A stretch of DNA of 44,163 bases from a virus. The notes under the pieces are model-generated. The model saw nothing but the letters and a program-made list of their open reading frames with translations. It was not told where the DNA came from and ran no database searches. Made by a program: the position numbers and the translations under genes. The stretch is from positions 1 to 44,163 of IMG/VR virus record IMGVR_UViG_3300037606_000121. One strand, written 5' to 3'. Every line of letters starts with the position of its first letter. The stretch's first letter is position 1. Positions 1 through 44,163 of the stretch are shown here, piece by piece.

Positions 1-17
1 CTGGGGATTAGATGACC
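1..17. repeat. Left copy of 17-bp terminal direct repeat
   Basis: The first 17 bases are identical to the last 17 (44147-44163). An exact match placed at both extreme ends is what a circular or circularly permuted genome gives when the contig closes on itself. It could also be a short physical terminal repeat. No gene crosses the junction: bases 1-70 and 44062-44163 hold no ORF I can support. Confidence 0.85.
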
Positions 18-70
18 TGAGCTCGTTTATCGCCGGAAGTACCTTTAAGCCGGGGGGGGGCATGGTGCTG

Positions 71-1009
71 CTACGGCGAGCCGATGAATGACGTGACGTT
101 CGTGCTGCCCCCTGATCCTATCGTGAGTCGCTCCCATACGTTCGTGGTGCCTCGTTTGAATTCGATGACAGATCCTTTCGGAGCGACTAAAGCGGCCATG
201 CCATCAGCCCCTGATGTAGCTGACGTTTTCAAACCACCATATGCAATGTTCACGTCACCGACAGGCACGGTGATGATCCGCATATCAATCACGATGCCAG
301 CCGTTGCAACGAATGAGCCATTGAGGCACAACACATTGAGTGCTGACAATAAAGGATCACTCGGCGCAACAACAACAACAATGCTCATCGAGTACGTAAC
401 AGAGGCACTCGCAGTGACTACCAGCGACGCCCCTGAAAACGAGTAGCCTGAGCGTGTGATACTGACAATCCATGTACCGTCATCGATGTTGAGTGTCGCC
501 AATCCACTTGCGTTCGTCGTGGCGGTGTATGTCTCGACGCCCTTCGTCAGCCTAACAATTGCAGACTGAACTGCTGTAGTGCCATCATCGACCGTCACTG
601 TAATCGTTCTTGCCCCTGAGCCTGCCCCTATTGATGCCCATGAACCTGACCCATGATCGGTAATCAAATCGGCTCGCACTTTTGTGCTGATCTCTGTCAC
701 CGCATCCGCAGCCAAAGCCGCTGCGTTGATTGCATCGGTTGCGACTGCACTTACCAGATCCCCGCTCGGAAACGTAGCCGTAATATCCGTGCAAACGAAC
801 CGTGCAGTTGCAACCGGTGTCGTACCGCTGAGTGCAATCAGTTTATATGTGCCGGCCAGCCCCGTGAACGAAACGGTATACGTGCCCTTCCTGTTCGTTG
901 CTTCGGTTGCCGCCGCTGATCCGGCCTCAACATCACTGCCAGCAGCAAACGCCTTTGCCGTCAGTGTTTGTCCGCCCGATGCCTCAAACTCGATCGTTTG
1001 CGTTGCCAT
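71..1009 (-). CDS. Tail fibre-like structural protein with Ig/carboxypeptidase-regulatory-like fold
   Basis: 312 aa, no signal peptide or membrane segment. It is rich in Thr, Ser, Ala, Gly and Val, as is usual for beta-rich fibre proteins. Residues about 133-200 (ARTITVTVDDGTTAVQSAIV and onward, with NASGLATLNIDDGTW) resemble a carboxypeptidase-regulatory or bacterial Ig-like domain, and a second beta module follows after residue 225. The start is an ATG preceded by an AAGGCG-like site. It is the last gene of the rightmost-to-leftmost transcription order and follows two other fibre-region genes. The function is inferred from composition and position; the exact fibre role is unknown. Confidence 0.55.
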   Translation of the reverse strand: MATQTIEFEASGGQTLTAKAFAAGSDVEAGSAAATEATNRKGTYTVSFTGLAGTYKLIALSGTTPVATARFVCTDITATFPSGDLVSAVATDAINAAALAADAVTEISTKVRADLITDHGSGSWASIGAGSGARTITVTVDDGTTAVQSAIVRLTKGVETYTATTNASGLATLNIDDGTWIVSITRSGYSFSGASLVVTASASVTYSMSIVVVVAPSDPLLSALNVLCLNGSFVATAGIVIDMRIITVPVGDVNIAYGGLKTSATSGADGMAALVAPKGSVIEFKRGTTNVWERLTIGSGGSTNVTSFIGSP

Positions 1010-1019
1010 TGTTTACGCC

Positions 1020-1397
1020 TTAATCGTGTCTCGGAAATTGGGCAGGTCCCACAAGTGACTCGGTCACTGTGTCAATTATCGTGATCTTACTTAACGCATC
1101 TATCACCTGTCCAGATGCTGCTTTCGCCGCTTGGGACGCTGCTGTTTTGCTAGCATATGCCGCCACGATTTCTGTCATATATTTACGCAATCTGTAGCTG
1201 ACATTTCGCAGCGGGGACACTGGCACCTCATCGACTTCATGCAGCCCGTATGCCTCAGAAAACGCCGCAGCAATAACATCGACGATTGGTGTGCCGTCCG
1301 CGAACAAACCGAGCACAGCAGATGCCTCATCGACGATCGTTCCGCCGATGCCACTTGCATCGCAGCCTCTGGTGATTGTGATTGTGATCTTATCCAT
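1020..1397 (-). CDS. Hypothetical protein of the tail-fibre cluster
   Basis: 125 aa, with no family I recognise. The N-terminus (MDKITITITRG) is a beta strand and the rest is mainly helical and alanine-rich. The ATG at 1395-1397 is preceded by AAGGA at a plausible distance. It lies between two fibre-like genes with a 10-bp gap downstream, so it is probably a fibre accessory or assembly protein. That is inference from position only. Confidence 0.55.
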   Translation of the reverse strand: MDKITITITRGCDASGIGGTIVDEASAVLGLFADGTPIVDVIAAAFSEAYGLHEVDEVPVSPLRNVSYRLRKYMTEIVAAYASKTAASQAAKAASGQVIDALSKITIIDTVTESLVGPAQFPRHD

Positions 1398-1451
1398 TAG
1401 TTTTGAATCCTTGGTTCGGCCATGCTTTTGCCTTCGAGGTTGAGTTAAAAA

Positions 1452-2609
1452 TTAAGTTGAGGTGACGACTTCCCAAGCCGTGGTGTATATGTTGATCTTC
1501 CCGGTTGTAGAGTTGAATACAATCATTCCAGCAGTTGGGCTTGCGATAGCGTCACGCTGTGCAGTCGTCATGCGAGGTGGCATGAATGCTTTGGTTGTGG
1601 AAATCACGTCTAGGATGGCGTTGCTGTTAGGTGTTGCCGTGCCAATGCCGACGTTTCCGCTTCCCAAAATTGTCATTTTCTCCGACAATACTTGCAGATC
1701 GGTGCCAGTGGTGGTAGTGGTGCCTGTCTTGAATGATATTGTGCTTGCGGCATTTCCCTTTCCTACCCCTGACGACAGTATAAGCGCACCACCATCTAGG
1801 TTCGGAGTCCCTCCAGCGAAGTTCACCTGCATGTAGATGTCGCCGCTATATACACAAGCGTAGACGTTGCCGTTTGCAGTGGCAGTCATGCCATACCAAA
1901 GTCTCGTAGTTTGGCTGAGAGCAACGAAATTACCCACTCCATTCGTCTGCATGTAGATGTCGCCGCTATATACACAAGCGTAGACGTTGCCGTTGGGAGC
2001 GGTCGTCATGCTAATCCAACCTCTCGTAGTTTGGCTGAGTGGATTGAAGGTAGGGTCAGAACTAGGTGAAGTATTCACCGTGCTGGCAGACGATATAGTT
2101 AAGGATCTTCCCGCAGTTAAGTTGTCTGTGTTTTCGATCCATATCTTTTGGTTTTGAGCATTCCCTAAACTTACTATATTGGTCGGATTCGCCGTACCTA
2201 TCCCTACCTTTCCTGCGGAGTTCACGGCAGCCAACACCGTCCCCGCACTATTCTGCCACTCTCGCAAATTCGCCGTCTGGCCCGGTGCCCCTTTATCCAC
2301 CCCGCAAACGATCGTTGCCCCTTGGGCTGTAATGGTTTGGTGAACCACAGTCGTCGCGTAGACAATTGCGACAGTACCACCGAACGCTCCAGCGTTATTG
2401 AACTGCATCTGGCCTGTTGATCCGCCAACAGCAGCCGCTGCAACCGTCGCCCATGCAGGCAACCCGGCATTCACGGTCAGCACCTGTGCCGCTGTGCCTA
2501 TTGCCAGTTTCGTGAGTGTGCCTGCTGCACCTCTGTAATAGATATCACCGGTCGCATCGCCACCAAATTGTGCGAGAACTGAGGTGTAGGGTAGTGCTTG
2601 TATGCCCAT
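1452..2609 (-). CDS. Tail fibre protein with internal 40-aa tandem repeat
   Basis: 385 aa. Residues about 130-160 and 310-330 carry VGIGTANP/VGIGTATP turns typical of phage fibre and tail-spike shafts. The C-terminal block (AFMPPRMTTAQRDAIASPTA, then a beta-strand ending) matches a trailer common on fibre-like proteins in phages and Bacteroidetes. The middle has two copies of a 40-aa unit containing NGNVYACVYSGDIYMQ, encoded by the DNA repeat at 1827-1994. The start is coupled (TAATG) to a 20-codon ORF upstream. The likely role is receptor contact. The repeat number may vary between relatives. Confidence 0.65.
   Translation of the reverse strand: MGIQALPYTSVLAQFGGDATGDIYYRGAAGTLTKLAIGTAAQVLTVNAGLPAWATVAAAAVGGSTGQMQFNNAGAFGGTVAIVYATTVVHQTITAQGATIVCGVDKGAPGQTANLREWQNSAGTVLAAVNSAGKVGIGTANPTNIVSLGNAQNQKIWIENTDNLTAGRSLTISSASTVNTSPSSDPTFNPLSQTTRGWISMTTAPNGNVYACVYSGDIYMQTNGVGNFVALSQTTRLWYGMTATANGNVYACVYSGDIYMQVNFAGGTPNLDGGALILSSGVGKGNAASTISFKTGTTTTTGTDLQVLSEKMTILGSGNVGIGTATPNSNAILDVISTTKAFMPPRMTTAQRDAIASPTAGMIVFNSTTGKINIYTTAWEVVTST
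1827..1994. repeat. Tandem repeat inside the fibre gene (period 120 bp)
   Basis: Bases 1827-1874 are identical to 1947-1994 (48 bp). The 120-bp period equals 40 codons, so the reading frame is kept. Flanking bases match only partly, so this is an older duplication with one well-conserved core. Confidence 0.9.
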
Positions 2610-2671
2610 TATTTATTCCGTTTTGAATCAAATGCGTCGGCTGCGTGTGTGCGTATGCCTTGTGCGTTCAT
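2609..2671 (-). CDS. Very short ORF (20 aa) coupled to fibre gene
   Basis: The gap between the fibre gene and the 121-aa gene contains an ATG ORF of 20 codons. It begins MNAQGIRTHAA, has an AAGG site in front, and its TAA overlaps the fibre start as TAATG. Its upstream neighbour ORF has the same kind of junction. This may be a real microprotein, or a device that carries ribosomes to the fibre start. Confidence 0.35.
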   Translation of the reverse strand: MNAQGIRTHAADAFDSKRNK

Positions 2672-2675
2672 TTCA

Positions 2676-2771
2676 TTACCTTGGTTTCCGTGAAAACGAG
2701 CACTTGCAGGACACTGATTCCCTGCCACATTTTCGGCACACGATGCCGATGATGCAAATAATAAATCTCAT
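2676..2771 (-). CDS. Short Cys-rich ORF (31 aa)
   Basis: The ATG at 2769-2771 overlaps the stop of the upstream 121-aa gene as TAATG. The peptide begins with a hydrophobic stretch (MRFIICIIGIVC) followed by a CxxC and a CxC and a basic tail. It could be a small membrane or secreted peptide in the lysis region. The evidence is only the junction geometry and composition. Confidence 0.35.
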   Translation of the reverse strand: MRFIICIIGIVCRKCGRESVSCKCSFSRKPR

Positions 2772-3136
2772 TACTTTTCCGCCCGATGGTCCAGATCCGT
2801 TTTCTTTGTAGCCTCTTGAAATCCTTGTATCCAGCCCTTCAGTGTGCCAACAGACCCCGATAATTCAATCACCGTTTCCACCAGTTGATCCACCTTCAGC
2901 GAAGTCTTTACGTGTTCTTCTTCACACCGCAAGAACGCCATGTCGTTCTTGCGTTCCTGTGCCGTGTTGCGAGCCCACAAAATCTTCACGGCCGTTCCGA
3001 TTGCGCCAAACGCAGCCATAGCTACACCGATCACAGCGGGGTTAGACGCGTCGATCATTGTTGTTCCAATCATCAGTGAGGCGAGTGCTCCGATCGTTAC
3101 GTTTTCTATCAGATCACTCAGCTGTTCCGATATCAT
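2771..3136 (-). CDS. Small membrane protein with coiled-coil tail, holin/lysis candidate
   Basis: 121 aa. Hydrophobic segments at residues about 12-28 and 33-53 (GVAMAAFGAIGTAVKIL) are followed by a charged region and a C-terminal helix of heptad character from residue about 75. Two adjacent membrane helices plus a coiled coil fit holin-like or haemolysin-XhlA-like phage proteins. Neighbours are other small membrane proteins and a protease. No specific family is recognised. Confidence 0.55.
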   Translation of the reverse strand: MISEQLSDLIENVTIGALASLMIGTTMIDASNPAVIGVAMAAFGAIGTAVKILWARNTAQERKNDMAFLRCEEEHVKTSLKVDQLVETVIELSGSVGTLKGWIQGFQEATKKTDLDHRAEK

Positions 3137-3138
3137 TT

Positions 3139-3510
3139 TTATTTGTTTCCTGCTGTCACAACGACTGAATCATCACCAGCAATGAACATATCCCACAACC
3201 ACTCTGCCACACTGATCGCCAAAGCGTACTGCGGAAATGCAGTGCCCAAAATCAGCATCAGGAACCGCACAAAAGGCGGCACCTGTGATATCTGCCTGAT
3301 TGCCTCTTCTCGCGTTCGTGGCGGATTATCTGAGTTTAGCAGATCGACGCCGCGCAACACCAACGACTCAACCGACTGACGCTTTCGATTCCGCTCGTCT
3401 CGGTCCTTTTTCTTCCAGTTTGCGGCCCCAACGTAGTCGAAACAATCGAAACGATAGACGGCTGTCTGTATTATCGATTGCGTTTGTTGTGCTGTGAATT
3501 TTCGCGTCAC
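3139..3510 (-). CDS. Hypothetical protein with C-terminal hydrophobic segment
   Basis: 123 aa if started at the GTG at 3508-3510, which overlaps the stop of the preceding gene as GTGA; this start is preferred to one further upstream. The N-terminal half is polar and basic. Residues about 80-112 (FVRFLMLILGTAFPQYALAI) form one or two membrane segments. It lies in the lysis region. The function is unknown. Confidence 0.5.
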   Translation of the reverse strand: MTRKFTAQQTQSIIQTAVYRFDCFDYVGAANWKKKDRDERNRKRQSVESLVLRGVDLLNSDNPPRTREEAIRQISQVPPFVRFLMLILGTAFPQYALAISVAEWLWDMFIAGDDSVVVTAGNK

Positions 3511-3713
3511 TTGTCGCCCCACGTGATCGGTAGTGAGGTCAACTGCCGGATCACCATAGTCACGATGCCATTGACCGCAATCAATCCGCTCACCCATGTC
3601 GGATGATCCGCGATAAGTTGAGACCCTGCGATAGCTGTAATGATGCCGACGATCAACTGCAACGCTCCGAGGATATTGGTTTTTGACGTCCATCCGCTTT
3701 GTGTTTTTGCCAC
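3507..3713 (-). CDS. Small two-helix membrane protein, candidate holin
   Basis: 68 aa, GTG start with a GGGGAG ribosome site. Residues about 14-33 and 40-56 are hydrophobic, separated by a polar turn, and the C-terminus carries RQLTSLPI. Short phage proteins with this layout are often annotated as putative holins. The neighbouring protease and lipoprotein support a lysis role, but holin function is inferred. Confidence 0.5.
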   Translation of the reverse strand: MAKTQSGWTSKTNILGALQLIVGIITAIAGSQLIADHPTWVSGLIAVNGIVTMVIRQLTSLPITWGDK

Positions 3714-3714
3714 T

Positions 3715-4005
3715 TTACTCCCCTGTTATGATTACGATTGATGCCCACATGCCGACTGTAAATTCGATGCGATCCTTGTACTGCCTGACCTCGCCTATCG
3801 TTGCGTTTGGCCCCGGTGTCTCAACACTGACAGGCTTTGAAAACACCCATCGAATATGATCTGACTCACGGACAGCCACCGGCAGGGCACCGCTGCCGAG
3901 ACGCACTTCGCGCCCGCCGATTGTAATTTTGCCCGCATGAAACAGTTCGAAAATTTGAGCGGCTGCCGGTGTTGGAATTCGTTCCGTGATTTTGAGCAGT
4001 GGCAT
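3715..4005 (-). CDS. Hypothetical protein, lysis region
   Basis: 96 aa from the ATG at 4003-4005, which has GGAG nine bases upstream. The longer in-frame reading upstream is a shadow of the lipoprotein gene. The protein is soluble, with mixed alpha/beta character, and I do not recognise the family. Its first 140 bases overlap the 3' end of the lipoprotein gene in another frame, an unusually long overlap for this genome. Confidence 0.6.
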   Translation of the reverse strand: MPLLKITERIPTPAAAQIFELFHAGKITIGGREVRLGSGALPVAVRESDHIRWVFSKPVSVETPGPNATIGEVRQYKDRIEFTVGMWASIVIITGE

Positions 4006-4663
4006 TTGTGCTGACTCCGTGAACTGATTGCAGATGTTCCGACAGGTTGCCCGGCCAAGTCCACTGCCCACCTCCATGCAGCGAATTGTGCAGGGCAACC
4101 TGATCGGAGTGAGACATTAAAGCACGCGGCGCAGAGTTGTACTGAGTTCCGACGACTGCTCGTTGTATCGGCTCGCCGAATTCATAGGGCACGTAAGGCA
4201 CGCGAAAACCAAACCGGCTCTGACATTGATTGATCGTGAGCACGTTCGATTCTGGCCAGCCCTTGGCAATGAACTTAGCTTTGGCCGCTGGACATGCGGC
4301 ACACCACGGCTCACTGACCAGATACCATTGGCGAGTTGAAAGAATAACGCCAGTGGTCTCCGATGTAGAATCCGTCGTTACGGAAGGTTGCGATTCTTTC
4401 GCGACCACTGGCGTTAGTTCAGACTGGATCACCTCCTCTTCTTTCGGAGTTTCGGCAACGGTCTGTGATGCTTTCAGCGTTTCAATTGCGTCTGCGATCG
4501 ACGTTAGTGCGGTTGTATTTTCGCGCAGGATGCCAATCGTTTCGTCCTGCTTTGTGACGACCACATCGCCTGACGTTCGCAGCAGAGTTTTGAGCTCGCG
4601 AACATCGGCATTGTCAACCGCTGAACAGCCTGCGAGTGCGAGTAGAAGTAGCCAGTGTTTCAT
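3866..4663 (-). CDS. Lipoprotein with thioredoxin-like CxxC motif
   Basis: 265 aa from the ATG at 4661-4663 (AGGA upstream, ATGA overlap with the protease gene). It begins MKHWLLLLALAGCS, a signal peptide with lipobox LAGC, so export and lipidation are expected. A helical coiled segment (residues about 20-65) and an acidic linker follow. Then comes WCAACPAAK, a WCxxC thioredoxin-like active site. LHGGGQWTWPG lies near residue 200. The last 50 or so residues overlap the next gene in another frame and look like shadow sequence, so the true end may differ. Acting with the protease on envelope proteins would be plausible, but that is inference. Confidence 0.65.
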   Translation of the reverse strand: MKHWLLLLALAGCSAVDNADVRELKTLLRTSGDVVVTKQDETIGILRENTTALTSIADAIETLKASQTVAETPKEEEVIQSELTPVVAKESQPSVTTDSTSETTGVILSTRQWYLVSEPWCAACPAAKAKFIAKGWPESNVLTINQCQSRFGFRVPYVPYEFGEPIQRAVVGTQYNSAPRALMSHSDQVALHNSLHGGGQWTWPGNLSEHLQSVHGVSTNATAQNHGTNSNTGSRSNFRTVSCGQNYNRRARSASRQRCPAGGCP

Positions 4664-5487
4664 ATCCGTAGATCCTTTTGAATTTGAGCCAAGGTGTACT
4701 CTCGCGGCTTCATGTTGGGCATGTCTGACAGGCCAACGAATGTTGTGTTTCGCGATTGTAGCATCTGCCTGATTGCCGTTGGCGACCATTCCGCCCAGCC
4801 GTTTTGGCCCCAGTTGTTATCCCATGAATTCAGAATCCACGCATATGGCTCGCCGTTTTTATCGACCCGCTCCGAGAGGCACAATGCACAAATTGAATGA
4901 CCGCCGCCACCGCTGCCTGAATATGATTCAACTAGCGGACGATCAACGCTTGAATTCCATGCAATGCCCTGATGAATTCCGCCAAGCCCTGCCCCCAAAA
5001 ACGTGCGGTAGCCGTCATAGCTCGTGATGGCAACGCTGCTTCCAACAACGTAGTGCTTCGCGTCGGCAAGCACAGCTTGGTAGTTCTGCGGACGTGCTGG
5101 ATTGTAGTTGCTTGGATACTTCCAGAGTTCTTCGCGGCACAACCCTACCGTCTTTGCGAGACGAACGCCGCCGCCAATCGTTGACCCACTGTCGCCACGA
5201 ATTCCGTCAAGTCGCTGCGTCTCGTAATAGCCCATTGCTCGCGATAGTTGAAACCACTCCGGCTTGCCTTGTATCACGACGTAAATCCACTCAAGGACAG
5301 ACGACAGCGAATGCCCGGCACATGCCCCCTGGCGCGATTGGTTCTCGACGATTGCCAACTCTCGCGGGTCTAAACGGACCTCGTTGTATGTGCCACGCAT
5401 CGCGAGAACAGCAGTCTCGCGCGGCAGTGACGCAATGAAACTAAGGTCCTCTAATTCGATCGGATACCCTTTGAAGTCGCCGCTCAT
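4660..5487 (-). CDS. Papain-like (C1 family) cysteine protease
   Basis: 275 aa without a signal peptide. The three C1-peptidase blocks are in order: Q53/C56 in NQSRQGACAGHS (oxyanion Gln and nucleophile Cys), H197 in GGGGHSICALC, and N220 in ILNSWDNNWGQNGW, the usual Asn-Ser-Trp environment. Papain-like peptidases cleave proteins. It sits between lysis-type membrane genes, and I see no peptidoglycan hydrolase anywhere in the genome, so it may replace the endolysin or act on a protein-rich host envelope. It overlaps both neighbours by 4 bp. Confidence 0.8.
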   Translation of the reverse strand: MSGDFKGYPIELEDLSFIASLPRETAVLAMRGTYNEVRLDPRELAIVENQSRQGACAGHSLSSVLEWIYVVIQGKPEWFQLSRAMGYYETQRLDGIRGDSGSTIGGGVRLAKTVGLCREELWKYPSNYNPARPQNYQAVLADAKHYVVGSSVAITSYDGYRTFLGAGLGGIHQGIAWNSSVDRPLVESYSGSGGGGHSICALCLSERVDKNGEPYAWILNSWDNNWGQNGWAEWSPTAIRQMLQSRNTTFVGLSDMPNMKPREYTLAQIQKDLRI

Positions 5488-5816
5488 TTTGCACCTTCCA
5501 GACTGTCAGCCAATTGGCTCAACGTACCGCTGTCAATCGACTTTCCGACGATGTCCGTGTACGGCTCCCAATCTTTGGTTCGCGATGTTGATCGCAGGTC
5601 ATTGACAAATTTCACCACAGCCCGCTTGTCGTCGATCGTCTGTGCAGGCATCGTAGCAGCCTGCCTCAGAATCGTGACCTGAGAGACTCGATCCGCTACA
5701 TGGCATTGACGAAGGATGTCCCCGGCTGGCACAGGCACAACCTGGCCGCCACCGTCCGGCAAAAGCAATAGCAACACCGCCGCGATTATCGACGCCCAGC
5801 CCGCTTTGTGGCTCAT
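5484..5816 (-). CDS. Small exported/anchored hypothetical protein
   Basis: 110 aa. Residues 8-20 (ASIIAAVLLLLLP) form a single hydrophobic segment that can be a signal peptide or N-terminal anchor. The remainder is soluble and helical. It overlaps the protease gene by 4 bp and the next gene upstream by 4 bp, so it belongs to one translationally coupled block. A Rz/spanin-like or holin-accessory role is possible but not shown. Confidence 0.55.
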   Translation of the reverse strand: MSHKAGWASIIAAVLLLLLPDGGGQVVPVPAGDILRQCHVADRVSQVTILRQAATMPAQTIDDKRAVVKFVNDLRSTSRTKDWEPYTDIVGKSIDSGTLSQLADSLEGAK

Positions 5817-6172
5817 GCGATCACCGGATGCACGGCCAGTGTCGCCTCAGATTTCGCTACCTGTGCCTCGGTCTTGCCAGCAACGGCATACAGCCATCGT
5901 GTTGCGTCGCTGGCCTGTGGCGAGGATGACTTTATCGCTGCGAGATAATCAGTGGTGCCATCCGGCGCTGGCTGGTCACTGCTACGCTCGCCGACTGGGA
6001 TTGCATTGGCTGGATTCGCCGCGGTGCTCAATCGAGATTTGAGCCACACCCACAATTTTCCGAGTGCAGGGCCACCGAACGACGTCGCTGCCATGAGACC
6101 GAGTATTGCGATCAGGATAGGCTTTGCCGATCCAAAAATACTCTGCCAGTCGATTTCGATTGCTGCAAACAT
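5813..6172 (-). CDS. Small membrane protein, lysis region
   Basis: 119 aa. One strong membrane helix lies at residues about 17-38 (AKPILIAILGLMAATSF). It is followed by a basic stretch, a proline/serine-rich linker and a C-terminal helix. Ten bases upstream of the ATG is a GC-rich hairpin (6182-6210) whose 3' arm contains the G-rich ribosome-binding stretch, so translation may be controlled by folding. Confidence 0.55.
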   Translation of the reverse strand: MFAAIEIDWQSIFGSAKPILIAILGLMAATSFGGPALGKLWVWLKSRLSTAANPANAIPVGERSSDQPAPDGTTDYLAAIKSSSPQASDATRWLYAVAGKTEAQVAKSEATLAVHPVIA

Positions 6173-6181
6173 TGCAAAGAT

Positions 6182-6210
6182 CCCCCGCAGAAACTAAATC
6201 TCTGCGGGGG
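6182..6210 (-). promoter_or_regulatory. Hairpin covering the ribosome site of the 119-aa membrane gene
   Basis: A perfect 10-bp stem (CCCCCGCAGA at 6182-6191 with TCTGCGGGGG at 6201-6210) has a 9-base loop. In the minus-strand RNA the 3' arm, GCGGGGG, is the only Shine-Dalgarno-like sequence before the ATG at 6170-6172. No T-run follows, so it is not a standard terminator. Sequestering the ribosome site fits better. Confidence 0.55.
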
Positions 6211-6239
6211 AGTATGGCAAGCGAAATTGCGATTGTCAA
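6211..6239 (-). promoter_or_regulatory. Weak candidate promoter for the lysis/fibre genes
   Basis: The minus strand reads TTGACA at 6239-6234, then 17 bases, then CATACT at 6216-6211. The -35 is perfect and the -10 is poor. The predicted start would fall inside the 6182-6210 hairpin, which argues against it. Confidence 0.25.
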
Positions 6240-6273
6240 TAACGCTGTTATTCCTTGCGACTCGTCACGCTCG

Positions 6274-6891
6274 TCAGATGCCAGCCCTGATGACAGTATC
6301 TCTGGTGCTGATTGCGTGAACGTGCATCCAAGATTCTGGCCGGCAGTTACCCTCCATTGCTCGCCATTTTTTTCCGTCGTCACTCACAAGCCATGTCGTC
6401 AGCGTGACGGTTTTTGTTTCTGGGGATGCTGGCACAGCGACCGGCAGGTCCACGCGAAGGCATCGGATTTTGCACCCTAATTCACGGGCAGCACATCCGG
6501 CGGATTGATCCACGGCATACCATTTTGGACTTTGTTTTGGGCTTAGTTGGAATTGGAGGAAATCCACGCCCCTTCGCAGTGCATGATCCGGGTCGGTGAT
6601 CTCGACCCAATCCTGTTTGGGCCACTCGAACGAATCGCAGCCTTCGATCTGCGTCCAGCCTGTTGTGTCCAAATCCTTCCAGAACATGCCAATCGGCTCG
6701 TTTTCCAGCACAGTCCGGCCATCTGCCCGAATGCCGATGATGTGGCATATCTCGCCAGTTTCGTCTTCCCACCACTCGCCGGCCTGTGGTTTTTTCCGTT
6801 CTACTTTTGTCATCGTCTCTTCCTTTTGTTTTTCACCCAAATTCACGCGGAGCAACACTGCCCCGCTGTGATCAATTGTTATTCCGCTCAT
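6274..6891 (-). CDS. Hypothetical protein (tryptophan-rich, phage-type)
   Basis: 205 aa from the ATG at 6889-6891, which overlaps the upstream stop as ATGA. A second in-frame ATG at 6811-6813 has a better ribosome site (AGGAAGAG), giving a 179-aa form; both may be used. Motifs include GEWWEDETGEICHIIG near the start and KWRAMEGNCRPESW near the end. I know no function. Confidence 0.55.
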   Translation of the reverse strand: MSGITIDHSGAVLLRVNLGEKQKEETMTKVERKKPQAGEWWEDETGEICHIIGIRADGRTVLENEPIGMFWKDLDTTGWTQIEGCDSFEWPKQDWVEITDPDHALRRGVDFLQFQLSPKQSPKWYAVDQSAGCAARELGCKIRCLRVDLPVAVPASPETKTVTLTTWLVSDDGKKWRAMEGNCRPESWMHVHAISTRDTVIRAGI

Positions 6892-7106
6892 GTCAGATTG
6901 TTGTGCCCATCATAGTCCAGCATCGATGACTCCGGCTCGCCTGATGTCGCCGCCCTGTCCTTCACATCGAAGACTGGCATGTCTCCGCATCGAACCATCC
7001 GCAGCGCCCGCTCGATCAGATTCAATGGCAGGTGCTTGTATCGCTCTGGCATTTCGTGGCCGAACTGCCGCCGCCATGCGTCTTGTAAGTTTTCCAGTTT
7101 ATTCAT
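6888..7106 (-). CDS. Small hypothetical protein
   Basis: 72 aa from the ATG at 7104-7106, with AAGGAG eight bases upstream. The upstream in-frame extension lacks a ribosome site. It is helical, with LQDAWRRQFGHEMPERYKHL, and ends in a polar tail. It is coupled to the next gene by an ATGA overlap. Bases 7107-7229 upstream hold only its leader. Confidence 0.5.
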   Translation of the reverse strand: MNKLENLQDAWRRQFGHEMPERYKHLPLNLIERALRMVRCGDMPVFDVKDRAATSGEPESSMLDYDGHNNLT

Positions 7107-7229
7107 TTTTTTACTCCTTGGGTTTTTCACTCGCTTACCGCAATCCACAAAATCCAGCCGAGTTTGCGAGCATCGGCTTTTGAAGTGGAAAGTCAGCCAC
7201 GCAAACCGGCTGATTTTAAACGTTATTGC

Positions 7230-7457
7230 TCAGCCATTCAGTGATTGCGCGTGCTCAATAGCATCGCTGATTGTCTCTGACAACGTCTCTCGGTTCGACG
7301 CAAATTCTTCGTTCACGCCGTCCACTTCCAACGTGACAACGCCTGATCCTTGGCTTAGGTCAATCCTGATAAGACAGTCCTACGGCAGCGACTTGCACGC
7401 ATCGTCGACTGCTGCGGAAAGTTTAGCATTCTCCAGCCTTGCTTCTAATGCGTCCAT
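7230..7457 (-). pseudogene. Gene of 75 codons interrupted by an in-frame TAG
   Basis: The ATG at 7455-7457 opens MDALEARLENAKLSAAVDDA. At codon 26 (7380-7382) there is a TAG, after which the same frame continues for 49 good codons (for example GSGVVTLEVDGVNEEFA) to a TGA at 7230-7232. Both halves look coding. TAG is an ordinary stop for many genes here, so genome-wide recoding is unlikely. A point mutation, sequence error or read-through are the options. Confidence 0.55.
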
Positions 7458-7487
7458 AATCCACCTGTCAAAATAACAAAATTGTTG

Positions 7488-7601
7488 CTACGGCCGAATC
7501 GGAATGCACTTCTCTGAATCCATCGCAGATGCGAATTCGTTGGCGCGATGAGAGCAATGATTGCCGCACATTGGCCCATCTATCCCATTGCATACCGCCA
7601 C
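7488..7601 (-). CDS. Possible small Cys/His protein
   Basis: From a GTG at 7599-7601 the frame reads 37 aa with CNGIDGPMCGNHCSHRANEF, a CxxxH/C pattern that looks like a metal-binding knuckle. The open frame extends upstream to a TAG at 7647-7649 without a good start or ribosome site. A second open frame (7468-7746) covers the same DNA. I judge the region partly decayed. Confidence 0.25.
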   Translation of the reverse strand: MAVCNGIDGPMCGNHCSHRANEFASAMDSEKCIPIRP

Positions 7602-7863
7602 GGATGCACTTGACGCGCGAATAACAATGCGTGGCAGCCGAATCGCCTACGCTCGTGTCTTCATCCCTTGACATGTCTGCCTGCGTTCCTTTCAAAGAAT
7701 GCGATTCCTGCGATTCGACCGCACACCAGCGCGACTGGCCACACACCAGCGCGGCCGAGATTCCATTAGCCGCCCTTTTTTTTAAGTCGCGGCAATTGCT
7801 GGTGTTACCCAGCCCGATCCTCGGCAGATCCCTTTCGACTATTCTCCAGCAGGCCGCACGTGA

Positions 7864-7992
7864 TTAGACGCGGTCTCCTGCGAACTCAAGCAAACATTCT
7901 TCCAGTGGTGCCAGATTCACTGTCATCAGCAGGCCACACGGACAACTCCGCTGCCTTCTCCCGGCTGAATCGGTATAGGTTGGATAGAGCAT
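7864..7992 (-). CDS. Possible small protein (42 aa), may be a fragment
   Basis: The ATG at 7990-7992 gives 42 aa with SCPCGLLMTVNLAPLEECLL. After its TAA the same frame continues open and coding-like through 7863-7468 (for example LPRIGLGNTSNCRDLKKRAA), so this may be the 5' part of a gene broken by a stop. No ribosome site is visible. It lies just after the terminator at 8013-8054. Confidence 0.25.
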   Translation of the reverse strand: MLYPTYTDSAGRRQRSCPCGLLMTVNLAPLEECLLEFAGDRV

Positions 7993-8012
7993 TTTGGCCG
8001 TGTTTGCGGCAC

Positions 8013-8054
8013 AAAAAAACCTTGCTCAACAGGTAGTCGCTGTTGAGCAAGGTT
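8013..8054 (-). terminator. Strong rho-independent terminator ending the early operon
   Basis: A perfect 15-bp stem (8018-8032 with 8040-8054) has a 7-base loop. In minus-strand RNA it is followed by seven U (A-run 8013-8019 on the plus strand). It lies about 60 bp past the stop of the 102-aa gene, so it closes the transcript that starts near 20.4 kb. Confidence 0.85.
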
Positions 8055-8115
8055 CAAAAACGGGATTGACTCCCGGAATTCGCTTTGTTGTGGCCGACTA
8101 CGCCAGGCGCGAACA

Positions 8116-8424
8116 TTAACGATTCAGATTGCCGCTGTCAATATCGACTCTTACAAATTCTGCCCGCACCAAACTAATCTCCGACATATTCCGATTGCGA
8201 ATGTCACGCCCAAACATGCGTATCGGTGACACTCTCAGGATATCATACACCCTGCCCAACTGTGTCGCGTTGCCGCATTTCGTCAGTTGGATGCGGACCG
8301 TATCGACCAGCACGAACTCATCGACAATCCCACTTGGTGCCATCGCACCAGGTGGGATCTCGCCGCCGCCCAACTGAGTGAGCGTTGCCTCTAGTTTCGC
8401 TTTGTGGTACCTAGACGCTGCCAT
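8116..8424 (-). CDS. Hypothetical protein, last gene of early operon
   Basis: 102 aa from the ATG at 8422-8424 with AAAGGA upstream; a further upstream ATG lacks a ribosome site. The middle (VLVDTVRIQLTKCGNATQLG) is beta-rich. I do not recognise a family. It overlaps the preceding coiled-coil gene by 14 bp and is followed by the 8018-8054 terminator. Confidence 0.6.
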   Translation of the reverse strand: MAASRYHKAKLEATLTQLGGGEIPPGAMAPSGIVDEFVLVDTVRIQLTKCGNATQLGRVYDILRVSPIRMFGRDIRNRNMSEISLVRAEFVRVDIDSGNLNR

Positions 8425-8848
8425 TGGATTTTCCTTTATACTCGCCGTCTTTTTCAATTGTCATTTTTTCCGCGTCTTTTGCCTTCGCCCACGCCGCCAT
8501 TTTTCCCATCCGTGCCGACAGTGCAGCCACCTCAGAATTCAACCGCCCGATCTCAACATTAGCCGCCTCAACCTCAGCTTGTAGTGCAATATTCGCCGCA
8601 GCGGTGGCCGTCCGTAGGATCTTCAGTTCCTGCCACTGTTCATGCACACTCTGGACTAACTTATTGAGCGTGTGAGACATTCCGCGAGTTGACTGGACCA
8701 GTTCATCGAAACGCGAATTCCACCATGCTAACGTCCATTTGTCGGGGCGAAGATTGATCCGTTCGTGCAATTCTTCGCTGAGCGTTTTGCGTCGCGTCTT
8801 GATGTCGGCCCGCATTGATTCGGCTGTTGGCTTTTCATCGTCGGTCAT
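8411..8848 (-). CDS. Coiled-coil hypothetical protein
   Basis: 145 aa. Residues about 65-125 form a long amphipathic helix with heptads (LQAEVEAANVEIGRLNSEVA). The N-terminus is charged. A scaffold or accessory role to the DNA-metabolism genes upstream is possible, but nothing specific is visible. It has a 4-bp overlap with the DUF4406 gene. Confidence 0.6.
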   Translation of the reverse strand: MTDDEKPTAESMRADIKTRRKTLSEELHERINLRPDKWTLAWWNSRFDELVQSTRGMSHTLNKLVQSVHEQWQELKILRTATAAANIALQAEVEAANVEIGRLNSEVAALSARMGKMAAWAKAKDAEKMTIEKDGEYKGKSNGSV

Positions 8849-9141
8849 AATGTCCTCACGTCCACGATTTCAATTCCGAGTCGATGCGCCAAGTGGATCT
8901 CAAGTTGTGCCCCCTTACTCGATTCCCAGCCGGGTAGATAGGCCAGTGTGTCGCAGTCGCAAAGTGCTTTGATGTCGGCCTTGAGATAGTCGTGCCATGT
9001 GCCGCCATCGCCGCTGATCTCTGCCGGATTGATAACCTCGTGGCCCTTCCATCGCAGCCTTGTGGCCCACGAATGGAAGACAACAACGTTCTTGCACGGG
9101 ATGCCGGTCATTGGCCCGCTTAGATAAATTTTGCGTTTCAC
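8845..9141 (-). CDS. DUF4406 protein (nucleoside deoxyribosyltransferase-like)
   Basis: 98 aa from the GTG at 9139-9141, chosen because it overlaps the helicase stop as GTGA and has GGTGGGGA upstream. The protein begins MKRKIYLSGPMTG, the signature of the DUF4406/2-deoxyribosyltransferase-like fold, and contains DYLKADIKALCDCDTLAYLP and KGAQLEIHLAHRLG, matching the family's Asp and Glu sites. Related enzymes act on nucleosides or nucleotides. Phage members are common, and their substrate is generally unknown. Confidence 0.75.
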   Translation of the reverse strand: MKRKIYLSGPMTGIPCKNVVVFHSWATRLRWKGHEVINPAEISGDGGTWHDYLKADIKALCDCDTLAYLPGWESSKGAQLEIHLAHRLGIEIVDVRTL

Positions 9142-10688
9142 TCCCCACCTCCAACAGTAAACGGATACAGCGACGACACACGCCGCGATGAATCTGGCGA
9201 ACCGTACGGAATCATATTGTACGTTCTGCCGCCCACCACGATCGACCTCGGAACACGGTGATTCGTGCCTTGTTTTTCGTTCGCGCCGCGAAACATTCCG
9301 CACGCTTGCCGCCACGTTCTTCCCGAGCGTCCAGCTTGATACAATATCGTCGTCATCAGTTCCTGCGGAGTCTTCGTTTTCGCTTCCTTAGTCGGCTTCC
9401 TGAACTCGACAAGTTCGGCACCGTTGAACTCCAGCCCTTGACCTTGTCGCTCTTTCGGCGTCGGCTCGTATCCGCACGAATTGCACCGGCCTCCACGATA
9501 GATTGCACGGCATTGTGGACATTCGATTGTCGGTCGCGTTACCGCTTCGCCCGTCTCTTGCGTCGTGATGTCGAGACTCCAATCAGGATCGTCTTCGAAC
9601 AGTCCGAGATTGCGTTCTGATGACAGATTTCCGCCGTGATCAATGACAATACAATCTTGCTTGGCTGGACTCATCCGCGACCCGCGCCCGATCATTTGCC
9701 GCCATCGCGTAACGGAAGCCACTGATACGCACATCTGAATACATGCAATCGCAGGAATGTCGGTCCCACGCTCGACAACCTGGACGTTGCAAAGGTAATC
9801 AATTCGATGCTCATTCAACGAAGCGAATATCTCAATCCGCTGGTCGTCCGGAGTCTCCCCGTCAACGTATGACACCCGCAGCCCGGCCCGTGAGAGTTCT
9901 GCCGCTGCCTCCTGAGCGTGTGACCGGCGCGGAAAGAAGCCAAGCGTAGGACGCCCCTCGCCGAGCTTCTTCCAGTCTCTGACAAGATCGCCGCTCATGC
10001 CTTCCATCGCTGCCGAAACCGATTCGCTGGTGAACTCGCCGCCGCGTTTCTTCAACTTGTCAAGCTGTCCGTCAGTCGCGTGAAAGTATCTAAACGGTGC
10101 CAAGAATTTGTTATCAATCAGCCATTGCGTAGGAGGCCCCAATACGATGGTTTTGTAAACGTCGCCAAGTCCTTTTGCTTGTGGTGTCGCAGTCAGCCCG
10201 AGCACGTACGCCGGAACTAATCCCAGGGCCTCACGCTTGATGTCATGGTGCGCGAGAAACTTCGCGAACTTCGGGTGATGTGCGTGAGCCTCGTCGAATA
10301 TGATCAGATCGAAAGTATAGTTGGACGTGTAGCCATCGTCATTCAAAAACCAACTGATCAGCGTGTCGATTGACCCGACGTGGACGTTGTGGCCGTAGTT
10401 CGGCTTTTCTCCGCTCATCAGGATTCCATGCGGCAACGCAGGCGACTCTGCGAACGACTTCGAAGCATTGTCCACCAGTCCGCGACGCTGAACAGTAAAC
10501 AGACTGTATCCGCTCTGCCCTGCCGTCTTCTCACGATTTGCAGACGCCCCTAGAATCCACTTCGCCATCCTAGTTTTGCCGACCCCTGGCTGCGCACAGA
10601 GGATGATTCGCTTTTGACTTGCGATGGCGGATCTTGCACGGTCCCGCATGTCGCATTGATGCGGGTACAACTCAGGAAGTGATATCAT
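9138..10688 (-). CDS. SF2 DEAH-box helicase with zinc ribbon
   Basis: 516 aa from the ATG at 10686-10688 (ATGA overlap with the ParB-like gene). Motif I is AQPGVGKT (residues 32-39), motif II is DEAH in LIIFDEAHAHHP, motif III is GLTATP, and motif VI is QMIGRGSR. A four-Cys zinc ribbon (CPQCRAIY..CNSCG) lies near residue 395. It resembles phage DNA helicases of the type-III-restriction/UvsW class, which unwind or remodel branched DNA during replication and recombination. I see no DNA polymerase, so the host polymerase is probably used. Confidence 0.85.
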   Translation of the reverse strand: MISLPELYPHQCDMRDRARSAIASQKRIILCAQPGVGKTRMAKWILGASANREKTAGQSGYSLFTVQRRGLVDNASKSFAESPALPHGILMSGEKPNYGHNVHVGSIDTLISWFLNDDGYTSNYTFDLIIFDEAHAHHPKFAKFLAHHDIKREALGLVPAYVLGLTATPQAKGLGDVYKTIVLGPPTQWLIDNKFLAPFRYFHATDGQLDKLKKRGGEFTSESVSAAMEGMSGDLVRDWKKLGEGRPTLGFFPRRSHAQEAAAELSRAGLRVSYVDGETPDDQRIEIFASLNEHRIDYLCNVQVVERGTDIPAIACIQMCVSVASVTRWRQMIGRGSRMSPAKQDCIVIDHGGNLSSERNLGLFEDDPDWSLDITTQETGEAVTRPTIECPQCRAIYRGGRCNSCGYEPTPKERQGQGLEFNGAELVEFRKPTKEAKTKTPQELMTTILYQAGRSGRTWRQACGMFRGANEKQGTNHRVPRSIVVGGRTYNMIPYGSPDSSRRVSSLYPFTVGGGE

Positions 10689-11464
10689 TTCCAACCCTTC
10701 GCAACCTGCAGCAACACCTTGCACCGCTCAATAGCTTCGTGATGATCGTCCAGACTCCGCTTCATTTCGTTCAGATCGTCGAACGCTCTCATCAACGCTT
10801 CGACCGTCTTCACAGTTTTCAGCCGCTGATTGTTGGTCGCCTCGGATTTGCTTGGCGGATTGCGTGGCGCGGCTGATGTTGGGCCAGTCTCGACCGGTTC
10901 AGATTCTTCCGGTTCTGACTCTTCCGGATCGTCCTGCGTTTGTTCGGTTGGCTTGGATGGTTTTGGAGGATCAACGGAAGGGGACATTGTCCCCTTTTGT
11001 ACAGTAGTTTGTACAGTCACAGGTGGTTTACGATCTGCTACGATTCGCTTGACGGTTCTGTCAGTGACTCCAGCTTTTTCAGCAATCTGAGACTGCGTCA
11101 TCTTGCCGCCGTTTTCGAGCAGCCACACAACGCAATGCCGCTTGTCAGCACTTGTCATTCTCAGCCCGTGCTTGTCGTTTGCAGTCATTCCGAAGATTCT
11201 CGCATCGTGTGCCGTCCCTTTGTGGATTCGGCAGGGGATGCTTGCTCGTTTAGTTCGTGCCGCCGCCAGTGTCCTGTGGAAACCATCCGAGACGAAGTAA
11301 TCCGTTCCGTCATGGAACACATCGAGCGGCCCAAGCGGCCATTCGCCTGGCGTCTCGATTATCAAATCCGCGTAGGTGTCAACTGTGTCCGGATCCACTG
11401 CGACGCGGCTTTGTGTATTGGCGTCGATTTTCAGCAGGTCGATTGATAGGTTTGTGATCTTCAT
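10685..11464 (-). CDS. ParB-like N-terminal domain protein with HTH
   Basis: 259 aa. Residues 1-100 match the ParB/Srx-like fold, with DGFHRTLAAA at 60-69 in the place of the GxxR nucleotide-binding box. An HTH follows at about 122-145 (SQIAEKAGVTDRTVKRIVAD). After a low-complexity acidic/proline linker, a C-terminal helical region probably serves in dimerisation. No ParA partner is seen, so a role in transcription control or replication rather than partition is more likely. Confidence 0.75.
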   Translation of the reverse strand: MKITNLSIDLLKIDANTQSRVAVDPDTVDTYADLIIETPGEWPLGPLDVFHDGTDYFVSDGFHRTLAAARTKRASIPCRIHKGTAHDARIFGMTANDKHGLRMTSADKRHCVVWLLENGGKMTQSQIAEKAGVTDRTVKRIVADRKPPVTVQTTVQKGTMSPSVDPPKPSKPTEQTQDDPEESEPEESEPVETGPTSAAPRNPPSKSEATNNQRLKTVKTVEALMRAFDDLNEMKRSLDDHHEAIERCKVLLQVAKGWK

Positions 11465-11484
11465 TTTGTCATCCCATGAAAATA

Positions 11485-11520
11485 CCCGCTCTGCAACTGA
11501 TCGAGACAGTCACAGGCGGG
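11485..11520 (-). terminator. Hairpin with short T-run between early genes
   Basis: CCCGC at 11485-11489 pairs with GCGGG at 11516-11520. In minus-strand RNA it is followed by TATTTTC. The stem is short and the loop long, so it is at most a weak or attenuating terminator before the ParB-like gene. Confidence 0.35.
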
Positions 11521-11543
11521 CTATGAAATCAGGTTAGTTTGGG

Positions 11544-11672
11544 CTAACCCGAAAACGTCAAATTGTGCTGAACCCAGTCTCGATCTGGCTTCAATGTCAG
11601 CACAGTACAGAATTTTGTCAGCGTTTCAAGACGGCTTCCAGCCGCAAAGCTAGAACCATCATCGCGCGTCAC
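11544..11672 (-). CDS. Small hypothetical protein (42 aa)
   Basis: The GTG at 11670-11672 overlaps the stop of the upstream gene as GTGA. The frame reads MTRDDGSSFAAGSRLETLTK and on to a TAG at 11544-11546. It fills most of a gap that would otherwise be empty. A 6-bp hairpin (GGTTAG/CTAACC, 11532-11549) spans its stop. The function is unknown. Confidence 0.45.
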   Translation of the reverse strand: MTRDDGSSFAAGSRLETLTKFCTVLTLKPDRDWVQHNLTFSG

Positions 11673-12037
11673 GGCTGCATTGCCTCCAGCTTAGCCTGGA
11701 TTTCGTCCAGGCACTGCGAGGCGGGTGCATCCATTTCGCCAGAAAAATGGACGCACCACTCATCCAATAGTGTCTTGCACTGATCTCGCAACTCGACGTC
11801 GATTGCTCGACGTGGATCGATCTCAACATCGTAGTTAATAATCAATGCTTCTAAAATCTTTGCCAGGTCCGGTGCAGCTATCCGCTCCCGTACCTTCCAT
11901 CGATCCATCACGTACTTGCCATTGTGCCTCAGCAGTCCTGTAGTTCGATGCAGGAAATATCCAGCCGCGTCTTTTGTCGAAGCAAACGCCGCCAGTTGCT
12001 TGCCTTTATTTTCGATCGTCCAGGGTAGACTAGTCAT
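11669..12037 (-). CDS. Hypothetical protein, early operon
   Basis: 122 aa. The N-terminal half (MTSLPWTIENKGKQLAAFAS) is mixed; the C-terminal half is helical and acidic. The start overlaps the stop of a 57-aa gene as ATGA. No family is recognised. It is placed between the recombination genes and the ParB-like gene. Confidence 0.6.
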   Translation of the reverse strand: MTSLPWTIENKGKQLAAFASTKDAAGYFLHRTTGLLRHNGKYVMDRWKVRERIAAPDLAKILEALIINYDVEIDPRRAIDVELRDQCKTLLDEWCVHFSGEMDAPASQCLDEIQAKLEAMQP

Positions 12038-12207
12038 CGACTTTTGCCCTCCTCAATAAACGCCGTCACATCAGCTTCAAGGTCATCCAACTTTCGGCAC
12101 AACTCAGCAGCCCACCACGGCAATCCATTCGCTACCGAGTCATTCACGACGATCGCCACGATAGCGGTCATCAGTTTTTCGAATCGTTCGGTTTCGTCGT
12201 CTACCAT
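12034..12207 (-). CDS. Small acidic hypothetical protein (57 aa)
   Basis: ATG at 12205-12207, with GGAGACGAAG upstream and a 7-bp overlap with the ATPase stop; its TGA overlaps the next ATG as ATGA. The peptide (MVDDETERFEKLMTAIVAIV, then WWAAELCRKLDDLEADVTAF) is helical and acidic. The two coupled junctions make it convincing despite the length. Confidence 0.65.
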   Translation of the reverse strand: MVDDETERFEKLMTAIVAIVVNDSVANGLPWWAAELCRKLDDLEADVTAFIEEGKSR

Positions 12208-13859
12208 GGCTCTTCGTCTCCCGCTGGTTCTGCGATTGGCGGCAATGGCTGCCGCTTGATCTTTGACGGCTTGACTGGCTTTACTGGAGCATCTGCAACC
12301 GGATCTGTGTCAACCAGTCGTGTCGGTACAATCACGTTTTCAGCAGCAGGATCTGACGACGCCTCAGCAGTCAGAATGTAAACGCCACGATCAATTGCAT
12401 GGTGATGAATCTCCTGCCGATTCTTTCCGTCGATGCCTTCCCAGCCGACCTGTGAGATAACCAGCAGACCGCCGTCGCCGACCTGATCCGCTCCTATGTC
12501 GATTGCCAATGTCCACTTCTCGCCGTCGCTCAAATCGTGGTACGGAATCGAGTTGCCACGCTCCGTATCGGTGACGAGTCTCGCCGCTTTGCCGTCTGAT
12601 TCGACCCGCAGTTGTGGGCACTTGATGCACGACGATAATACTTCGTCGGTCGACTTGCCAGCGTCTCGATACGCCGCCGCTTTCGCCTTCGCAGCCATGG
12701 CCAGCTTGCGGTGTTTTTCGGCTTCGGCTTTATCCTTGATTGCCTGTCGAATCAGTGCCCCTTGCTCGACCGCTTCGGCAGTTTCTTTGACGGCAGTTTG
12801 TGCCGACTCGATCACCTCATCAGTAGGCACGACGATGATTGACTCTGACACAATAGACTCTGCCAGACCGATAGATTTGATACGCGACCCGATTGATTGA
12901 ATCAACTCGTCGTCGCCAGCAATATCAGAATTCATTCGCTCAATATCGGATTTCATTTTCATCGCTTTGGCTCGCATCGAAACGAGTTCAGCTTCGGTCG
13001 CTGTCACTGTCGCCAGTGTCGCCGCCCTCCGTTGCTTTACCGTCAGCAGTTGAGCCTCCGGCGAATCACTGCCCATCGCCGCAATCGACTCACGAGCCTT
13101 TTCCAGTTTTGCCGCTTGTTTCTCCGCAGCATCAACGACCGACCTTAATCGGGTCAACATGTCCCGTGCTGCGTTGTACGCTGTTTGCAATTTCGCCGAG
13201 TCCGATTCCGATGTCAGGTCCAAATCGTCTGGCGGATTAAGACCGGTCGCATGGCCGTCTTCACGCTTCGATTCGTCTTCAGCAGTCCGAGCCGCCGCGT
13301 CGTAATCATCTTTGATTCGCCGAGCCATATCGACCAAGTCATCCGTCTCGGTCGATGCTGATTTGACGATCGTTGAGAAGTCAGCGAAGGATGGATTGGC
13401 TTTGAACAGTCCGGCATCTGCATTGACGCCGGTGAGTGCGACCAGTGCTTTGATACGTGCATTGTCAGCCGCTGCCGGTGCCTTGATTCGCGGATCGACC
13501 AGCCCGGCCAAATCGAACCTGCCCTCCAGATTCGTGACTTCGAACTCGCCTGTGTGGCGGCACGTTCCGCCGATCGTAATCACGGCCCCGAACGCCTCGA
13601 CGCGACCCTTTTTTGTGTAGTCGCGGAGCGGTAGTTTTCCTTCGCCTCTTGCCGCTGCCTGCACAGCATCGAGTAGGATCGTTTTACCCGATCCGTTTGG
13701 CGCGACCAGCACCGTCACGCCAGGAGATTCAAGCGTGAATCCTAGCTTTGAAATTGGACCGAGATTTTCGGCAGAAATTGAATGATTTTTCATCGAATAA
13801 ACTTTCATAAAGTAGGATTGAAAAACGATCTGTGTCTCTCCACTGATCAGTACTGTCAA
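12201..13859 (-). CDS. SbcC/Rad50-like AAA ATPase with central CxxC
   Basis: Up to 552 aa from a TTG. ATG starts at 13806-13808 or 13791-13793 are equally possible, since none has a clear ribosome site. Walker A is APNGSGKT near the N-terminus. Long coiled-coil arms flank a CIKCPQL motif (residue about 414), positioned like a Rad50 zinc hook. The ABC signature is LSDGEKW, and LLVISQVGW follows where Walker B would be. The likely role is DNA end or structure processing with the neighbouring exonuclease and NinG. The C-terminus is proline/lysine-rich. A small hairpin precedes the gene (13870-13904). Confidence 0.75.
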   Translation of the reverse strand: MTVLISGETQIVFQSYFMKVYSMKNHSISAENLGPISKLGFTLESPGVTVLVAPNGSGKTILLDAVQAAARGEGKLPLRDYTKKGRVEAFGAVITIGGTCRHTGEFEVTNLEGRFDLAGLVDPRIKAPAAADNARIKALVALTGVNADAGLFKANPSFADFSTIVKSASTETDDLVDMARRIKDDYDAAARTAEDESKREDGHATGLNPPDDLDLTSESDSAKLQTAYNAARDMLTRLRSVVDAAEKQAAKLEKARESIAAMGSDSPEAQLLTVKQRRAATLATVTATEAELVSMRAKAMKMKSDIERMNSDIAGDDELIQSIGSRIKSIGLAESIVSESIIVVPTDEVIESAQTAVKETAEAVEQGALIRQAIKDKAEAEKHRKLAMAAKAKAAAYRDAGKSTDEVLSSCIKCPQLRVESDGKAARLVTDTERGNSIPYHDLSDGEKWTLAIDIGADQVGDGGLLVISQVGWEGIDGKNRQEIHHHAIDRGVYILTAEASSDPAAENVIVPTRLVDTDPVADAPVKPVKPSKIKRQPLPPIAEPAGDEEPW

Positions 13860-13905
13860 GCCGATGTCTTTTGCGAGTTGGCATCTCGGCTTCCCCGCCC
13901 GCTCT

Positions 13906-14448
13906 TCAGAATATCTCGTTTCGTTTCATCGTCTCGATCGCGACCCTCAATCGCCGATCATACTCAATTCGCATGTCAACCTGTTGCTCCCGATCCCACG
14001 TTACCGACTGCGTTTTTAGCCGCTGTAGCATTTCGATAATCTCAACGCCGTGAACCGCTTCCATCCACATTCGATAGGCTTGCGGATTGCCAGATTGATA
14101 CTGGTTGCAGTGAACGCACTGAGGGGCACAGTTCGATTCTTCGAGCAGTATCGAATTCCTCCGCGATCCGATAAAATGCCCTGCGTTCATGTCCCGCGCA
14201 TCCCATGCTGTAACCTTGCCGCATGTGACGCAAACAACCTCCCCAACGTACCGCTGAATTCCGACGATGGCGTCCCGGAACACTGCGACCGCGACGCCAT
14301 CCGGCATCGCCCCAGCCTCAGCTTTCACGACCTTCTGAAATCGTGTTGCGACGAAATTCTGCAGGTAGGTTCCGCAACTGACCTCTTTAGATTTTTCGAT
14401 CATCCGCTGCCGTGCCCGTTCGGCTTTTTCTTCCGGTGTCATCGCCAC
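13906..14448 (-). CDS. ninG: NinG/Rap-type recombination nuclease
   Basis: 180 aa. A helical N-terminus is followed by CVTCGK, AGHFIGSRRNS, EESNCAPQCVHCNQYQSGN and YRMWM, the Cys/His pattern of lambda NinG (Rap), an HNH-like Holliday-junction or D-loop nuclease. It sits four bases after the probable ssDNA-binding gene and near a YqaJ exonuclease and an SbcC-like ATPase, a coherent recombination set. Confidence 0.85.
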   Translation of the reverse strand: MAMTPEEKAERARQRMIEKSKEVSCGTYLQNFVATRFQKVVKAEAGAMPDGVAVAVFRDAIVGIQRYVGEVVCVTCGKVTAWDARDMNAGHFIGSRRNSILLEESNCAPQCVHCNQYQSGNPQAYRMWMEAVHGVEIIEMLQRLKTQSVTWDREQQVDMRIEYDRRLRVAIETMKRNEIF

Positions 14449-14451
14449 GGT

Positions 14452-15093
14452 TTAGCCTTTCGAAACTTCGTCAAGAATTGCCGCCAAGAACTGATTCAAT
14501 TTGTCTCTCCAGTCATCGTCAGCGATCTCAGTGATCGCCGTTTCGCATAGCTCCAGTGTCGCAGGATCTCGCGTTTCCAATCCTGCTGCCATTGACTTTA
14601 GGACCTGCCCTATTTCAGCAGGACATCCCTTGAATTGTGGACGCCACTTATCAAGTAGTGCGTGCTGAAACTTGGCAGGTTTCTTCGTCTCGACGACTGG
14701 CGGCCGTGCAACTTCTTGCGGTGGCGTCTTGGCGTATTTGATCCTGATTCCCAACGTCAACCCGCCTTCTGGACTTTTAACCTCCGTGACAAACAAACAC
14801 ACCCATTGCCCCTCCCAAGCCTGCGTATCAGCCCCGTAAAGCGCCGTTAGTTGCTTTCTGTTCGTGGCTTTTATCCACCAGTCTTTTTCAACTGGATTGC
14901 CGTCCTGATCAAGCAATCGAATCGTGAACATTTGCCGCTGCAACTTGCCGCACGCTTTGCGATTCAAGTGCTGATAGACTCCTTCAATTCTAAACCAGAC
15001 TTCGCCGAGTTCAACCAGATCCTCCGCGCCCATAAACTCGTTATCGGACCGCATCGCTGAGACGTGGCCTCTGTACCTATTCGATTCAGTCAT
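14452..15093 (-). CDS. Probable ssDNA-binding/annealing partner of the exonuclease
   Basis: 213 aa. Residues 1-120 are beta-rich with DWWIKATNRKQLTALYGADT and VCLFVTEVKSPEGGLTLGIR, resembling a phage OB-like protein commonly next to YqaJ exonucleases. The C-terminus is helical (KWRPQFKGCPAEIGQVLKSM). It overlaps the exonuclease gene by 8 bp. A role in coating or annealing single strands is inferred from neighbours and resemblance; I cannot name a formal family. Confidence 0.55.
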   Translation of the reverse strand: MTESNRYRGHVSAMRSDNEFMGAEDLVELGEVWFRIEGVYQHLNRKACGKLQRQMFTIRLLDQDGNPVEKDWWIKATNRKQLTALYGADTQAWEGQWVCLFVTEVKSPEGGLTLGIRIKYAKTPPQEVARPPVVETKKPAKFQHALLDKWRPQFKGCPAEIGQVLKSMAAGLETRDPATLELCETAITEIADDDWRDKLNQFLAAILDEVSKG

Positions 15094-15748
15094 CGATCAT
15101 TTCCCCTCTATACTTTTCTGTTGATACCTGCGACACAATATGATGATTGCACCGCTTCACCTTCGATTCAATCCGCTCAATGTCCTGCAACAACAACAAC
15201 AACGCCACTGCCATTTTCGCTTGATACTTGATGTCCGGATAGACGCGAATTTTGAACGGCGTCAACTCCGGATGGTACGCTAAAAAGTCGCACCACTCCC
15301 GTCCAGAAATCATTAGCAATCCTTGCACCTGCGGCTTGTGTTGGATCGGCATTACGCCATCCGCGTGAATTCCGATCAGTGTTTCCGGTGCAGGGCATTT
15401 GATCTCAATCATGCCGTCGTCGCCAATCAAACCATCGGGCGACCCACCATAAGCGTCTGTGTGATCTGGCATAATAAAGCCAGCTTCGATTATTTCCTTT
15501 CCGCTCTTTTGAGTGTAAAGATACTTCGCGTTCGGCTCCTGTTCCGTGCCCCAGTCCATCCAGAAACTCGGGGGAGCTTCGGCGTAAACTCCAAGCCGTT
15601 TCGCTACGATCTTTGCCGCATAGCCTTCAGACTGTTTCGAGAAGTCACCACGAGCCGCCGTGATGAATTTTCCGAACTCGGAAGCTGTCGGCCGTGCTCG
15701 TAAAGCGTGCCACTCATCCGAGCCTTGACGGCAGTTTATTATTCGCAC
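15086..15748 (-). CDS. YqaJ/lambda-Exo-like viral recombinase exonuclease
   Basis: 220 aa from the GTG at 15746-15748 (AAAGGCGAG upstream, 10-bp overlap with csrA). GSDEWHALRARPTASEFGKF is the N-terminal YqaJ block. YGGSPDGLIGDDGMIEIKCP supplies the metal-binding Asp, Glu and Lys, and HKPQVQGLLMISGREWCDF is the third block. These enzymes degrade one strand of duplex ends 5' to 3' and feed an annealing protein. Length and motifs fit an active enzyme. Confidence 0.88.
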   Translation of the reverse strand: MRIINCRQGSDEWHALRARPTASEFGKFITAARGDFSKQSEGYAAKIVAKRLGVYAEAPPSFWMDWGTEQEPNAKYLYTQKSGKEIIEAGFIMPDHTDAYGGSPDGLIGDDGMIEIKCPAPETLIGIHADGVMPIQHKPQVQGLLMISGREWCDFLAYHPELTPFKIRVYPDIKYQAKMAVALLLLLQDIERIESKVKRCNHHIVSQVSTEKYRGEMIDD

Positions 15749-15924
15749 GACTCGCCTTTCTCTTTTTGAATAGCCAACCAAACTTCTTCGCGATGAATCG
15801 AAACATTCTTCGGTGCAGTGACCCCAAGTCGAATAATGCTGCCGCGAATTTCATAAATTTCGACGATAATCTTTCCGTCGTCGATTACAATTTTTTCGTT
15901 CAGTTTCCGTGATAAACAGAGCAT
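15739..15924 (-). CDS. csrA: CsrA-family translational regulator
   Basis: 61 aa. MLCLSRKLNEKIVI at the N-terminus and SIHREEVWLAI near residue 42 are the diagnostic CsrA strands, including the conserved Arg-Glu-Glu of the RNA-binding face. CsrA dimers bind ANGGA sites near ribosome sites and block or stabilise mRNAs. A phage copy could reprogram host translation or regulate phage genes; several phage ribosome sites here contain AGGGA or AGGA. It is embedded in the recombination operon and overlaps the exonuclease gene. Confidence 0.9.
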   Translation of the reverse strand: MLCLSRKLNEKIVIDDGKIIVEIYEIRGSIIRLGVTAPKNVSIHREEVWLAIQKEKGESCE

Positions 15925-15954
15925 GTGACATCCATTTCAGTTTTGTGAGTTGAT

Positions 15955-16278
15955 CTATTCCGCCGAGCCAGTGGTGTCATTTTCTTTGGCTCGCAATTCG
16001 CGCCGCAGTGCAGCGCGGGAAGCTGTTGCATCCATTACCTCAGACCACTTTTTGGAAGGATCAACTGCGACGTATTCAGCAAGTTCATTTTCCAGATACC
16101 TGACAGGATTCGAAAAGCGAAAATTGCGGCAAGAGTAATGTAATTGAACGCCGCCAGGGCACTCCTGATACAGAAGTTCAACGATCATCATTGGCTCATT
16201 TTGCTCAATCTCAATCATCTGTTTTAGTGCGACTATATCGCCGCACGCGAATTTGAAATGTTCGTACTTTGGACCCAT
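15955..16278 (-). CDS. Hypothetical protein, early operon
   Basis: 107 aa. The N-terminal half is a small beta-rich domain (KFACGDIVALKQMIEI, CPGGVQLHYSCRNF), the C-terminal third a charged helix. The ribosome site is AAAGGGG just before the ATG at 16276-16278. It lies between the terminator-like hairpin at 16298-16381 and csrA. The function is unknown. Confidence 0.6.
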   Translation of the reverse strand: MGPKYEHFKFACGDIVALKQMIEIEQNEPMMIVELLYQECPGGVQLHYSCRNFRFSNPVRYLENELAEYVAVDPSKKWSEVMDATASRAALRRELRAKENDTTGSAE

Positions 16279-16297
16279 TGAAAAACCCCTTTAAGTA

Positions 16298-16381
16298 AAT
16301 AGAAAAACAGCCACCCGCCGCGACTCGTTCGCGAACCCGCAGATCACGCTAGACAGCCTCAGAGCCGTTGCGGGTGGTTGT
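16298..16381 (-). terminator. Terminator-like long hairpin
   Basis: CCACCCGC (about 16310) pairs with GCGGGTGG (about 16371). In minus-strand RNA the outer arm is followed by TTTTTCTATTT. The loop is long and has its own secondary pairs. It probably reduces read-through into the csrA-exonuclease part of the operon. Confidence 0.6.
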
Positions 16382-16412
16382 GTAAAATCCGGTGAACCCT
16401 TGCTCTCTCCGG

Positions 16413-16523
16413 TTAGACTAACTCGTCGTCGTCACCTATCAGTGAAGCGAACACAATCGCCGCAATCAACGTTCCGCCGATCATCATGGCAGGCACCAAA
16501 ACGTCACAAAATAGCTCAATCAT
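16413..16523 (-). CDS. Small single-span membrane protein (36 aa)
   Basis: The ATG at 16521-16523 overlaps the upstream stop as ATGA. The peptide MIELFCDVLVPAMMIGGTLI continues hydrophobic to about residue 29 and ends DDDELV, giving one membrane helix with an acidic tail. The coupled start and clean hydrophobic profile support a real gene. The role is unknown; superinfection or host-membrane effects are typical for such proteins. Confidence 0.55.
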   Translation of the reverse strand: MIELFCDVLVPAMMIGGTLIAAIVFASLIGDDDELV

Positions 16524-16960
16524 GTTCGCCCCAATTTCGTTGTGCGCAATGAATCAGCCAGTCCCGGCCCCGCGCACAATCCTTTTGCCCCGACAATTTT
16601 TCCGTCAGGGTCGCGGATTGCCTCGCCCGGATAGGCCAGGTCGGTGCGATGTGCTACCGACGGATGCTCGGCAACGAGTGCCGACACGATCACAATCACG
16701 CCGTCTGCCGGATCGGGTAATCCGGTAGGCTCGCCCATCGTGGATCTCACGACTGAAAAGACTGGACATTCCCACGGCATCCCAGCCTCGTCATACACGT
16801 GCGATCCACCGTCGTGAGATCCACCGCTCGTATCCATGATCTTCCCGAGGGTTTCGCGATCTACCGCCAGCCTTGGTGCCGGCCCATCGACTGGATACGC
16901 TGTCGATTGTTCACCCTCTACGATTGTCAGCGGGTGCGGTGTCAGATTTACGAATCTCAT
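16520..16960 (-). CDS. Conserved hypothetical protein (NLTPHPLTI family)
   Basis: 146 aa from the ATG at 16958-16960 with AAGGAG upstream. It begins MRFVNLTPHPLTIVEG and later has PVFSVVRSTMGEPTGLPDP and VIVIVSALVAEHPSVAHRTD. I recognise this arrangement from uncharacterised proteins of phages and actinobacteria. The likely fold is beta-rich. No activity is known to me. Confidence 0.65.
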   Translation of the reverse strand: MRFVNLTPHPLTIVEGEQSTAYPVDGPAPRLAVDRETLGKIMDTSGGSHDGGSHVYDEAGMPWECPVFSVVRSTMGEPTGLPDPADGVIVIVSALVAEHPSVAHRTDLAYPGEAIRDPDGKIVGAKGLCAGPGLADSLRTTKLGRT

Positions 16961-17026
16961 AGTAGCTCCTTTCGCCGAATGAACGACGAACAAAATGTTC
17001 AGCCAATTTCAAAGCCGCCTCAAAAA

Positions 17027-17353
17027 TCATTTTGCTTGAAACAACAAGATCCTGTGGATAGCAGTTGCGGAAGCTATCCATTCGGTACATGTGTCTTCGT
17101 AAACCGCATCGCACCACGACATCACATACGCACTGCTATCTCGATATCGCAAGCCGATCATACGATCAAACTCGCGTTTGGCCCGTTTGGCGACGTCGTC
17201 AAATGGGTCCACATGTTCGCCATTCTGGACCCTTAGCAACCATTCCGCGGCCTTTGCCGCGGAGTACGCACGGTCCTCGGCGCTTACCGGGTAATCTGGT
17301 GCCCCACCAGAACTGTTGTCGTCGGCCCCGCATAAATTGCGTGCAAATCCCAT
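17027..17353 (-). CDS. Hypothetical protein, early operon
   Basis: 108 aa, helical, with DRAYSAAKAAEWLLRVQNGE and RDSSAYVMSWCDAVYEDTCT. The ribosome site AAGGAG lies before the ATG at 17351-17353. The upstream intergenic region carries the recurring CCCGGCCTCA hairpin. I do not recognise the family. Confidence 0.55.
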   Translation of the reverse strand: MGFARNLCGADDNSSGGAPDYPVSAEDRAYSAAKAAEWLLRVQNGEHVDPFDDVAKRAKREFDRMIGLRYRDSSAYVMSWCDAVYEDTCTEWIASATAIHRILLFQAK

Positions 17354-17386
17354 TTGAAAATCTCCTTACCACTTGCGTTTCGATTG

Positions 17387-17415
17387 AAAAGTCCCGGCCT
17401 CACGTTGAGGCCGGG
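17387..17415 (-). terminator. Recurring intergenic hairpin, copy 1
   Basis: A perfect 10-bp stem (17393-17402 with 17406-17415) has loop CGT, followed on the minus strand by ACTTTTC. The same element occurs at 17871-17893 and 18283-18305, and degenerate forms occur near 18917 and 19728. Each lies after a small gene. The short T-run suggests a partial terminator or an RNA-processing/stability element. Confidence 0.6.
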
Positions 17416-17435
17416 TGGTTGCATAAACCTGCAAT

Positions 17436-17633
17436 TTACCAGCGATAATGCACGCCGTTTGAGCCAACAAACTCAGAGCAGTCATCCTTTAAACGGTCTA
17501 TGATCTCACCCGCGATCTCTTCCTGGATTGATGGGGGACAGTCGATTTCTTTTGCTGCCTTCCAGCAATGACCGACGCCGCTGAAATCAATCTCAATTTC
17601 GTTTCCGCACACTTCGACTTGCTTGATTGTCAT
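17436..17633 (-). CDS. Small hypothetical protein (65 aa)
   Basis: Begins MTIKQVEVCGNEIEIDFSGV, then CWKAAKEIDCPPSIQEEIAG; alpha/beta, acidic. The start is preceded by AGGGAGAATTTAAA, the leader shared with the 56-aa and hexapeptide genes. AGGGA also fits the CsrA ANGGA motif. The function is unknown. Confidence 0.6.
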   Translation of the reverse strand: MTIKQVEVCGNEIEIDFSGVGHCWKAAKEIDCPPSIQEEIAGEIIDRLKDDCSEFVGSNGVHYRW

Positions 17634-17634
17634 T

Positions 17635-17727
17635 TTAAATTCTCCCTGCCCTTGCGGGCGACTTGTTGAAAAGGACCGGCGTGAACATCACGCACTCTGT
17701 CTCAGTTCCCTCGTGGGTCTTCAGTGG
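17635..17727 (-). repeat. 93-bp direct repeat, copy 1 (HNH 3' end plus leader)
   Basis: Identical to 19945-20037. In copy 2 the right 26 bases are the 3' end of the HNH gene and the remainder is the leader of the next gene. Here the HNH fragment is stranded without its gene. The repeat includes a GCCC-GCAA-GGGC hairpin just before the ribosome site. It looks like a footprint of duplication or loss of an HNH gene. Confidence 0.9.
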
Positions 17728-17905
17728 CACCGGATCTCAACTCACCGGCCACCGCATCCGTGCGACCACTGGCGACCGCTTGGAAGTGAATTATTGACTT
17801 CCAATGCCGTTTCGGTCCCCAACTGGATCGCCGGCCGTAGTATCGACCAGGCTGGAAGCCAACGAAAAGTCCCGGCCTCACGTTGAGGCCGGGTTGCGGA
17901 AAGCG
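17728..17905. other. Intergenic stretch with hairpins, no gene seen
   Basis: No credible ORF on either strand. It contains a TTGGAAGT/ACTTCCAA inverted repeat (about 17783-17807) and the second copy of the recurring hairpin (17871-17893). The left part joins the stranded HNH fragment, so this may be remnant sequence of a deleted gene. Confidence 0.5.
17871..17893 (-). terminator. Recurring intergenic hairpin, copy 2
   Basis: Same 10-bp stem and CGT loop as at 17393-17415, followed on the minus strand by ACTTTTC. It follows the stop of the 110-aa gene. Confidence 0.6.
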
Positions 17906-18238
17906 TTAGAGCCCTACTGACTCCGCTATTTTGTTGATGATCTTGCCACTGAATTCTTCAGCGTACAATCCGTCCACGTCGCAGAATCCACTCTCTGTAG
18001 ATTCGTCGAAAATGGATCCAAGTGTGTCTGTTTCGGTGATCTTGTAGCACAAGCCGTGCTTCCAGCGATACGAGCCGCCTTCGAGCGAATCTGTGCCGCC
18101 GAATCCCTCTACCAGAAGCAACCTGCCTAGAGAGTGGTGCTCGATAATTGCCAGGCCCTGAAGCATGTCATACGCTCTACGTCGGCTGTCGCTATCGATT
18201 AGTTTATTTTTTGTTGATGTTGTCGTCATTGTCGTCAT
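17906..18238 (-). CDS. Hypothetical protein, early operon
   Basis: 110 aa with an unusual N-terminus, MTTMTTTSTKNK, from a short ATGACGACA DNA repeat; the second Met could also be the start. The leader AAGGGATCACGACA closely resembles that of the 193-aa gene. The centre has GRLLLVEGFGGTDSLEGGSY. The function is unknown. Confidence 0.55.
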   Translation of the reverse strand: MTTMTTTSTKNKLIDSDSRRRAYDMLQGLAIIEHHSLGRLLLVEGFGGTDSLEGGSYRWKHGLCYKITETDTLGSIFDESTESGFCDVDGLYAEEFSGKIINKIAESVGL

Positions 18239-18282
18239 TGTCGTGATCCCTTATTACTAGTGAATCGTTTCGATTGAAAAGT

Positions 18283-18305
18283 CCCGGCCTCACGTTGAGA
18301 CCGGG
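18283..18305 (-). terminator. Recurring intergenic hairpin, copy 3
   Basis: CCCGGCCTCA/TGAGACCGGG with loop CGT, one position changed from copies 1 and 2. It overlaps the last codons of the 193-aa gene. Confidence 0.5.
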
Positions 18306-18871
18306 ACGCCACCACAGAAAACGGTTACCGGAATCCATGGATCGCCCTTTGCGTAGAAAAATCCTTCTGGGACTTTTCCATCACTGTGGCAAATCAATGG
18401 GCAATACGTCGGAAGAGCGCAATTGACGGGGATATCCACCACATCAGTGCATTGTTCCGGGGTGCCATCCAGTTGACCGGATGCGAAGCTTGCCACCCCC
18501 TCGACGATCAGCCGGACTATATTACTCTTGTCGTGGCTATCTGGTGGAGCAGCGTCGTCGCCGATGGCCGCGGTTGCCGTGTCGCACATCCAATCCCAGG
18601 CGAGATAAGCCGACGTATGGGGAACGACCAAATGGACTACTCCGTTTTCGTCCCACGCTACGCCGCCTACGGCGGCTACAATAGCGGTGGCCATTGCCAC
18701 CGCTGGACCCCTCCAGTGCCGTCCAGCGGTGGCGGTCTGCCATGAAAAATGCACTCCGCCAGTTACGTGCCGGCATCCGTTCTGCCATTCCACGACCCGC
18801 ACGAATTGATTCGGTCGCGAAGCGAAGACTCTGTCACCCGTAGTGGGTTGGTAAATAAATACTGTAGTCAT
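18290..18871 (-). CDS. Hypothetical protein, early operon
   Basis: 193 aa from the ATG at 18869-18871 (AAGG upstream). The longer in-frame reading covers non-coding leader. It begins MTTVFIYQPTTGDRVFASRP, has a hydrophobic AVAMATAIVAAVGGVAW patch, and contains Cys/Pro-rich segments near the end. The family is not recognised; no catalytic motif is seen. Confidence 0.55.
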   Translation of the reverse strand: MTTVFIYQPTTGDRVFASRPNQFVRVVEWQNGCRHVTGGVHFSWQTATAGRHWRGPAVAMATAIVAAVGGVAWDENGVVHLVVPHTSAYLAWDWMCDTATAAIGDDAAPPDSHDKSNIVRLIVEGVASFASGQLDGTPEQCTDVVDIPVNCALPTYCPLICHSDGKVPEGFFYAKGDPWIPVTVFCGGVPVST

Positions 18872-18959
18872 TGTCGTGAACCTTAGAAAAATAGTGAATT
18901 GTGGACTGTTGAGGTTGAAAAGTCCCAGAATCAACGTGCTGTCTTCAACCATTATTGTA

Positions 18960-19685
18960 TTACCAAATATCGTATTCAACCTTCACGCGGTCCCTAATCT
19001 GAACGTCAGGACTTACGTGCACGCCGTCCCCGATCCGCACGCCGTCCCCGGTTTGCACGCGGTCCCCGATCCGCACGCCGTCCCCGATCCGCACGCCGTC
19101 CCCGATCCGCACGCGGTCCCCGATCCAAACGCGGTCCCCGATCCGCACGCGGTCCCCGATCCAAACGCGGTCCCCGATCCGCACGCGGTCCCCGATCTGG
19201 GCGTTGGCGCCGATCTGGACGCGGTCCCCGCTCCGCACGTTGTAGCCGATCCGCACGCGGTCCCCGATCCAAACGCGGTCCCCGATCCGCACGCGGTCCC
19301 CGATCTGGGCGTTGGCGCCGATCTGGACGCGGTCCCCGCTCCGCACGTTGTAGCCGATCTGTGCGTTGGTACCGATCTGGACGCGGTCCCCGATCCGCAC
19401 GTCGTCGCCGATAACTCTGCGAATCAAATCAGGAGTGCCACCCACGCTTCGCAGCACGCTCTCCACTCCGTTGCGCACGTCCGATCCTAGGTCATCATAA
19501 TCCTCAGGCGATGGACCTTGCATTGCCGACTCTTCGCCTCTGCTAGCGATCAATGTCGCCAGCCCGTGTAGGCAGCAAGCAGTCCCACAGTCCCAGACCG
19601 TTTGCTTATATTCTCGACCGTAAAGCCGATGGTCTCGCTCCGCGATGGAACATGCTTCCAGTAGATGCTTGGATGTCAATGGCAT
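18960..19685 (-). CDS. Hexapeptide-repeat (left-handed beta-helix) protein
   Basis: 241 aa. Residues 1-90 are a helical domain with CGTACCLHGLATLIASRG. From about residue 91 to the end there are about 25 consecutive hexapeptides (RIGDRV, WIGDRV, QIGANA and variants) with Ile-Gly at fixed positions, the pattern of left-handed beta-helices; this gives roughly eight coils. No acyltransferase active-site His loop is visible, so a binding or structural role is more likely. The repeat region is built of 18-bp DNA units. It shares the GGAGAATTTAAG leader. Confidence 0.8.
   Translation of the reverse strand: MPLTSKHLLEACSIAERDHRLYGREYKQTVWDCGTACCLHGLATLIASRGEESAMQGPSPEDYDDLGSDVRNGVESVLRSVGGTPDLIRRVIGDDVRIGDRVQIGTNAQIGYNVRSGDRVQIGANAQIGDRVRIGDRVWIGDRVRIGYNVRSGDRVQIGANAQIGDRVRIGDRVWIGDRVRIGDRVWIGDRVRIGDGVRIGDGVRIGDRVQTGDGVRIGDGVHVSPDVQIRDRVKVEYDIW
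19000..19420. repeat. 18-bp tandem repeats encoding hexapeptides
   Basis: About 23 units of an 18-bp motif (GGTCCCCGATCCGCACGC and variants on the plus strand). A longer block of several units is duplicated (around 19191-19260 and 19299-19362). The high identity at DNA level suggests recent expansion by slippage or recombination. Confidence 0.9.
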
Positions 19686-19772
19686 CTTAAATTCTCCTTA
19701 TCTTTCGGGCGACTCAAAAAAAGGACCGGCATCACGTTGAGTTCCGGATTGCGTACTTATGTTTCGAGGATA

Positions 19773-19943
19773 CTAATCCTCGGTTTCCGCTGTCACCTCG
19801 GAGCGATCCAGCTCGTGGTCCGTGCAAAACTGCTCGATTGCGTCGTCAACAGTCCATTCGGCATCATCAAACCAGCATTTTTCTACGCTGCCTTTTGCGG
19901 GATTCGTACACACTACTAAAAATCCTGTTTTGTCAGTGATCAT
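19773..19943 (-). CDS. Small acidic protein (56 aa)
   Basis: ATG at 19941-19943 with GGGAGAATTTAAG upstream; TAG at 19773-19775. It reads MITDKTGFLVVCTNPAKGSV, then WFDDAEWTVDDAIEQFC, alpha/beta and strongly acidic. Small acidic early phage proteins can mimic DNA or inhibit host enzymes, but no specific match is known. Confidence 0.65.
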   Translation of the reverse strand: MITDKTGFLVVCTNPAKGSVEKCWFDDAEWTVDDAIEQFCTDHELDRSEVTAETED

Positions 19944-19944
19944 C

Positions 19945-20037
19945 TTAAATTCTCCCTGCCCTTGCGGGCGACTTGTTGAAAAGGACCGGCGTGAACATCA
20001 CGCACTCTGTCTCAGTTCCCTCGTGGGTCTTCAGTGG
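19945..20037 (-). repeat. 93-bp direct repeat, copy 2
   Basis: Identical to 17635-17727. It includes the last 26 bases of the HNH gene and the whole leader of the 56-aa gene, with a GCAA-loop hairpin adjacent to the ribosome site. Confidence 0.9.
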
Positions 20038-20386
20038 TGCCTTCGATTATCGCCTTTGCCAGCTTGCGATAACTTGCAATTTTGCGGGACGTCAGCCTCT
20101 TGATGTCTTTTCGTGTTTCCGGCCCGCAAAATTTCGCAAGTGACTTGTCCTGTCGGCTGCAGTTGCAGTGTCGGCAAGCTGTCACCAGATTCGTCGCATC
20201 GTTGCTGCCGCCGTCGGCTTGGCACTTGACATGGTCGAGTGTGATATCGCTTGGGGCAACACCATGCAGGTCGGCACAACAGTACACGCAACGGAAAGAA
20301 TCTCTCAGGTAGATTGCGAGCCGAAGATCTTTTCGCAGGCAGACACCCTTGTATTCTATTTTTCCGTTTTTGTTTCGCGTGTTCAT
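20012..20386 (-). CDS. HNH endonuclease
   Basis: 124 aa. Contains CVYCCADLHGV, ITLDHVKCQADGGSNDATNL and CRHCNCSRQDK, the CxxC, DHV, N and CxxC elements of HNH nucleases, with basic flanks. Ribosome site GGAG. It is the first gene after the palindrome-controlled promoter. It may be a homing nuclease (a copy of its 3' end lies at 17.7 kb) or an early host-DNA nuclease. Confidence 0.82.
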   Translation of the reverse strand: MNTRNKNGKIEYKGVCLRKDLRLAIYLRDSFRCVYCCADLHGVAPSDITLDHVKCQADGGSNDATNLVTACRHCNCSRQDKSLAKFCGPETRKDIKRLTSRKIASYRKLAKAIIEGTTEDPRGN

Positions 20387-20430
20387 CGTTTCTCTCCGGT
20401 TCGTTTTCGTCTCACACTCTTCTATCGACC

Positions 20431-20459
20431 ATTGTAGAGACGTCTCTACAACATGTCAA
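20431..20459 (-). promoter_or_regulatory. Early promoter with 20-bp palindromic operator
   Basis: The minus strand has TTGACA (20459-20454), a 17-base spacer and TACAAT (20436-20431), close to the sigma-70 consensus. A perfect 20-bp palindrome (20432-20451; half-site TTGTAGAGAC) covers the spacer and -10, the classic place for a repressor. It drives the HNH gene and the early operon. The HTH gene just upstream or a host repressor is the candidate regulator. Confidence 0.85.
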
Positions 20460-20483
20460 CAGATAGCCGTAAAGTTTTTTCGA

Positions 20484-20684
20484 TTATTTTTTTTTTCGAG
20501 AAATCAACCAGGCAACTGCTTGCTGATCCAGGCTGTAATAGTGCCGCCCGGACGACAGCATCTCGTGCCGTGTGCCGATTTTTCCGTGCTGACAGAGTCG
20601 TGAAATCCACGCTCGTGAGTAGCCAGTAAGGTCTGCGGCAGCCTGCACGCTGATTGGGTATTGAGGTTTTTGTTTTGTCGCCAT
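20484..20684 (-). CDS. Small HTH DNA-binding protein (excisionase/MerR-like)
   Basis: 66 aa: VQAAADLTGYSRAWISRLCQ is a helix-turn-helix of the HTH_17/excisionase-like type, followed by a wing (SSGRHYYSLDQQAVAWLISR). Its ATG lies only six bases after a -10 element, so the mRNA would be leaderless. It stands alone between the late-operon end and the early promoter, and is a good candidate for regulating the latter. Confidence 0.75.
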   Translation of the reverse strand: MATKQKPQYPISVQAAADLTGYSRAWISRLCQHGKIGTRHEMLSSGRHYYSLDQQAVAWLISRKKK

Positions 20685-20690
20685 GCTGTC

Positions 20691-20719
20691 AGTGTAGCAG
20701 AATTGCTATGCGGTTTCAA
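20691..20719 (-). promoter_or_regulatory. Promoter of the HTH gene, predicted leaderless transcript
   Basis: The minus strand has TTGAAA (20719-20714), 17 bases, TACACT (20696-20691), then six bases and the ATG at 20684. Normal start-site spacing puts +1 at or next to the A of the ATG. Confidence 0.75.
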
Positions 20720-20750
20720 TTGCGTTTTTAACAGCGTCCTGAAACGAAGC

Positions 20751-20776
20751 GAGCCTACCCCGATTGAGGCAGGCTC
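20751..20776 (-). terminator. Hairpin ending the late tail operon
   Basis: A 9-bp stem with one G-T pair (20751-20759 with 20768-20776), loop 8. It lies 30 bp past the methyltransferase stop. The following sequence is only weakly T-rich, so termination may be partial. Confidence 0.5.
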
Positions 20777-20805
20777 TCCTATAGCTTTGTTTGTGCCAGC
20801 CCGTC

Positions 20806-21366
20806 TTATTGGGGACGGCGATCGAGACTATGACGGTCACTCATCGAATACGGATTGACTGCGGTTAGTTCATTCGCGACTTTTCGCACGATTATTCCAA
20901 CGCCCGGATCACTCGTAGGATCTACTGTGATTGTGCAGATCGTCTGGTCTTCGAAAATTGTCAGCATGTCGCGCACGGTAAAACGCCAATGATCGGACGG
21001 ATAATTGTGCAGCGGAAAGCCTGGAGATCGTGTCGTCAGTAGCAGGATTCCGCCGGGTTTCAGTACGCTCCAAATTGCATCGAGAAACGAAAACCATTCC
21101 TCGACGTGCTCCAGAACTTCCGTGCAGACAATCAGATCGGTTGACACAACGCCGAACCGCTTCGGTAGTTCACTGGACGTGCAAACCACATCGACACCAG
21201 GCCCCGCTTGCATGTCAGTTCCGACATAGCTCGATGGAAGTTGCTGCACAATCCACGGACGACACGACCCGTTGACGTCCATCGACCCGACTTCAATAAC
21301 CGACTTTCCTTTGATCGATCCTTCAGGAAGTTGACGGCAAAAGTTTTTACCCCATGTGCTGCACAT
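20806..21366 (-). CDS. SAM-dependent methyltransferase (class I)
   Basis: 186 aa from the ATG at 21364-21366, coupled as TAATG to the upstream gene. Motif I is VIEVGSMDVNGSC, an acidic post-I residue is in YVGTDMQAG, DLIVCTEVLEHVEEW is typical of Methyltransf_11, and LKPGGILLLTTRSPG is motif post-III. No DNA-methylase DPPY-type motif is present, so a small molecule, sugar or protein is the likely substrate. Pairing with the glycosyltransferase-like gene suggests glycan modification. Confidence 0.8.
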   Translation of the reverse strand: MCSTWGKNFCRQLPEGSIKGKSVIEVGSMDVNGSCRPWIVQQLPSSYVGTDMQAGPGVDVVCTSSELPKRFGVVSTDLIVCTEVLEHVEEWFSFLDAIWSVLKPGGILLLTTRSPGFPLHNYPSDHWRFTVRDMLTIFEDQTICTITVDPTSDPGVGIIVRKVANELTAVNPYSMSDRHSLDRRPQ

Positions 21367-22673
21367 TATTGACGTCCTTCGTAGGCTTGTTTCCGGTTCC
21401 ATTCGATCAACATAGGTAACACAATCTCGGTCGATTCTTTATGGTTATAGAGTGTCGTGAACATCGAGTTGTCGTAAAACTCGCACCAGCTTTCATGTGC
21501 CGGAAAGTGGTCGCCGCACCATGCCTCAACGCCTCCGTAACGATCCTTCACCGGCTTGCCTGCTAGATACTTCGCCCGCACTGCGAAGAATGTTCCAGAC
21601 GGATGCCATGCGAAACGCGGCGATAGCGGACGAGTCCCGAACGTCCGAAATGAATGGCAGTTTTTGTAACCCGCTGCCAACTTCTCGCGGATCATATCGT
21701 GATTGAAAACGATCGTCTGATACATTGCTTCAGACCACCGACGAACGGCCTCTGATTTCGATGTATTAGTCTTGGCTCCTTTGCCGTGGCAATAGATCAG
21801 CACATCGTCCGAGCCTTGAGGAACAACTTCCTGTAGCCACCGGAAGGTCTGGGTCTCTCCGTGTGCATGGTTTGTGAATTCTTTGCAAATGATCGACGCA
21901 TGCAATGCGGCTCGAATCGTCTCATGCGTGTCGGTCGATGGATCTGTTGCAATACCGACGAAACACTGCCCGTTGATCAGAGCAGGCATCTGGTTCCAGA
22001 GTTGAACGTGCCATTGCCAATTGTTTTTAGTCGGCCATAGGTGAGCACCGAAGTGAAGTATCGGTACGCCCTCGAATGGATCTGGTGACGGCTTTGGCTT
22101 TGCCATCGTCTCTGCGTGAAGTTTGGCCTGTGTTGCTTTCAGCCCCTTGATCCATTGTGCCGCGCCTCGCTGTGTTGGCTGCGTTGCAGTTCGCACGACT
22201 GGTGCCCGGATGACTGGATCAGGCTTTGGTTGTTTGCGAACGTCCTCAATTGCCTGCGTCAGAATCCAGTTCGCACCCTGACTCAACAGCACGTCAGGAG
22301 TAATAGTCGAGACCATCCACGCTACGGAACACCATTCTTTTAGTGCCTCGGTCAGGATATCTCGATTGCTGACCAAATGGTTGACGATCTCTTCACGGTG
22401 AAGTTCGCAGCCAGCCATTCCCCACGCATCCATCTTGTTGGCTAGGTTATCGCAGCCGCATCCCTTGCCTGTTTTGATGCTGGTGAGTTTTTCGATGCGG
22501 ACCTTGAGCGCGGTGCCGACGAGTTCAAGAAATTGTCTTGAGTGAGATTTTACAGGAACGATCTGCGGTTCAGATCGGTCCATAGCCGTCCGAAGCCTCG
22601 CCGCTTTCTCCGGCCAAACTGCCTCCAGTGTAGCCAGGGAAGTTCTCGCGAGTTCGTTGGTTGAATTCATCAC
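21366..22673 (-). CDS. Glycosyltransferase-like protein with Cys-containing N-terminal domain
   Basis: 435 aa from GTG/ATG at 22668-22673. An alternative ATG at 22581-22583 gives 405 aa and removes most of the 100-bp overlap with the 66-aa gene. N-terminal KTGKGCGCDNLANKMDAWG is a motif I associate with planctomycete phage tail proteins. The C-terminal half (ILHFGAHLWPTKNNWQWHVQ, VLIYCHGKGAKTNTSKSEAV, FAWHPSGTFFAVRAKYL) looks like a glycosyltransferase domain. It may decorate virion or host surface glycans. The assignment is by resemblance. Confidence 0.5.
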   Translation of the reverse strand: MMNSTNELARTSLATLEAVWPEKAARLRTAMDRSEPQIVPVKSHSRQFLELVGTALKVRIEKLTSIKTGKGCGCDNLANKMDAWGMAGCELHREEIVNHLVSNRDILTEALKEWCSVAWMVSTITPDVLLSQGANWILTQAIEDVRKQPKPDPVIRAPVVRTATQPTQRGAAQWIKGLKATQAKLHAETMAKPKPSPDPFEGVPILHFGAHLWPTKNNWQWHVQLWNQMPALINGQCFVGIATDPSTDTHETIRAALHASIICKEFTNHAHGETQTFRWLQEVVPQGSDDVLIYCHGKGAKTNTSKSEAVRRWSEAMYQTIVFNHDMIREKLAAGYKNCHSFRTFGTRPLSPRFAWHPSGTFFAVRAKYLAGKPVKDRYGGVEAWCGDHFPAHESWCEFYDNSMFTTLYNHKESTEIVLPMLIEWNRKQAYEGRQ

Positions 22674-22770
22674 GCACCGTCTGTTCTTCGTATAGCCTCA
22701 CGGCTGGTATGACACACACAAAAAGAATTGCCAAAACACCAACTAAGCACACTGCTTTTAATTCGTCCAC
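22570..22770 (-). CDS. Small single-span membrane protein (66 aa)
   Basis: GTG start at 22768-22770, with GGAGGAG eight bases upstream, which fixes the start. It reads MDELKAVCLVGVLAILFVCV, one N-terminal membrane helix, then a charged and glycine-rich tail. Its 3' part overlaps the next gene by about 100 bp if that gene starts at 22673. Confidence 0.6.
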   Translation of the reverse strand: MDELKAVCLVGVLAILFVCVIPAVRLYEEQTVRDEFNQRTRENFPGYTGGSLAGESGEASDGYGPI

Positions 22771-22775
22771 TTTGG

Positions 22776-23975
22776 TTACTCCTCCACTAAAAATGAAAGC
22801 ACTCCGTTCCAAAAAGCACCGTCCCCCCGCTGCTCCCATAATCCGATGTAAGGAGGGCCACAATCCTCTGAGACCTTGAATTGACTATACCATCCGGTCG
22901 TCGGGTATGTAGTGCCCAAGTAGTCAAATTTCATTTCGAGCTGGTAAACTGGTCCGCCAGGGTCACAGAAAAAACGGAAAGTAAAATCAACAGCAACGCA
23001 AATATCTTCGCCGCCGTCTGGCACTGGAACAAGTACAGAGAACGGACCTGCTGGTGATCCGTCTACAGGAATCGAAAACACGCCTTGAGGTGAGCTGCAC
23101 GTCGTCAGAGTGTTCAGGACATTAAGGTTAAGTGGTCCGGACAAGTTTCTGCCACCGCAACACAAATTAGACTCAGTACAGTCGCATACCTTGCATCGAA
23201 CTCCAAAGACGACACCAGCGACGTTCGTGAACTCAAAGGATATCGCACTGCAACCTGACACGCTGATTTGACCAACATCATCGCCACCTATCGAACCAGT
23301 GACAACACATTCTCCGTATGGATCTCTTTCCAGCGATAGGCTAAACTCGTATGACGTCCCTGCTTCCGGATTAGCGACAGTCCCAGCCCACACTGGACCA
23401 TCGCAAGGGTAAGCTGTATCACAGATCTCTCCAGTCGCCAGTACGTCCCCGTAGCTATCCGTGATCGTCACGCAAAGACATTCACAAGTGCATTCACAAG
23501 TCCCGCAGAACCACGTTCGGCATTCACCTTCCGGCACAACGTAGGGCAGCGGTCTCGGTAGTTTCTTGATCCATCGCAGCGTGTAAGCGTCGTAGCCAAT
23601 GCTGACGCCAGCCTCGCCGCTTGCATCACGACAACTCACGCCGTCGTAGCAACTCGCACGATACACTTCCTCACCGCCGAACTCGACAACGAATTCGCAC
23701 TCGCCTGAGTATTGGTTCGGTTCCCACCATGCAAGGAAGGCAACGCCACCGACTGAACCAGACCATGTGCCGTCGGCTTTATTTAGAGTTGCGGTTCCGT
23801 ATTGAATCCCGTCGTAATCTTCCAGTTCCAGGCAGTAGGTACAGGGCACGATTTTACAGCACTCAACCGTCTCTATTCCGGAGCATGGAATCAGATGAGT
23901 CTCTGCGCATTTCTTGATCGGCTTTGTGCGAAGAAATTTCTCAGGGCGATTCGGTCCGACAGCCATTAGTCGCAC
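22776..23975 (-). CDS. Cysteine-rich tail-tip protein
   Basis: 399 aa with 29 Cys (about 7%), including clusters CETHLIPC-like, CGTCECTCECLC and CKVCDC. Between clusters are beta-rich modules of similar layout (LEDYDGIQYGTATLNKADGT; TITDSYGDVLATGEICDTAY). It follows tape measure and two tail-tip genes, so it probably forms part of the tail tip or receptor-binding structure, stabilised by disulfides or metal. I do not know a named family. It overlaps the next upstream gene by 10 bp. Confidence 0.6.
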   Translation of the reverse strand: MRLMAVGPNRPEKFLRTKPIKKCAETHLIPCSGIETVECCKIVPCTYCLELEDYDGIQYGTATLNKADGTWSGSVGGVAFLAWWEPNQYSGECEFVVEFGGEEVYRASCYDGVSCRDASGEAGVSIGYDAYTLRWIKKLPRPLPYVVPEGECRTWFCGTCECTCECLCVTITDSYGDVLATGEICDTAYPCDGPVWAGTVANPEAGTSYEFSLSLERDPYGECVVTGSIGGDDVGQISVSGCSAISFEFTNVAGVVFGVRCKVCDCTESNLCCGGRNLSGPLNLNVLNTLTTCSSPQGVFSIPVDGSPAGPFSVLVPVPDGGEDICVAVDFTFRFFCDPGGPVYQLEMKFDYLGTTYPTTGWYSQFKVSEDCGPPYIGLWEQRGDGAFWNGVLSFLVEE

Positions 23976-24787
23976 TCCGGACTACCGCAGATAAAGTCGG
24001 CTCGCCATTGCGGAACGCAATAGACACCACTCCAAGGATACATCCACGTTGCTTTACCTGATGCCGTCATTAAGAAATCAGTCGTGTACATCTGAAACGC
24101 ATCGCAGGCAGGATAGATCTCAACCTGATCGTATGAATCCATTCCGGGAGGTCGTGCGGTGCAACCTGGAGAGTACCAATCGACTGTTGCAATCAGCATT
24201 GTCACTTCGCCCGTGTCTTGATCGCAGATTGCGTCAACCGCAGTGAACTCAATTTGATGTGTTCCGCCGCCCGATCCGCCGCTGAACCTGACAGCACATT
24301 CCTTTTCTCCGAGCCCGTCAGGCGCAAACAGAATATCGATAGGCCCTGATTCCGCTGATTGCAGAACGTAATTGCCCGCCGTCACGTTCGCCGATTTGTG
24401 CGCGATATCGGTGATCTCAACCAACGCCATGCACGCGCTATCGACTTGCAGCGGTGCAATCTCAGTGTCCTGCACTGGATCTCGCAAGATCCCGAAATAA
24501 CCGTCTGCCGTTGTCACCACTCCAGTCAGCCAGATATGTTCCGCCGTGACGGTGTCGATTGCCTTGCCATCGATTCGTAGAATCTCGCCGCGTCGCCTTG
24601 CTGCTCCGCTGGTGTTTTTGATCCTGATGATATCTGTTGGCCGTGGCCGTATTGGCTGACTCGATCCATCGCCCAGCTGGCTGTTCGAGAACGCTCTGCC
24701 AGCGTCAATCATGCTGTTCCAGATTGTCGCAGGTGGCGGTCGAAACGGATCGCCTGCAGATGCTTTGCCCGTGCTATCTGATGCCAT
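23966..24787 (-). CDS. Tail-tip structural protein
   Basis: 273 aa beginning MASDSTGKASAGDPFRPPPA then TIWNSMIDAGRAF. I recall this N-terminal signature from proteins in planctomycete prophages. The centre is beta-rich; the C-terminus carries Cys residues (CTARPPGMDSY, CGSPEC). Located directly after a distal-tail-like gene; a structural role in the tail tip is inferred. Confidence 0.55.
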   Translation of the reverse strand: MASDSTGKASAGDPFRPPPATIWNSMIDAGRAFSNSQLGDGSSQPIRPRPTDIIRIKNTSGAARRRGEILRIDGKAIDTVTAEHIWLTGVVTTADGYFGILRDPVQDTEIAPLQVDSACMALVEITDIAHKSANVTAGNYVLQSAESGPIDILFAPDGLGEKECAVRFSGGSGGGTHQIEFTAVDAICDQDTGEVTMLIATVDWYSPGCTARPPGMDSYDQVEIYPACDAFQMYTTDFLMTASGKATWMYPWSGVYCVPQWRADFICGSPECD

Positions 24788-24790
24788 AAC

Positions 24791-25594
24791 CTAGCCCCCA
24801 AATCCGAGTGCTGTCGACATCGCGATTTCTTCGTAGACACGATCGATGTAGACATACTTTGCCTCGCGAGTCGGCTGTTCCTTTGCATCATCAGCAGTTG
24901 TGACCGTGTCTTTATATTTTATCCACGCCACTTCCCAAGCACGTTTTGCAACCCCTGCAATCGAGCCGATTGTCAGACCTGTGACATTTGGCCCCATTGC
25001 AAAACTGTATCCAATCGTTGCCTCTGCCGCCGATCCATCGGAACCGCGAGCGCCAAGAAACAACACCTGCCCTGGCGCGAATGACAGAAACGAATCGCTG
25101 TTCACAGTCCCGGTGATATCGCTCAGATATTTTGCTTTTGCAAGCGTGACAACGCCGAGCGGATGCTTGAATTGCACGTTGATTTTCATGGCTGGAATGA
25201 TGATTTCCGTGCCTTCGACTTTGTCAGCATCAACAGAGATTGCTCCGTTTTGGTTCGGTGCCGTGGCTGTCGGATATCGTCTCAGTTCCTGTTTCGCTTG
25301 ATAGATCTGGACGGTTCCGCCGGAGGTGTCAAAGTCCCAAGTCCACTCGCCCGTCTCGTTTTTTTTCAGTCCGTACGGCACCTCAACGGACCATTGATTG
25401 AACGCCGTTTTATTGACTCGAACGTCGTCACGATACAGCACGCCATAGACTGTCGAGACGATCGACGCAGTTGACGCAATCGCGTATGCAATGGCTGTGT
25501 TTTCGTTTGCAACGTCCGCGATTTTGAATCTGTGCGTCTGCGTTGGTGGGTTCGCTGTGCTGCTGACTCCGTCCGGTATCGGGAAAATTCTCAT
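24791..25594 (-). CDS. Distal tail/baseplate-region protein
   Basis: 267 aa. It overlaps the tape-measure stop by 4 bp (ATGA), the usual position of a distal tail protein. The sequence is mostly beta with a C-terminal helix region (AWEVAWIKYKDTVTTADDAK). No motif proves the function. Confidence 0.55.
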   Translation of the reverse strand: MRIFPIPDGVSSTANPPTQTHRFKIADVANENTAIAYAIASTASIVSTVYGVLYRDDVRVNKTAFNQWSVEVPYGLKKNETGEWTWDFDTSGGTVQIYQAKQELRRYPTATAPNQNGAISVDADKVEGTEIIIPAMKINVQFKHPLGVVTLAKAKYLSDITGTVNSDSFLSFAPGQVLFLGARGSDGSAAEATIGYSFAMGPNVTGLTIGSIAGVAKRAWEVAWIKYKDTVTTADDAKEQPTREAKYVYIDRVYEEIAMSTALGFGG

Positions 25595-28485
25595 GCGTGA
25601 TGTAGCCCCTGATTCTTCGTGGCTTCAAGTTGTTTTTCCGCGTCTTCCTTAGCCTGTTTTTTTGCGGCCATGATTTCCTTTTTTGTATCAACCGCCGCCT
25701 GCAGTTGCGTGTTTTTGCCCTGCGATGCGCCGAGTTGCATCAGGCTTTGTGCGGAGAATGTCGCGGCCGATGCACCGCCTGACTTTATGCCGGTTTCAGT
25801 CCCGCCAACACCTTCGCCTTTGAATTTCTTCAGGCTTGCTTGATGATCTCGCTCGGCCTGCCTAACGTCGGCTTCTGCCATTGCTTTTTTTGCCGTCTCG
25901 TTGTCAATTCGTCCAGCCTTACGACCTTCCTCAATTGATAGCTTTTCTTTGTCTGCGATCTCAGCGGACGTCATTGTTTTTTCTTTGCGGTTTGCGTCGA
26001 CGTCGGCATAGTCCTGAATGTGCTGCACTTCTCGCTGAGCGGCTTCCTGTGCTTTCGTCGCTTCCTGCTGCTGCGACTGCAGCAACATCACATCGTCGAT
26101 TTGTTCCGGTGTAAACTGTGCTTTTCCTTTGTCGTCTACCAGTTTCGCAAGCCTAAAGCGTTCCGCAGCTTCTGCACCCTGCGTCAGTGCAATGATCTGC
26201 TGCTGTATCGCTTCTGTTTCGCGATCGAATGCGTCTGTTGCGGCACTGGCACCATCAGGCGGCCCTTGCGTCTGATCTCCCCCTGCCATCGCACGCTCAG
26301 ATTCAAGTCGTTTCTTTTCCTTGTTAAATTGTTCTTCCGATATCAGCCCTTGGCTCATCAGCGATTCGAGTTGCTTTAGTTCTTTTGCAAATTTATCGTT
26401 TGCCGTTTTGCCAGTAATTTTATCCGCTGCCTCTTGATCAGCTTTGGGTTTTGCCTCTTCTTCGCGTTGACTTTTTCGGTCTGCAAGTTCTTTTTCCAGC
26501 CTGTCAAGTTCGTCTTTTGCTTCTTTACGCATGCCCGTGGTGTCGATGCCGAATGAGACCTCAAATGATTGATTTGCAAGATCATATCCAGCCGCAAGTA
26601 ACTCTGTTACAGCCATTGTCGGATTGGCAATTGCCCGTGCTACAGCCCCCATCATGCGGCCCGAGATGCCGATAAAGTTCGTGAAGAATGCTTTGGTCAT
26701 TTCCCAAGCACCGTTCCAAAACAGGCTCCACAATTCCGACATTGCATCGATTGCTACTGCTAGGGTGAGCTTGATGCCCTGCATTGCGGCTTGGAACGCA
26801 ATGTCGTAGTCACCTCCTCCGAGTGCATCCATCAGAATTCCGCCGACCTGTTTTGCGACGGCCATCATCTCTGAAAGTGTGCCCGTTGCAACTTTCCACG
26901 CCCCGGAAAAATCTGTGCCTTTGATCGTTGCCCATGCTGCCGCTCCTGCGATCAAACCGACGACTGCGACGATTGCCGCTGCTGCGATCAGGAAGGGAAC
27001 TATCGGTGCTGTCATGACAGCCCATGCGGTGCTGATCACGCCAGCGGCTGCCGTCCATACCGTTGACATGATTCCGGCGGATGCAGTCGATGCTACGGCC
27101 GCTGTTGTGACACCGGCCGCTGTTGTGACAGCCGACCCTGCCATCAGTAGCAGACCGGATGACGCACCTACCGACGAAGCTCCCATCGTGATCAGTCCGC
27201 CGGACGCCGCAACCTCGGAGCCAGCCATCGTGATCAGTCCGCCGGACGCTGCGCCAGCTGCGATCAGTATCAGACCCATCGCGTTTGCCTGTGCCAGCAT
27301 CGCAACCGATGTTGCGGCCGCGTTAAATCCGAGTAAACCGGTTGCATTCGCAGCGATCACTGTTGCGGCTGTAAATGGTGCCGCCATGCCTGCTGATGCC
27401 GTCTCTGCAGTGGCTAACGCAGTGACGGCAACCGCACTGGCTGTCGCCGCTCCGGCAAACGTCGCCTGCATGAATGTTGCCAGACCAACGGTTGCGGCCT
27501 GGAATAATCTCACGCCACCCATCGCCAAGCCGAAAACTGATTTGATGATTCCGACGCCCGTGATTAGCACCCCAACACCAACAGCCGCTACCTTTGCTGC
27601 GATCCCAAAGCCATAAATTGCTACCCCAGACGCGACAACGGCCACAGAAACGGCCGCGAATGACATGACCACTTCCGGGTTTTGCCTCGCGATCTCCGCA
27701 AGCGGGCGAATGATCGCTACAAAGTTTGCCGCGATCTTCGAAAGTGCCGGAAGAACTGCTGTTCCGACTTCGACGGCCATGTCAGACAGGCTGCCGTTTA
27801 GTGCTTTCATCTGATTCGTAAAGCTCTGCGAAGTTCGCGTTGCATCGCCTTGAGCGGCGACTGTGCCTCGCATGATGATGTTGTATCTCGCCAGCACCTT
27901 GTCTTGATTCGTGGCATCTTTGGGATTGATCGCCATGTTCAGCAGCTCTTGTTTTACAGCAGCCTCGTTTGCAATTACTCCATATTTCAGCATCGTTTCA
28001 GATGACCCAACCAACGCCGAGTGCAGGTCTCTTAAAACGTCTGAATCCGCCGAATTGTTGAACGAAGCAAGGTCCACCGCGAGCGTTGTAAGCTGCTTGC
28101 TCATTTCGACTGCAGCGCCGTCCTCAAAACCGATTGGCATGACGAGTGCCTGCGTATCCGCCAAGAACTCCACAACTTGCAGCCGTGATCTACCGACCTG
28201 TTTGGCGAATCCGTCGGCCCAATCTTTTGCGGAGTCTTTCGCGTCTTTAAAAACGAAGTTGAACTTGCTGATTGCCTCTTCAAAATTCGCTGCTACTCGC
28301 ACAGACGCGGCGAGCGGAACAGCCATGAGGGAACCAATGCCTGCCAACTTCGTACCGAAACCCATTAAGTCGGAACCAAACTTGTCGACATTGGCGCGGG
28401 CTTTTTGCAGGCCACGAGTGAGCGCGTCTTGTTTTACAAACAGAGAGACAAACGCCCTGCCAGCCATCACGTCAGCTTTTGCCAT
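25591..28485 (-). CDS. Tape measure protein
   Basis: 964 aa, the longest gene. An N-terminal helical domain (KADVMAGRAFVSLFVKQDAL) is followed by TMP-like LNGSLSDMAVEVGTAVLPAL near residue 235. Long Ala/Gly/Val-rich hydrophobic segments lie at about 265-530, and charged coiled coil runs from about 645 to the end. At about 3.1 kb, a tail length of roughly 140 nm would follow from the usual 1.5 angstrom per residue; that is a rule of thumb. It follows the two chaperone frames, as expected. Confidence 0.9.
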   Translation of the reverse strand: MAKADVMAGRAFVSLFVKQDALTRGLQKARANVDKFGSDLMGFGTKLAGIGSLMAVPLAASVRVAANFEEAISKFNFVFKDAKDSAKDWADGFAKQVGRSRLQVVEFLADTQALVMPIGFEDGAAVEMSKQLTTLAVDLASFNNSADSDVLRDLHSALVGSSETMLKYGVIANEAAVKQELLNMAINPKDATNQDKVLARYNIIMRGTVAAQGDATRTSQSFTNQMKALNGSLSDMAVEVGTAVLPALSKIAANFVAIIRPLAEIARQNPEVVMSFAAVSVAVVASGVAIYGFGIAAKVAAVGVGVLITGVGIIKSVFGLAMGGVRLFQAATVGLATFMQATFAGAATASAVAVTALATAETASAGMAAPFTAATVIAANATGLLGFNAAATSVAMLAQANAMGLILIAAGAASGGLITMAGSEVAASGGLITMGASSVGASSGLLLMAGSAVTTAAGVTTAAVASTASAGIMSTVWTAAAGVISTAWAVMTAPIVPFLIAAAAIVAVVGLIAGAAAWATIKGTDFSGAWKVATGTLSEMMAVAKQVGGILMDALGGGDYDIAFQAAMQGIKLTLAVAIDAMSELWSLFWNGAWEMTKAFFTNFIGISGRMMGAVARAIANPTMAVTELLAAGYDLANQSFEVSFGIDTTGMRKEAKDELDRLEKELADRKSQREEEAKPKADQEAADKITGKTANDKFAKELKQLESLMSQGLISEEQFNKEKKRLESERAMAGGDQTQGPPDGASAATDAFDRETEAIQQQIIALTQGAEAAERFRLAKLVDDKGKAQFTPEQIDDVMLLQSQQQEATKAQEAAQREVQHIQDYADVDANRKEKTMTSAEIADKEKLSIEEGRKAGRIDNETAKKAMAEADVRQAERDHQASLKKFKGEGVGGTETGIKSGGASAATFSAQSLMQLGASQGKNTQLQAAVDTKKEIMAAKKQAKEDAEKQLEATKNQGLHHA

Positions 28486-28503
28486 TTCAAAACCTTTCGT
28501 GAT

Positions 28504-28812
28504 TCATCCGAACTTCGGTAGACTCGGATTCTCTCGCTGGATTCGTTCGATTTCGTCGTCAATCTTGCCCTGCAGTTCTGGCGTGACTTGCACCGCTCCG
28601 CCCGCTCCTGTTTCCGTCATCTGGCCATACAATAGATAGTCCTGCCAGTCGATTGAGCCGAGTCCCCAAACGAGACTCGCAACCTCCAGATTCTCACGCC
28701 GTCGATTTCTCTGGAATCCGTTCGCCATCATCCACAGTTGTCGCAACGTCCATTTTTTGGGACTGATTCCGACGATTCCAGCGAAGTGATAACCGGCCTC
28801 AATGCCATCCAT
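28504..28812 (-). CDS. Tail assembly chaperone, second frame (T-like)
   Basis: 102 aa from the ATG at 28810-28812: MDGIEAGYHFAGIVGISPKK then WTLRQLWMMANGFQRNRRRE, the pattern of second chaperone ORFs before tape measures. The frame stays open and looks coding upstream of this ATG (FATWHIEYGGRDCVFVIDG, to about 28875). It lacks another good start, so it may be expressed mainly as a frameshift extension of the 160-aa chaperone. Confidence 0.65.
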   Translation of the reverse strand: MDGIEAGYHFAGIVGISPKKWTLRQLWMMANGFQRNRRRENLEVASLVWGLGSIDWQDYLLYGQMTETGAGGAVQVTPELQGKIDDEIERIQRENPSLPKFG

Positions 28813-28850
28813 GCCGTCGATTACAAAAACACAATCCCGCCCCCCGTACT

Positions 28851-29333
28851 CTATGTGCCAGGTGGCGAATCGGTCATCTCTTTCATCGCCTTCGCAATCT
28901 CCCGATCTGCCCGATCGCTGATCATTTGCATCGTCGCTGGATCTGCCACCACTGTCCGCATTTTCACGGTAGTCAATTCGTCCGTCTTGTTTGCCATGTT
29001 GCCGTAACTGGCCAGAACTTCTTTGACGTGCGAAGCTCGACCAGTCGGGAAAAAATTGACGATCGACTCCTCGACAGCAGTCAGCACAGCGTCAGGTGGA
29101 AGCGGAATCAGCTTCAGGAACTGATTGTCCGTCAGTCCTAGTTCCGTAATCTGATCCCGGCAAATCGTCAGCATCACTGCGCATAGAACCGCTGGTTCCG
29201 TCCTCAGTTTCAACATCGGATCTTTCGCCAGATTCACGATCTCGATTCCGTGATCCTGATTTATCTCGTCTGCTATCACCGGGTCTAGATTCACTTGCCA
29301 CACTTGATTCTTCTTGTCGATGAACTGAGCCAT
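28851..29333 (-). CDS. Tail assembly chaperone, first frame (G-like)
   Basis: 160 aa; AAAGGA precedes the ATG. It begins MAQFIDKKNQVWQVNLDPVI, helical and acidic after residue 25, which fits gpG-type chaperones that bind the tape measure. A TTTTTTC heptamer in the correct phase (29055-29049) and the coding-like -1 frame at its 3' end suggest programmed frameshifting into the next ORF. Confidence 0.7.
   Translation of the reverse strand: MAQFIDKKNQVWQVNLDPVIADEINQDHGIEIVNLAKDPMLKLRTEPAVLCAVMLTICRDQITELGLTDNQFLKLIPLPPDAVLTAVEESIVNFFPTGRASHVKEVLASYGNMANKTDELTTVKMRTVVADPATMQMISDRADREIAKAMKEMTDSPPGT
29049..29055 (-). promoter_or_regulatory. Candidate -1 frameshift site TTTTTTC
   Basis: In the chaperone frame the codons read AAT TTT TTC, giving the X-XXY-YYZ form T-TTT-TTC. 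The -1 frame is open from 29091 down to the end of the second chaperone ORF at 28504. The site is 66 codons before the first-frame stop, further than in lambda. A later, non-canonical site is also possible. Confidence 0.4.
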
Positions 29334-29556
29334 CTGATTCCTTTGTTGGTTCGATTTTTAACGCAACGTGTCTGCCGAGACTCGTCACGAGGTTCTGTTT
29401 GTCAATCAGTCTATTCATGCCAAAACGTCGAAAGATTGACTGGAGCCGATCGGCGTTGATACCGACCGGCTGTTTGTCATCCGCGAGCTGGCGAAGAACA
29501 GATTTTTCGTCGCTTTTAAGATCCACGTTTTCCTCGTTTCGATTACGGGGACGCAT
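29092..29556 (-). CDS. Possible small tail protein overlapping the chaperone gene
   Basis: 154 aa from an ATG at 29554-29556. The first 75 codons lie outside any other gene and look coding (GINADRLQSIFRRFGMNRLI). The rest overlaps the chaperone gene in another frame and has shadow-like composition. Either a genuine overlapping gene or one that has lost its stop codon. The function is unknown. Confidence 0.4.
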   Translation of the reverse strand: MRPRNRNEENVDLKSDEKSVLRQLADDKQPVGINADRLQSIFRRFGMNRLIDKQNLVTSLGRHVALKIEPTKESDGSVHRQEESSVASESRPGDSRRDKSGSRNRDRESGERSDVETEDGTSGSMRSDADDLPGSDYGTRTDGQSVPEADSAST

Positions 29557-30178
29557 CTTGTACGCCGACAATTTTCAGCGTATAGACCTCGGTTGTGGTG
29601 ACGTTGCCTTGGCTGGATTTCAGGTTCGTGATTACGGCACCCGTAAACGGATTTGCTGACCCGCCGGTGATGTCCCAGATCCTTGGCACGTTCGTGACGA
29701 AATCGAGTTCAGCAATTTCATTGTTTGACACGTCGCGAAATTGGACATGTCCGGCAGTCCGCAGGGCACTGTCAATCGTCTCGACAACGACTGCGATAAT
29801 TGCCGTATTGTCTCCGTCAATCGTGAGATTCATCGACGTCTGAACCACGGCAGTGATTGCAGTCGTCGCAATTGGCAGATCGTCACCGATACCCAAATCG
29901 ATCGGTACGCTGTTCACTGAGACAGTGCCAACTGTGACGCCGTACTGGACGCCGCCGGACCAGTACAGATCGATGATTTGACCAGTCGTAATGCCGTGAC
30001 TTGCCTCCATCGTCAGCGTGCCAGTGTTCGCGTCCGTGCGAGTGCTCAGCGTGCCAGCTTTCGCTGCCGTGAGCGTGTCTTCAAGCCCGATGTACGCGCT
30101 ACTTGTGCGCACCACTGGCAGCGTCTGAATCGTGACGCCTCCACCAGTGATCGACTGCGAATGTGTGATTTGTGGCAT
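29543..30178 (-). CDS. Tail structural protein
   Basis: 211 aa, beta-rich, Thr/Val-rich (MPQITHSQSITGGGVTIQTL; SGGVQYGVTVGTVSVNS). It sits between the tail-tube protein and the chaperones. It could be a second tube or tail-associated protein. No named family. Confidence 0.55.
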   Translation of the reverse strand: MPQITHSQSITGGGVTIQTLPVVRTSSAYIGLEDTLTAAKAGTLSTRTDANTGTLTMEASHGITTGQIIDLYWSGGVQYGVTVGTVSVNSVPIDLGIGDDLPIATTAITAVVQTSMNLTIDGDNTAIIAVVVETIDSALRTAGHVQFRDVSNNEIAELDFVTNVPRIWDITGGSANPFTGAVITNLKSSQGNVTTTEVYTLKIVGVQDASP

Positions 30179-30227
30179 AACCGAAAGCCTCCAGAGATTG
30201 TGTGAAAACGAAAAAGCGAGACTACGA

Positions 30228-30653
30228 CTATCCGTTCAGGATTGGCGTGCGAAGGCTCGCTGAGACCTGCTCAACAGACACGTCCATCGTGGCTTCGCCT
30301 TTGAGCGGACTGCCCTGCTTCGTGCTGATGATGCAGTCACAATCAAAGCCGAGCTTGCCGGTTGATCGGATATATTTTAGTGCAATCGGATTGCCGGTTG
30401 CTGCCGCTGCCTGCAGTGCGAGGATTGCTGCATCGTCGTCATTCACGATCATATTGAACGTGATTTTCGGCGTCAGCGATGTTGCCTCGCCGGTGTTGAT
30501 CGGCACACTCAATCCGTCGCCTGCTGAGGTTGTCGATCCGGTTTCAACACCCAAATCAAAATTCACATCCACGCGAGCGTTGATGCGAGTTGCTGCAGCG
30601 CTGCCCTTTGTGCCGTAGAACAGCCCGCCTTGGTAACCCATCGTTTTTGCCAT
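30228..30653 (-). CDS. Major tail (tube) protein candidate
   Basis: 141 aa. It begins MAKTMGYQGGLFYGTKGSAA and contains a beta-rich core with ATMDVSVEQVSASLRTPI, matching the size and layout of short siphovirus tail-tube proteins. Its position after the tail terminator-like gene and before the chaperones supports this. Confidence 0.65.
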   Translation of the reverse strand: MAKTMGYQGGLFYGTKGSAAATRINARVDVNFDLGVETGSTTSAGDGLSVPINTGEATSLTPKITFNMIVNDDDAAILALQAAAATGNPIALKYIRSTGKLGFDCDCIISTKQGSPLKGEATMDVSVEQVSASLRTPILNG

Positions 30654-30678
30654 GATTCAATCTCCAAAATTGTGTAGT

Positions 30679-31074
30679 TTATTCGCCTATCGAACCACGG
30701 AAGGATTCCGCAAAACGGTCTGTGTTGGCCAGTAGTCCCGGCCCTGATGTTGGTCGTTTCGGATAGGTTCTTCCGTAACGGCTCTTCCCAAATTCATGTG
30801 CTTCCATCACGTCGCCAACGAACGAAAAACGCGGGCCAATGATTGCGTTGTCAGGCTCGACTGCCGCGAAGATTGAATTCTTTACGTTGCCTTTTCCGCC
30901 GCGTGTATTGACTGGAGATCCGGGCGACGATGACTTGTTTGATTTGCCGATTGAGTTTCTGATCGACTTGCGAATTGAAAATGCAGCGTGTCTGATGTTC
31001 GTGATGACTGATCGACTTGCAGCCTTCGTGATTTTTCCGAAGTCCGAATCTGATTTGAACGTGAATCCGAACAT
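30679..31074 (-). CDS. Minor tail/tail-completion protein (HK97-gp10-like)
   Basis: 131 aa from the ATG at 31072-31074, which overlaps the upstream stop as TGATG; the longer reading is a shadow. Basic, helical N-terminus (SRSVITNIRHAAFSIRKSIR), and a C-terminal strand with MEAHEFGKSRYGRTYPKRPT, as in HK97 gp10-like tail-completion proteins. Confidence 0.6.
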   Translation of the reverse strand: MFGFTFKSDSDFGKITKAASRSVITNIRHAAFSIRKSIRNSIGKSNKSSSPGSPVNTRGGKGNVKNSIFAAVEPDNAIIGPRFSFVGDVMEAHEFGKSRYGRTYPKRPTSGPGLLANTDRFAESFRGSIGE

Positions 31075-31580
31075 CAATTCACCGCCTTTGAGACGTCGAA
31101 TTTCACTCGAACAACGCCGAGGAAAACGCCTTGCCTGAGCTTTGCGTAATCGCAATAAGTCCTGACAATTGCACCCATCCAGTTTGCCGTCGTGCCTGCA
31201 ACCAGCGTGATTGCCGTGTTGCGATCTTCGGCTAGCAAAACATGGATCTGCTCAACCAGAGACACCAGCGCATCAACCGTCGAATTCTTCAGCCGCCCGT
31301 CTGCCTGCTTCTCTGACGGATGATCAAATCTCTTTCGGACTGCGATATCAATTTCGATTTCTGTCTGCAGAAAATAAGCCGCCTCTAGCGCTGCTTCATC
31401 ATTGCCACTCGACACAAAAACGACATCTACGGCAAGGTTTTTCAACCCTGTGAAATCGTCGTCCCAATCCGGATATGATCTTTGTGCTGTGAATTCCAAA
31501 GCACCAAACGCAGCAGCATCCTGAGCCGTGTTTATCACGCCTGCCAGATGGTCCGCGAGTAGTGTTGGGATTGAGCTCAT
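31074..31580 (-). CDS. Tail terminator-like protein
   Basis: 168 aa. Layout MSSIPTLLADHLAGVINTAQ, then VDVVFVSSGNDEAALEAAYF and a C-terminal strand GVFLGVVRVKFDV is typical of proteins that cap the tail at the neck. Position fits. The assignment is by size and order. Confidence 0.55.
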   Translation of the reverse strand: MSSIPTLLADHLAGVINTAQDAAAFGALEFTAQRSYPDWDDDFTGLKNLAVDVVFVSSGNDEAALEAAYFLQTEIEIDIAVRKRFDHPSEKQADGRLKNSTVDALVSLVEQIHVLLAEDRNTAITLVAGTTANWMGAIVRTYCDYAKLRQGVFLGVVRVKFDVSKAVN

Positions 31581-31957
31581 TCAACTTTTTTCGTGTGACA
31601 AATCCACTCGAATCCACCAGCCTGAAGTTCGACCGATGGCTTCTTTTCGTCAATAGGCTGGATCTCGAATATCTCCAAGCCTTCCATGATTCTGTCGCCT
31701 GTTCGTGGCTCGATTGAGTCCCCGTCGATGACGGACGAACTGACCTGCAGAATGAAGTCACGCATGGTGATCTTGATCTCGATGCCGTACTCCGCACCGA
31801 TCGAGAGATACTCCCGATCGGCACGTCGTGCGGTGAATTCTGCCGAGGTATTCACGCCTCGGATAATTCGCACCAGCACGCCGAATTCACGTTCCAGCTT
31901 CGGGACTGCCAGAGTCTGAAATCGTGATTCGAATCGTGATGGCATTTCGATATCCAA
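31577..31957 (-). CDS. Head-tail joining protein candidate
   Basis: 126 aa, beta-rich C-terminal half (YGIEIKITMRDFILQVSSSV; GFEWICHTKK). It overlaps the tail terminator-like gene by 4 bp and follows the decoration protein, the usual place for a head-closure (stopper) protein. No sequence motif. Confidence 0.5.
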   Translation of the reverse strand: MDIEMPSRFESRFQTLAVPKLEREFGVLVRIIRGVNTSAEFTARRADREYLSIGAEYGIEIKITMRDFILQVSSSVIDGDSIEPRTGDRIMEGLEIFEIQPIDEKKPSVELQAGGFEWICHTKKVE

Positions 31958-31960
31958 TCA

Positions 31961-32665
31961 TTACGCAACGGCTGGAGTGGCTGCTGATCCCGTCGCGACG
32001 TTGTATCGCTTCAGAATAATCCAGCCTGCAGTGGTCCATTGCAGCAATACGTGGTCACCGACAACGCTGAACGTGATCGTCACGTCAGCACCGGCTAGGT
32101 TTGCTGGCGTCAATGTGCCTGCCCCTGTTGCCAGTATCAGCACGATCTCTTTCAGTTGACCGATACGAGTTCCGTCTGCCAGCGTGCCGGCAGATGCTCC
32201 ACCTGATGACCAGGTTGTCGAGTAGGAAGTGACATTGACAGCACCCGCGTTGCTGAGTGCCTGCTGTGCTCCGGATGGAATAAAATTTACTGCCGGCTCA
32301 TCCAGCAGAATTACGCCCATTTCTGTCGCCGCTGCTTTAGCCTCTACAACAGTTCCGACTGAAAAATCCCAATCAGTGACAGTTTTCGTGTACGCTCCAG
32401 ATGCGGCGGTCCCATTGAGCGGATCGCCGTTTGCATCCCAGCCCACTCGATCGCCGACAACCCAAGCCTGTGACGCAACGCCCCAGGCTCGAAATCGGCC
32501 GCTAATGTCGAGCTCGTCCGATGCTCCGCTTGCAATGTCGTTTGGTGGAATTCCGACGACGCCTGCAGCCGTTAAGATCGGAGTCCCTGCGATGATTGCA
32601 GAACCTGCAGTGTGCAGCAATTTTTCATCACTTGCATGTCGTTCTGTTGAGAGATTGATTGGCAT
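31961..32665 (-). CDS. Capsid decoration/DUF2190-like protein
   Basis: 234 aa. Residues 1-130 (MPINLSTERHASDEKLLHTA; DRVGWDANGDPLNG; VGTVVEAKAAATEMGVILLD) resemble DUF2190 proteins that lie beside capsid genes. The C-terminal 100 residues form a second beta-rich region. It probably cements or decorates the head. Confidence 0.6.
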   Translation of the reverse strand: MPINLSTERHASDEKLLHTAGSAIIAGTPILTAAGVVGIPPNDIASGASDELDISGRFRAWGVASQAWVVGDRVGWDANGDPLNGTAASGAYTKTVTDWDFSVGTVVEAKAAATEMGVILLDEPAVNFIPSGAQQALSNAGAVNVTSYSTTWSSGGASAGTLADGTRIGQLKEIVLILATGAGTLTPANLAGADVTITFSVVGDHVLLQWTTAGWIILKRYNVATGSAATPAVA

Positions 32666-32724
32666 TATTAACGTTCCTTTTTTGCGTGAAGAATCAGAAA
32701 GAAAGTCAGAGTTTCAGGGTAACG

Positions 32725-34869
32725 TTATGCCGCACCCTTACTCTTGACGCCAGACAACCACTCGGCGAAGTTAACACCGAAGTCGTGATAGCCGCGTAAC
32801 TGAACGCCGAGCGTTTCAAAGTTGGCGTCTGCTGATTCAACCGTTGGGTTTTCAACGCCGTTCAGGAATGAAACCACGACTGGCTTCAGCAGGTCGCCGA
32901 ACAAATACCAAGCTGTCGCTGAGTTGCCCGTGTAGTCGCTGTCAGATAGTTCGTTGACGACGAACGGCACATACTTGTTGCGATGAATGTTGTCGTCTTG
33001 CTGCGTCGACAGGTTTCCGCTGACGAACAATTTTTGGGCGACAAACTCAAGTTCTGGTGGTACCAGCAATTTCTTCGGTGCCCCAAGCGAACCGGAACCG
33101 ACCTGCTTCTTATCGCTGCTTTTCATTTTGCGGTAAGTCGTGATTCCGGTCTGCAGACCAATGCCATCGACGAGCAGAGTTGTTGCAGCCCCGGTGAAGT
33201 AATTCGTCCGGCCCGTCGTGAAGAAACTGCTGTTGTTAATGAATGTTGACCAGAACAATTTGCGGAACTTACGAGCGGCACCACGGCCCAATCGAGTCCG
33301 CAGATCATCGAACGCACCGAGATCGTCATTGATCAACGTCGTGCGAGTCAACGCGAACATTTTGGCGAAAGTCCCGGCAGATCGCGTGAAGGTTTCTTCA
33401 CCGAGTTTGCCGTGCTTGATCTCACCGTTCGGCCCGAGTTCTTCATATTCCATGTCGTCAAGCATTCGATAGCTTGTATGGGTCTTGAAGTCGGAGACTG
33501 GCTTGACATCAGCAAACTCACGCCACGTTTGATCCTCTTCCATGAACCCCGCAATCAACATTTTGTTTGCGATGTTGCTCAGGATTCCTGACAGAGAAAC
33601 AGTCGATGCAGCCGCACGAATCGGAGTCGCTGGCAGTGCGTATTGCAGCACGTCCCGCAGGTTGTCCGTATTGATTCGGTGACGTCCGACATAGCCGTTT
33701 GCCTGTGCGGCAAGGATGAACATTTCCTGCAGTCCGAGGTTCCGGAAATGCTTGTGAGCTTTGTCTAGAACTTCGGGCTTGTAGGATTTCTCAACCTCCA
33801 AACCAAGCACGCGACAAGCTGCAGCCTCAATGACGTCGCCGTCATACTTGTTGTCGTGCGAATGAATCGCCGGGCCTCGTGGGCGTCCCTTCGTGAGCAT
33901 GTCCGCACGCATTGCGTACTCCGCTTTGATGCACTCAACCTCGAACCGAGTTGCTGCCCATTCGCCGTCGATCGCCGCTCGCTTAAGCTTGCTGACTGCG
34001 ACCATTCCGGAAGCCTTGATCTCGTTTAGTGCGAGGGTTTCAACCGTGCCAGCATACTCTGCAGACGCTGCATCAATTGACAGGTCGCATTTGATAAACG
34101 CGATTTGCAACGCGGCAACATCAAACACGATACCCTTTGCAACGACGTCAGGAATGATCGCTTCGTCCTTCTTTTCCAGGTCGTATTTCTTCTGCAGTGC
34201 TGACGCCTGGACTGGCGTTAGATCAGCAGCCACGAATCCCAGTGCAATGATCCACTCTTCGAATTTCATATCAATTTCCCCTGTTGATTCTGCGGCTGCT
34301 GCCGCGATTGAAACTGATGTCGTTTCGTCGGCACCACGTGCCAAAAACGCAACGCCATACAAGCGCGACTTTCGAGCAATTAACGCCGGACCAACAATGG
34401 TTCGACCGTTTACGATGACCGACTTCCCGGCCTTAACTTCTTCCAGTGCCTGCGTCGGAATTGCCTCAACGCTTGCCTGCCATGGGTACGCTCTGGCAGC
34501 GTTATCCACGACCTCTTGAGCCGATGGCCCTGTTCCCGAAACGATGCCAGCCAAGATCAACTGACGGCCATCGTTTAGTTTTTCTGTAACGTGCCCAACT
34601 CGTTTCGTTGGATCATGATCCATGTTCGCCGTGATGTTCGGCGAGTAGCTCAACCCAGCCAAATCAATGACAACGGGCTTGCCGAATTTCGCGATGTATT
34701 CCGCCGTCCGAAGTTCGCCGCCGTTATAGGCAACGATCCGAAACGTCGGGATTGATGGCTTGCCGTCTGCTGTCGTTGTGCCAGCGGCAATTTCAACATC
34801 TGCATCGAATGCAAATCGTTGCACTGACTTTTTCGGGCCTGCGTGGATCGGTAAAAACTTACGGTGCAT
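32725..34869 (-). CDS. Prohead protease fused to major capsid protein
   Basis: 714 aa from the ATG at 34867-34869 (AGGA seven bases before; 11-bp overlap with the portal). The N-terminal 180 residues (NITANMDHDPTKRVGHVTEK; QASVEAIPTQALEEV) are a Mu-like/U35-type protease. The C-terminal 300 (TRTTLINDDLGAFDDLRTRL; LRGYHDFGVNFAEWLSG) resemble fused capsid proteins of GpA-terminase phages. A strong internal ribosome site at codon 201 may give a shorter scaffold-capsid product. Processing is expected between the parts. Confidence 0.8.
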   Translation of the reverse strand: MHRKFLPIHAGPKKSVQRFAFDADVEIAAGTTTADGKPSIPTFRIVAYNGGELRTAEYIAKFGKPVVIDLAGLSYSPNITANMDHDPTKRVGHVTEKLNDGRQLILAGIVSGTGPSAQEVVDNAARAYPWQASVEAIPTQALEEVKAGKSVIVNGRTIVGPALIARKSRLYGVAFLARGADETTSVSIAAAAAESTGEIDMKFEEWIIALGFVAADLTPVQASALQKKYDLEKKDEAIIPDVVAKGIVFDVAALQIAFIKCDLSIDAASAEYAGTVETLALNEIKASGMVAVSKLKRAAIDGEWAATRFEVECIKAEYAMRADMLTKGRPRGPAIHSHDNKYDGDVIEAAACRVLGLEVEKSYKPEVLDKAHKHFRNLGLQEMFILAAQANGYVGRHRINTDNLRDVLQYALPATPIRAAASTVSLSGILSNIANKMLIAGFMEEDQTWREFADVKPVSDFKTHTSYRMLDDMEYEELGPNGEIKHGKLGEETFTRSAGTFAKMFALTRTTLINDDLGAFDDLRTRLGRGAARKFRKLFWSTFINNSSFFTTGRTNYFTGAATTLLVDGIGLQTGITTYRKMKSSDKKQVGSGSLGAPKKLLVPPELEFVAQKLFVSGNLSTQQDDNIHRNKYVPFVVNELSDSDYTGNSATAWYLFGDLLKPVVVSFLNGVENPTVESADANFETLGVQLRGYHDFGVNFAEWLSGVKSKGAA
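34267..34284 (-). promoter_or_regulatory. Internal ribosome site and ATG inside the protease-capsid gene
   Basis: AGGGGAA lies eight bases before an in-frame ATG at 34267-34269 (MKFEEWIIALGFVAADLTPV). Initiation here would give a 514-aa protein without protease, comparable with internal starts that produce scaffolds in lambda C/Nu3. Confidence 0.55.
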
Positions 34870-36343
34870 TCGTGGATCCTGCCTGTGTTGCGTTGGCCGT
34901 GTTTTCGACTTGTGCCATGGATGCCATCGCGCCTTTGTCATTGAAAATTGAATGCAGCAGGATCTTCCTCATCGTGGCTTCATCGACTCCGTAATCCTCT
35001 GCCATTTTCGGCAGATGGTCGTCGAGGTCGTAGCCGTCCTCCGAATAGACCATTGACAGCGTGGCCTGTCCTGTCTTCAGTCGTGTCGCAACGGCGTCGG
35101 CTTTTGCGCCTTCGTCTGCGACCGGATGAGACGGCCAATCCCATTCATGGGCAGGCATCTGTCCAGGGATTTTGATCCAGCCAAAACGCAATGAAGCCTC
35201 TTCGAACCACATTTCAAATAACGGGTCGAGAACCAAATCGTCACCGTCTTCACGCTCGACATCGATCTGCATGTAGTACGGCGTGAAATCGAGCTTGCCG
35301 CTCGCAAAGTTGTGCCCGCTTGAATCGCCCGCCGCGAGGTTGTACGGCATGTTTTTTGGCCGTCCCTGTTCGCTGACCTGAGCGCGATGAAACGCCTCGT
35401 ATGTCGCGTTCGGGTGTTCTGATTTCATCTGGCCAGCGTCCCAGCCCATTGGCAACGCGACCATCATTCGTTTCTGGAATTCGATGGCACTGAATGGAGC
35501 CGCAAGATCGGCACCATCATCAGGCGACATTTGAGTCTTCAGCAGCACTGATATGTCAGCAGCCGATTCAGCAGCCGCAAGCGTGGCCTCTCGCCAACGT
35601 CGTGACGATGCCCCGGTGTTCATCGAAGACCTGAGTTCTGGGATTCCGCGATGCTGGCCGCCGCGACGCATTGAGAACCAATGCAGAACGAATGCCGCCG
35701 GGATCTGATCGGCCTCGAATGCCGAGTGCGTCCATTGCGCCCCAGGATGGTATGGCAGGATGTCGTACCACAGCGGATTGCCATATGTGTCAAATCGAAT
35801 GCCGTCGATATAGCCTTCGATGCCTGCATTGAGGTACGGAGTTTGGCATTGCTCCGTCTCGATGACTGACAGATCCAATTTGACGGCGTGCTTAACGCCG
35901 GGATTGCTTTTCAAGATCGCGAACGATTCGCCGTCACTCATTTTTGCGTGAGACATCACCCACAATTTGCGACGCAACTTGACGGCCTTCGACCACGTTT
36001 TCCATTCCATCTCAACCATCGCGTTGAAAACTTTGGAAGCAGTTTTCATTCGCAACGACGGCCCGACTCCAACGGTATAATTTGCGTGAGTCTGGACCAT
36101 GCCATCAACGTAAGCATTGCTGCCGATCTCGTATCGTGAGCGGCTAACGAGCTTCTCGCGAACGCCCCGTGATGCTGATGAATTTGCATCAAGTGAATCG
36201 GCAGATGACCAGTAATTTTTGTACTCGTTAGTCGATCCGGCAGCGTCGAACCGAGCGCGGATTGCAGGCGAATCGCCATCGAAAGCGCGAGGCGTTGGCT
36301 CTGTCTTTTTTCGTGTGACGAATCGTTTCAGGGCGGCAAGCAT
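34859..36343 (-). CDS. Portal protein (lambda gpB-like, phage_portal_2)
   Basis: 494 aa. GSNAYVDGMVQTHANYTVGV, SDGESFAILKSNPG, LSVIETEQCQTPYLNAG, FVLHWFSMRRGGQHRGIPEL and AAGDSSGHNFASGKLDFTPY are blocks of lambda-family portals. Coupled to the 67-aa gene by TAATG. The portal forms the 12-subunit DNA channel at the capsid vertex. Confidence 0.9.
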   Translation of the reverse strand: MLAALKRFVTRKKTEPTPRAFDGDSPAIRARFDAAGSTNEYKNYWSSADSLDANSSASRGVREKLVSRSRYEIGSNAYVDGMVQTHANYTVGVGPSLRMKTASKVFNAMVEMEWKTWSKAVKLRRKLWVMSHAKMSDGESFAILKSNPGVKHAVKLDLSVIETEQCQTPYLNAGIEGYIDGIRFDTYGNPLWYDILPYHPGAQWTHSAFEADQIPAAFVLHWFSMRRGGQHRGIPELRSSMNTGASSRRWREATLAAAESAADISVLLKTQMSPDDGADLAAPFSAIEFQKRMMVALPMGWDAGQMKSEHPNATYEAFHRAQVSEQGRPKNMPYNLAAGDSSGHNFASGKLDFTPYYMQIDVEREDGDDLVLDPLFEMWFEEASLRFGWIKIPGQMPAHEWDWPSHPVADEGAKADAVATRLKTGQATLSMVYSEDGYDLDDHLPKMAEDYGVDEATMRKILLHSIFNDKGAMASMAQVENTANATQAGSTNAP

Positions 36344-36546
36344 TAGCCTGTTCCCCCCGGTACGATCTTCGAGAACCGCAAACCCATGTGGTTGCGATTG
36401 CCGGCAGTTTTTGACGCAACATGATTGTCAGCTTTGATGAGCTGATCCATGTCGTGCTCTTCAATCGTGCGGCCTGCTTCTGCGGTCTTTTTCGGACCGA
36501 GTGCGGCTTGCGTGATTGCGTCGATGATGGTTTCTGGAGCTGCCAT
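36343..36546 (-). CDS. Small head protein, gpW-position
   Basis: 67 aa: a helical MAAPETIIDAITQAALGPKK and a C-terminal MGLRFSKIVPGG strand-turn. It stands immediately before the portal, where short head-tail connector (gpW-like) proteins sit in lambda-type phages. The exact role is not shown. No clear ribosome site precedes its ATG. Confidence 0.55.
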   Translation of the reverse strand: MAAPETIIDAITQAALGPKKTAEAGRTIEEHDMDQLIKADNHVASKTAGNRNHMGLRFSKIVPGGTG

Positions 36547-36599
36547 GCCGCAGATACTGGCACAATTGGCAGCGTGTTTGTTATTTTTTCCTCGTCATG

Positions 36600-36615
36600 T
36601 TTCCAGCGCTGGAAA
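36600..36615. promoter_or_regulatory. 16-bp perfect palindrome upstream of the portal block
   Basis: TTTCCAGCGCTGGAAA is a perfect palindrome between the terminator at 36626-36658 and the 67-aa gene. It may be an operator. I see no convincing promoter around it. Confidence 0.4.
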
Positions 36616-36625
36616 TGTTGAAACG

Positions 36626-36658
36626 AAAAAAGGCAGCACGGTTGTCCGTACTGCCTTT
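36626..36658 (-). terminator. Strong rho-independent terminator after GCC array A
   Basis: Stem AAAGGCAG/CTGCCTTT (36629-36636 with 36651-36658) with an inner ACGG/CCGT, loop TTGT, followed on the minus strand by a T-run. It separates the arrays and duplicated genes from the portal-capsid genes, which must be transcribed by read-through or another promoter. Confidence 0.85.
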
Positions 36659-36659
36659 A

Positions 36660-37300
36660 CCTTGCCCCGCCCCGCCATGCCCTGCCTTGCCACGCCCCGC
36701 CTTGCCTGCCACGCCACGCCAAGCCTCGCCACGCCTCGCCTGCCAAGCCTTGCCACGCCTCGCCTCGCCGAGCCTTGCCTTGCCTGCCTCGCCTTGCCCA
36801 GCCACGCCCTGCCAAGCCGAGCCGAGCCTTGCCTGCCACGCCTCGCCTTGCCACGCCTCGCCTCGCCTTGCCACGCCTTGCCTTGCCTGCCATGCCAAGC
36901 CAGGCCGAGCCATGCCGTGCCCCGCCTTGCCTGCCATGCCAGGCCGAGCCATGCCGTGCCTTGCCGCGCCTTGCCCCGCCTTGCCTGCCAAGCCCTGCCC
37001 AGCCATGCCCTGCCTCGCCACGCCGCGCCTGCCATGCCTTGCCCAGCCTTGCCAAGCCTCGCCCCGCCGCGCCTGCCCTGCCAAGCCGCGCCCAGCCGAG
37101 CCAAGCCTAGCCTCGCCACGCCTGCCACGCCTCGCCGCGCCCCGCCCCGCCGTGCCTGCCAAGCCAAGCCAGGCCTCGCCAGGCCCAGCCTTGCCTGCCC
37201 CGCCAAGCCCAGCCATGCCACGCCCTGCCACGCCACGCCACGCCAAGCCTTGCCCTGCCTCGCCACGCCCCGCCGTGCCTTGCCTGCCTCGCCTTGCCTA
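36660..37300. repeat. GCC-pentamer array A
   Basis: About 130 units of GCC separated almost always by two bases (NNGCC). Every 6-17 units the spacer is a single T, giving GCCTGCC. Fourteen of the sixteen possible dinucleotides occur as spacer; I did not see TG or GG. The minus strand is GGCNN repeated, which also fits a G2N3 quadruplex pattern. Stop codons are almost absent, so long ORFs on both strands are spurious. Confidence 0.95.
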
Positions 37301-37836
37301 CCATGAATCAGACTTGCACAGTCTCCACCAGCGTATCGATTTGTCGCATCACGATTGCCAGTTCTTGCAGATCACGAAACCGATCTCGAAACGAAATCAG
37401 TTCCTTCAACGCCCGCCGCAAAAGATCTGCACGGGTGTCGGGATCTGCCAGCACATCCTCTGCCGTGCGATATACCCGCTTCGTTTCTTCCGTCTTTGTT
37501 GCTGGAGTGCTTATGTGATGATAGACACGCTGTGGCCTGTCAGTGCTGATGTCATCGCGAACCACAACCAGCGAACGCAAGAGAAGCCTACCGACTTCCA
37601 ATCTGTGTTGATGCGCGGCTAGAGCATCGTCCCATTCGAATTCCTTGTGCAGTGGATTACGCTTTGACTCGGCCGCCTGAACGATCTGTTCCGCGTCGAT
37701 GTCGCCTCCGTTCTTGATCCGAATCCGTTCGACCTCTTTGTGAGCCACTGCGGCGTCTGTTTTAAATCGTGAACCTGCCGACCAGTTGATGTCCATTTTG
37801 AAAACTCCTGTGAAAGTGAAATTGAAAAACCATGCC
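37301..37836 (-). repeat. 536-bp exact duplication, copy 1
   Basis: Identical to 38089-38624 (offset 788). Includes the whole 162-aa gene, its stop and its ribosome site, bounded on both sides by GCC arrays. Confidence 0.9.
37308..37796 (-). CDS. Conserved phage protein of unknown function, copy 1
   Basis: 162 aa; ATG at 37794-37796 with AGGAG upstream. MDINWSAGSRFKTDAAVAHK, HKEFEWDDALAAHQHRLEVG and LISFRDRFRDLQELAIVM match a family I know from many siphoviruses near terminase and portal, without a known function. It is helical. The upstream extension through array B is not coding. A second identical copy follows at 38096-38584. Confidence 0.75.
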   Translation of the reverse strand: MDINWSAGSRFKTDAAVAHKEVERIRIKNGGDIDAEQIVQAAESKRNPLHKEFEWDDALAAHQHRLEVGRLLLRSLVVVRDDISTDRPQRVYHHISTPATKTEETKRVYRTAEDVLADPDTRADLLRRALKELISFRDRFRDLQELAIVMRQIDTLVETVQV

Positions 37837-38088
37837 TGCCATGCCTTGCCCTGCCCAGCCAAGCCAAGCCCAGCCGCGCCTGCCATGCCATGCCATGCCA
37901 AGCCTGCCAAGCCGCGCCCCGCCCAGCCCTGCCAGGCCGTGCCATGCCTTGCCTGCCTCGCCTTGCCCAGCCAAGCCCTGCCAAGCCCCGCCCTGCCATG
38001 CCCCGCCCAGCCTCGCCCGGCCATGCCGAGCCGTGCCTGCCATGCCGCGCCTTGCCCTGCCTTGCCCGGCCCTGCCTTGCCAAGCCTG
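37831..38088. repeat. GCC-pentamer array B
   Basis: About 50 NNGCC units with occasional single-T spacers, between the two copies of the 162-aa gene. Same architecture as arrays A and C. Confidence 0.95.
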
Positions 38089-38624
38089 CCATGAATCAGA
38101 CTTGCACAGTCTCCACCAGCGTATCGATTTGTCGCATCACGATTGCCAGTTCTTGCAGATCACGAAACCGATCTCGAAACGAAATCAGTTCCTTCAACGC
38201 CCGCCGCAAAAGATCTGCACGGGTGTCGGGATCTGCCAGCACATCCTCTGCCGTGCGATATACCCGCTTCGTTTCTTCCGTCTTTGTTGCTGGAGTGCTT
38301 ATGTGATGATAGACACGCTGTGGCCTGTCAGTGCTGATGTCATCGCGAACCACAACCAGCGAACGCAAGAGAAGCCTACCGACTTCCAATCTGTGTTGAT
38401 GCGCGGCTAGAGCATCGTCCCATTCGAATTCCTTGTGCAGTGGATTACGCTTTGACTCGGCCGCCTGAACGATCTGTTCCGCGTCGATGTCGCCTCCGTT
38501 CTTGATCCGAATCCGTTCGACCTCTTTGTGAGCCACTGCGGCGTCTGTTTTAAATCGTGAACCTGCCGACCAGTTGATGTCCATTTTGAAAACTCCTGTG
38601 AAAGTGAAATTGAAAAACCATGCC
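38089..38624 (-). repeat. 536-bp exact duplication, copy 2
   Basis: Identical to 37301-37836. Sequence identity stops where the flanking arrays diverge. Confidence 0.9.
38096..38584 (-). CDS. Conserved phage protein of unknown function, copy 2
   Basis: 162 aa, identical in protein and DNA to the gene at 37308-37796. Same AGGAG ribosome site, ATG at 38582-38584. Perfect identity implies very recent duplication, gene conversion, or an assembly effect. This copy is transcribed first. Confidence 0.75.
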   Translation of the reverse strand: MDINWSAGSRFKTDAAVAHKEVERIRIKNGGDIDAEQIVQAAESKRNPLHKEFEWDDALAAHQHRLEVGRLLLRSLVVVRDDISTDRPQRVYHHISTPATKTEETKRVYRTAEDVLADPDTRADLLRRALKELISFRDRFRDLQELAIVMRQIDTLVETVQV

Positions 38625-39318
38625 GTGCCATGCCATGCCAGGCCCCGCCCTGCCGCGCCTTGCCTGCCATGCCACGCCCCGCCCAGCCCTGCCGTGCCTG
38701 CCATGCCAAGCCGCGCCCAGCCGAGCCAAGCCTAGCCTCGCCAGCCGAGCCACGCCACGCCTCGCCGCGCCTCGCCAAGCCAAGCCAGGCCCTGCCCCGC
38801 CTGCCACGCCAAGCCCGGCCATGCCAAGCCCCGCCGTGCCTGCCTCGCCCTGCCAGGCCCCGCCGAGCCACGCCACGCCTGCCCTGCCCTGCCGAGCCCT
38901 GCCCCGCCCGGCCATGCCCTGCCCGGCCTGCCAAGCCCTGCCGAGCCAAGCCCGGCCTCGCCCCGCCATGCCCTGCCCGGCCTGCCATGCCAAGCCCGGC
39001 CTTGCCGAGCCAGGCCCTGCCTCGCCCCGCCATGCCTGCCACGCCGCGCCTCGCCTCGCCACGCCTGCCAAGCCCAGCCTTGCCGAGCCCTGCCCGGCCA
39101 TGCCCTGCCCGGCCTGCCACGCCGCGCCTCGCCATGCCACGCCGCGCCACGCCTGCCATGCCTTGCCAGGCCCAGCCTTGCCCGGCCCCGCCTTGCCTGC
39201 CATGCCGCGCCCTGCCCGGCCGAGCCAGGCCCTGCCCGGCCCTGCCATGCCCTGCCCGGCCTGCCATGCCAAGCCCGGCCTTGCCCCGCCAGGCCTTGCC
39301 TCGCCCCGCCATGCCTGC
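38619..39318. repeat. GCC-pentamer array C
   Basis: About 140 NNGCC units; single T (and once a single A) spacers occur. It contains CGGCC and AGGCC units more often than array A, and shares with array A (around 37081 and 38706) a stretch of more than 30 bases, showing exchange between arrays. Confidence 0.95.
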
Positions 39319-39324
39319 CAATCA

Positions 39325-39975
39325 CTACGCCTGTTCTTCCTTCACAGCAACACTGCTGTCCAGTTCGAAACGGCCATATTCGCCACCCTTTTCAGGTCGC
39401 CACTCGCCAACGCCAACGCCGAAGCCAGCCCGGTCAAGCAAGTTACACAGGTCGCCCACTTGAAGCCAGCCCGTATCAATCACGAACGAAATCGTAACGG
39501 CCCAACGAAAGAAATACGGACGGTAGCGAAGGTCTGTCGAACCCTGACCGACGCGAACGGTATCCTCCCGAATCTCCGGTTCGTCGCAGTCCAGCTGAAT
39601 GACGCCGTTGCGGTCATTGCAGACAATGAAGACAGCTTTTTTCACCAGCGTCTTTTCAACGCCAATATCCTTGTGTGCCGCCGTGATCATTGCCGACTTG
39701 ATCGCCATCGCCGGGATGCCGTACTTGCCAGACTCAGTGCGATACGCTGCCCTTTCGCCTTCGCCTTTCGGGTCTCGAATCTCACGCGTCTTGGTCTTTT
39801 TCCCAGCGTGCTTGTCCCGCATCATCGACTTGGCTTTTTCGTCCCATGCGTGCTGAATTAGTGGGGACGTGCCGACGATTCGCAGAGTCACTTTCCGCTT
39901 TTGGATCGGCGGTAGTTTTACTGCTGATTCCAGTGGTTCTTCTGTTGTCAGTGCTTTTTCTTTTGCCTTCGCCAT
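39325..39975 (-). CDS. Hypothetical phage protein downstream of the structured leader
   Basis: 216 aa from the ATG at 39973-39975 with GGAG upstream. The longer reading includes the leader and terminator and is rejected. It begins MAKAKEKALTTEEPLESAVK; then VTLRIVGTSPLIQHAWDEKA and KYGIPAMAIKSAMITAAHKD, a pattern I know from uncharacterised phage/prophage proteins. Mixed alpha/beta. The function is unknown. Confidence 0.65.
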   Translation of the reverse strand: MAKAKEKALTTEEPLESAVKLPPIQKRKVTLRIVGTSPLIQHAWDEKAKSMMRDKHAGKKTKTREIRDPKGEGERAAYRTESGKYGIPAMAIKSAMITAAHKDIGVEKTLVKKAVFIVCNDRNGVIQLDCDEPEIREDTVRVGQGSTDLRYRPYFFRWAVTISFVIDTGWLQVGDLCNLLDRAGFGVGVGEWRPEKGGEYGRFELDSSVAVKEEQA

Positions 39976-39989
39976 GATACTTACTCCAT

Positions 39990-40031
39990 AAAAAAACCCG
40001 CGTCTGAAAGTGCAAGTTTCAGAGCAGGTTT
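39990..40031 (-). terminator. Intrinsic terminator within the leader
   Basis: In minus-strand RNA, TCTGAAA pairs with TTTCAGA and, past a one-base bulge, AAACCTGC with GCGGGTTT. Seven T follow. The seven-base loop is CTTGCAC. It lies 15 bp before the 216-aa gene's start codon, so it must be bypassed for that gene to be made from the near promoter. Confidence 0.88.
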
Positions 40032-40063
40032 TCCATTTGCGGCCGAAGCCGCGAAACAACCAT
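40019..40063 (-). CDS. Leader ORF of 14 codons
   Basis: MVVSRLRPQMENLL from an ATG at 40061-40063 with AAGGGG seven bases before. Its TGA lies in the 5' arm of the terminator stem, so a ribosome ending here would cover that arm and prevent folding. Confidence 0.5.
   Translation of the reverse strand: MVVSRLRPQMENLL
40039..40052 (-). promoter_or_regulatory. cUUCGg tetraloop hairpin in the leader
   Basis: GCGGC-TTCG-GCCGC, a 5-bp stem closed by the extra-stable C(UUCG)G loop, inside the leader ORF and before the terminator. Confidence 0.75.
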
Positions 40064-40096
40064 TGAATCACCCCTTGCACGAGTGACTGAACCCGA

Positions 40097-40125
40097 ATAA
40101 TAGCAACGTATCTAGCCGGTGTCAA
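40097..40125 (-). promoter_or_regulatory. Consensus sigma-70 promoter
   Basis: Minus strand TTGACA (40125-40120), 17 bases, TATTAT (40102-40097). The -35 overlaps the last codons of the zinc-ribbon gene. Predicted +1 near 40090, giving a leader of about 100 nt to the terminator. Confidence 0.85.
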
Positions 40126-40361
40126 CCTCGTTTTTCCACATCACGCAAGATCGTCTCGACAGACTCCGTGGACGTCAGGATCTTTCGCCCGCAGTGACGA
40201 CACTGTTTGTATCGCACCATCACTGCATGGCCCTGAGAGCTGCGATATACCCGCAGATCTCGACACCCGCACGTCGGGCACGATATTCCACTGCCTGCCT
40301 TAACCTCAATTTCCAACGCCTGCATTGCCATCTCCGCGAGTGTTTTTCGTGCCTCATCCAT
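40122..40361 (-). CDS. Zinc-ribbon protein
   Basis: 79 aa. Helical N-terminus, then CPTCGCRDLRVY and CRHCGRKI, two CxxC pairs that form a zinc ribbon. It overlaps the terminase stop by 8 bp. Similar small proteins with a Com- or InsA-like ribbon occur in phages as nucleic-acid binders. Confidence 0.7.
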   Translation of the reverse strand: MDEARKTLAEMAMQALEIEVKAGSGISCPTCGCRDLRVYRSSQGHAVMVRYKQCRHCGRKILTSTESVETILRDVEKRG

Positions 40362-42366
40362 TCTGCTGTCCCGCCATTTCGCGCAATGACATTGGCTCGC
40401 GTTGACGCTGTTTCTTCGCCGTCATTGACAGCATCGCTTCGCCTGCACAGATCGCTGAATACGTTGCGTCTAGCCAGTGATTGTTTCTGTCAACACGTTC
40501 CCAGACAATCACCGTTCCACGACCGTCAATGAATTTTTCAACCTGCTTTTCTGCCGTCAGATGTTTCGAAAATTCCGCGTGCTCCGAGAAGCTTGCTGCC
40601 TGATACAACGTCACGGCCAACGGCTCTTCGGCTGGCATCAACAGCCGCTGATGTAGTTCGGATTTCCAATTGTCCGCGTTCATGTGTACCAACATCACGC
40701 CCGGAACAGTGCGACCGTTGCGCTTGACTTTCGCTATATGGAATTCGTTGCCGAGATACAAAATGCTTTTCTGTTTCGCAGTCGGTGCAATGTATCGTGT
40801 CGTGCGTCGCTGCCCTTCACCATAGCCTTTCGATGGTCGATATATCTCAGAACCGACCGGCAGCTTTTGCAGTTGATTTGCCGCCGCGCAAAACTCATAG
40901 ACTGCGTCTGTGTGCTCATGCCATCCGCTGTCGATCCACACTTGCGAAGGCTTAACCGCTTCGCCGTTTTGCTTGTGCCAGCCGTCCGCAAAGTACTGAG
41001 ACAACTCGACCAACGCCTCGACCAGCGCACGCCGCACGCCGAGCTTATCGGCTGCGACCGGATGTTTTCCGTACTCGATTACTCGCCCGCCGCTGCCCGG
41101 TCCAACGGCAACCGCAGTCCAATGCAATGCACGCTTTCCTGTGTCGATACCGATCGCAATCCCGGTTGCGTCGTCTGGCACAACGCCCTTTTTCAATTCG
41201 CTCGAGCGCTTCTCGATCGTCTCCGCATCCAACGGCGTCAACTCAATATCTGGTGGATCGTATGGCAGCGTCCAAACGAACTGCCGCATTTTCTTCTCAG
41301 CGTTTTCATGGTCGCGTGCCTTCGCCGCCAGCCACTCTTCAGCACCCAGATCGCCAGCCGTCACGAATGGATTGTCAATTGCCGACCACCGAAACCCAAG
41401 CGTCTGCGTCTGCGGAGCTTTGCCGGTGATGACTCCGTCTGCTGTGATCTCCTGACCTGCGTGGACCAAGACGACACTTTTGGCCGATTGCAATCGATCC
41501 TCATCAGTCCAGACTTCGGCACATTCCGGACAAGCGAACGCCGCTTTCAACGCCGCTTCTTCCTCCGATTCTGATTCCTGCCAGCCGACCAAATGCTCCC
41601 GCTCCGGCGCAACATAGACGCCGCATTTTGGGCATGGCCGAAGAATTCGCGAGTCTGTCCCCCGCTTGATTTCCTGCCAGATCCGGCCCCGTTCAATCGA
41701 GACAGTACACTCCAAATAGATCCGCTTTCCACGCCGACCGAAGGCGCGTGTTCGTGCCTCAATCTGTTCAATCTTGTCGGCTTCCCGGCTTGTCTCGCTT
41801 GAGTCTTCCATGCCGTCAGTCTCAGTAATCGCGACGACTCTGGACGTGTACGCTGCCCGTTTTTTATCGTTGCCGCCCGCTGTCATGAATCGCATTGTGG
41901 CACCATTGCGAAACCGGATACCACGCTTGACCTGACCGCCGCGCGAACCCTCACCGGATGTCGGCAGTAGGTCTCTGTATTCGCTGGCTTCAATGACAGG
42001 CAAGAAGTCCTCGGTCCACTTATCGTTTGCCATGTCCATTGTCGGCAGTCCGACGATGACAGTTTCGCCCATCTCAAATAAATGGTACAGCACCGGAATG
42101 ACATAACACATCAGCGTCTTCCCGTTTTGCGTCGGCCCCGTAGCTGCGACACGGCTCCACTCTGCCGAATCAATCGCGTCGAAATACAGTCGCGATACAG
42201 GATGGCGATAGTGTCGATATGGCTCGCCAGCGAACGGCCCGTTGGGAAGCACGATGCACGCCTCTGCCCACTCGGCCATCGATCTGACGACCGGTGCAAC
42301 TGACAAATCGAGACACCAGAACGCTGTCTCGGAAAGTGGCTCATGTGATAAATCGAGCACGCTCAT
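40354..42366 (-). CDS. Large terminase subunit, GpA family
   Basis: 670 aa from the ATG at 42364-42366, an ATGA overlap with the small subunit. Walker A-like GPTQNGKT near residue 80, IVGLPTMDMANDKW, TETDGMEDSS Walker-B region, a zinc pair CPKC..CPEC, and nuclease-domain GIAIGIDTGKRALHWTAVAV with WIDSGWHEHTDAVYEFC. GpA terminases pump DNA and cut at cos sites. Confidence 0.93.
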   Translation of the reverse strand: MSVLDLSHEPLSETAFWCLDLSVAPVVRSMAEWAEACIVLPNGPFAGEPYRHYRHPVSRLYFDAIDSAEWSRVAATGPTQNGKTLMCYVIPVLYHLFEMGETVIVGLPTMDMANDKWTEDFLPVIEASEYRDLLPTSGEGSRGGQVKRGIRFRNGATMRFMTAGGNDKKRAAYTSRVVAITETDGMEDSSETSREADKIEQIEARTRAFGRRGKRIYLECTVSIERGRIWQEIKRGTDSRILRPCPKCGVYVAPEREHLVGWQESESEEEAALKAAFACPECAEVWTDEDRLQSAKSVVLVHAGQEITADGVITGKAPQTQTLGFRWSAIDNPFVTAGDLGAEEWLAAKARDHENAEKKMRQFVWTLPYDPPDIELTPLDAETIEKRSSELKKGVVPDDATGIAIGIDTGKRALHWTAVAVGPGSGGRVIEYGKHPVAADKLGVRRALVEALVELSQYFADGWHKQNGEAVKPSQVWIDSGWHEHTDAVYEFCAAANQLQKLPVGSEIYRPSKGYGEGQRRTTRYIAPTAKQKSILYLGNEFHIAKVKRNGRTVPGVMLVHMNADNWKSELHQRLLMPAEEPLAVTLYQAASFSEHAEFSKHLTAEKQVEKFIDGRGTVIVWERVDRNNHWLDATYSAICAGEAMLSMTAKKQRQREPMSLREMAGQQNG

Positions 42367-42869
42367 TCCGACACCACGTCCATGACCGCCGCCCGGCAAG
42401 ATTCAAGCGTTTCATTGACGGTTGCCGCTGCATCCGGACCGAATCGTTTTCCCAATCGCTCGCCCATGCGACGGACCAGGACGGCCCAACGGCCGAAGAT
42501 ATCGCGTGCCTTGTCACGCTCGATCAGTTGCCCCTTTCTCATTTCAAGATCCAGCTCGGCCAGTTTTGCTTTGGCGAGCCGATATCGCTCAAGCGAGGGA
42601 CTGTCGCCGCCTTCACCGAGCAGCGGATCGTCATCCCATCTTTTCCACGGCCCATCTGCCCGCAACCATTGCGCAATTAAATCTAAACTCCAATTTCCTT
42701 TCTTGCCCGGCATTCCTTGTTTTGCCCAGTTCTTGACGGTGTCAATTGAGACGCCAAAAAACAGACATACCTCTTTTTGTGTCTTGCATGTCCATGCGTT
42801 TTCCTTGGCGTGTGTTTCCTCGCTGTCTGTTTTCGTGGTGTTTTGCTTTGATCGCTCTGCGAAAAACAT
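42363..42869 (-). CDS. Small terminase subunit (Nu1-like)
   Basis: 168 aa. An HTH at about residues 33-60 (TQKEVCLFFGVSIDTVKNWA) recognises DNA. ERYRLAKAKLAELDLEMRKG is the Nu1/terS coiled segment. Overlap with the large subunit supports the pair. Confidence 0.85.
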   Translation of the reverse strand: MFFAERSKQNTTKTDSEETHAKENAWTCKTQKEVCLFFGVSIDTVKNWAKQGMPGKKGNWSLDLIAQWLRADGPWKRWDDDPLLGEGGDSPSLERYRLAKAKLAELDLEMRKGQLIERDKARDIFGRWAVLVRRMGERLGKRFGPDAAATVNETLESCRAAVMDVVSE

Positions 42870-42873
42870 GGAC

Positions 42874-43224
42874 TCACTTCACAAAGTCTTTCATCTGTTT
42901 AACCGCCCTGAGCGCGTTCGCGTAGTCGCCTATTTCCAGCATTCTTCGGTAAAGATCTCGCGTTGCCTCAAAACACCAACCTTTAATAAGATCAGTATCT
43001 GCGCCTGCGATTGTTTCAAAATGATTCCCTGCGTTTGCCAAAACTGAGCCGACGTTTACACCGGGGTGTTTTTCGGCAAATGCTTCCATTATTTGCGCAC
43101 CGCTTGCGCCTTGGAGCATCCAATCGACCACGTCACTTGTTGCTTTGCTTACATCTCTTTCGCAAAGTGCCGCTCGATTACTCCTGCCTTTTCGGTCGCC
43201 AGTGTCGATTTCTGGTTTGTCCAT
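42874..43224 (-). CDS. Small packaging-region protein
   Basis: 116 aa. C-terminal KGWCFEATRDLYRRMLEIGD then YANALRAVKQMKDF is a helical pattern seen in proteins preceding terminases. The first 25 codons overlap the upstream gene in another frame and the start has no clear ribosome site, so the true start may be internal. Confidence 0.55.
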   Translation of the reverse strand: MDKPEIDTGDRKGRSNRAALCERDVSKATSDVVDWMLQGASGAQIMEAFAEKHPGVNVGSVLANAGNHFETIAGADTDLIKGWCFEATRDLYRRMLEIGDYANALRAVKQMKDFVK

Positions 43225-43811
43225 ATTTCATCGAATATCGTGTTGTGAAACTTGCACATGTCCGGATCGTTTCGAAGCATGAAGTTTTCGAAACGTGGAT
43301 TGAAATTCAGATTCATCGACGTGGGGCAAATTACGTCCCACTCTGCATTCTGCAGCATGAAGAATTTTGCGTGATTCTTCCCAACTCGAATTGAATCAGG
43401 GCCGCAGATGTTTCTGATTCGCTGAGCCAACGCTGGCGATCTTGTCTGAAATGTATAGTCAACCAGCCAACGTGAGCTTGTGCATTTCTGATCTTGCACA
43501 AAATCAATCACTGTTGTGACGTCAGTCGTTGCTGCTGTCCAGGTTGATACGGTTAGAGCTGCAGGTCCAGTGATTGCCAGCACGGCCTCCATGATGTCGA
43601 TAATCGAAAACTGACCCTTTGTGAATCCATAGATTTCGATCTCCTTGTTGAATCCTTCGATTGCCTCTTTGGCAGTGGCTTTTCTGCGAAGGTCTCGAAT
43701 GTCTCTTTTGTGCGTGTTTTGTGCAACTCGGATTGTTGGCGACGTGATGTCTTCCAACGGAAAAACTGGATCTGTTTTCTCAAACAGCAGGGGGTTTTGC
43801 GTCGTTTTCAC
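43149..43811 (-). CDS. Phospholipase D-like domain protein
   Basis: 220 aa from a GTG at 43809-43811 with GGAG eight bases before, chosen over upstream ATG/TTG starts. KGQFSIIDIMEAVLAITGPA, VSTWTAATTDV, RWLVDYTF, GKNHAKFFML and SMNLNFNPRFENF match a PLD-like family near phage terminases with HxK and SxN features but only one copy. Nuclease or DNA-binding activity is possible; degenerate sites are common in this family. Confidence 0.7.
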   Translation of the reverse strand: MKTTQNPLLFEKTDPVFPLEDITSPTIRVAQNTHKRDIRDLRRKATAKEAIEGFNKEIEIYGFTKGQFSIIDIMEAVLAITGPAALTVSTWTAATTDVTTVIDFVQDQKCTSSRWLVDYTFQTRSPALAQRIRNICGPDSIRVGKNHAKFFMLQNAEWDVICPTSMNLNFNPRFENFMLRNDPDMCKFHNTIFDEIWTNQKSTLATEKAGVIERHFAKEM

Positions 43812-43986
43812 GTAATCGGCTCCATTCAATAAATGCAATTGTGTTTCTGACCGTGGATTCGATTTTGTGGCTTGGCGTTTTCTTATCCTGGCTGCGCAGA
43901 AACTCAATCAACGTCGGTGTTATCGTGATTGTGAATCGAGTTTTTCGCTCACCAAATTCAGACGGTCGACCGGATTTTTTTTCCAT
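43780..43986 (-). CDS. Small basic regulator (RHH-like)
   Basis: 68 aa from the ATG at 43984-43986; an in-frame upstream ATG (44035-44037) overlaps the inverted repeat. Sequence KKSGRPSEFGERKTRFTITI then TPTLIEFLRSQ resembles ribbon-helix-helix proteins (basic arm, strand, two helices). It may bind the inverted repeat at 44029-44061 and control the packaging operon. It overlaps the next gene by 32 bp. Confidence 0.55.
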   Translation of the reverse strand: MEKKSGRPSEFGERKTRFTITITPTLIEFLRSQDKKTPSHKIESTVRNTIAFIEWSRLRENDAKPPAV

Positions 43987-44028
43987 TAGCCAGCACTTGC
44001 AAATAAATCGAAAATGATGTTCGATTGT

Positions 44029-44061
44029 ATCATACACAACTTATCGTTAATTGTGTATGAT
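44029..44061. promoter_or_regulatory. 11-bp perfect inverted repeat upstream of the first late gene
   Basis: ATCATACACAA (44029-44039) and TTGTGTATGAT (44051-44061) with an 11-base spacer; half-sites are 22 bp apart, two DNA turns. A TATGAT that could be a -10 is in the arm, so this is a likely operator-promoter for the late packaging genes. Confidence 0.65.
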
Positions 44062-44146
44062 GGAATGAGCCTTTCCTTTGTGTTTATTGAAACTTGGCAT
44101 GGGGTAGTATTTCCAGTTCAAGTGCTACACATGCGAAAGTTATTGG

Positions 44147-44163
44147 CTGGGGATTAGATGACC
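44147..44163. repeat. Right copy of 17-bp terminal direct repeat
   Basis: Same 17 bases as 1-17. See the left copy. Confidence 0.85.

What the first reader, a model, noticed from the sequence alone, without database searches (positions are those of the whole stretch)
36660..39318. Three giant NNGCC pentamer arrays interleaved with two identical gene copies
Seen directly: about 320 GCC units with two-base spacers drawn from 14 of 16 dinucleotides, with a one-base slip every 6-17 units, in three blocks (A, B, C) that alternate with two identical 536-bp copies of a conserved phage gene. Array and gene boundaries coincide at both copies. The fixed GCC with free dinucleotides is not a simple microsatellite, because slippage would copy the spacers too; it implies selection or a mechanism acting on the GCC phase. 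It lies next to the terminase genes. Possible roles are a recombination site, a packaging or binding array, or an RNA element. I know of no described phage element like it.
Basis: partly seen in the sequence, partly recalled or inferred. Interest (0 to 1): 0.9.

Follow-up and report, generated by a model that had tools for sequence, protein, structure and literature searches.

The report
Phage-encoded VIPR guide-RNA arrays
The strange GCC arrays are the guide-RNA arrays of a VIPR system, a recently described CRISPR-like RNA-guided weapon that phages use against other phages; this is a rich new example of a known kind, with an unusual duplicated accessory gene.

Summary
In detail: three arrays (326 GCC units, 2-nt spacers, 1-nt slips) flank two identical 536-bp gene segments. 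It is not an undescribed element. On the transcribed minus strand NNGCC reads GGCNN, the GGY/NN vrRNA repeat of VIPR (Viral Interference Programmable Repeat; PMC13142463, 2026 preprint). The gene just upstream of array C (39325-39975, 216 aa) is a Vipr protein: its family profile matches PDB 36pp 'SUSP1 Vipr protein' at E=2e-21, and its AlphaFold model (pLDDT 91.9) matches Cas7/Csm RAMP subunits. The duplicated gene is a conserved neighbour, probably a vap, unrelated in sequence to SUSP1 Vap1. A promoter and a terminator enclose promoter>vipr>C>vap>B>vap>A>terminator. Such arrays are common in IMG/VR (>=120 stretches), lie on the vipr strand 277:0, and their slip is T (A in RNA) in 901/944 cases, punctuating modules of mostly 7-10 NN. 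In cluster F mycobacteriophages whole modules are gained and lost at slip boundaries, so a module is probably one guide; the window holds 35 modules (31 with 6 or more NN). No credible target was found. The gene duplication is unique here among the array loci and could be an assembly artefact.

The parts
40097..40125 (-). sigma-70-like promoter, TTGACA-17-TATTAT with extended -10, about 120 bp upstream of vipr
   Evidence: consensus scan, 11 of 12 matches; 2 promoter-like sites found against 0.7 expected; function inferred
39325..39975 (-). vipr gene, 216 aa, RAMP-fold protein with G-loop GFGVGVGEWRP
   Evidence: profile hit to PDB 36pp 'SUSP1 Vipr protein' E=2e-21; AlphaFold pLDDT 91.9; Foldseek to Csm3/Cas7 RAMPs E=8e-7; PHROG 4652
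38622..39319 (-). vrRNA array C, 143 GGC units, about 15 modules separated by GGCAGGC; begins right after the vipr stop codon
38096..38584 (-). candidate vap gene, copy 2 (upstream in transcription), 162 aa, PHROG 15946
   Evidence: homologs in 98 of 142 array loci, always on the vipr strand
37834..38090 (-). vrRNA array B, 53 GGC units, about 6 modules
37308..37796 (-). candidate vap gene, copy 1, identical to copy 2
37301..37836 (.). duplicated 536-bp segment, copy 1; the other copy is 38089-38624, 100% identical
   Evidence: only locus of 98 with two copies of this gene
38089..38624 (.). duplicated 536-bp segment, copy 2
36664..37298 (-). vrRNA array A, 130 GGC units, about 14 modules
36629..36658 (-). 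intrinsic terminator, 13-bp stem and T run, six bases past the end of array A
   Evidence: z = -4.5

Best explanation
The region is a phage-borne VIPR cassette. One transcription unit on the minus strand carries vipr, a conserved accessory gene (candidate vap) in two copies, and three vrRNA arrays. The arrays are transcribed as GGCNN repeats. One-base slips (GGC-A-GGC in the RNA) cut them into about 35 modules of typically 7-10 NN pairs, and each module most likely yields or forms one guide. Vipr protomers coat the RNA, one per GGYNN unit. The NN pairs of a module jointly recognise a DNA target with one skipped base between pairs (NNxNNx...), and the complex silences genes of competing phages or prophages. 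Shown here: Vipr homology and fold, GGY/NN arrays, strand linkage, punctuation, and module gain and loss in relatives. Inferred from the preprint: RNA binding, the skip rule and silencing. Inferred here without direct test: one module = one guide, and the vap role of the duplicated gene.
For: Profile of 70 relatives hits PDB 36pp_D 'SUSP1 Vipr protein' E=2e-21 over 183 positions. The HMM built from array loci hits SUSP1 ALH47069.1 E=1.1e-23, next to a 12-unit GGY array in SUSP1. Foldseek top hits are all Csm/type III and type VII RAMP subunits. Vipr homologs occur in 113 of 142 array loci, and most loci without one are cut at a contig end. Arrays lie on the vipr strand 277:0 and the accessory gene 89:0. 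The commonest altered triplet is ACC (GGU in RNA), as the GGY rule predicts. The slip is T in 901 of 944, majority T in 133 of 133 loci; module length sd 3.6 against 8.4 for random slips. Whole modules are gained or lost at slip boundaries between cluster F mycobacteriophages. Promoter and terminator enclose the unit. System described in PMC13142463.
Against: No credible target was found for the four window guides searched with the skip rule in IMG/VR, nor any clear excess for the skip-1 rule in 1.3 Mb of held DNA. No 3' tail like that of SUSP1 vrRNAs is seen. The duplicated gene is unrelated to SUSP1 Vap1. No expression data.
Confidence: 0.93

Rival explanations
1. The arrays are recombination hot spots that exchange or duplicate the flanked gene; guide function is secondary or absent.
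For: The gene is duplicated exactly with ends in the arrays, and arrays A and C share a 7-unit run beyond shuffles.
Against: The vipr gene co-occurs with arrays in 113 loci on the same strand 277:0; only one of 98 loci shows the gene duplication; a recombination site needs neither fixed strand nor hypervariable NN.
Confidence: 0.03
2. The arrays are a DNA site for packaging or for a structural DNA-binding protein, since they lie beside the terminase.
For: In the window they lie between terL and the portal region.
Against: In relatives the cassette sits elsewhere: near antirepressor and excisionase genes in cluster F phages, beside tail genes in Gordonia phages and Medea1, and on the other side of terL in L098.
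Confidence: 0.01
3. The arrays are genuine, but the second gene copy and array B are an assembly artefact of a repeat-rich metagenomic contig.
For: Two identical 536-bp copies, no other locus of 98 with two copies, source is an IMG/VR contig.
Against: Array B differs from A and C in its modules: no shared run above chance with C, one 5-unit match with A.
Confidence: 0.2

Closest known systems
VIPR systems (PMC13142463), SUSP1 type II
   Same: Vipr homolog (E=2e-21 to PDB 36pp), GGY/NN pentamer vrRNAs next to vipr, phage-encoded, compact locus with one accessory gene family.
   Different: Continuous arrays of dozens of modules punctuated by GGCAGGC, no visible structured tail between guides, Y almost always C, accessory gene unrelated to SUSP1 Vap1 and present twice. 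[quoted passage not shown] S18, not readable here), which may be this layout.
CRISPR-Cas class 1 effectors (Cas7/Csm3)
   Same: RAMP fold with G-loop; inferred oligomer on a guide RNA.
   Different: No repeats and spacers of CRISPR type and no cas genes among those scanned; guide information is in gapped dinucleotides.
Microsatellite / VNTR
   Same: Five-base period, and single-unit indels occur between mycobacteriophages.
   Different: Spacers are hypervariable while GGC is fixed.

Membership tests
VIPR | Vipr protein, a minimal RAMP (RRM core, G-loop) | tested here: met
   36pp_D E=2e-21; SUSP1 ALH47069.1 E=1.1e-23; RAMP fold matches
VIPR | vrRNA tandem repeats of GGY alternating with hypervariable NN | tested here: met
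   GGC fixed, 14 of 16 NN, GGT the commonest variant in relatives
VIPR | arrays next to vipr in sense orientation | tested here: met
   277:0 across loci; the preprint does not state strand as a criterion
VIPR | vap accessory gene | tested here: inconclusive
   conserved partner in 98 loci but unrelated to SUSP1 Vap1; the other vap families are in the supplement, which could not be read; fold search gave only insignificant winged-helix-like matches
VIPR | encoded mostly by phages and prophages | tested here: met
   window has terminase, portal and capsid genes; >=120 viral stretches
VIPR | structured 3' tail on each vrRNA (type II) | tested here: not met
   modules are directly joined by GGCAGGC; the preprint describes tails for the SUSP1-type vrRNAs and variable array architectures elsewhere, so this bears on type, not on VIPR as such
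VIPR | target recognition by the 1-nt skip rule | tested here: inconclusive
   no convincing target
VIPR | Vipr binds vrRNA and represses DNA targets | not testable with these tools
   needs experiments

The most novel reading that the evidence does not exclude
This clade is a distinct VIPR layout: long tail-less arrays in which a single-base slip, GGC-A-GGC, is the processing or boundary signal of each guide, and in which guide repertoires evolve by whole-module gain and loss and by swapping the NN tails of duplicated modules, sometimes carrying the accessory gene along.
Probability: 0.35. Interest if true: 0.7.

Novelty: new member of a known kind. Interest (0 to 1): 0.5.

Why it matters
VIPR was described only in 2026 as a possible ancestor of CRISPR effectors. 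This locus independently recovers it from sequence alone, and the relatives show the layout in many phages, including culturable cluster F mycobacteriophages and Gordonia phages that encode it under 'hypothetical protein'. Those isolates differ by single guides, which makes questions about guide boundaries, array evolution and natural targets directly testable in a laboratory host.

Tried and rejected
Array DNA by blastn against phage records: no match (the low-complexity filter may have hidden some). The accessory gene by tblastn: no match. Reading the arrays as protein: rejected, since slips shift frame without compensation. Rfam: nothing relevant, in particular no hammerhead. PADLOC and NCBIfam: nothing for either protein. 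Target search: two scans of window guides hit one contig each, one hit four contigs of one phage, one hit none; three cluster F guides and one Bradyrhizobium guide gave hits that fail to extend over the rest of the guide or fit chance numbers; rejected as targets. Skip rules 0-3 compared on held DNA: skip 1 gives 20-50% more matches at 3-4 mismatches, which codon periodicity could also produce.

Full report
Observation. The three arrays are as described, with 130, 53 and 143 GCC units at 36664-37298, 37834-38090 and 38622-39319. The six-unit pattern matches 155 times on the plus strand and never in the reversed control. The two gene segments are identical over 536 bp, 37301-37836 and 38089-38624. 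The contig is a 44163-base IMG/VR virus record with portal, capsid and large terminase genes.

Distribution. Each holds long arrays apart from one locus that my filter did not report; the one-nt slip is T in 901 of 944 cases and the majority slip in 133 of 133 loci. The search pattern required one T slip, so its presence per locus is not independent evidence, but its dominance among all slips is. The T rule and the pentamer phase are therefore properties of a widespread element.

Identification. A literature search led to PMC13142463, which describes VIPR: a RAMP protein, Vipr, with vrRNAs of GGY/NN repeats that recognise DNA by a one-base skip rule, mainly in phages. On the minus strand our repeat reads GGCNN. 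The commonest altered triplet in relatives is ACC, which is GGU in RNA, as a GGY rule predicts.

The protein. The HMM built from them hits SUSP1 protein ALH47069.1 at 1.1e-23, beside a 12-unit GGY array. The alignment profile hits PDB 36pp_D, named SUSP1 Vipr protein, at 2e-21. The AlphaFold model (pLDDT 91.9) matches type III and type VII CRISPR RAMP subunits. Membership in VIPR rests on these tests.

Anatomy. An 11/12 promoter at 40125-40097 and a strong terminator at 36658-36629 on the minus strand enclose vipr, array C, accessory gene, array B, accessory gene, array A. Across relatives, arrays lie on the vipr strand 277 to 0 and the accessory gene 89 to 0. The commonest orders are vipr-accessory-array and vipr-array-accessory. 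The cassette position varies: L098, whose TerL is 51% identical to the window's, has it on the other side of terL, and cluster F phages carry it beside antirepressor and excisionase genes. It behaves as a mobile cassette.

The accessory gene. Its family (PHROG 15946) is found in 98 array loci. The model is confident (pLDDT 93.7) but has no significant PDB match; weak matches include winged-helix proteins. It is not detectably related to SUSP1 Vap1. Calling it a vap is an inference from its constant association. The window is the only locus with two copies.

The slip. Of 431 clean modules, 252 have 7-10 NN; the standard deviation is 3.6 against 8.4 for randomly placed slips. Among 15 cluster F mycobacteriophages, Donkeykong carries two more modules than Brocalys, and ByChance lacks one that Mattes has, all exactly at GGCA boundaries; smaller differences are single pentamer gains or losses and single NN changes. 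In window array C four modules begin CG AG AT and then diverge, and two modules differ at only two NN. I infer that a module is one guide and that arrays diversify by duplication, slippage and substitution. The preprint mentions staggered arrays with overlapping vrRNAs, whose details I could not read, so I do not claim a new architecture.

Targets. Four window guides, three cluster F guides and one Bradyrhizobium guide were searched with the one-base skip rule. All hits fit chance or fail to extend over the rest of the guide. The one-base skip rule was therefore not confirmed for this clade, and the natural targets of this phage remain unknown.

Verdict. A well-supported new member of the VIPR kind. 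The mechanism beyond homology is inferred from the preprint. The gene duplication needs long-read confirmation.

Noticed in passing
window 19019-19412 (ORF 18960-19685, -): 22 copies of an 18-bp repeat encode a hexapeptide-repeat (left-handed beta-helix-like) protein, related to LpxD/acetyltransferase repeats.
   Followed up: partly
L198, L203-L208 and other cluster F mycobacteriophages: Annotated vipr genes there start about 150 bp upstream, inside the guide array (747 bp against 600 bp in Quico and Florinda), so start sites are probably misannotated.
   Followed up: no
window 38622-39319: Four modules of array C share the first three NN (CG AG AT) and differ after that; two others are near-identical. 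This may be guide diversification against variants of one target.
   Followed up: partly
L071 4936-5183: Several modules are variants of one guide (GA TC GA GA GG GG GG AC), again suggesting repeated targeting of one site.
   Followed up: no
L155 7181-7781: The Dokdonella vipr homolog is split over two frames, so it may be decayed or a sequencing error.
   Followed up: no
L090 12352-13549: Largest array seen, 232 units, near the contig end and without vipr in the held stretch.
   Followed up: no
window 43149-43907 (-): Endonuclease-like protein, PHROG 16945, E=3.6e-42, upstream of the terminase genes.
   Followed up: no

Follow-up and report, generated by a model that had tools for sequence, protein, structure and literature searches.

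Fully complementary hairpin loops of 6–7 nt occur in the ColE1 RNAI/RNAII and pT181-type regulators, and in pT181, one of the kissing partners controls termination. Among phages, lambda makes the 6S leader from pR'-tR', with Q loading via promoter DNA, and put of phage HK022 is a structured 5' RNA linked to terminator read-through. We know of no kissing pair between a 5' hairpin and the terminator in the lambda pR' or AlpA systems. Type III toxin-antitoxin loci are laid out as promoter, RNA, terminator and gene. As far as the accessible parts of the sources go, LoaP leaders are structured 5' RNAs at operon heads that are tied to terminator read-through (PMC12691694), the Racr RNA-based anti-CRISPRs copy CRISPR repeats (PMC10651486) and the VIPR systems consist of a phage RAMP protein with alternating GGY/NN guide RNAs that repress competing phages (PMC13142463, a 2026 preprint).

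We analysed a leader found in a 44-kb virus record with terminase, portal and capsid genes, called here the window (the whole stretch of 44,163 nucleotides). Like AlpA of Pseudomonas, as presented in the parts of the sources at hand (PMC7969949, PMC9371919), the leader combines a strong promoter, a short terminated transcript and one or several controlled genes. Lambda pR'-tR' (the 6S leader) has this layout too. Here, however, a phage carries several such short elements, and every element has a loop pair of its own. Whereas the ColE1 and pT181 partners are two RNAs transcribed from opposite strands, both hairpins belong here to one RNA. Complementarity to the terminator loop, a feature of the present leader, was not found described for put or LoaP in the accessible parts of the literature. 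The likeness to the VIPR systems, as outlined in part of the preprint, lies in the downstream gene and the GGC/NN arrays (PMC13142463), and the main text of that preprint makes no mention of a terminator, leader, hairpin or kissing interaction. With Racr, on the available portion of the source, the locus shares a phage-encoded small RNA and the involvement of a RAMP protein (PMC10651486); in contrast, the leader RNA here adjoins the phage's own RAMP gene. Our literature search, which had most subscription papers outside its reach, found no leader with a 5' hairpin kissing its terminator, and this structure is apparently undescribed so far.

Two leaders in the window

The first element, on the minus strand, is flanked by a 79-aa gene upstream and a 216-aa gene downstream (Table 1). 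The 79-aa gene follows the large terminase gene, belongs to phrog_5602 and codes for two CxxC motifs, as seen by reading; our search found no relatives of its product. A sequence-only reading of the region had listed a TTGACA-N17-TATTAT promoter, a 14-codon ORF, a cUUCGg hairpin and a terminator with T7, and all of them are present on the minus strand. That the ORF stop lies in the terminator arm was also borne out, the TGA codon falling within the 5' arm, and the terminator loop CTTGCAC is indeed the exact complement of the upstream GTGCAAG. The same reading had placed GTGCAAG over the Shine-Dalgarno sequence of the leader ORF; AAGGGG is touched only marginally, but the complementarity stands, GTGCAAG being the complete loop of the first hairpin, HP1. 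It had further suggested an RNA of roughly 100 nt whose loop can pair with ribosome sites. The terminated RNA is predicted, but the conserved partner of the terminator loop is the HP1 loop of the same RNA.

Table 1. Features of the two elements and of the locus that follows the first one (window coordinates).
Feature	Coordinates	Strand	Basis or remark
Sigma-70-like promoter TTGACA-17-TATTAT, TGn ahead of -10	40097..40125	-	Consensus match 11/12
Promoter boxes	-35 TTGACA 40125-40120; -10 TATTAT 40102-40097	-	17-nt spacer
HP1, 8-bp hairpin with 7-nt loop GTGCAAG	40066..40088 (loop 40080-40074)	-	Fold
Leader frame MVVSRLRPQMENLL, 14 codons	40019..40063	-	ATG 40063-40061, TGA 40021-40019; not conserved
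HP2, spacer hairpin GCGGC-UUCG-GCCGC	40039..40052	-	Fold
Intrinsic terminator and T7	39990..40028	-	Hairpin 40028-39997; T7 39996-39990
Terminator loop CTTGCAC, 7 nt	40016-40010	-	Complements entire HP1 loop
ATGGAG adjoining the T run, likely Shine-Dalgarno sequence of the downstream gene	39984..39989	-	Sequence
216-aa Vipr (RAMP/Cas7-like) homologue, phrog_4652	39325..39975	-	Profile and structure model
GGC/NN repeat (vrRNA-like) arrays, three blocks	36656..39316	-	33 runs of at least 4 repeats
phrog_15946, first copy, between arrays	38096..38584	-	Listed ORF extends upstream into array
13-pair terminator-like hairpin closing the last array	36629..36658	-	Simple scan
Second element, promoter TTGACA-17-TAATGT	8013..8141	-	Covariance model, then reading
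Second element, HP1 loop GTAGTCG	8101-8095	-	
Second element, HP2	8075-8061	-	
Second element, terminator loop CGACTAC and T7	8039-8033; T7 8019-8013	-	

The window leader is 101 nt long, and none of 200 shuffles was as stable as its fold (-41.2 kcal/mol, z -3.69). The sequence thus far described supports a promoter-driven, terminated RNA of ~100 nt directly ahead of the 216-aa gene. A simple scan of positions 36000-44163 gave no raised number of promoter-like sites (4 versus 3.0 expected) or terminator-like sites (6 versus 8.6 expected); the terminator of the element itself was missing from that list, presumably because of its internal loop. No Rfam 15 family matched the window at gathering score. 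The elements of L083, L106, L108, L109, L110 and L026 similarly gave no family, with two tRNAs as the only matches, and raising the limit to E 10 yielded only chance-level matches. Neither the exact terminator sequence, sought in viral contigs, nor the leader DNA, sought among records of phages and plasmids, gave a match.

The second element was detected at 8014-8107 (23.3 bits, E 0.0046, 30 sources) by R1, a covariance model built from seven leaders without any loop-loop term. Its loops, GUAGUCG and CGACUAC, are complementary at 7/7 positions, though R1 ignores loop-loop pairing. Only an unconfirmed 42-codon frame lies behind it, in otherwise ~270 bases without an assigned gene. Weak R1 matches (18.2 bits; L114 4543-4649 and L115 1176-1282) were rejected, as they show an ordinary terminator following a gene and no visible promoter or HP1.

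A family of leaders with their own loop pairs

Eleven distinct elements of the promoter-HP1-terminator design are known, including the two of the window. Among the terminase relatives that share the gene order of the window, the nearest is L083, and it has all three parts. GGCUAG faces CUAGCC in L106 and a terminator loop containing CUAGCC in L083, GGCGAG/CUCGCC is found in L108, L110 and L114/L115, and L109 and L026/L044 have GGCAAG/CUUGCC and GAUAGGC/GCCUAUC, respectively. Scans of further record pieces revealed second elements with UGACAG/CUGUCA in G001 and AUACGAG/CUCGUAU in G004/G005.

The promoters of all 11 elements score 8–11 of 12, with spacings of 16–17, and their -10 boxes end 10–19 nt upstream of the HP1 loop, so that HP1 would start approximately at the transcription start. 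Leader lengths range from 71 to 114 nt. Nine elements have a hairpin at the HP2 position, with 60–72 nt from loop to loop; it is missing from both G001 elements, where this distance is 39–42 nt. Except for one element, a frame begins 0–20 nt past the T run (10/11), mostly behind TGGAG, the frame of the second window element counting among these with its 42 codons only. A GGC array stands between the terminator and vipr in L026/L044.

Based on these comparisons, the loop-loop match is a real structure, because related phages keep the design with different letters. Each of the eight distinct loop pairs matches over 6–7 bases, whereas none of the 56 cross pairs reaches 6. Across the seven elements that align, pairing holds in 139 of the 140 stem cells and in all 42 kissing cells, and the HP1 pairs are retained in 35/35 cells. 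Double-sided changes affect 13 stem positions and two of the six kissing positions, and outside these seven elements, the whole loop pair is replaced. These helix counts rest on arms set by hand for the seven elements, with the four others left out; reading showed the MAFFT alignment to be one base out of register at the window terminator. Covariation in related phages, which the sequence-only reading had proposed as a check, is thus seen in the loop pair, both across relatives and between the two copies within one phage. That reading had also raised the case of relatives without the complementarity, and all the leader-bearing relatives that we found retain it. Many relatives of the 216-aa gene are devoid of the entire leader, among them L002, which at 65% identity is the closest.

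A scan with fixed criteria of 760 kb (20 record pieces and the window, both strands) identified 11 matches at 10 places, all with promoters of at least 8 of 12; it counts the L181 place twice and misses L083 and L175 no. 2. By comparison, 15 dinucleotide-shuffled sets gave a mean of 0.067 matches per set, none with a promoter of at least 8/12, and the control scan gave no match in 100 other loci (L002-L104 minus L026, L044 and L083; 1.87 Mb, both strands). Other scans, with looser criteria, also yield chance-like matches without a promoter.

The relatives were collected mostly via the downstream protein and the DNA shared with those relatives. As the search started mainly from the downstream protein, it overstates how often vipr follows the leader. 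Elements are carried by two of the 80 loci kept from the downstream-protein search (L026 and L044) and by one of 51 terminase relatives (L083); many of the loci are short. They accompany six of seven relatives of the L083 downstream protein, L111 having only 240 bases upstream. Searching with the window-type leader pattern also retrieved the contig of L110 and no other; pattern matches in L112 and L117 were discarded as other DNA without the leader. The promoter, leader, GGC array and vipr of L026 (4730-5060) and L044 (4725-5060) form one common block flanked by different upstream DNA, as if it had been moved as a cassette.

The operons behind the leaders

The 216-aa protein belongs to phrog_4652, annotated as of unknown function. 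Its family profile, A6, matched PDB chain 36pp_D, 'SUSP1 Vipr protein', with an E value of 2.3e-18, and the protein alone (P0001) matched the same chain with E 8.8e-06. The AlphaFold2 model of the protein, computed from 23 sequences (pLDDT 88.6), matched Csm3/Cas7 RAMP proteins in Foldseek with a probability of 1.00 and a best E value of 4.5e-07, and showed a Csm3-like fold (Z 12.0, rmsd 3.6 over 155 residues).

The arrays that follow the gene span ~2.7 kb with little coding and include 33 GGC/NN runs of at least 4 repeats, 24 of which have at least 8. The runs are often joined by GGCAGGC and may perhaps represent a staggered array. Two phrog_15946 genes interrupt the arrays and are candidates for vap, by position only. 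With a Vipr homologue and GGC/NN guide arrays behind it, the leader heads what is a probable VIPR locus of ~3.5 kb (36629-39975, minus strand). The leader itself differs from a VIPR vrRNA and is not one, as no tract of 9–16 GGY/NN was found by reading in 40088-39990. Decoding of 24 runs with 1-nt skips against 3.8 Mb of sequence was no better than with other spacings; the true targets are probably outside that sample.

The arrays lie on the same strand as the element in all six element-bearing records examined, and they are missing from two records without an element. GGC/NN arrays without a kissing-loop leader adjoin the vipr homologue in L002 (4770-4940) and L111 (1-240) and, upstream of the gene, in L076/L077. 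Behind vipr in L083 (2900-3280), L106 and L108, a constant stretch, caccaacggtgca..tggtggcgtatccgcgat, separates the GGC/NN arrays and is possibly a vrRNA tail. In L082, L123 and L124, the terminase gene is followed by a zinc-ribbon-like gene and then by portal-like genes, whereas leader, vipr and array are all missing; by this comparison, the VIPR block seems to have been inserted between these genes.

Genes of the 216-aa family are located behind the leaders of the first window element, L083, L106, L108, L109, L110 and L026/L044. Other leaders precede different genes: in G001 no. 2 a ParB-like/methyltransferase fusion, in G004/G005 no. 2 a helicase with a methyltransferase behind it and, in L114/L115, whose leader has the L108 loop code, a 265-aa phrog_5931 protein with a LIDGQHR motif instead of vipr, after which comes a 302-aa protein with repressor/sigma-like matches. 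Thus, the leader is not specific to VIPR, since other operons carry it too, and most relatives of the gene are without it.

Proposed conditional termination and competing readings

The reading that we favour, with slightly more confidence than doubt, is that of a cis-acting leader at the heads of phage operons that serves as a conditional terminator tuned by loop-loop pairing. The leader would probably gate the genes downstream of it. Promoter and terminator are present in all 11 elements, consistent with the layout of a promoter-proximal conditional terminator. Because the next frame begins no more than 20 nt after the T run in nearly every element, there is no room for a second promoter, which makes the operon-head conditional terminator the best reading; the gene would then be expressed only via read-through, from the leader promoter or from upstream. 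According to this model, a strong sigma-70 promoter would fire a leader of 71–114 nt ending at an intrinsic terminator directly ahead of the first gene's ribosome site, and expression would depend on read-through. As the terminator loop emerges, the 5' hairpin would pair with it over 6–7 bases and so tune termination, and the terminated leader RNA would be made in excess. Each copy in a phage would use its own loop pair and thereby avoid cross-talk, the different loop codes among copies in one phage arguing for action in cis.

Pseudoknot-free folds of the growing transcripts are informative in this respect. In 8 of the 11 elements, the loop-loop helix attains P >=0.94 at one step or another and dominates in the few steps before the terminator 3' arm is complete; at completion the terminator replaces it (P 0.79–1.00). 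Since it dominates just before the terminator closes, the helix could act while termination is being decided. Nevertheless, this transient helix stays at P <=0.38 in the first window element, L106 and L109, which counts against the conditional terminator, as do the second window element, with no convincing gene close behind, and L026/L044, in which an array intervenes. No mutually exclusive antiterminator hairpin appears in the full-length folds of the 11 elements, so these do not reveal an attenuator switch of the classical type, and no antitermination protein was recognized among the window proteins scanned, a subset of the frames. It is possible, if somewhat doubtful, that these leaders make up a previously unrecognized family of RNA switches in phages. 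The 5' hairpin would read the loop of the oncoming terminator by a private kissing code of 6–7 bp, this co-transcriptional pairing would decide termination at each operon head, and one of several orthogonal copies would gate VIPR.

The second window element and L026/L044 speak for a stand-alone small RNA gene. Its kissing pair would tie the 5' hairpin to the 3' terminator and make a compact, nuclease-resistant RNA of ~100 nt acting elsewhere, with the gene living on leak or upstream transcription. A unit that is complete from promoter to terminator, the position of HP1 at the transcription start and the compact fold also fit this description. We nevertheless regard it as unlikely: a frame lies at most 20 nt past the T run in 10/11 elements, the loops vary between elements and thus offer no common target sequence, and we noticed no conserved unpaired seed. 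Rather less probable still is an antitermination leader of the put, LoaP or Q type, whose 5' RNA or promoter DNA would load a factor or modify RNA polymerase so that it passes the terminator and the lengthy, untranslated GC-rich vrRNA arrays. In its favour are the long, scarcely coding arrays of the window, the same architecture ahead of several operons and the similar layout of lambda pR'. AlpA, in the accessible parts of its description, also couples a strong promoter with a promoter-proximal terminator (PMC7969949, PMC9371919). However, the promoter spacers show no conserved DNA motif by eye, no factor was recognized among the scanned window proteins, and the leader also heads operons that showed no array (L114/L115, G001 no. 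2 and G004 no. 2).

The sequence-only reading had put forward translation-coupled attenuation, which we now consider very improbable. The 14-codon frame of the window, with its AAGGGG and its stop inside the terminator arm, is suggestive, and L110 has a frame of 9 codons at the same place. Yet these two are the only ones among the 11 elements with an ATG frame of at least 8 codons that has a Shine-Dalgarno-like sequence and ends before the T run; the other nine have no such frame, the two peptides are unrelated, and no alternative antiterminator appears in the full-length folds. This lack of conservation of the leader peptide is what makes attenuation by translation unlikely. Hardly credible, finally, is a DNA-binding site whose inverted repeat merely resembles RNA structure. 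GTGCAAG and CTTGCAC are inverted repeats in DNA as well, but in every element, the complementary stretches are hairpin loops over covarying stems, one of them followed by a T run, and their sequence differs from element to element. Considered on account of the RAMP fold, a Racr-type CRISPR-repeat mimic and a type III toxin-antitoxin system were dropped in view of the Vipr match and of the similar leaders ahead of unrelated genes in L114/L115, G001 no. 2 and G004 no. 2.

To return to the conditional terminator, leaders of that kind are common; what has no counterpart in Rfam or in the literature searched is the covarying kissing tie between a leader hairpin and its own terminator loop, with copies inside one phage that use different codes. 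The leader would join in one RNA a promoter-proximal terminator and a kissing pair resembling the ones that set plasmid copy number. It may offer a clean test case for cis control of intrinsic termination by loop-loop pairing, as well as a naturally occurring set of orthogonal parts, and it is a candidate control element for the VIPR locus.
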